Under the pieces are notes generated by a model. It had not been told where the DNA came from. It saw nothing but the letters and a program-made list of their open reading frames with translations, and ran no database searches. The position numbers and the translations under genes were made by a program. DNA of 27,416 nucleotides from a virus, in IMG/VR virus record IMGVR_UViG_3300020424_000022, positions 1 through 27,416 of that record; one strand, 5' to 3'. Shown piece by piece: positions 1-27,416 of the stretch (position 1 is its first letter; each line of letters starts with the position of its first letter).

Positions 1-104
1 ATTAGAGGAGGCTTGGTATTTTTTGGCACAATCATGCTGACAATTACTGGGTTTATGTTAAAAATCACTCTCTTCTAATTTATTTTTTCGTGTAAAATGA
101 AAAA
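1..104 (+). other. Leader before the first tail gene, with possible tail end of an upstream gene
   Basis: Frame 1 is open from the window edge to a TAA at 76-78 and gives a short hydrophobic peptide. Frame 2 is open to a TGA at 38-40. Either could be the end of a gene cut by the window edge, and I cannot tell which. A TAAAAT hexamer at 93-98 sits six bases before the ATG at 105. There is no Shine-Dalgarno-like sequence before that ATG and no convincing -35 box, so any promoter here is weakly supported. Confidence 0.35.
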
Positions 105-2243
105 ATGGCACTACAAAAATATGTTTTTAAACCTGGAATAAATCGAGAGGGCACGGCTTATGATAACGAGCCTGCTTGGTTTGATTGTAATTTAATTAGG
201 TTTCGTGCGGGTAGACCAGAAAAATTTGGTGGCTGGCAAAAATTAATCTCAGCTACTTATCAAGGCACTGCTAGAGCACTACATAATTTTGTTTCTTTAG
301 CAGGGACAAAATATTTAGGAGTAGGCACACACTTAAAATATTATGTCGTTGAAAATAACAACGCGTTTAATGATATTACGCCAATTAGAAAAACTAGCAC
401 CAACTCTATAACCTTTGCTGCTACTAATGGTTCTTCTACTTTAACAGTGACCGATAATGCTCATGGAGCAGTGGCAAACGATTTTGTTACTATTTCTGGA
501 GCGGCTACTTTAGGAGGTTTAATTACTGCTGCCGTTCTAAATCAAGAATATCAAATAGCAAGTATTATTGATGGTAATACTTATACAATTACTGCTAAAG
601 ATACTTCTGGGAGCACTGTAACTGCTAATAGTAGTGACACTGGTAATAGTGGCTCTGGCACTGATGGTGTTTATCAAATAAACACTGGTCTAGATACAGT
701 AGTTGCTGCCACAGGTTGGGGCGCAGGTCTTTGGGGAGGTACCACTGAAGGGGCTTTGACTACTACTTTAAATGATTCGGGCGGTATCTCTAATTCAGAC
801 ACCACTATTATTTTAACTGATGCCACTGGATTTGTGGCTAGTGACACTATTTTGATAGGCGAAGAATTAATTACTATAGGATCTGTGTCTACAAATACTC
901 TTAGTAGTTGTACTCGTGGCGTACAAGGAAGCACAGCTGCAGCGCATAGTGATGGTGCCACTGTGCAATTAGTTACAGGCAATGCAGATAGTGCTAATGA
1001 TTTTAACGGTTGGGGTGAAGCTGCAAGTGCTGGGGTAGAGACTGCAACAACTAATTTAAGAATTTGGACTCACGATAATTATGGTGAGGATTTAGTTATT
1101 AATGCTAGAGGTGGAGGTATATATCGTTGGGTTGAAAATAATACTACCTCAACTAGAGCTAGTGAGCTACACACTCAAACTGGTGCTAACAAAGTACCAA
1201 CGGTTGGGCTACAAGTTTTAACTTCAGAGATAGACAGACATTTAATAGTTTTTGGTTGCGATCCACTTAGCGCAACTGGAGATAGAACGGGTGAAATAGA
1301 TCCAATGCTTATAGCTTTTAGCGATCAAGAAAATCCTTTAGAGTTTGAAACGTTGACCACTAACACAGCTGGAGAGCTAAGACTATCTTCTGGTTCTAAA
1401 ATTATTGGTGCTGTAAAAGCTAGACAAGAAATTATAGTTTTCACTGATAGTGCCATGTACAGCATGCAATTTATTGGTCCACCTTTTACTTTCGGAATAA
1501 ATTTAATTAATGAAAATACAGGCTTGATTGGGCCAAAAGCAGCTGTAACGGCGCCTAATGGTGTGTACTTTATGGGTTACGATTCTTTTTACATATATAG
1601 TGGTACGGTTAAACAACTACCTTGTGCAGTAAGAAATTATGTCTTTAGTGATATTAATCAAACTCAAGCTTTTAAAATACATGGGTTTAGTAATAATAAA
1701 CATTCAGAAGTAGGTTGGTTCTATCCTTCTGCTAGTGCAACCGAAATAGATCGCTATGTTATTTATAACTATCAAGAACAAGTATGGTACTACGGACAAT
1801 TAAATAGAACTGCTTGGTTAGATTCTAATATAGAAAACTATCCACAAGCTGCTGGGAGTAATTATTTATTTCAACACGAGTTTGGTTTTGACGACGATGG
1901 CTCTGAAATGACAAATGTCTTTATTGAGTCAGGAGATTTTGATATTGGTGATGGTGAAAGTTTTTCTTTCTTGCGTCGAGTTGTGCCAGATGTAAAATTT
2001 TTAGACGATGATACAGCTTCTAATGTAAATATTGTAACAAAGACTAGAAACTTTCCTGGAGATACTTTAAGTTCTGGACAAACTTCTACGGTAAGTCCTG
2101 CTACTCAACAAGGACATATTAGAGCTAGAGGTAGGCAAGCAGTGCTTAGAGTGAACTCTAACGATGGTGATACTGGTAATTTAGGAGTAGGTTGGCGATT
2201 AGGGGCAACACGTTACGATATTAGAACTGACGGTAGAAGGTAA
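105..2243 (+). CDS. Beta-rich tail structural protein (tail nozzle/stabilisation type)
   Basis: A 712-residue protein with almost no helix-forming stretches. The N-terminus (residues 1-90) has the pattern of phage proteins that close the portal or form the tail tube: an NLIRFRAGRPEKFGGW-like segment, then an ARALHNF and VGTHLKYY segment. Residues about 95-290 are a Thr/Ser/Gly-rich insertion with phage virion repeats of the type EELITIG...SCTRGVQG. From about 440 on, segments such as IIVFTDSAMYSMQFIG and VYFMGYDSFYIYSG resemble beta-propeller blades of the P22 gp10/T7 gp12 kind. These family links are from remembered patterns, not a search. The next gene begins in the stop codon (TAATG). Expected role: virion tail component below the portal. 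A tail-fibre or adsorption role for the Thr-rich insert is also possible. Confidence 0.6.
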   Translation: MALQKYVFKPGINREGTAYDNEPAWFDCNLIRFRAGRPEKFGGWQKLISATYQGTARALHNFVSLAGTKYLGVGTHLKYYVVENNNAFNDITPIRKTSTNSITFAATNGSSTLTVTDNAHGAVANDFVTISGAATLGGLITAAVLNQEYQIASIIDGNTYTITAKDTSGSTVTANSSDTGNSGSGTDGVYQINTGLDTVVAATGWGAGLWGGTTEGALTTTLNDSGGISNSDTTIILTDATGFVASDTILIGEELITIGSVSTNTLSSCTRGVQGSTAAAHSDGATVQLVTGNADSANDFNGWGEAASAGVETATTNLRIWTHDNYGEDLVINARGGGIYRWVENNTTSTRASELHTQTGANKVPTVGLQVLTSEIDRHLIVFGCDPLSATGDRTGEIDPMLIAFSDQENPLEFETLTTNTAGELRLSSGSKIIGAVKARQEIIVFTDSAMYSMQFIGPPFTFGINLINENTGLIGPKAAVTAPNGVYFMGYDSFYIYSGTVKQLPCAVRNYVFSDINQTQAFKIHGFSNNKHSEVGWFYPSASATEIDRYVIYNYQEQVWYYGQLNRTAWLDSNIENYPQAAGSNYLFQHEFGFDDDGSEMTNVFIESGDFDIGDGESFSFLRRVVPDVKFLDDDTASNVNIVTKTRNFPGDTLSSGQTSTVSPATQQGHIRARGRQAVLRVNSNDGDTGNLGVGWRLGATRYDIRTDGRR

Positions 2244-2575
2244 TGGCTAAGCTATTAAATACTAGTTTGCCTTTAGCTATTAATGAAGTAACCCCAGATT
2301 TATTTAATAGGTTAATTAGAATTTTAGAAATAAATTTAGGTGAGTTTGATCCTATCAACACAGAACAATTTACTACTACAGAGCGAGACAAATCTGTATT
2401 TAATCCAGGCACGATTATTTTTAATACTACTACTAATTCACTACAAGTATTTGATGGTGTGGGCTTTGCTGATATTAGCGAACCTTTTGCTATACTTACT
2501 GTTATAGGAACCAAAGTTAGGTTTAGTCCTAGTATGACTGCTGGCTTAGGTACTATTAGTGTTACTATTTCATAA
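2243..2575 (+). CDS. Small structural protein, tail-fibre-like
   Basis: A 110-residue protein. The first 40 residues look helical (LPLAINEVTPDLFNRLIRIL). The middle has a PGTIIFNTTTNSLQVFDG-type motif, which is common at repeat units and N-termini of phage fibre and tail proteins (PGT(I/L)xYNTTTxxLQVYDG). The end is beta-rich. It starts on the last base of the upstream stop (TAATG) and its own stop overlaps the endolysin start in the same way. Its place between a tail protein and the endolysin suggests a minor virion protein. No enzymatic motif is visible and the exact role is unknown. Confidence 0.55.
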   Translation: MAKLLNTSLPLAINEVTPDLFNRLIRILEINLGEFDPINTEQFTTTERDKSVFNPGTIIFNTTTNSLQVFDGVGFADISEPFAILTVIGTKVRFSPSMTAGLGTISVTIS

Positions 2576-3063
2576 TGTTTAAAAAAAGTTGGAACAACGA
2601 TACAAAACTAAGTAATAATTTTACTCTTAGAGAATTTACTAAGAGTCAAACTGCTACTAGAAAAAATATTGATAATTCTGTTACTGATAAAGAAATTTTT
2701 AAAAGTTTAAAGTGTTTATGTGTTTCTGTGGTGCAACCTTTGCGTGAATATTACAAAGTACCTTTTACTCCTAATAGTGGTTATCGTTGCCCAGAATTAA
2801 ATAAAGCCATAGGCGGTTCTGCTAAAAGCCAACATTGTTTGGGACAAGCTGTAGATATAGAAATACCTACGGTGGACAACTATGACTTATTTACTTACAT
2901 AAAAGAAAATTTAGAATACGATCAAATTATTTTAGAATATTATGATGGCACTGATCCTCGTAGTGGTTGGGTACATGTATCTTATGTGTGCGAACATTGT
3001 GTGGGCAGAGCAAACCGTAAAGTAGCCATGACTTTTGATGGCAAAAATTATAGAATAGTTTAA
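2575..3063 (+). CDS. M15-family peptidase, probable endolysin
   Basis: A 162-residue zinc peptidase of the D-Ala-D-Ala carboxypeptidase/M15 type, expected to cut peptidoglycan cross-links during lysis. Residues 68-96 contain SGYRCPELNKAIGG followed by SAKSQHCLGQAVDIEI, giving the zinc ligands His87 and Asp94. GWVHVSY supplies the third ligand, His134. An N-terminal FTLREFTKSQTA segment matches the usual start of the phage M15_3 group. No signal peptide or membrane segment is seen, so export should depend on a holin; a holin-like gene lies 1.9 kb downstream. One oddity is a VCEHC segment (residues 138-142) just after the last ligand. It starts at a TAATG junction, with coupled translation likely. 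Confidence 0.88.
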   Translation: MFKKSWNNDTKLSNNFTLREFTKSQTATRKNIDNSVTDKEIFKSLKCLCVSVVQPLREYYKVPFTPNSGYRCPELNKAIGGSAKSQHCLGQAVDIEIPTVDNYDLFTYIKENLEYDQIILEYYDGTDPRSGWVHVSYVCEHCVGRANRKVAMTFDGKNYRIV

Positions 3064-3314
3064 TGAGCACTGGACTTAAAAAATGGTTTCAAGAAGATTG
3101 GGTGGACATAGGCGCACCTAAAAAGGGTGGTGGCTTTAAAAAATGTGGTAGAACAAAACTTAAATCTGACCGCAAAAGAAAATATCCAAAGTGTGTGCCT
3201 AAAGCAAAAGCAGCACGTATGTCAAAAGCTCAAATTAGATCAGCCGTTTCAAGGAAACGCGCTAAAAAACAAGGAGTAGGAGGCAAACCGACCAACGTTA
3301 AAACATTTGTCTAA
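3063..3314 (+). CDS. Small basic protein, DUF5872-like
   Basis: An 83-residue K/R-rich protein that begins with a GLKKWFQEDWVDIGAPKKGGG segment. It continues with a KYPKCVPKAKAARMS segment and ends with KKQGVGGKPTNVKTF. From memory this pattern belongs to small basic proteins of marine phages and some large eukaryotic viruses labelled DUF5872; no search was possible. Two cysteines (in KKCGR and YPKCVP) could form a disulfide or bind metal. Function is unknown. The charge suggests nucleic-acid binding or DNA compaction. It is first in a run of tiny genes joined by stop/start overlaps. Confidence 0.7.
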   Translation: MSTGLKKWFQEDWVDIGAPKKGGGFKKCGRTKLKSDRKRKYPKCVPKAKAARMSKAQIRSAVSRKRAKKQGVGGKPTNVKTFV

Positions 3315-3427
3315 TGGCTATTTCTAGAGCGCAACTGGGTAAAACCACTAAAAAATACAAAAAACGTAATCACAAAGGCTGTGGTGTGGTAATGTCAGAC
3401 CGTAGAAAGAAAACAACTTATGCGTAG
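3314..3427 (+). CDS. Tiny basic protein (37 aa)
   Basis: A 37-residue ORF starting at a TAATG overlap with the upstream stop and overlapping the next gene by 8 bases. Its product begins MAISRAQLGKTTKKYKK and carries 12 Lys/Arg against one Asp, with a single Cys in a HKGCGVV segment. Support comes from its position in a run of similar genes, the stop/start overlap and the composition. Without it there would be a 105-base gap in an otherwise gapless gene string. Function unknown. Confidence 0.55.
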   Translation: MAISRAQLGKTTKKYKKRNHKGCGVVMSDRRKKTTYA

Positions 3428-3704
3428 AAATAGAGACAAGCAACCGCCAAAGACTAAAAAATATTTTAGGCCCACTAAAAAAGGTGCTGGTATGACCAAA
3501 GCCGGAGTGGCTAGATATCGTCGAGAGAATCCAGGTTCAAAATTAAAAACAGCAGTTACAAAGAAAAAAGGTTTAACTAAAAAAGAGAAAGCTAGAAGAA
3601 AGTCATTTTGTGCTAGATCAGCGGGACAAATGAAAAAGTTCCCTAAAGCAGCAAAAAATCCTAATTCTAGATTAAGGCAAGCAAGACGCAGATGGAGGTG
3701 TTAA
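3420..3704 (+). CDS. Small basic protein, DUF6321-like
   Basis: A 94-residue protein, very rich in Lys and Arg. The C-terminal half has the order KARRKSFCARSAGQMKK, then NPNSRLRQARRRWRC at the very end. I recognise this from small marine-phage proteins called DUF6321, which end with a similar RIxxALRRWxC tail. The two conserved cysteines (in SFCAR and the last residue) are preserved. The N-terminus has a KTKKYFRPTKKGAGMTKAG segment. It starts inside the end of the 37-residue ORF and is followed with no gap by the next basic protein. Biochemical role unknown. Confidence 0.72.
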   Translation: MRRNRDKQPPKTKKYFRPTKKGAGMTKAGVARYRRENPGSKLKTAVTKKKGLTKKEKARRKSFCARSAGQMKKFPKAAKNPNSRLRQARRRWRC

Positions 3705-3893
3705 ATGGCCGCAACAAAAAGAAAATCAAGAAAAACAAAAAGCAAGAGTGGTTCTAAGCCAACCAATCCAGCTTTATATTCTAGGGTAAAAGCAGAAGCT
3801 AAACGTAAATTTAAAGTTTATCCTTCAGCTTATGCTAACGCTTGGTTAGTGAGAACTTATAAAAAAAGAGGTGGTGGTTACAGATCATCTTAA
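3705..3893 (+). CDS. Small basic protein, DUF5872-like
   Basis: A 62-residue protein. A Lys-rich leader is followed by KPTNPALYSRVKAEAKRKF, then KVYPSAYANAWLVRTYKKRGG. This is a compact helix-turn block that I associate with DUF5872-type phage proteins. It starts directly after the upstream TAA. The KPTN element also occurs near the end of the 83-residue protein at 3063-3314, so the two may descend from one longer protein. No catalytic residues are evident. DNA binding is plausible from charge but unproven. Confidence 0.7.
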   Translation: MAATKRKSRKTKSKSGSKPTNPALYSRVKAEAKRKFKVYPSAYANAWLVRTYKKRGGGYRSS

Positions 3894-3904
3894 CGGAGCT
3901 AGTT

Positions 3905-4051
3905 ATGACTACAGGAATGAAATTTGACGTGGTAGGTGAATATGATGGCAAGCCTTTTCGTATGGGCATGAACTTATCTAGAGTTCTTGCCGAAGATATG
4001 GTTAAAAGAAAAGGTGGCAAAATAGTACCCGCTGGTAGTAAAATAGACTAA
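3905..4051 (+). CDS. Small unknown protein (48 aa)
   Basis: A 48-residue ORF with ATG at 3905, preceded by a GGAG core a few bases upstream. The product begins MTTGMKFDVVGEYDGKPFRMG and ends KIVPAGSKID. Unlike its neighbours it is only mildly basic and mixes beta-prone and helical segments. It fills the gap between the basic protein ending at 3893 and the next ORF at 4054. Function unknown. Confidence 0.5.
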   Translation: MTTGMKFDVVGEYDGKPFRMGMNLSRVLAEDMVKRKGGKIVPAGSKID

Positions 4052-4053
4052 CT

Positions 4054-4188
4054 ATGTTTGGTAAAACAAAGAAAAGTGTTATTGGAGAAACTTTACCGTT
4101 AGATCCTTTGGAAACAATAAAACTTCCTCCAGTAGCTAAAATTAACACAAAGACAAGGAGACAAAATGCCAGGTCACAAAAAAACTAA
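4054..4188 (+). CDS. Small unknown protein (44 aa)
   Basis: A 44-residue ORF starting two bases after the previous stop. It has a Lys-rich start (MFGKTKKS), a proline-rich middle (LPLDPLETIKLPPVAKI) and a basic end. Its last 23 bases overlap the start of the next ORF in another frame. The only support is tight packing and a sensible composition. Function unknown. Confidence 0.42.
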   Translation: MFGKTKKSVIGETLPLDPLETIKLPPVAKINTKTRRQNARSQKN

Positions 4189-4270
4189 ATACATGAAAAA
4201 CGGCGGCAAAGTTACCGCTATGAAAAAAACTAAGTACAAGAAAAAAGGCGGAAAGAAAAGAAAAAGATAA
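4166..4270 (+). CDS. Tiny Lys-rich protein with an internal duplication (34 aa)
   Basis: A 34-residue ORF with 14 Lys and 2 Arg and no acidic residue. A good ribosome-binding site (AAGGAG) lies at 4154-4159, seven bases before the ATG. The peptide contains the unit KKTKY(M/K)K(N/K)GGK twice, 15 residues apart (residues 5-15 and 20-30), and the DNA repeats in step. The stop is followed directly by the GTG of the next gene. The composition is protamine-like. A virion-DNA or nucleoid-binding role is only a guess. Confidence 0.55.
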   Translation: MPGHKKTKYMKNGGKVTAMKKTKYKKKGGKKRKR

Positions 4271-4936
4271 GTGGCTTTTCTACTTAGTAATATACCCCAC
4301 TTTAAGTGTTGGGTAAGAAAAGAGTTTACGGCGAATCACGAAGACTATCATGGCGAGTATCTTCATGCGTTAGCTATTGCAGTGAACACCATTCCTGATA
4401 GATCGTTAAGCTTTCAAGTAGTCTTTACTGGTTGCGAAGAAGACGATCCTGATAAAAACGTGCACGGTGGGGCTATGTGGGCACGGATGCCAATTCAAGC
4501 TTTGATAGCGGATATACCTGTAGAAGAATGGCCTGAACCTATGGAAGATCATTTAGCTCAACCTTGGGACTGCGAATCAAGAACGCATAGCACTATAGTT
4601 ATGGATCGAGTGAGCTCAAGTCCTTGGCTTTGCAAGATAGGGGGTGATTTTTATCAAGGTAAATATTTGTTCACCGTAGACTATACTGACTCAGATATTG
4701 CTGACGATCCTGCCCAACACAAACAATCACACGTATTATATATAACCGAAGAAGGCAAGTGGAAAGGTAACTTTGTTGCTTTGCCTAATAATAGAGTTAG
4801 GGCTACTAGTCCAGCGTTATGGGTTACAGGTCAGGGTGCACCTGACTTTACACCTTCACAATGGACTCACTCTGCTGAAGAACATCAAAGTTACTTAGAC
4901 CCTAGTATAACTTTTAACAACTTGTATGAGGAATAA
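4271..4936 (+). CDS. Unknown phage protein (221 aa)
   Basis: A 221-residue, acidic, Trp-rich soluble protein with a GTG start directly after the upstream TAA. No family is recognised with confidence. The N-terminus FKCWVRKEFTANHEDYHGEYLHALAIAV looks like a helix-containing start, followed by a beta-rich body (SFQVVFTG, GKYLFTVDYTDSD, SHVLYITEEGKW). Cysteines lie in FKCWV, TGCEE, WDCES and WLCKI. It lies between the tiny-protein cluster and the holin and overlaps the holin start by one base (TAATG). That position and the lack of membrane segments would fit a minor structural or lysis-associated protein. Confidence 0.6.
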   Translation: MAFLLSNIPHFKCWVRKEFTANHEDYHGEYLHALAIAVNTIPDRSLSFQVVFTGCEEDDPDKNVHGGAMWARMPIQALIADIPVEEWPEPMEDHLAQPWDCESRTHSTIVMDRVSSSPWLCKIGGDFYQGKYLFTVDYTDSDIADDPAQHKQSHVLYITEEGKWKGNFVALPNNRVRATSPALWVTGQGAPDFTPSQWTHSAEEHQSYLDPSITFNNLYEE

Positions 4937-5322
4937 TGATTGAATCAATAGTAGGCGTAGCTGGCAACGTGCTTGACAAATTTGTAGCTGACAAAGATTT
5001 AAAAGCTAAACTAGACCATGAACTCAAGACTGCTTTTCATTCAGCTAATCTAGCGCAGATAGAAATAAATAAACAAGAAGCAGCACACAAGAGTATGTTT
5101 GTCGCAGGTTGGCGTCCCTTTGTAGGGTGGACCTGCGGGGTAGCACTAGCATATCATTTTGTAATCTCACCAATATTAGGTTTTGTTTTAGTTTTAGCTG
5201 GTGTTCAAATATCTATGCCTACCTTTGAGTTTTCACAACTTAGCACCATTCTTATGGGCATGCTCGGGCTGGGGGGCTTGAGGTCATATGAAAAGATGAA
5301 AGGTGTTAGCAGGAACAACTAG
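4936..5322 (+). CDS. Holin, three-transmembrane (GTA_holin_3TM type)
   Basis: A 128-residue membrane protein. The N-terminal 55 residues form a charged helix (DKDLKAKLDHELKTAFHSANLAQIEINKQEAAHKS). The GWRPFVGW motif typical of this holin family follows at residues 58-65. Hydrophobic segments lie at about 62-78, 80-93 and 101-116, and the end is basic. Holins of this family form inner-membrane lesions that let the endolysin reach peptidoglycan; here the partner would be the M15 peptidase at 2575-3063. The gene starts on the previous stop (TAATG) and the next gene begins with GTG in its own stop (TAGTG). Confidence 0.85.
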   Translation: MIESIVGVAGNVLDKFVADKDLKAKLDHELKTAFHSANLAQIEINKQEAAHKSMFVAGWRPFVGWTCGVALAYHFVISPILGFVLVLAGVQISMPTFEFSQLSTILMGMLGLGGLRSYEKMKGVSRNN

Positions 5323-6011
5323 TGTATGAGTTTAAAAACTTATTACTAAAATATCCCGCCGACTGGTTTATAGAACCAGATACTTTAAAAAGAACCAAAG
5401 CTTCGTTAGGTAACATCATAACCTTCTACGAGGAGCTAGGGACCAAGGACTTAGAAAAAACTCCTTTAGATGCAATCATAAAAGAACCCGTACCTGACGT
5501 TTACACTTTACCTTTGTTCTCAAAAAAATTTTGTGACGTCTTGCTCGATGAAGTAAAACACATGGAACAAACGATTGATTTCAGTCCTAACCCACAAGAA
5601 GATGTACTACGACAAATACCCGAGATAGTATTTAATGAACATTGTCCCGAGTTATTTGATTCGTTAATGACTGTGGTAGAGAGCGTAGTCAACCCTATTT
5701 TTTTAAACATTTGGAATCGTCATGTAACAACAGGCAACATACAAATAGCTAATTACAATTTAAAAGATAAAAAACAAGGCGCTTGGCATCACGACGCTGA
5801 CGCTGATATAAGTATGGTTGTGCCTTTAAATACTGGTGAATATGAAGGAGGAGGCACTGAATTTTTTAAAAGAGGCACTATCTACCCTTTGCCTATAGGA
5901 AATGCTATGCTATTCCCTAGTTTTACACACATGCACAGAGGACTACCCGTTCAGTCTGGTGATAGATATTTATTGGTTTTTTGGCTAAAAAGTAGTGCAG
6001 AAAATCCTTAA
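5322..6011 (+). CDS. 2-oxoglutarate/Fe(II)-dependent oxygenase (prolyl-4-hydroxylase-like)
   Basis: A 229-residue protein starting with GTG at the TAGTG overlap with the holin. The C-terminal half is a double-stranded beta-helix oxygenase. WHHDADADIS gives the HxD iron ligands (His156, Asp158). EGGGTEFF follows as the usual GG-Tx-F strand. FTHMHRGLPVQSGDRY supplies the distal His205 and the 2-oxoglutarate-binding Arg215. The set is complete, so the enzyme should be active. The N-terminal 130 residues resemble no domain I recognise. Phages often carry such enzymes, acting on proteins or nucleic acids, but the target cannot be read here. Its coupling to the holin could mean it modifies a late or structural protein. 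Confidence 0.85.
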   Translation: MYEFKNLLLKYPADWFIEPDTLKRTKASLGNIITFYEELGTKDLEKTPLDAIIKEPVPDVYTLPLFSKKFCDVLLDEVKHMEQTIDFSPNPQEDVLRQIPEIVFNEHCPELFDSLMTVVESVVNPIFLNIWNRHVTTGNIQIANYNLKDKKQGAWHHDADADISMVVPLNTGEYEGGGTEFFKRGTIYPLPIGNAMLFPSFTHMHRGLPVQSGDRYLLVFWLKSSAENP

Positions 6012-6046
6012 AACATTTAACATATATAGAGTAAAATTTACATGGT

Positions 6047-7153
6047 ATGAATAAAATAGACAATAGTGGCACAGGCATAGCAACATTAGGCAGAGACGAA
6101 GACTCATACATGGCTCACGTTGCTGCCGGAGAGATGGTAGTGCCGCCTGTAATTAGCCCAGAAACTAGAGCTCGTTTATTTCAAGAAATGCAACAAGTAG
6201 GACTAGATCCTAATGAGTATACCGTTGGCGAAGGTATGTCTATCAACCCAATCACAGGTATGCCAGAGTTTGGTTTTTTAAAAAAAGTATTTAAAAGCGT
6301 AAAAAAAGTAGCACGTAAAGCAGCACCTGTTTTGCAATTTGTTCCAGGTCCTATTGGAACTGTGGCAGGAGTTTTAAATAAAGCAATGACTGTTGCTGAT
6401 GTAGCAAGAGGCAAGGCCAACCCTCTTCAATTATTAACTATGGGTAAAAGCACAGGAGGTCTTGACAGTTTAAGAGGAAATGTTGGGAATATTTTTAGAA
6501 ATGTTGGAGAGTATATATTACCCGGACAAGACAAAGTTGGATTGTTAGGTAATCTTAGTAAAAGTGTTGGTAATTTTTTTGGTGGCCCTTTAAATACGGG
6601 TGGTATAAACCCCGAAGCAAATACTTCTGGAATACCAAATATTTTAAATACAATTTTTGGAGGACAAACTCAGGGCGGAGGTATGCAAACTCAGGGCGGA
6701 GGCTTTTTTGGAGGGGGTGGTTTAAGCACTTTAGCTAATTTAATTGTGCTTAGAAATTTATTAAAAAGACCTTCTCCTAAAGATCCATCAGAGCTAATCC
6801 CAACAGGAACTGCAGCTTTTGGATATACTCCTGAAATGATTGCTGCTTTAGACAATCAAAATTATCGCATAGGTAATTTACAACCAGCTTTAATACAAGG
6901 ACAACAATATGCAAACATAGACCCTGAAAGCATGCCTAAAAGCACACCGATAACCACTGCGGAAGCTGGTGGTATTATGGGCTTGGAAGCTGGAGGTAAG
7001 ATTAATCCTAATAGAATGGACGACGATGGGCCAGGCGATATCACACCAGCATTTTTAGAGCCTGGTGAATTTGTGATGACGCGACCAGCGACTAGAGTGC
7101 TTGGCGCAAGGAATTTATATAAACTAATGAAAGAAGCGGAGCAGATGGCATAA
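6047..7153 (+). CDS. Internal virion-type protein with GEMVVP/PGEFVM motifs
   Basis: A 368-residue protein. It has two copies of a motif common in marine phage tape-measure or ejection proteins: MAHVAAGEMVVPPVIS near residues 22-37 and AFLEPGEFVMTRPATRVLGARNL near the C-terminus. Between them lie a basic amphipathic stretch (FLKKVFKSVKKVARKAAP), a glycine-rich low-complexity segment (about 202-226) and a hydrophobic helix near LSTLANLIVLRNLL. These suit a flexible protein packed inside the virion. A TAAAAT hexamer at 6032-6037 with TTAAAA 18 bases upstream may be a promoter after the small gap that follows the oxygenase. The next gene begins in its stop (TAATG). The function assignment rests on motif and position. 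Confidence 0.55.
   Translation: MNKIDNSGTGIATLGRDEDSYMAHVAAGEMVVPPVISPETRARLFQEMQQVGLDPNEYTVGEGMSINPITGMPEFGFLKKVFKSVKKVARKAAPVLQFVPGPIGTVAGVLNKAMTVADVARGKANPLQLLTMGKSTGGLDSLRGNVGNIFRNVGEYILPGQDKVGLLGNLSKSVGNFFGGPLNTGGINPEANTSGIPNILNTIFGGQTQGGGMQTQGGGFFGGGGLSTLANLIVLRNLLKRPSPKDPSELIPTGTAAFGYTPEMIAALDNQNYRIGNLQPALIQGQQYANIDPESMPKSTPITTAEAGGIMGLEAGGKINPNRMDDDGPGDITPAFLEPGEFVMTRPATRVLGARNLYKLMKEAEQMA
6665..6702 (+). repeat. 17-bp direct repeat inside the Gly-rich segment
   Basis: The sequence caaactcagggcggagg occurs at 6665-6681 and again at 6686-6702, a 21-base period that keeps the frame and encodes QTQGGG twice. It is a recent tandem duplication inside a low-complexity coding region, likely a site of length variation between relatives. 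Confidence 0.85.
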
Positions 7154-8367
7154 TGGCTGTACTAAACCCAAATACCGTTGTAAATTTTGAAGATCCTTAT
7201 GCACAAAAAATGCGTCGTGGGTTTTTAGAATCTGCTTTTGATTTAGCTTCTCAACCTACACCTATTCCAGTGCAACAAATAGCTGGACTTGATCCATTAG
7301 AGCTACAAGCAAGAGCATTGGCCAGTGGTTTAGGTGGCTTTCAACCTTTTTTACAAACTGGCGCAAACATGGCACAACAGGGATTTAACACTCTAGGCGC
7401 AGGCGCAGGTGCACTCGGCGCAGCAGCAGGATTATTTGCGCCCGGTGCCGCTAGTGCTTTTTACAATCCTTTTGAACAAGACGTGGTGGAACAAACTATT
7501 AGGGACTTAACAGAAAAGTCTGACATAGCTAGTATTGGCGATAGATTTAAAGCAGTGCGTTCTGGAGCATTTGGTGGTTCACGCGGCAGATTAATGGAGT
7601 CCGAAAGAAATAGAGCTCTAGGTAGAGGATTAGCAGAAGCTATTGGAGGTATTAGGTCCAAAGGTTTTGGATTAGCTCAACAAGCAGCACAAACTGCTGG
7701 TCGAGGTTTAGGTGCTATCGGACAACAATTTGGAAACATAGGTAGATTTATGGGTAGCACTGGTCAACAATTTGCTGGTTTAGGAACCACTGGACTACAA
7801 AATTTACAAAGACAAATTCAAATTTTAGGTAGTTTAGGTGGTCTTGGTAGAGGTATTGAACAAGCAAGAAGTGATGCTAGATTTGATGCCGCTGGTAGAG
7901 CTGCGTTAGAACCACGTTCAAGATTATCTGCATTACAAACTGCGCTTAGTTTATTACCTACCACCACAGCTACTACTACCTTTGAAGCACTCGCAGGAGT
8001 TGACCCTCGTGCTCAAGCATTAGAATTTATAAGAAGTGGGGGCATTGGACCCTTTTTAGGTTTAACAGGAGGACCTCAACAATTTGTTCAACAACCTGTT
8101 CAACAACCTACACAAAGTTCGAGTATTGACTTTACTGATCCTGCTTTATCAACTGTTCCACTACTGCCTGAAACGGGTATAGGCTCTTTTAAAGTAGGCC
8201 CAGTTCCGCCTCCACCTCCTTTTCAACCTACAGGTAATTTTGCTCCTACTATCACACCACCTGCTTTTGGTACAAATATTACTGGAAATGCTCTTTCTAC
8301 TACACCGGTTTTTAATCCTAACTCTGGGATAGGCACTCTTCCAAACATAAACTTCACTATACGATGA
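7153..8367 (+). CDS. Internal virion protein (404 aa)
   Basis: A 404-residue Ala/Gly/Gln-rich protein. The start has NPNTVVNFEDPYAQKM. The middle has FYNPFEQDVVEQTIRDLTEKSD followed by SGAFGGSRGRLMESERNRALGRGLAEAI, a pattern I associate with podovirus internal virion proteins. Residues about 75-105 are a Gly/Ala-rich hydrophobic segment (GAGALGAAAGLFAPGAASAF), and residues about 170-235 are long Gln-rich helices. The C-terminal 100 residues are proline-rich and probably disordered (PVQQPTQ, PPPPPFQP). It is coupled to its neighbours (TAATG upstream, ATGA downstream). Probable role: part of the DNA-ejection apparatus packed in the capsid, comparable in place to T7 gp14/gp15. Confidence 0.65.
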   Translation: MAVLNPNTVVNFEDPYAQKMRRGFLESAFDLASQPTPIPVQQIAGLDPLELQARALASGLGGFQPFLQTGANMAQQGFNTLGAGAGALGAAAGLFAPGAASAFYNPFEQDVVEQTIRDLTEKSDIASIGDRFKAVRSGAFGGSRGRLMESERNRALGRGLAEAIGGIRSKGFGLAQQAAQTAGRGLGAIGQQFGNIGRFMGSTGQQFAGLGTTGLQNLQRQIQILGSLGGLGRGIEQARSDARFDAAGRAALEPRSRLSALQTALSLLPTTTATTTFEALAGVDPRAQALEFIRSGGIGPFLGLTGGPQQFVQQPVQQPTQSSSIDFTDPALSTVPLLPETGIGSFKVGPVPPPPPFQPTGNFAPTITPPAFGTNITGNALSTTPVFNPNSGIGTLPNINFTIR

Positions 8368-9737
8368 GCTGGCGTAATAGAAAAATGTTTGACAATTTAC
8401 CACAGGGCATAGTTTCTGGATTAGCTCCTATTCCTCGTTATAAAGAAGGAGGTTTTGTTAACCCCATAGACTATCGAGCGGGCGGCACAGTTGACTATCC
8501 TGTTGGTATGGAAGCGGGGAGCTTAGTACCAGAAGTATTTGAGTCTGGCGATCAACAAATAAATGAAGCTTTAAATAATATGGCTTCTGTTATGACTCCT
8601 TCTACAGCTAACATAACCACGACTAACGTGCCAAGTTCAAAAGAAATTAAAGATCCTTCAGGCATTTCCGAGGAGCCTAAACCCATTGGGATGGTTGAGG
8701 TGATAAATAGCACTGTAGAAGCTATAACACAACAATACAAAGAAGCAGCTAGGTCTTTAGCCCAACAAACAAAACAAAGTATGCAATTAGAAGAAAACTT
8801 TACTGATACTAATTTAGAAAATTTAGAAAAAGATCTTCAACAAAAATTAGATTTATTAGATGAAGAATATAAAAGCAAAATTCAAGAAGCTCTTTATGAA
8901 ATAGATATGCCTTTGAATCCTGAAGAGTTGCGTAAAGTAACTTTATTTGATGAAGCTTTTAAAACAGAAATTGAACAAACTATAGCTGAAAACATGACAC
9001 AACCCGCTGTAGCTTTAACAGAAACTAATATACCTAAATTGGAACATGGAGGTATTCATCCAACTCCTGAAGAAATTTATAGTCAACGTATGCGAGAAAA
9101 ACAAGAAAAAAGAGACTTAGCTAAATCAAGTGCTTTATTGTCGGGTAAAAGTTTAGAAGGAGGTATGTCAGGATTTTTAGATATTTTAGGGCAATCTAAA
9201 GAAGCTGAAAAAGAAGCAATAACTCCTGAAAATAGAATAGATATGTCTACAGTGAGAGCTTCTGAGTATAAACAAAATAGAGCTTTAAATATTTTAAATG
9301 ATGACTCTTTAACAGATGAGCAAAAAGCAGTAATGTTGGATGCTATAGGAGTTAATATGGGCGCTGGAGAATTATCTCCTACTGCTAGTATGCTAAATAT
9401 AAAACAAGTCGAAGCTATTCAAAACAGAGCAAACACACAAATAGCTGCGATTGAAGCAAACCCTAATTTATCTGAGTCAGAAAAACAAAAACAAAAAGAT
9501 TTAATTAGACAAAGAGAGAAATACGAGTTAGACGTATTAGGTGTTGACCTTAGTGGCACTGATGAAGAGTTAAATGCCGCTGCTTATAAACAAGCAATAG
9601 CGATGGCAAAAATAGTAATAAATATACCAGACTCTGAATATTACGGTGACGACCCAATAGAGGTAGCCGCCCTACTATACGCAGGCTTAAGACCAAATCA
9701 ACCTAATCCTTTTACAAATCAACTACCTGGAGATTAG
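8364..9737 (+). CDS. Internal virion protein, coiled-coil (457 aa)
   Basis: A 457-residue protein starting at an ATGA overlap with the previous gene. The first 60 residues are Gly-rich (RYKEGGFVNPIDYRAGGTVDYPVGMEAG), another form of the phage motif seen in the two genes before. Residues about 115-220 form long charged helices (coiled-coil-like) with DTNLENLEKDLQQKLDLLDEEYKS. A second Gly motif (LEHGGIHPTPEEIYSQRMREK) comes at about 226, then more helix. No enzymatic motif and no membrane segment are seen. Its place between the 404- and 1738-residue proteins suggests the internal core. The exact role is unknown. Confidence 0.55.
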   Translation: MSWRNRKMFDNLPQGIVSGLAPIPRYKEGGFVNPIDYRAGGTVDYPVGMEAGSLVPEVFESGDQQINEALNNMASVMTPSTANITTTNVPSSKEIKDPSGISEEPKPIGMVEVINSTVEAITQQYKEAARSLAQQTKQSMQLEENFTDTNLENLEKDLQQKLDLLDEEYKSKIQEALYEIDMPLNPEELRKVTLFDEAFKTEIEQTIAENMTQPAVALTETNIPKLEHGGIHPTPEEIYSQRMREKQEKRDLAKSSALLSGKSLEGGMSGFLDILGQSKEAEKEAITPENRIDMSTVRASEYKQNRALNILNDDSLTDEQKAVMLDAIGVNMGAGELSPTASMLNIKQVEAIQNRANTQIAAIEANPNLSESEKQKQKDLIRQREKYELDVLGVDLSGTDEELNAAAYKQAIAMAKIVINIPDSEYYGDDPIEVAALLYAGLRPNQPNPFTNQLPGD

Positions 9738-9739
9738 AT

Positions 9740-12700
9740 GTGTCTCGAGCGCTACAAAGAAGTCAAGGAAGAATACCTAACAGTAATGTCTTCATAACCG
9801 TATTAGAAGCTGCTGACGAGCAAGAACAACAAGAACTCTTTCAACAAAAAATAAAAGAATTAATTACTCGTTATGGAGCAGTTAATAATATTCCTACCAA
9901 TATAAATTTTGAAATTACCGGCTCAGGTGCTCCTAGTGTTAGTGGCGGCGGTGGTTTTTCTTTAACAGAACCAATAGAGGCAAAAGATAAAAGTTTCGCT
10001 GAAAGATTTACAGACTCTCTTGTAGCGGGAGCTAGAGATTACAGTAGAACAATTAAAAATATAGACGATTTTGGTTATGGCACTGATCAAGAAATAGAAA
10101 GCGCACTTAAAGCTGAACGACAAGCAGAATTAGAAGATGAAATTAAATATGGCAAACGTACTTCTTTTCAAGATTTAATAGACGCTTATAACTCTCCTAA
10201 TAGAGACGATTTAGCTAAAAGTTTTGGTGGCACGCTTATTGATTATGCTGGAGAAAATGTAGCTTACTCACTTCCAGCCATGGGTACAATCGCAGCAGGG
10301 GCTGCCGTCGGATCTTTTTTACCCGGAGTAGGAACTCTTGTCGGAGCAGCGATTGGTGCTACTCTTGTGGCACTGCCTTATTTTTTTGGACAAAATTTAG
10401 AAAGACAAGTTGAAACTTTAGACGAACAAGGTCTTGATTTAACTGATGGCAACATAAACACCACTGGAGCTTTTTTTACGGGGTTAGCACAAGGCGCTAC
10501 TGAATCTATTTTATTTCTACTGTTTGGCGGCATGGGTGGAACTCCTGCAAAAATGGTTGCTGGAGAGTTGCGTAAAAATTTAGCTATTGGTGCAAAAGAA
10601 ATAGCTAAAACCACAGCAATATCGGCTCCTGTAGAAGCGACTACTGAAATAACTCAACAATTATTAGAAAGATTACAAGCAGGTTTACCTATAAGTCCTA
10701 GTGATGAAGCAGCTTTAAGAGAATATATTGAATCAGGAGCTGCGGGTTTTATAACTGGTCCCGCTGTAACTGGCCCATTAGAAACTGTTCGACAAACTTC
10801 TCGTGGAATTACTGCACAACCTTCTCAAGAACAAGTTAAAAATAATTACAATGAAAAAATTCAAGAACTTCAAGAAGAATTAAATAAACATTCAAAAAAT
10901 CAACCCCTTGATCCAAATTCTGCAGAATATGAACAATGGAATAATACTAAAGAAAAAATAGAAGAAGTATTACTTTCTGTACAAACTAGTTTAAAAAGTT
11001 TTGAGGAAGGCACGATTGTAGAAAAAAGAAGACAAGAAAAAGCAGAGAAAGGAGAAGACATAAATAAAGAAAAACAATTTGAATTTGATCTACCTGAAGC
11101 TCCTTATAAATTTGATGATCCTACAATAAAAGAAACCGAAATTAAAAATTCAGTTATGGCTGTGCCAGAAGTTGTTCCTTTTAACAACTTACCTGGAGAT
11201 GCAAAAGTTAGATTGTTTTTTGGTAGAGAAGAAGTTGTAAAAGATGAAACTGGAAAAATTGTTTTTGATGAGAATGGAGAAGCGATTACAGAAATTATTA
11301 ACTTAAAAGATAAAGACGGTTTTAACGTTTACAAAGATTACATGGTTGAAGAGTTTATTGATACACCTGATGGTAAAGTAGACAAAGCAGAACCAAACGA
11401 AAGATTATTCAGCCAAATGCAAATAGAACATGAGGGCAAAACTTATCAACCATTTTGGAAAAAGGGCACTCTTTCTTTTGCTGAAATACAAATGTCTAAA
11501 GAACCTTTGTTTAGAGTGTCTTCTGACAACAAACCTTCTCATAATAAAATTAAACCTTTACTTCTACCCAGTAAACCAAAATTAAGAAAATTAGCTGAAC
11601 GTTTAGGGATTAAATACACCGACAAAACTTTAGATGAACAACAAGAAGCTAGAGCATGGTTGAATCACATAACTGCTAGAGGAGCAAGATTTTTTACTCC
11701 GCAAAGAGGAGTGCCTATTATATCTTGGAGTGAATTAATGCGAAAACGTTGGTTTACTAGAGAGCAACTTGAAAAAGCAAAAGGACTTAGTAAAAGAATA
11801 AACTTAGGAATAAAAACCGCAGAGAAAAATAAAAAAAGTATTTTAAATACTCTTGAACAAAGTGTTGATGGTCTTGGTTTAGGTAAAGAACTTTATGCTT
11901 CTTATTTAAGTAATACACCTTTTGGAAATATAAAAGTAACTCCAAAGTTGTTAAAAGAGTATGGCTTTGATAGAAATACAATAGCAGCCATGATAAAAAT
12001 GCGTCGTCTCATAGATCAAAACTCAAGAGAAATAGAAAGTCTAATAAGAGAATTAGATCCAGAAGCTGAAATTTGGAGTGAAGAACTTAGAGAAACAATT
12101 AGAAATAGATTAGGAGCATACATAACAAAGTCCTACGAAATAAATGTAAATCCAGAATATATTAAAAACGATTTATTTGCTCTAACTTTTAACAGACCCA
12201 ACGGTGCACTTGCAAGTAAAGAACAAAAACGCAAACATCTTTCAGCAAAAAAAATACTTTCAGAAGATTTATTTAAAAAAGGTAGAGTGTCTTCTAAACT
12301 TGAAGCGGATAAAAAAGCAGAAGAGATGTTAAATAATTTATATGATAGACAGTTAAGCGCACAACAACTTACTGAAGCAATGGAAATGGACAGCTCTACT
12401 CGAAAGGCAGATGCTCAAGAAGTAGAAATAGATATTAGTGACGATATTCTTAAAGCCAGACAAGAACTAAAACCTGAAATAGAAGAGTTGCTTGGAATAA
12501 TAAAAGACCCGAACATTAATGACGTCATCACCGCTTTTAAACAAACAGAATTTATTTCAGGTGTTAAATATATAAATGATTTATTTAACATAGCTAATGA
12601 CCCAAACAATAGATTAATCTCTCCAGTTAAAGACGGTAGATTTAATGTAAAGATAACTGGTAACGAAGTTAGTAATCCATTTGTAGGCTACTACACCATT

Positions 12701-14956
12701 CCAGAATTTGCTTCTGCTTTAAACGATGTTTTTAGTGGAGGTGTTTTATCCGACACTACTCTTGCGGATCGAACACCTCTTGGTAGTAATAGAGGAGCTA
12801 AATTTATTTTAGATAAAATATATGCTCCTTATTTTTTAAGAGGTAAAGTATTAATAAACTTTGGTAAAATTGTACTATCTCCTACAACACAAGCTAGAAA
12901 TTTTATCTCTGCAGCGGCTTTTGCCATTGTAAATGGCAATATAAGACTTAATCCTAAAGACAATTACAATAATTTAAAATCGGCTTTTAGAAATGCTGGA
13001 AGTTATTTTAAAGGTATGACTACTAAACAAGCACAAAGAATGATTGGTCTGGGAGTTTTAAACACTTCAGCAAATTTAGGAGATTTAATAAGAGGTTTTG
13101 AACTTGCTTCAACCACCGATACTATTGGCGGTGTCGTAGCTTCTGTTAACAGTCAACAAAAAAATATTTTAAAAAGACTAACTAGAAAAACAATAGACAC
13201 AGCACAGAGAGCTTATCAATTTGGAGACGATTTTTGGAAAGCATATAGTTTTGTAACAGAGCTACAAAAGTTTAAAGATATTTTTGGTTTTGATTCTTTT
13301 AAAGATAGGCATGAAGCTTTAACAAAACAAGTCACTGAAGGATTACAAAAAGGTAAAAATGATTTCGTAGAAATAGATGTAGAACTACAAAAATTAGAAA
13401 ATGATTTAAAACAAATTGAAGAGGTAGTGCTCAAAACTTTAATGCCTAAATATGTGCCTAAATTAAAACAAAGAAAAGGACCGGCTAGATTAGAAGAATT
13501 ATTAGAGGAGTTAGCTGCCTATCGTGTAAGACAAAACGTTCCTAATTATGACTTTGTTGGTTCTTTTACAGATATATTAAGAGGTAGTCCACTTAGTAAC
13601 TTTACTGCCTTTCCAACTGAAATAATAAGAACCAGTATTAATACTTATCAATCAGGGGTTAATGAATTTAAAGCTGGACAAGAGTTAAAAAAATTAGGAA
13701 GAGATCAAGAAAGTGGTGGGCAAGGGTTTGTAAATATCGGAACTAAATTAGCAGGCAGAGGAGCTGCAAGAGTTTTAAGTTTAGGCGGTTATGGTGCATT
13801 AGCAGCAGGCTCAAGTGTCTTTGCTTTATTAATGTTAGGTTATGATCCAGAAGATATACCAGAGGCAGAATTTGGTTTAAGTGAGTTTATGGCCCCTTAT
13901 GCAAAAGACGATAAAAGAATAATTACTGGTATAAATAAGAAAGGCGAAGTTTTTTATAATAACAATAGTTACATTGAAGCTTATGATTTGTTAGCAGAAC
14001 CAGTAAGAATTTTTGTTAGAAATATTTACGAAGAAAAGTACGAGGATGATCCAGAGTATGTTAAAAGAAGTTTGGATGGCATGTTGGAGGCCGTCAATAA
14101 AGTTTTTGGTACAGAAAGTGCTTATTTTCAAAGAAGTATTTTAACTCAAATACTTCTTGACGTTAGTCAAAATCTTAAAGGAGACAGTGTTAAAGCTGGA
14201 ACTCCTAGAGCTATAACAGACGCAGAAGGTATGCAAGCTGCTTTTGATAAAGTCATCTATGCTCTCGAAGAAGCTGCTCCTGGTGTATATAACTATTTTA
14301 AAAATATTGATACTTTAACTGAGGGAGATAAGTATGATAGATACGGTAGAAAAATTCAAAAGACAGATACAGTCAAACAACTTTTTGGTATTAAAACTGG
14401 TGTTATTAACCTTAACGATAACATGGCGGTTTGGGGGATAAATAACTTTTTTGATAAAAGAAAAGACGCAAATTCTGCATACTATATTCCTTCTATAGAG
14501 GGTGGTGAAGAACTTCTAACAGTTTCCGACATAGTTGAAGGTTATAGAAAAGCTAATATAAAATATTATGAAGAAGTTAAAAGATTTAGAAACAAAATTG
14601 AAAGAGCAAATGGTGTTAATCCTTGGGTTACTGATGTAACTATACGTCAAGAAATTGATAGAAGAAAAAAAGGTCTACGTTTTAAAAATGAAGACAAAAA
14701 AAATATATTTGGTAGACCAAATGAAGAAGGTGTAATTCCTTTTAAACCTTTGCCAATGAAAGATTATTACACTGAAGTTAAAAAACAATATTTAGATAGA
14801 TATGAAAGAGACGGGATGACAGAAAAATATCAAGAGCTTATTAGAGTAAATTTTCCTAAAGATGCTTTAAAAGAACAAAAAGAGATATTTGAAACTTTAA
14901 GTTTTCCCGTTTACAATTTTAAAGAACCACCTGAAGGCGAAGAAGTTGGATTTTAA
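9740..14956 (+). CDS. Very large internal virion/DNA-ejection protein (1738 aa)
   Basis: A 1738-residue protein with GTG start two bases after the previous stop. An ATG at 9738 is in another frame and opens only a 19-codon ORF. Two hydrophobic regions lie near the N-terminus (about 177-216, Gly/Ala-rich, and 244-266), and another near 1345-1365 is followed by GYDPEDIPEAEFGLSEFMAPYAKDD. Most of the rest is charged helix. Length, position at the end of the virion gene block and membrane segments fit the largest ejection protein of podoviruses, the T7 gp16 position, which inserts into the host envelope to guide DNA. I see no lytic transglycosylase active-site motif, so a muralytic domain is not supported. 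It ends overlapping the convergent nuclease gene by 4 bases. Confidence 0.62.
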   Translation: MSRALQRSQGRIPNSNVFITVLEAADEQEQQELFQQKIKELITRYGAVNNIPTNINFEITGSGAPSVSGGGGFSLTEPIEAKDKSFAERFTDSLVAGARDYSRTIKNIDDFGYGTDQEIESALKAERQAELEDEIKYGKRTSFQDLIDAYNSPNRDDLAKSFGGTLIDYAGENVAYSLPAMGTIAAGAAVGSFLPGVGTLVGAAIGATLVALPYFFGQNLERQVETLDEQGLDLTDGNINTTGAFFTGLAQGATESILFLLFGGMGGTPAKMVAGELRKNLAIGAKEIAKTTAISAPVEATTEITQQLLERLQAGLPISPSDEAALREYIESGAAGFITGPAVTGPLETVRQTSRGITAQPSQEQVKNNYNEKIQELQEELNKHSKNQPLDPNSAEYEQWNNTKEKIEEVLLSVQTSLKSFEEGTIVEKRRQEKAEKGEDINKEKQFEFDLPEAPYKFDDPTIKETEIKNSVMAVPEVVPFNNLPGDAKVRLFFGREEVVKDETGKIVFDENGEAITEIINLKDKDGFNVYKDYMVEEFIDTPDGKVDKAEPNERLFSQMQIEHEGKTYQPFWKKGTLSFAEIQMSKEPLFRVSSDNKPSHNKIKPLLLPSKPKLRKLAERLGIKYTDKTLDEQQEARAWLNHITARGARFFTPQRGVPIISWSELMRKRWFTREQLEKAKGLSKRINLGIKTAEKNKKSILNTLEQSVDGLGLGKELYASYLSNTPFGNIKVTPKLLKEYGFDRNTIAAMIKMRRLIDQNSREIESLIRELDPEAEIWSEELRETIRNRLGAYITKSYEINVNPEYIKNDLFALTFNRPNGALASKEQKRKHLSAKKILSEDLFKKGRVSSKLEADKKAEEMLNNLYDRQLSAQQLTEAMEMDSSTRKADAQEVEIDISDDILKARQELKPEIEELLGIIKDPNINDVITAFKQTEFISGVKYINDLFNIANDPNNRLISPVKDGRFNVKITGNEVSNPFVGYYTIPEFASALNDVFSGGVLSDTTLADRTPLGSNRGAKFILDKIYAPYFLRGKVLINFGKIVLSPTTQARNFISAAAFAIVNGNIRLNPKDNYNNLKSAFRNAGSYFKGMTTKQAQRMIGLGVLNTSANLGDLIRGFELASTTDTIGGVVASVNSQQKNILKRLTRKTIDTAQRAYQFGDDFWKAYSFVTELQKFKDIFGFDSFKDRHEALTKQVTEGLQKGKNDFVEIDVELQKLENDLKQIEEVVLKTLMPKYVPKLKQRKGPARLEELLEELAAYRVRQNVPNYDFVGSFTDILRGSPLSNFTAFPTEIIRTSINTYQSGVNEFKAGQELKKLGRDQESGGQGFVNIGTKLAGRGAARVLSLGGYGALAAGSSVFALLMLGYDPEDIPEAEFGLSEFMAPYAKDDKRIITGINKKGEVFYNNNSYIEAYDLLAEPVRIFVRNIYEEKYEDDPEYVKRSLDGMLEAVNKVFGTESAYFQRSILTQILLDVSQNLKGDSVKAGTPRAITDAEGMQAAFDKVIYALEEAAPGVYNYFKNIDTLTEGDKYDRYGRKIQKTDTVKQLFGIKTGVINLNDNMAVWGINNFFDKRKDANSAYYIPSIEGGEELLTVSDIVEGYRKANIKYYEEVKRFRNKIERANGVNPWVTDVTIRQEIDRRKKGLRFKNEDKKNIFGRPNEEGVIPFKPLPMKDYYTEVKKQYLDRYERDGMTEKYQELIRVNFPKDALKEQKEIFETLSFPVYNFKEPPEGEEVGF

Positions 14957-15669
14957 ATTTTTTCATTTGGATCAGTAAAAATATTCTCTGCCCAATACTG
15001 ATCTACTTTCTTCAACCAATCTTCACTGACACGTTTAAATTCATCCCCTTGAATTACAAACTCTTGATAATTTAAATCAACCGAGCACATCAAGATTGCT
15101 CCTTTTTGTATGTCGGTGCCATACATTGCATTGTGCGCCAAGGCATAAGCCACTAACTGATAAAAATAATCTTGAATCCACTCACGGCGTTTGGGTTTGT
15201 TGGTTTGTTTAAAGTCCATAATAGCTGGCTGACCTTCAAAGATCCCAATCACATCAGCTTTCCCAGCGTATTTATCTGTATTAAACAGTGATACTTCACA
15301 GCCATAGACTTGACCGATCCTGGGAAAACCTTCATCCATTATTTTACAGGCCATCTTGTACGCCTGTTTTTCATCAGGACTATCTGGACGATAGTCCCAA
15401 AGATTCCCATTGACTATTTGTTTTTCTAATATGTAGTGCATATTAGTACCACGTATAGCCGCTTCTTGTCTTATTCTGTTCGCTTCTTCTTCACCAACTC
15501 GTTCTATCCATTGTTTTATTCCGTCGTTATCTTCTTTTGTCTTTGATAAAATTGAAGTCACCGAGGGCAGTTTATGTCCATGACAATCATAGAAACGTCC
15601 TTCCGGACGGTCCTCACTTGTAAAGTCATTGTACGTATACGGTGACTCGTATTTAATTACGTGCTTCAT
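14953..15669 (-). CDS. PD-(D/E)XK exonuclease (RecB/AddB-like)
   Basis: A 238-residue nuclease. It has RGTNMH (His78), GCEVSL (Glu125), GKADV (Asp139), MDFKQ (Asp152 and Lys154) and QLVAY (Gln171, Tyr175). This is the full H, E, D, DxK, QxxxY order of RecB-type PD-(D/E)XK nucleases. In phages such an enzyme commonly degrades host DNA, or resects double-strand ends for recombination and packaging, like T7 gp6 or lambda Exo. It is last in the - strand replication operon, and its ATG overlaps the small gene before it by 4 bases (ATGA). Its 3' end overlaps the convergent 1738-residue gene with no terminator visible between them. Extra cysteines lie at Cys29, Cys108, Cys124 and Cys195, but they do not form the four-Cys Fe-S pattern of AddB. 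Confidence 0.9.
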   Translation of the reverse strand: MKHVIKYESPYTYNDFTSEDRPEGRFYDCHGHKLPSVTSILSKTKEDNDGIKQWIERVGEEEANRIRQEAAIRGTNMHYILEKQIVNGNLWDYRPDSPDEKQAYKMACKIMDEGFPRIGQVYGCEVSLFNTDKYAGKADVIGIFEGQPAIMDFKQTNKPKRREWIQDYFYQLVAYALAHNAMYGTDIQKGAILMCSVDLNYQEFVIQGDEFKRVSEDWLKKVDQYWAENIFTDPNEKI

Positions 15670-15836
15670 GCTTTCGGCACTTCTTTTAATTTACCTTCTT
15701 TCATCTCTTGAGCGAGACGTTTTACAGCGAAAGCAAATACATTACTCGTAGGTCGTTCTGTCTTCTCACCAATGTCAGCAGCCAGTTCAACTATCTCTTT
15801 ACGTATTGCTACGCTTTTCCATTTTGTAGTATCCAT
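15666..15836 (-). CDS. Small ribbon-helix-helix-like protein (56 aa)
   Basis: A 56-residue ORF with a GAGG ribosome-binding core about seven bases before the ATG. The product begins MDTTKWKSVAIRKEIVELAADIG, continues ERPTSNVFAFAVKRLAQEMKEG and ends KEVPKA. A short strand (WKSVAIR) followed by two helices is the layout of CopG/Arc-type ribbon-helix-helix proteins, which dimerise and bind operators. It lies between the DNA polymerase and the nuclease and overlaps the nuclease start by 4 bases. It is the only transcription-factor-like protein in the window, so it is a candidate regulator of the replication operon. The fold is inferred from pattern only. Confidence 0.6.
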   Translation of the reverse strand: MDTTKWKSVAIRKEIVELAADIGEKTERPTSNVFAFAVKRLAQEMKEGKLKEVPKA

Positions 15837-15854
15837 TTGATCCTCAAATTTTAG

Positions 15855-17720
15855 TTAATCATTTGATGACTCCATCGAGTCACCCCAGTTTTTGCCAACC
15901 TCTGCATCTACCTTATTAGGTACACACAAGGGTACAGCATCCTCCATAAGTTTACTTATCTCTGCTACGTCCTCATCCGAGGCCACAGAAAAGACAAGCT
16001 CATCATGAACTTGTAACAGTGGCATGTAACCTGCTTGATAACAGTCCACCATAGCCTTTTTGGTCATGTCTGCCGCAGAACCTTGAATTAGTTTGTTTAG
16101 TGCTTTATAAACAAAAGCCCTTTTTATTTCACCATTATACTCGTGTATAGCTTCTTTGTATTTCATCGGTCTACCCGTGCCATACTTCACTGGTTCCCAC
16201 ATATCAAAGTGACAACGCCTACCTAGTAAAGTTTTGATGTAACCTTTTTGATTTGCACTACGCATAACAGAGTCAGCTAACTGACGCACAAAGGGAGCAT
16301 AAGTATTAAACTTACTTAACACTTCTGCTGCTTCATCTAGGGTAACACCTAACTGATCGGCTAGTTTACCTTTACCCATACCATACATAATCCCTAAACC
16401 AATGGTCTTAGCTGTGCTTCGATCAATACCTACCAAGGTGGCCACCTCTTGATGAAAGTCTGCGTCGCCTTCTCGATAGGCATCCGCAATAATATCTGCT
16501 CCTTCATACTTGGATAAGTCTGAGTAGTGCGTTAGTATTCTTGGCTCTTGCTGACTAAAGTCTGCCGAACACCAGCGCTCTCCTTCTTCCGGTAGAAACA
16601 ACGAGCGAATCAAAGGACCAATACGTTTATTACGTGCTGGTACTTGCTGTAAGTTTGGATTGCTCATGGACAACCGACCAGTGACTGTGCCACCAGATTC
16701 ACCTTTGAGCTGTCTAATCTCTGCGTGTATCCTGCCTTTGTACTCATGTTTTAAAATAGAATCAATAAATGTGCTGTGAGATTTGTTGAGCTCCCTAACT
16801 TCTCTAATCATAGCGGCCACTGGATGCGTATGATTCTCTAAGAAAGCTTTAGTAAAACTAGGTTGTCCAGTAGGTGTGCGCAGATAACTTAACTTCAAAG
16901 CATCAAATACTTTTGCCAACGAACGTGCTGCCCAGATTTGTATATCTTTTACTCCAGAGTCTTGTTCTATCTGTTTCAATAGTTTCTTCTCTTTACTAAT
17001 TAAATCTTTCTTAATTAGTTCCGCACGTTCTAAATCCACGCGTACCCCTGTGCGTTTCATGTCCATAATCAAAGGCAAGACATCCATTTCTAAATCAAAC
17101 ACATTCCAAAGGTTTTGATTTTCTAGCTCTACCTTAAAATAATTCCAGAGTTTTAGTGTGAGCGCTGCATCCTGAGTAGCATAAGTGCCTACATAAGCCG
17201 AGGGTAGACGCCACATTTCAGCTTTCGGATCCAGTCCCCACTCTGCTGCAGCTTCATTTAACTCTGTCTCAGTCTTGCCTTCATTCAAATACATACGCCC
17301 CAAAGCATTTAACGAATATGAATAGTGATTCTCATCCACCAGAGGTGCAATAATCATAGTATCAATAATCCTACCGTTAACTTTTATGCCCAAAGCTTCT
17401 AGCCAACCTACATCGTAAGTGGAGTTGTGAAATATTTTATCGTTGTTACTGGCACAAACTTTCTTAATAAAGTTAACCACTTTGTTTTTAGGAAAGTTGA
17501 AACCAGTTTCATGGCCAAATGGAAAGTAGTTCTCAAACCCATCGCAAGCCACGGCAATACCTACGACTTCACCATCACCTCTAATATAACCAGGACCCAT
17601 GGACATAAGGTTTGGGTCTCTAGTTTCTAAATCTATTGCTACTTCTTTAGACTTTACTAATAGTTCAGTAGGAAAAGTGTCTGGTGCAATCCATTCAGTT
17701 GCTGGTTTAAATACGCTCAT
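15855..17720 (-). CDS. polA: Family A DNA polymerase with 3'-5' exonuclease
   Basis: A 621-residue replicative polymerase without a 5'-3' exonuclease domain, the size class of T7 and marine podovirus enzymes. Exonuclease residues: Asp30/Glu32 (VAIDLE), Asp103 (HNSTYD) and Asp184 (YATQD). Polymerase motif A is CSADFSQQEPR with Asp387. Motif B runs from Arg434 through Lys438 to Tyr446. Motif C is VHDEL with Asp573/Glu574. Counting from Lys438 (E. coli K758), the residue equal to E. coli Phe762 is Leu442. It follows the helicase gene with a 4-base ATGA overlap. Coupling to primase, helicase and SSB genes makes it the phage replicase. Confidence 0.96.
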   Translation of the reverse strand: MSVFKPATEWIAPDTFPTELLVKSKEVAIDLETRDPNLMSMGPGYIRGDGEVVGIAVACDGFENYFPFGHETGFNFPKNKVVNFIKKVCASNNDKIFHNSTYDVGWLEALGIKVNGRIIDTMIIAPLVDENHYSYSLNALGRMYLNEGKTETELNEAAAEWGLDPKAEMWRLPSAYVGTYATQDAALTLKLWNYFKVELENQNLWNVFDLEMDVLPLIMDMKRTGVRVDLERAELIKKDLISKEKKLLKQIEQDSGVKDIQIWAARSLAKVFDALKLSYLRTPTGQPSFTKAFLENHTHPVAAMIREVRELNKSHSTFIDSILKHEYKGRIHAEIRQLKGESGGTVTGRLSMSNPNLQQVPARNKRIGPLIRSLFLPEEGERWCSADFSQQEPRILTHYSDLSKYEGADIIADAYREGDADFHQEVATLVGIDRSTAKTIGLGIMYGMGKGKLADQLGVTLDEAAEVLSKFNTYAPFVRQLADSVMRSANQKGYIKTLLGRRCHFDMWEPVKYGTGRPMKYKEAIHEYNGEIKRAFVYKALNKLIQGSAADMTKKAMVDCYQAGYMPLLQVHDELVFSVASDEDVAEISKLMEDAVPLCVPNKVDAEVGKNWGDSMESSND

Positions 17721-19264
17721 ACTAAATACCTATAGTTGTCGTTTCTAGCTTTAACTAAATACAAATTTTCTAATGCTCTAGTCACTGCTACATAAAATTG
17801 TCGGTGCAGCCCATCGGGTTTTAAAATAAAATCCTCTTGCTGTGCAGGAGATAAATCCAGCAATACAGCAACATTCTCTGCCTCTCCACCTTTGGCTTGA
17901 TGAATAGTAGAGATAGCTATTCTAGGCTCACCAAACAAATCCTCGTTGTTTGCTTTTGCTTTCTCAATGAAAGCTCGACGTTGTACGTCAATACTCTTAG
18001 TAAAGATGTCTTGCCAATCCTTAGCTAAACATTCTTCTTTTAGTCCGTACATATCTATTATTTGTTGTGTCGTTACTTCTTGTGCTTTGTTTTCTTCATT
18101 TAATACTTTAGTTATAAAACCTCGTTTAACATGTTCTTTACCTAAATAAGAATATAAATCTCCTAATTCACCTACTGTTAACTTACCTTCAGTGTTTAGT
18201 TTATCCCAAGCCGTCATAGCTGAAATCATTTTGTAAGGTATGTAACGATAGTGGTTGTGAGAAAAAGGATAACCATTGTCGATCAAATACTTTCTAATAC
18301 TGTAACCCTTATCAGCATCCGATAACATGTAATCACAAGAAGCTAACACTAACCACTGACCTTCTTTCAAAGGCAATAAATTTATCGAGGGCACTTCATT
18401 AACAGTGCCTTCTTGTTTTCTAGGCTTGTAAGTTTTTTCTTCACGAGCTTTTATTTTTTTAGAAATAGTTTCTGCTACGTCGTGTACCTTTCTTGGCACT
18501 CGAAACGATTGATCCAAAACAATCTTTGTACCTTCGTAATCTATAAAGCGTTTAGGCTTGGCTCCGTTCCATTCGTAAATGGCTTGATCGTCATCCCCGG
18601 CGATGTATACCAGTTCAACGCTGTTGGCTATCTTTTCAACCAATCTCCAGTTAAGTTCAGCTAAGTCTTGGGCCTCATCGACTATGAGTACCTTTAAGTT
18701 AGGAGTTGTACCTTCGGTCAGAAACTTAGTAATCATGTCTGCAAACGAATAAATTACGGGGACACTAGCCAGGCGATACTCTTCCCACGCCTCAGCCACA
18801 GCTTTTAAAATAACTGGGGTCACGTCCTTACGTAACCCGACTAGTGTCGATAGTCTTTCTTCTTCTACAGTCTGACAATTTGTCTTTGCGTTCTCTATAA
18901 TTTGGAAATACGGATCTTCGACCAAGGACTTGATACTACGTCGATTCTCCATGTTGTATTTCTTGGTTAAATTAAAACTGTACGCCTCTAAAAAATCTCT
19001 GACGTCCTCACCTGACATCACCCGACCAATACCCATAACTCGTTTACAGAAAGCATGGCTGGTACAGAAGTAAGGCATCTCATCAAAACCTAGCCCTAGG
19101 AGCGCATTAGCCCTCGTTTTAGCCTCGTTTGCAGCTTTGACCGAATAAGATATAAAAGCCATTTCATCGGGCTGTATGCCCCTCTCTAGGTGGTTCTCGA
19201 CTAAGCTTAACAACTTGGTAGTCTTACCCGTGCCAGGTGGACCAAAGTATTTAATTACTCCCAT
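17717..19264 (-). CDS. SF1 helicase, UvrD/Rep-like
   Basis: A 515-residue 3'-5' type superfamily 1A helicase. Motif I is GPPGTGKTT (residues 8-16), motif II VDEAQD (195-200), motif III GDDDQAIYEWNGA (223-235) and motif IV QSFRVP (252-257). Motif V is STIHQAKGGEAE (452-463) and motif VI YVAVTRA (491-497). All are intact. Cellular UvrD and Rep are about 700 residues, so the 1B/2B insertions are reduced here. Its start overlaps the primase end by 10 bases and its stop overlaps the polymerase start. No DnaB-type helicase is seen in the window, so this enzyme may be the replicative helicase. A recombination or repair role is the alternative. Confidence 0.93.
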   Translation of the reverse strand: MGVIKYFGPPGTGKTTKLLSLVENHLERGIQPDEMAFISYSVKAANEAKTRANALLGLGFDEMPYFCTSHAFCKRVMGIGRVMSGEDVRDFLEAYSFNLTKKYNMENRRSIKSLVEDPYFQIIENAKTNCQTVEEERLSTLVGLRKDVTPVILKAVAEAWEEYRLASVPVIYSFADMITKFLTEGTTPNLKVLIVDEAQDLAELNWRLVEKIANSVELVYIAGDDDQAIYEWNGAKPKRFIDYEGTKIVLDQSFRVPRKVHDVAETISKKIKAREEKTYKPRKQEGTVNEVPSINLLPLKEGQWLVLASCDYMLSDADKGYSIRKYLIDNGYPFSHNHYRYIPYKMISAMTAWDKLNTEGKLTVGELGDLYSYLGKEHVKRGFITKVLNEENKAQEVTTQQIIDMYGLKEECLAKDWQDIFTKSIDVQRRAFIEKAKANNEDLFGEPRIAISTIHQAKGGEAENVAVLLDLSPAQQEDFILKPDGLHRQFYVAVTRALENLYLVKARNDNYRYLV

Positions 19265-20862
19265 GCTGAATCCTCTATTGGTTTCTTAAATTGTTCTGCA
19301 GTGACCTGACTATTATCTATCTCAATCACATCCAACACCCAAATATTTTTATTGCCAACACTCTTGTCTATCCATTTTGCCAAGTTGTTGGCTCCCATCT
19401 TTTTTAGTTCATCAAATATCTCTGCCTCTCTAACTGTTTTCATACTTTTATACTCTTGAATGTATTTGACTACATCACGTCCTCGAAACCACCACTGTGG
19501 TTTAGCTCCGTTAGTGTCTTCAAAACGATACGCACCTCCTGACATGATAGCTAATCTTGAAATAGATTCTGTGCTGACACAAAAATCTATAATACTTTCT
19601 TCTAACAAACCACTCTTAGTCATATCCGAAGGCATATCAACTTCTTGTACGTCTTGTAATAAAGTATTTAGTTGCGCTACCCAATCTATTTTTTTACGAT
19701 CTGGTGGACAAGTATTTAATACTTCCATACATCTTTGTTGAAACATAGAAAAGTTATGCAGTTGTTTTGTTTCTAATACTATGGTTTGACCATCCATATC
19801 TAAGTGCCAAAGTGGTGGGTCAGTCAAATACTTTCTAAGGCCACCATAGACTGGCTCACGTTCTGCTGCATCAATACCAAACCTACGAGTAATACAGACA
19901 CCACTCTGACAAAAATCTACCAAAGGTGGCTGACTGCATTGATATTTATAATCAGACTTTTCTACACTCTGTATCAAAGCTGTCATCTCACCGTGCGGTA
20001 ATGGTTTAGAACAGACTTCTTTGTTTACTTCCATGAGCTTGTCTTTCCATTCTTCTGTTTCGGGATGTACTTTTTTAAAAAATACACCATAAGAAAACAA
20101 AGCATTGTTACGACAACCCTCTGGCACACCGTTTAATTTCATGTGCACCAAACAAGGTGGAGCCTCACTCCAAACATTGTCAGTATCTTTTGCAATCAGT
20201 TTACGTTTAGATTTTTTAGCAGGGACTAACTCATCTAATGCAGTTTCAGTCATGGCTTTCTTTTCCACTAAATTAATAAATTCTTCTGGGGTTAACGAGT
20301 CCCCCTTGGCGTTAATACCATACCTAGTAGTATCTTCACCAGAAAAGTAGGGCATATTCAACCAGTTGCCTGTTTGTCTTTCTTTTGGTACTTGAGTTGA
20401 CCACTGATATTGTTTTGGAAAGATTTCATCACCAGTGCGCCCCATGGCTGCAGCTATGTCTTCTAGTTTGTTTTTAAATTTTATTGCTGGAACTGGGTCT
20501 TTGGTAAATAAAAATAAGTGCAAACCGCCAGATTTACTAGCACAAGGAACCACTGGCAAGCCCATGCTCTCTACCGTCTTAATAATATTGTTAACGTCGA
20601 TAGGGTACTCATCAATATCAATGCATCCCCATTTACAAGTCTCATCATCTTTGAGTGGTATGACGCCAATGGATACTTCACCCGATAGATGTTGTTGCCA
20701 AAGCTCCACGGTCAACGGCTCTTGTAGAGTCTTACCTCTACCATTCTTTTTAACTCCAGTCGCTGTGTTTTTGTGTCCAGTAATTTCATAAATACCATAA
20801 GCTCTATCTAATCCAGAAAATACGTGCATAAATTTTTCTTCTAAGCTTTTCGTCATACGCAT
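19255..20862 (-). CDS. Archaeo-eukaryotic-type primase (TOTE/primase-polymerase-like)
   Basis: A 535-residue protein. The N-terminal 185 residues fit an AEP primase: GCIDIDEYP with the metal-binding Asp82 and Asp84, SKSGGLHLFLF (residues 109-119) with the nucleotide-site His115, GDEIFPKQ (144-151) and GNWLNMPYFSG (165-175). This order matches the AEP domain seen in TOTE and phage primases (established family pattern, recalled). Residues about 230-305 have GVPEGCRNNALFSYGVFF, similar to a PriCT helical domain. Cys309, Cys318 and Cys323 (YQCSQPPLVDFCQSGVC) could be part of a metal site. The C-terminal third is unassigned. A putative hairpin lies just upstream and there is no Shine-Dalgarno sequence. 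ATG at 20856 is an alternative start. Confidence 0.85.
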   Translation of the reverse strand: MRMTKSLEEKFMHVFSGLDRAYGIYEITGHKNTATGVKKNGRGKTLQEPLTVELWQQHLSGEVSIGVIPLKDDETCKWGCIDIDEYPIDVNNIIKTVESMGLPVVPCASKSGGLHLFLFTKDPVPAIKFKNKLEDIAAAMGRTGDEIFPKQYQWSTQVPKERQTGNWLNMPYFSGEDTTRYGINAKGDSLTPEEFINLVEKKAMTETALDELVPAKKSKRKLIAKDTDNVWSEAPPCLVHMKLNGVPEGCRNNALFSYGVFFKKVHPETEEWKDKLMEVNKEVCSKPLPHGEMTALIQSVEKSDYKYQCSQPPLVDFCQSGVCITRRFGIDAAEREPVYGGLRKYLTDPPLWHLDMDGQTIVLETKQLHNFSMFQQRCMEVLNTCPPDRKKIDWVAQLNTLLQDVQEVDMPSDMTKSGLLEESIIDFCVSTESISRLAIMSGGAYRFEDTNGAKPQWWFRGRDVVKYIQEYKSMKTVREAEIFDELKKMGANNLAKWIDKSVGNKNIWVLDVIEIDNSQVTAEQFKKPIEDSAWE

Positions 20863-20875
20863 AATTTGTTAAGGT

Positions 20876-20910
20876 GAGTGGTGAGCCAATCATGGCAGAG
20901 CTCACCACTC
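20876..20910 (-). other. 11-bp inverted repeat upstream of the primase gene
   Basis: GAGTGGTGAGC at 20876-20886 and its exact reverse complement at 20900-20910 flank a 13-base loop. The stem lies 14 bases upstream of the primase ATG on the - strand and has no T-tract on either side. That argues against an intrinsic terminator and for an operator, an mRNA processing/stability structure or a replication hairpin. Confidence 0.75.
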
Positions 20911-20912
20911 GG

Positions 20913-20951
20913 TTTGCGGGGTATGAAAAAATATAAAAGGACCCCCGCAAA
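20913..20951 (+). other. 9-bp inverted repeat in the SSB-primase gap
   Basis: TTTGCGGGG at 20913-20921 pairs with CCCCGCAAA at 20943-20951 across a 21-base AT-rich loop. On the + strand the stem is followed by a short T-run at 20953-20957, giving a weak terminator shape. On the - strand, the strand of the operon, there is no T-run after it. Together with the neighbouring 11-bp repeat it fills nearly all of the 93-base gap between two replication genes. Confidence 0.7.
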
Positions 20952-20955
20952 ATTT

Positions 20956-21735
20956 TTAGTACAGGTTCTCCTTAGAACTATCTTCTATCTGACCTGCGCT
21001 CTCCGTTTTGTTTCCTAGTTGCTCCATGCCTCCACCTGCACAGAAAGCTGAAAAGTCCTTAGCTTCTGCAAATAGATCAGCGTCCTTTAATTGTTCGTGC
21101 TGAGTTATTTTATACGAGTACCAAGAACCACGGTCATTGGACTCTACTTCTGTTTGTAACAGATACCAGTTGGCAAAGGCTGGTGGGGTAAACATACCCT
21201 TTTCACCTTTCATTTTCATGCCCTGGATTAAAGTGTTCCAATTACGTGAATGTTTTAACTGTGAACCAGTCATGCTAATAATACACTTTTGTGGTGCATC
21301 ATCTATCATGGCGTAGCCATAGTGATTAGCCGTGGTAGTGATCTGAGTTTCTCCTGATGGAGTAATCATTCTGCCCTGACTATCTCTAGTGGATCGGTTT
21401 AAGATGTCAGAGTCTGCAGCGTGGACAGTTACTAACCCACCACCTTTTTCTCTGAGGCGCCACTCCACTAGTGTTTTGTTATAGAACACTGGTAAGAACT
21501 GTATGCCTTCTTCACCAGATACCACAGTGTTGGTACCAGAATAGTAAAGATCACCTTCTTCCGCGTCAGGATTATAATCTGGCGAAGTCTTTTGCCTTTG
21601 TGGCGACAATGCCTGAATTATAGATATACGCGGTTGCTTAAGATCATCCGATGTTACTTCACCGAACCCTTTCTCTTCAACACTTTCAAATAAGGAAGTT
21701 AAACTTCCATTCCCGTTTGCTTTTTTAGTTGCCAT
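20956..21735 (-). CDS. Single-stranded DNA-binding protein-like (259 aa)
   Basis: A 259-residue protein of the kind found next to the primase in marine podoviruses and taken to be the phage SSB. The first 20 residues are flexible and Gly/Asn/Ser-rich. They are followed by DDLKQPRISIIQALSPQ, a beta-rich core (EGIQFLPVFYNKTLVEWR, NHYGYAMIDDAPQKCIISMTGSQLKHSRNWNTLI) and SWYSYKITQHEQL. The protein ends with an acidic-tailed stretch and a terminal Tyr, reminiscent of the aromatic-tipped tail of T7 gp2.5. An OB fold is likely but not proven by motif. It has a good AGAGGA ribosome-binding site. The position upstream of primase, helicase and polymerase supports the role. Confidence 0.65.
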   Translation of the reverse strand: MATKKANGNGSLTSLFESVEEKGFGEVTSDDLKQPRISIIQALSPQRQKTSPDYNPDAEEGDLYYSGTNTVVSGEEGIQFLPVFYNKTLVEWRLREKGGGLVTVHAADSDILNRSTRDSQGRMITPSGETQITTTANHYGYAMIDDAPQKCIISMTGSQLKHSRNWNTLIQGMKMKGEKGMFTPPAFANWYLLQTEVESNDRGSWYSYKITQHEQLKDADLFAEAKDFSAFCAGGGMEQLGNKTESAGQIEDSSKENLY

Positions 21736-21754
21736 TTCTTTCCTCTTTATTTAG

Positions 21755-22324
21755 TTATTTGACAATTTTAGTTCGCTTGCCCTCGTAGACAGAGAATAAC
21801 TCTTTTGCCTTTTGGTCAAACACCTGGTTGCCCGATTCAATTTGTTCTCTAACAAACGCCTTGAGCGAGCTTGGATGCACACTTTCTTTTTGGTCAGGCA
21901 TAAGCCCTTCCTTTTTTAAAAGTTGTATCACTTCTTTTGCACGTTCATCTTCACCACGACCAAACTGAACACTGACGATGTTTTTAATTAAATCGCCGTG
22001 GCCCTGTTCACGTAGCCAAGTGTGTGCGCTTACGGATCTCGCTTGTGTAATACGAGCGCCATAATAAGCTTCAGCTGAAATGCGAGAACCATCTGTCAGA
22101 CGAATCTCTTGTACGCCTATGTCTGCTAGACATTGCGGTATCAATTCCTCTGACAAAATCTTCTCCTGCTCTTTCAGTCTTTGAAGTCTATCCTCGGTGT
22201 TACCTATGGTCCCTTGAGTCCTAAGTAGTTTGTCGCAAAGCTTGGACAGACCTTTTAGTTCCTCCTCCCCGAGTGTTTCTATCTTTTTTTGAGTTTCTTT
22301 TTCAAATAGTATTTCTAGTGCCAT
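21755..22324 (-). CDS. Unknown replication-operon protein (189 aa)
   Basis: A 189-residue, mostly helical protein. The first 80 residues look like a coiled coil (LGEEELKGLSKLCDKLLRTQGTIGNTEDRLQRLKEQEKILSEEL). A small segment around RLTDGSRISAEAYYGARI follows, then VSAHTWLREQGHGDLIKNIVSVQFGRGEDERAKEV. The end is basic (GKRTKIVK). It has a strong AAGAGGA ribosome-binding site. It precedes the SSB gene by 19 bases and should be made with it. No catalytic motif is recognised. A role as SSB partner or recombination mediator is only a guess from position. Confidence 0.6.
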   Translation of the reverse strand: MALEILFEKETQKKIETLGEEELKGLSKLCDKLLRTQGTIGNTEDRLQRLKEQEKILSEELIPQCLADIGVQEIRLTDGSRISAEAYYGARITQARSVSAHTWLREQGHGDLIKNIVSVQFGRGEDERAKEVIQLLKKEGLMPDQKESVHPSSLKAFVREQIESGNQVFDQKAKELFSVYEGKRTKIVK

Positions 22325-22409
22325 CTTTTTTCCTCTTAGTTATCTTTTTAGTTTTTTCGTTACGTTTAATTTTTCTCATCATTTCGATATGTTCTGCCAT
22401 CGTCATCAT
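22302..22409 (-). CDS. Possible tiny basic ORF (35 aa)
   Basis: An ORF of 35 codons whose ATG overlaps the upstream stop (ATGA) and whose end overlaps the next gene by 23 bases. The product begins MMTMAEHIEMMRKIKRNEKTKK and ends with a short basic tail. It fills the only gap in this part of the operon, but nothing besides the overlap and composition supports it. Confidence 0.35.
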   Translation of the reverse strand: MMTMAEHIEMMRKIKRNEKTKKITKRKKDGTRNTI

Positions 22410-22807
22410 TTTTTATCTTTCTTCGGTTTTAATTCTACTATATTGTCTTTGTAAACTGGTTTGGGATTAAGTTTCGCCTCTAACTCTGGGTCCATTTCAA
22501 AATCTATAATGTCATCATCCATTTGTGTAAAAAAATCCGCTGCTTTAAAGTTCTCGTCAAGTTCATCTATCTCTGGCATTTGCTCTATGCGCCAGGGAAT
22601 CATATTTCTCTTACTATTAAAGTTCCAAAATATAGCTTGCAAAGCTTCGGTAATGCTTTCGTAAATGCCCACAGAAAACTGTCTTTCCTCTTCAGGAAAA
22701 AGATCAGAGGGCATCCTACCAATCACTTCATAAGCACCTACTTTGCCTCGATAATCATTTTTAATTTTATGTATTCTTAGTGAGATGTAATTTTCTTGAA
22801 GTGTCAT
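22406..22807 (-). CDS. Unknown first gene of the replication operon (133 aa)
   Basis: A 133-residue protein. It has a beta-rich N-terminus (ENYISLRIHKIKNDYRGKVGAYEVIGRMP), a helical middle (YESITEALQAIFWNF) and a strongly acidic stretch (DELDENFKAADFFTQMDDDIIDFEMD). The tail is Lys-rich (ELKPKKDKK). No family is recognised. It is the promoter-proximal gene of the - strand operon, 12 bases downstream of a TATGAT hexamer at 22820-22825, so the predicted transcript would have almost no leader. There is no Shine-Dalgarno sequence. Early position and acidic character would fit a regulator or host-interaction protein, but this is speculation. Confidence 0.6.
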   Translation of the reverse strand: MTLQENYISLRIHKIKNDYRGKVGAYEVIGRMPSDLFPEEERQFSVGIYESITEALQAIFWNFNSKRNMIPWRIEQMPEIDELDENFKAADFFTQMDDDIIDFEMDPELEAKLNPKPVYKDNIVELKPKKDKK

Positions 22808-22809
22808 TG

Positions 22810-22838
22810 TTGAAATGGTATCATAAGCTTTTTATAAA
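22810..22838 (+). promoter_or_regulatory. Sigma70-like promoter for the SNF2-type gene
   Basis: TTGAAA at 22810-22815, a 17-base spacer, and TATAAA at 22833-22838: five of six matches in each box at ideal spacing. The start would be near 22845, giving a leader of about 44 bases before the ATG at 22889. The -10 box lies inside a perfect 16-bp palindrome, so a regulator bound there would block this promoter. Confidence 0.65.
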
Positions 22839-22842
22839 AAGC
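22827..22842. promoter_or_regulatory. 16-bp perfect palindrome between divergent operons (operator candidate)
   Basis: GCTTTTTATAAAAAGC reads the same on both strands. It lies between the divergently transcribed replication operon and the SNF2 gene, covers the -10 box of the + strand promoter and lies just upstream of the TATGAT hexamer (22820-22825) of the - strand. A dimeric regulator, for instance the ribbon-helix-helix-like protein at 15666-15836, could control both directions from here. A chance AT-rich palindrome is possible. Confidence 0.55.
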
Positions 22843-22888
22843 AAGAAATATTTTAACTAATAACGAAAAATAAAGGATAAATTGAGAT

Positions 22889-24337
22889 ATGACGATTGAA
22901 CAGTATGAATATAAGACCACTCCCTACAAACATCAACGAGAAACTTTAGCACGAAGTTGTGAAGAAACCAACTTTGCCCTATTTTTAGAAATGGGCCTTG
23001 GTAAATCTAAAATTTTGATCGACAACATGGCCTATTTGTTTCAAGCTGGCAAAATATCCGGCGCTTTGATCGTTGCCCCTAAAGGTGTGTTAGATAATTG
23101 GGACATCAATGAAATCAATCGCCATTTACCTGACCATATAGAACGCAAAGTCTTAGTTTGGCAGCCCAATCATACGCAACGATGGACCAGGGACTACAAA
23201 GATATGGTAGAAAAGGACAGCACTGGGACTTTAAATATATTTTTGATGAACGTAGAGGCCTTTGCCACAGTAAAAGGTTGTAAACACGCCGAAGAATTTA
23301 TCCTAACGCACGATACTCTGCTGACGATTGACGAATCTACCACAATAAAAAATCCAAAAGCCAAGCGTACGAAAAATTTAATCGCACTTTCACCGGAAGC
23401 AAAATATCGTCGTATCTTGACTGGCTTTCCAATCACCAAAGCGCCCCTGGATTTGTACTCACAATGTTATTTCTTGCACCCAAACCTTTTGGGTTACAGT
23501 AGTTACTATGCTTTTCGCAGTCGCTACGCCATTGTGCGTCGACAACAAATGGGCGGACGTATGTTTGATAACATTGTTGGCTTTCAACGCCTAGATGAAC
23601 TGCAACAAATAGTCAAACAGTTCTCTGTGCGTTACACCAAGAACGAATGTTTAGATTTGCCTAGTAAAAATTATATAAAACGCTACGTCGAACTAACGCC
23701 AGAACAAGAAAAGGCGTACGCTCAGATGAAACAAGAAGCGATCATGACTTTAGAAGAAGAGACTTTTTCTACTATGAACGTCTTGACTCAGCTAATGCGC
23801 CTACAACAAGTCGTAGCAGGCAGTTTACGTAGTGAAACGGGTGAGACTATCTGTCTGAAGAACAACAGACTACAGGCGGTATTGGATGTACTAGAAGAGA
23901 CGGCTGGTAAGGTTGTGATATTTGCTGTGTTCCGTACAGACATAGAGAGGTTAGCAGAAATATTGCGAAAAAAATATGGAGAAAATTCGGTTGCCACATA
24001 TTACGGTGATACTCCTCAAAGTGAAAGACAAAATATAATTACTCGTTTTCAAGACCCTGATAACGAATTAAAGTATTTTATCTCAAATCCACAGACAGGT
24101 GGTAGGGGAATCACGTTAACAGAAGCAAACGTTATAATATATTACTCAAACAGCTATGATTTAGAGCTTAGAATCCAGTCTGAGGACCGTATTCACCGTA
24201 TTGGCCAGGACGATAAGTGTACGTACATTGATTTGGTTTCAAAAAACACAGTCGACGAACACATTTTAAAGACGTTATTGAATAAAGTTAAAATCAGTAA
24301 TGAAGTATTAGGAGAAATTCGCGAATGGTTTGATTAA
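22889..24337 (+). CDS. SNF2-type SF2 helicase/ATPase
   Basis: A 482-residue SNF2-like ATPase, nearly all motor domain. Residues 11-17 (TPYKHQR) are the Q-like entry motif and EMGLGKS (34-40) is Walker A. TIDESTTIKNPKAKR (146-160) is motif II with DEST in place of DEAH. LTGFP (177-181) is motif III. GGRGITL (404-410) is motif V and SEDRIHRIGQ (431-440) is motif VI. Such enzymes translocate on double-stranded DNA without unwinding it and remodel protein-DNA complexes. No nuclease or methylase domain is fused to it. It lies apart from the replication operon, behind its own promoter. Arginine codons are mostly CGN here, about 24 of 30 by my count. Confidence 0.93.
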   Translation: MTIEQYEYKTTPYKHQRETLARSCEETNFALFLEMGLGKSKILIDNMAYLFQAGKISGALIVAPKGVLDNWDINEINRHLPDHIERKVLVWQPNHTQRWTRDYKDMVEKDSTGTLNIFLMNVEAFATVKGCKHAEEFILTHDTLLTIDESTTIKNPKAKRTKNLIALSPEAKYRRILTGFPITKAPLDLYSQCYFLHPNLLGYSSYYAFRSRYAIVRRQQMGGRMFDNIVGFQRLDELQQIVKQFSVRYTKNECLDLPSKNYIKRYVELTPEQEKAYAQMKQEAIMTLEEETFSTMNVLTQLMRLQQVVAGSLRSETGETICLKNNRLQAVLDVLEETAGKVVIFAVFRTDIERLAEILRKKYGENSVATYYGDTPQSERQNIITRFQDPDNELKYFISNPQTGGRGITLTEANVIIYYSNSYDLELRIQSEDRIHRIGQDDKCTYIDLVSKNTVDEHILKTLLNKVKISNEVLGEIREWFD

Positions 24338-24787
24338 GTGTATAATCAAATGATGTCTACAGTTAGAACCGTACCGAAAAGAACTCCTTCCGCTGATCCA
24401 TTAGGTTTTGCAGAACTATATGGCATTGGTTCGCTTTTTGCTCCAGACCCAGACAGTGCTTTTGATTATCTTGCCGCCAGTTCTAAAGTAGGCTTACCTT
24501 TAATCGCTGTTAGAAAACTATTGAAGGCTAAGTTATTAAAAGAAAAAGGTGAAGCATACGTAAGAGTAGGCTCTAGTATAAACAGTGAGGCTGAGATAAA
24601 AGCTGGCAACGCTCTACTAAACCAAAGTGATGAGATAATTAACGAAGTTTTAACCTCTCCTGAAGTTACTAGAGCTCAAGTAGATGAAGTTTTAAATCCA
24701 AGTTTTGGCCCTTCTGATTTAACCAAAGAGCAACAATTAAAAAAATTAAAAGAACTTAGAGATAGACTTGGTAGGAACGACAAATGA
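24338..24787 (+). CDS. Unknown protein (up to 149 aa)
   Basis: The open frame begins with GTG directly after the SNF2 stop. ATGs at 24350 and 24353 are equally good starts and would give 145 or 144 residues. From the second ATG the product begins MSTVRTVPKRTPSADPLGFAELYG. The rest is helical, with a hydrophobic stretch near KVGLPLIAVRKLLKAKLL and a charged C-terminal helix (TKEQQLKKLKELRDRLGR). No family is recognised. It ends with an ATGA overlap with the next gene. A leaderless ATG start would fit the TATAAT at 24341. Confidence 0.55.
   Translation: MYNQMMSTVRTVPKRTPSADPLGFAELYGIGSLFAPDPDSAFDYLAASSKVGLPLIAVRKLLKAKLLKEKGEAYVRVGSSINSEAEIKAGNALLNQSDEIINEVLTSPEVTRAQVDEVLNPSFGPSDLTKEQQLKKLKELRDRLGRNDK
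24341..24346 (+). promoter_or_regulatory. TATAAT box at the start of the 149-aa gene
   Basis: A perfect TATAAT starts right after the GTG at 24338-24340 and lies 3 and 6 bases before two ATGs (24350, 24353). No good -35 box is seen 16-18 bases upstream. If it is used, transcription would begin at about the second ATG and give a leaderless message. Confidence 0.35.
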
Positions 24788-25059
24788 CCACGACTTTTAA
24801 ATTTATTGACTCCTTAGATGACATAGAAATTAATGAAGAGATAGCTGAAGCTTTGGATCAGTTGCAGTTGATTACTAAAAACGCATTGACCAACGAAGAA
24901 ACTAAAGCTTGGGATTTGGTAATTGCTTTACTAATCCAGGTGGCTTCGTTGACGCGTATGAAAGAGTTGGACCGCGACGTTGTAATGTCCACACTTTGGT
25001 TTATGACTATGCAAGCCTCAGAGTTTGAATTGAATCAAGAGAAAATAGTTAAGCATTAA
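24784..25059 (+). CDS. Unknown acidic helical protein (91 aa)
   Basis: A 91-residue, acidic, all-helical-looking protein (FKFIDSLDDIEINEEIAEALDQLQLITKNALT, then ETKAWDLVIALLIQVASL and DVVMSTLWFMTMQASEFEL). Hydrophobic faces alternate with acidic ones, so it is probably a soluble helical bundle rather than a membrane protein. It begins at an ATGA overlap and ends at a TAATG overlap with its neighbours. No family is recognised. Confidence 0.55.
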   Translation: MTTTFKFIDSLDDIEINEEIAEALDQLQLITKNALTNEETKAWDLVIALLIQVASLTRMKELDRDVVMSTLWFMTMQASEFELNQEKIVKH

Positions 25060-25208
25060 TGGCAAAGATAAAGACTGTCGTTAGTATAGACCCTAATAAA
25101 CGTAAAGCTAAACACACTGCGCAAGGCAACGGTGGTAGTGCTAACACGGTCCCCAGGGGCAAACGTCGTAAGCAACAGTTTAAAAGATATCGTGGACAGG
25201 GTAGATAA
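25059..25208 (+). CDS. Small basic protein (49 aa)
   Basis: A 49-residue ORF that starts on the last base of the upstream stop (TAATG). It begins MAKIKTVVSIDPNKRKAKH, has a Gly/Asn middle (AQGNGGSANT) and ends PRGKRRKQQFKRYRGQGR. Basic and probably disordered, it resembles the tiny basic proteins at 3063-4270 in composition. It ends just before the hairpin at 25211-25234. It is supported by coupling and clean placement. Function unknown. Confidence 0.6.
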   Translation: MAKIKTVVSIDPNKRKAKHTAQGNGGSANTVPRGKRRKQQFKRYRGQGR

Positions 25209-25234
25209 AAAAGGGACCACCGAAGTAGTCCCTT
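25207..25234 (-). terminator. Intrinsic terminator of the methylase-like gene
   Basis: On the - strand a 10-bp stem (25211-25220 with 25225-25234, one G-U pair) is closed by a C(UUCG)G tetraloop and runs into a T-tract at 25212-25207. On the + strand the same G-U position becomes a C-A mismatch. The T-rich stretch after 25234 is interrupted (TTAATTTTAG), so termination of the + strand genes is weaker but possible. The stem lies between convergent genes ending at 25208 and 25239. Confidence 0.88.
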
Positions 25235-25238
25235 AATT

Positions 25239-25880
25239 TTAGTTTTGTAAAATATACTCACCGAACTGTTCAGCTATTGCCGTAGCCATACCAGGGAAGA
25301 ACTTAGAACGAATCTTCCAACGGTCCACGGACGGCGGACATTTGTGAATATCATCTTTGGCCGTCTTGCCATCGAGCGTACCGGTAGGTTTAAGTGGTGG
25401 TAGATTCTTCAGCCAAAAGCACGTACGCTTTTTCTGATTGTCTAACCCTGCTTCATCGCTACCAAACTGCCAAGGCTGTACACTTTGAGCAAAGTTTTGA
25501 TAATTTTTTATCAACGCTTTAGCATACTTGTGCATCACTGGGTTTTCGACTGCTATGTGCGGAATGTCTGCGTTCCAAAGATCGCTAAACAATTCTGCTC
25601 CAGCTTCTAGCTCGGCCCACATTTGCGCTTTGGTTTTGCCTGGGGGTGGGTTGTGAAGCCAACGCACTCCTGAATTGCAAAGTCTAGTGCAAGGTGGGTG
25701 AGCTACCATGAGTAGATCCCAGTCATCACATTCTAGAACGTTCCTTATATCGTCTTGAATGTGTTTATTGGTCGGTATATCGGAAGGTAAAACATCACAG
25801 GACCAAGCGTCAAAGCCTAACTTTAAGAAAGCCTCGCGTACGGTCCCAGACGTTTCGCACCCTATTAATATTTTTTTCAT
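25239..25880 (-). CDS. Cytosine-C5 DNA methylase-like protein
   Basis: A 213-residue Rossmann-type protein. Motif I-like LIGCETSGTVREAF (residues 5-18) is followed by an acidic Asp29, then AHPPCTRLCNSG (60-71) with the PC catalytic pair of C5 methylases (Cys64). VENPVM (111-116) stands at the ENV position. FFPGMATAIAEQFG (194-207) resembles the terminal motif IX/X region. The protein is short for a methylase, with a small target-recognition region, and no cognate endonuclease is seen. It may protect phage DNA from host restriction, or it may be a related enzyme acting on cytosine. It has a clean AGGAG ribosome-binding site, its own consensus promoter and a strong terminator, so it is a single-gene unit. 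Confidence 0.75.
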   Translation of the reverse strand: MKKILIGCETSGTVREAFLKLGFDAWSCDVLPSDIPTNKHIQDDIRNVLECDDWDLLMVAHPPCTRLCNSGVRWLHNPPPGKTKAQMWAELEAGAELFSDLWNADIPHIAVENPVMHKYAKALIKNYQNFAQSVQPWQFGSDEAGLDNQKKRTCFWLKNLPPLKPTGTLDGKTAKDDIHKCPPSVDRWKIRSKFFPGMATAIAEQFGEYILQN

Positions 25881-25928
25881 AATTAACTCCTAATTAAATA
25901 TTAAAAAAGTTGAAACAAACAATACTGT

Positions 25929-25955
25929 TAAAAAACACTCCGGTTCTAGACCGGA
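25929..25955 (-). promoter_or_regulatory. Hairpin followed by T6 at the 5' end of the methylase message
   Basis: TCCGGT and ACCGGA (25939-25944, 25950-25955) form a 6-bp stem with a 5-base loop. On the - strand this is followed by GTG and six T (25930-25935). The stem begins six bases after the TATAAT of the promoter, at about the predicted first transcribed base. It could be a 5' cap-like stabilising hairpin or an attenuator. Its position at +1 makes ordinary termination less likely, because little RNA would exist yet. Confidence 0.6.
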
Positions 25956-25961
25956 AAATAC

Positions 25962-25990
25962 ATTATAACATATATCCCATATATTGTCAA
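25962..25990 (-). promoter_or_regulatory. Consensus sigma70 promoter for the methylase-like gene
   Basis: On the - strand TTGACA (25990-25985), a 17-base spacer and TATAAT (25967-25962): every position matches the housekeeping consensus at the optimal spacing. The start would be near 25955 and the leader about 75 bases. This is the strongest promoter-like sequence in the window. Confidence 0.9.
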
Positions 25991-26001
25991 TAGCTATTTT
26001 A

Positions 26002-26030
26002 TGGACAAATTTTAGGAATGATCTTATAAT
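26002..26030 (+). promoter_or_regulatory. Sigma70 promoter for the DUF1289 gene
   Basis: TGGACA at 26002-26007, a 17-base spacer and TATAAT at 26025-26030, eleven of twelve consensus positions. It is divergent from the methylase promoter, and the two -35 boxes are 11 bases apart. The predicted start is about 26037, only a few bases before the ATG at 26040, so the message would be nearly leaderless. Confidence 0.85.
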
Positions 26031-26039
26031 TCAGTCATT

Positions 26040-26264
26040 ATGGCACTAACGCTAAATGGTGAGGTGTCTAGTTTGGCAGACAGCCCTTGCGTCGGAAGAT
26101 GTTCGGTAGCCCAGTGGGGTGACGACAGATGCAAAGGTTGTGGACGTTACGAGAAAGAAACCGTCTCAGCTTATTGGAACGAACTGCCTGAGATAGAACG
26201 TAAATTAATTAATTTACGTAATGCTTTTGAAGGGTACGAAATAAGACATTTAAAAGCTAAGTAA
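26040..26264 (+). CDS. DUF1289-family small cysteine protein (74 aa)
   Basis: A 74-residue protein matching the DUF1289 pattern. SPCVGRC (Cys17, Cys21) is followed by DDRCKGCGRYEKE (Cys31, Cys34), then a tryptophan helix (SAYWNELPEIERKLINLRN). In bacteria these small proteins have four Cys suited to a metal or Fe-S site, and their function is poorly known. The four Cys are intact here. There is no Shine-Dalgarno sequence, in keeping with a leaderless start just after the promoter. It ends at a TAATG overlap with a 26-codon ORF. Confidence 0.85.
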   Translation: MALTLNGEVSSLADSPCVGRCSVAQWGDDRCKGCGRYEKETVSAYWNELPEIERKLINLRNAFEGYEIRHLKAK

Positions 26265-26344
26265 TGGCTAAACTAGTCAATGTTAAGACTTGTTTAAAAC
26301 ACAGGTCCAGGAGAGAGCGCGAAAAAATATGGCTACTAAATTAG
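26264..26344 (+). CDS. Possible 26-aa basic ORF
   Basis: It starts in the DUF1289 stop codon (TAATG) and runs 26 codons, beginning MAKLVNVKTCLKHRSRRER. It overlaps the start of the next gene by 16 bases. The junction type repeats that of many real genes here, but the ORF is very short. It may be a decayed or truncated gene, or serve only to carry ribosomes to the next start. Confidence 0.28.
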   Translation: MAKLVNVKTCLKHRSRREREKIWLLN

Positions 26345-26547
26345 AGATATATAAGGCTTACCTCAACGTTTTAGAGGGCCAGAGGTCGGCTTTGACCATA
26401 GATATAGAGGTTTTGAGTGATAACCCAATGTCGATCCCTGAACATACCAACTTTACTGAACAGTTTGACGAGTTAATCACTAAATTGACTGACATAAATG
26501 ATAAGATCAGTACCGTGAAATACTTGATAAAGGTGGTTAATAACTGA
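26329..26547 (+). CDS. Unknown small helical protein (72 aa)
   Basis: The ATG at 26329 was chosen because it follows an AGGAG (26309-26313), although the spacing is long. The frame is open further, to a TTG at 26290, which would add 13 residues but has no ribosome-binding site. The product begins MATKLEIYKAYLNVLEGQRSA, has a short acidic middle (DIEVLSDNPMSIPEHTNFTEQFDEL) and ends in a helix (KLTDINDKISTVKYLIKVV). It is probably a small coiled-coil dimer. No family is recognised. It is the last gene before the repeat-rich noncoding region. Confidence 0.5.
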   Translation: MATKLEIYKAYLNVLEGQRSALTIDIEVLSDNPMSIPEHTNFTEQFDELITKLTDINDKISTVKYLIKVVNN

Positions 26548-26618
26548 TCAAGGACGGAGAATCACGGACCAAGGACAAAGGTCTTGTTGGGTGGATGTAT
26601 CGATTTCCTAGCAAGACC

Positions 26619-26847
26619 ACCTAATGTGAAAAAAACGTAGAAATTAGGTAAAAATTAGGTAAAAACAGGCTAAAAACCCTTTCCCATATACACTTAAAAT
26701 ATAATTTCACCTAATGTGAATGTGAGATTTTGTGATTTTTCTAGGAATGGACTATCAGGATTTAAGAATAAAATGACATTATGACATTATGTCACCCTGC
26801 AGCCCTTGTCCTATAAGGATTTCTACCTAATTTCTGCCACATTAGGT
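26619..26847. repeat. Six ACCTAAT heptamers (iteron-like)
   Basis: ACCTAAT lies on the + strand at 26619-26625, 26709-26715 and 26825-26831, and inverted (ATTAGGT) at 26643-26649, 26654-26660 and 26841-26847. Three of the six extend to ACCTAATGTG (26619, 26709, and inverted at 26838-26847). The copy at 26706-26720 forms the palindrome TTCACCTAATGTGAA. The inverted pair at 26641-26662 is a perfect tandem 11-mer. Confidence 0.88.
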
Positions 26848-26870
26848 TCACATTATGTACATTATGTGAA
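26773..26870. repeat. ACATTATG octamers in two tandem pairs
   Basis: ACATTATG occurs at 26776-26783 and 26784-26791 (8-base period), and at 26850-26857 and 26859-26866 (9-base period). The first pair ends in the palindrome TGACATTATGTCA (26782-26794). The second is bounded by TTCACA (26847-26852) and TGTGAA (26865-26870). The octamer is one base from ACATTAGG, the reverse complement of the core of the ACCTAATGT repeats, so both sets may derive from one binding site. Confidence 0.82.
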
Positions 26871-26908
26871 AAATAGTGCTATGATGAATACTTTCATATA
26901 ATCTCCTG

Positions 26909-26949
26909 CTTAGGCGACAACACTCCCCTACTCCCCCTTGTCGCCTAAG
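26909..26949 (+). other. 12-bp stem-loop with a C-rich loop before the terminase gene
   Basis: CTTAGGCGACAA at 26909-26920 and its exact reverse complement at 26938-26949 enclose a 17-base loop of nearly pure pyrimidines (CACTCCCCTACTCCCCC). The stem is followed by TCTGTTTTATG, a poor T-tract, so terminator strength is doubtful. A TATAAT at 26897-26902 ends six bases before the stem. It could be a 5' hairpin, a terminator or a terminase recognition structure. Confidence 0.82.
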
Positions 26950-26962
26950 TCTGTTTTATGTT

Positions 26963-26968
26963 TATAAT
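26963..26968 (+). promoter_or_regulatory. TATAAT box for the small terminase gene
   Basis: A perfect TATAAT ends seven bases before the ATG at 26976. A TTGTCG at 26938-26943 could serve as the -35 box but the spacer is long (19 bases), and it overlaps the right arm of the stem-loop. If used, the message would start at or next to the ATG. Confidence 0.4.
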
Positions 26969-26975
26969 ATTCTTG

Positions 26976-27416
26976 ATGGCAGAGAAAAAAGATAAAAAAT
27001 TAACCACAGCTTCCTTCGGTATCACCGATAAAGCCAAACGTTTTGCTGAAGAGTATGTCTACAATGATGGAAGCAAAACCAAAGAGGAGTGTGCAATCAC
27101 GGCAGGATATGCCAAAGAGTCGGCCTCTGTTAGAGCTTCTGAGCTTACTAATCCTCGTATGTTTCCTAAAGTAGTTAAATACATTGAGCATTTACAAAAC
27201 CAATTAGCAAATAAATATCAAGTTACCTATGGTAGACACATAAGAAAACTTGCAGAGATTAGAGACTTAGCTATTGAAAAAGGTAATTTTACCTCTGCTG
27301 TTGCTGCCGAAGTGCAACGAGGACGTGCTGCTGGCTTGTATGTTGAACGTAAAGAAATCAGAACAGGGTCCCTGGAGAGCTTATCGATAGAAGATTTAAA
27401 AACCAAAATTAAATCG
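26976..27416 (+). CDS. terS: Terminase small subunit (partial, runs off the window)
   Basis: 147 codons are visible with no stop, so the C-terminus is outside the window. Residues 17-60 (TDKAKRFAEEYVYNDGSKTKEECAITAGYAKESASVRASELTNP) match the N-terminal helix-turn-helix of Terminase_2-type small subunits, with the usual pattern of F..EY, then A...AGY, then ASVRASEL. Residues 75-125 form the helical oligomerisation region. The protein selects and binds the packaging site on phage DNA and feeds it to the large subunit, which should lie downstream. The start is ATG at 26976, with no Shine-Dalgarno sequence. The repeat region directly upstream is a natural candidate for its target. Confidence 0.88.
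   Translation, partial: MAEKKDKKLTTASFGITDKAKRFAEEYVYNDGSKTKEECAITAGYAKESASVRASELTNPRMFPKVVKYIEHLQNQLANKYQVTYGRHIRKLAEIRDLAIEKGNFTSAVAAEVQRGRAAGLYVERKEIRTGSLESLSIEDLKTKIKS

Follow-up and report, generated by a model that had tools for sequence, protein, structure and literature searches.

A repeat array of kept register and changing words before the small terminase gene of HTVC023P-related phages, a candidate pac-like site

How small terminases select their own genome is still debated. In SPP1, pac overlaps both the terS promoters and the segment of the gene encoding the DNA-binding domain (PMC6316719) and has three sets of direct repeats (PMC4737164). The TerS of SF6 can substitute for that of SPP1 despite their differing repeats; its binding to pac DNA is weak and shows no clear preference for sequence, and a model has been proposed in which pac is selected in these phages as bent DNA (PMC4737164). 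In the case of HK97, flexible N- and C-terminal segments of TerS read a bent A-tract (PMC11331095).

Here we have analysed the noncoding DNA before terS in an IMG/VR virus record of 27,416 bases, the whole of which is called the window and whose end falls within terS. The closest named relatives of the window are the HTVC023P-type pelagiphages and the freshwater phage DSL-LC04, and relatives reach about 60 kb (60,364 bases in G007). The noncoding stretch 5' of terS has about 410 bases and is the longest of five intergenic gaps above 100 nt in the ORF map; such gaps are few, in line with the claim of an earlier note on this DNA that the genome keeps almost no spacers elsewhere, although others besides this one do exist. 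Rfam and tRNA searches gave no match, and the search of bacterial genomes from which a host could be deduced found no relative. The locus contains these features (window coordinates):

26619-26867, no strand assigned: repeat array of ten 9-mer sites, at 26619(-), 26641(+), 26652(+), 26709(-), 26776(+), 26784(+), 26825(-), 26839(+), 26850(+) and 26859(+) (sequence, shuffles and column conservation)
26628-26677, no strand assigned: five A-tracts spaced 11-12 nt (sequence and wedge-model curvature)
26672-26693, no strand assigned: left core element AAAAACCCTTTCCCATATACAC, AAACCCTATATAC in other clades (cross-clade alignment and positions in other loci)
26750-26757, no strand assigned: GACTATCA, common to three word classes (cross-clade alignment)
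26810-26823, no strand assigned: right core element CCTATAAGGATTTC (invariant alignment columns; listed for most loci)
26856-26885, plus strand: weak promoter-like site TGTACA-18-TATGAT with an extended -10, overlapping the last two 9-mers (sequence)
26908-26950, plus strand: 13-bp hairpin with a C-rich loop (CUCCCC), followed by T-rich DNA (fold z-scores and paired base changes)
26963-26968, plus strand: TATAAT, with the likely start of a leaderless terS seven bases further on (deduced from the sequence)
26976-27416, plus strand: terS, cut by the record end; Terminase_2 family with an SF6/SPP1-type DNA-binding domain

The individual repeats reported in the earlier note were all found again: six ACCTAAT/ATTAGGT heptamers (26619-, 26643+, 26654+, 26709-, 26825-, 26841+), four ACATTATG octamers in two tandem pairs (26776/26784 and 26850/26859), a tandem 11-mer (26643/26654) and several palindromes. 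The array is real at 26619-26867, but the interval 26548-26975 first given for it was too wide, as 26548-26618 and the part 3' of 26867 lie outside. Both word families belong to one 9-mer family, ACATTA[GT]GT / AAATTAGGT, with ten sites on both strands set around two inverted CCTATA-type elements, and neighbours within the tandem groups lie 8-11 bp apart. One binding activity with variant sites, as had been proposed, is supported. The region is the most repeat-dense 350-nt interval in the record (z 8.4), and its excess of repeated 7- to 10-mers beats 2000 of 2000 dinucleotide-preserving shuffles, with 41 extra 8-mers against a shuffle mean of 4.8 and a maximum of 18. Moreover, ACATTA[GT]GT has six copies in the array and none elsewhere in the 27.4 kb, and in the genomes checked full 9-mers occur only, or almost only, in the array. 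A search for a regulon found no other intergenic copies of the array words and none at another promoter; the words are a single-locus feature, and a regulon was ruled out.

When nine sequences of the same clade were aligned (TerS 81-96% identical to that of the window), 92.5% of the columns were invariant at the sites as compared to 60.3% between them, and when the site mask was shifted circularly, the true register was the only one of 269 positions to reach such conservation. Conservation of the motifs despite drift between them, which had been suggested as a check of the array, therefore holds inside the clade but not beyond it. Loci with TerS at or below about 72% identity have a noncoding region of similar size (about 400 nt) with sites in register and different words:

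L018, L041 and L156: words AGGTGCGGT and AGGTTAGGT
L056: word AGGTTATGT
L045 and L055: word AACTGAGGT
L026 and L118: words ATTAGAT/ATTAGAC
L166-L186: word GTTAGGTCAGGTTAGA

The anchors common across clades are the two inverted CCTATA-type elements, about 110-130 bp apart in several clades, and GACTATCA in three classes. The right element is roughly the inverse of the left one and is the best conserved block across clades. An array lies 5' of terS in most lineages, including HTVC023P, whose replication genes have the opposite relation to terS, and the association with terS is a lasting one.

Some loci depart from this layout. In L077-L081 the array words continue past the start of terS into the 5' end of its coding sequence. 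In the L077 group, a protein with a stand-alone LexA DNA-binding domain (L077:5833-6057; PF01726, E 3.7e-12) is encoded just 5' of the GTAATACC repeats, and it is a possible alternative reader of these repeats there. In L044 an inserted PAPS reductase-like gene (1098-1858, recognised by eye) separates the promoter of the array from terS, so that array and terS need not directly adjoin. Other repeats were observed in two relatives, namely CAAGC-type clusters (CAAGCTTCAAGC) beside promoter-like sequences of early genes in HTVC027P (MN698241, ~16480-16560, 17380-17440 and 17710-17740) and tandem units of ~40 nt (CAAATCTTGAGAATACATACCGAAAATTTTTTG) just 3' of terS in HTVC023P (MN698239, ~12460-12580). 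The 84,189-base record L168 / G025 has two primase matches, 66% and 37% identical to the primase of the window, and may thus be a chimera or an unusual genome.

The predicted curvature of the window, from a dinucleotide wedge model that gave the expected result for control sequences with phased and unphased A-tracts, has its maximum at 26667, on the five A-tracts. The array region is also the genome maximum of predicted curvature in G011, G012 and HTVC023P, and reaches at least the 99.2nd percentile in G001, G007, G010, G004 and DSL-LC04. Of 97 loci, 82% have a stretch before terS that reaches the 99th percentile, whereas 13% of random stretches do so. When set against the other intergenic gaps above 100 nt, this stretch is the most curved in six of the seven genomes and comes second in G007. 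Intrinsic bending, which is a trait of SPP1/SF6-type pac sites, is accordingly predicted for the array; the predicted bend favours packaging but does not single it out, because origins and promoters can also be bent.

TerS matches Terminase_2 above the cutoff, and its DNA-binding domain matches the SF6 gp1 structures with an E-value of 1.6e-4 alone, which improves to 1.4e-5 when a profile is used. An orthologue was modelled at a mean pLDDT of 70; the model shows helices at 18-29, 36-42 and 47-57, and TerS proteins of the SF6/SPP1 type are its top three fold matches, with weak E-values. TerS is homologous to SPP1/SF6 gp1. The TerL of the relative G007 is closest, weakly, to T7-type large subunits and not to that of SPP1. 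As for the terS leader, promoter-like sites are no commoner than in shuffles, and the promoter assignment is therefore weak. The 13-bp hairpin, kept in the clade of the window only and placed between the promoter-like site and terS, has fold z-scores of -7.0 in the window, -6.1 in L007 and -5.3 in L015, with paired base changes between sublineages; it is terminator-like and could be the end of a small RNA or a terS attenuator. The TATAAT at 26963 suggests that the terS mRNA is leaderless, with its likely start at ATG 26976.

Recombinant pairs allowed us to follow what moves with the DNA-binding part of TerS. Between L026 and L045, identity is 96% in the C-terminal part of terS but drops to 66% in the DNA-binding part and to 26-39% in the upstream DNA. 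L026 and L123 show the opposite pattern, with 78% identity in the C-terminal part as compared to 97-99% in the DNA-binding part and the upstream DNA. This indicates that the array and the DNA-binding part can travel together, with a breakpoint within terS. In three other pairs (L130/L152, L030/L035 and L029/L033) the terS-proximal unit alone travels with the DNA-binding part and the distal aligned array stays. This exchange is the strongest evidence for a putative TerS-DNA pair beside the gene, and it is also the strongest evidence that the distal array may serve another role in that clade. An equal DNA-binding part with different proximal DNA was seen in twelve pairs, all of them involving L023, L040, L043 or L044; these loci carry extra DNA between array and terS, which puts fixed windows out of register.

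We have also considered which protein could read the words. A 56-residue RHH-like protein is encoded between polA and an exonuclease gene (window 15666-15836, minus strand) and has a homologue in 25 of the 25 genomes compared. It had been put forward as a candidate binder of the array but is an unlikely reader and was set aside, because its DNA-contacting beta strand, KWKSVAI, is identical in the aligned homologues, which span five word classes; since this strand is unchanged where inspected, its target should be a conserved sequence. TerS as reader is opposed by a near-identical recognition helix that accompanies different distal array words, but is partly reinstated by the terS-proximal repeats, which do change with the TerS domain. 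A loose match of helix and proximal word, made by eye after the fact, pairs VRASEL with TTATG or TTAGG, VSAAEL with CTGAG and VKAAEL with AGGTAA, but it fails in L081, where VRASEL goes with GTAATACC, and we place no weight on it. Across 20 genomes, which represent few independent clades, array distance correlates at r 0.83-0.88 with that of primase, helicase and PolA, at 0.82 with that of the DNA-binding part of TerS and at 0.72 with that of its C-terminal part. With TerS controlled for, the partial correlation of the replication proteins is 0.50, and with these controlled for, that of TerS is 0.25; an origin is therefore still a serious rival.

Both functions proposed in the earlier note, packaging and initiation, are supported as candidates. 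On a slight balance of probability we regard the array as a pac-like packaging recognition site in the manner of SPP1/SF6, which we favour over an origin because of the SPP1/SF6-type TerS, the linkage to terS, the predicted bent DNA and the cassette exchange. The extension of the words into the terS coding sequence in L077-L081 and their restriction to a single locus also speak for it. The main rival, which we hold to be rather unlikely, is an iteron-type replication origin in which a phage initiator, perhaps together with the AEP primase, would bind the 9-mers and the DNA would open near a core element. Such an origin would account for repeated sites in direct and inverted order at a single noncoding locus, for the predicted bend, for an array distance that follows the replication proteins best, and for the distal array being kept when the TerS domain is swapped. 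However, an initiator gene was not recognised among the window proteins searched, the replication genes lie several kb away in an orientation to the array that changes, and the terS-proximal repeats move with the DNA-binding part of TerS. Furthermore, neither the window nor G007 has an unusually AT-rich element that could serve for unwinding (AT content over 50 nt in the array is below the 99th genome percentile in both), and GC skew was discarded as an origin marker, as it follows gene direction and is uninformative. Against packaging it can be said that the three recombinant pairs keep the distal array while the DNA-binding part changes, that a near-identical recognition helix goes with different words, that array distance follows the replication proteins slightly better than TerS, that HTVC027P and 023Pt_psg01 lack a comparable array before terS, and that T7-type enzymes are the nearest, though weak, matches to the TerL of a relative.

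It is improbable that the array is an operator at which a phage regulator, or TerS itself, controls the terS promoter. In favour of it, the window has a promoter-like site over its last 9-mers, and the array of L044 precedes the inserted gene as well as terS; but promoter-like sites occur no more often than in shuffles, the spacing between the last site and the -10 box goes from 13 nt in the window to 32 nt in L018 and more than 100 nt in the W5 clade with the inner layout kept, no second copy was found at any other promoter, and ten sites over 250 bp are large for one small gene. We give very little credit to a fixed genome end between the inverted core elements, be it with cohesive ends or with a short direct terminal repeat arising from nicks at both, in spite of the inversion and spacing of these elements and the weak likeness of TerL to T7-type large subunits. 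Among 120 contigs, 11 end 100-400 nt 5' of terS (about 5 expected), all at different bases, no fixed end at one base was found near the array, and the 14 of 14 contigs matching the left-half array pattern were contigs already found via terS. A cos end is thus unlikely, and we rejected it, because the ends scatter and the pattern-matched contigs run on through terS. Direct terminal repeats are not argued against by the contig ends, because they leave no such trace, and the ends may be either permuted or short direct terminal repeats.

If the array is a packaging site, its phased A-tracts and its 9-mers, spaced at about one helical turn (9-11 bp), would present bent DNA on which several DNA-binding domains of the TerS ring could sit, TerL would cut at or near one conserved CCTATA-type core element, and headful packaging would start from the concatemer after this cut. 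It is possible, and we propose it tentatively, that these loci are packaging sites of one family, with constant register, core elements and curvature and with words that turn over by clade, that the TerS DNA-binding part and the nearest repeats make up one mobile cassette, and that some genomes carry a second independent array, maybe a replication origin. Such a family would be a natural series of rewired TerS-DNA pairs. With more than 100 homologous sites of shared layout and different words, and with recombinants swapping only the DNA-binding part of TerS, sequence reading and shape reading could be separated. Should the array be an origin after all, it would give an abundant marine phage group a candidate for the start site of its replication.

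As compared to iteron origins of phages and plasmids, such as SPP1 oriL/oriR, the array likewise has several short repeats in one noncoding stretch at a single locus, and it differs in that an initiator gene was not found, no AT-rich element is present in the window and the array is not beside the replication genes. HTVC023P, HTVC027P, 023Pt_psg01 and DSL-LC04 are distant relatives that also have terS apart from terL. No comparable array before terS was found in HTVC027P and 023Pt_psg01, whereas HTVC023P has a simpler one at its curvature maximum (CTAGGAA words at 11680-11770, in an intergenic gap of 546 nt before terS) and the gap preceding the terS operon of DSL-LC04 contains a 36-nt inverted repeat; the words of these phages are different from those of the window, their TerS is about 32-49% identical and their gene order differs. 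Finally, the locus is unlike the pac of SPP1/SF6 in its words, in its ten sites, which all belong to one 9-mer family, and its two inverted core elements, in a terS that is a lone gene several kb from terL, and in a TerL that is weakly closest to T7-type enzymes. With SPP1/SF6 it shares a homologous TerS DNA-binding domain, repeat sets 5' of and around the terS promoter (whose assignment here is weak), bent DNA, here predicted, and a layout that persists while the repeats drift between relatives.
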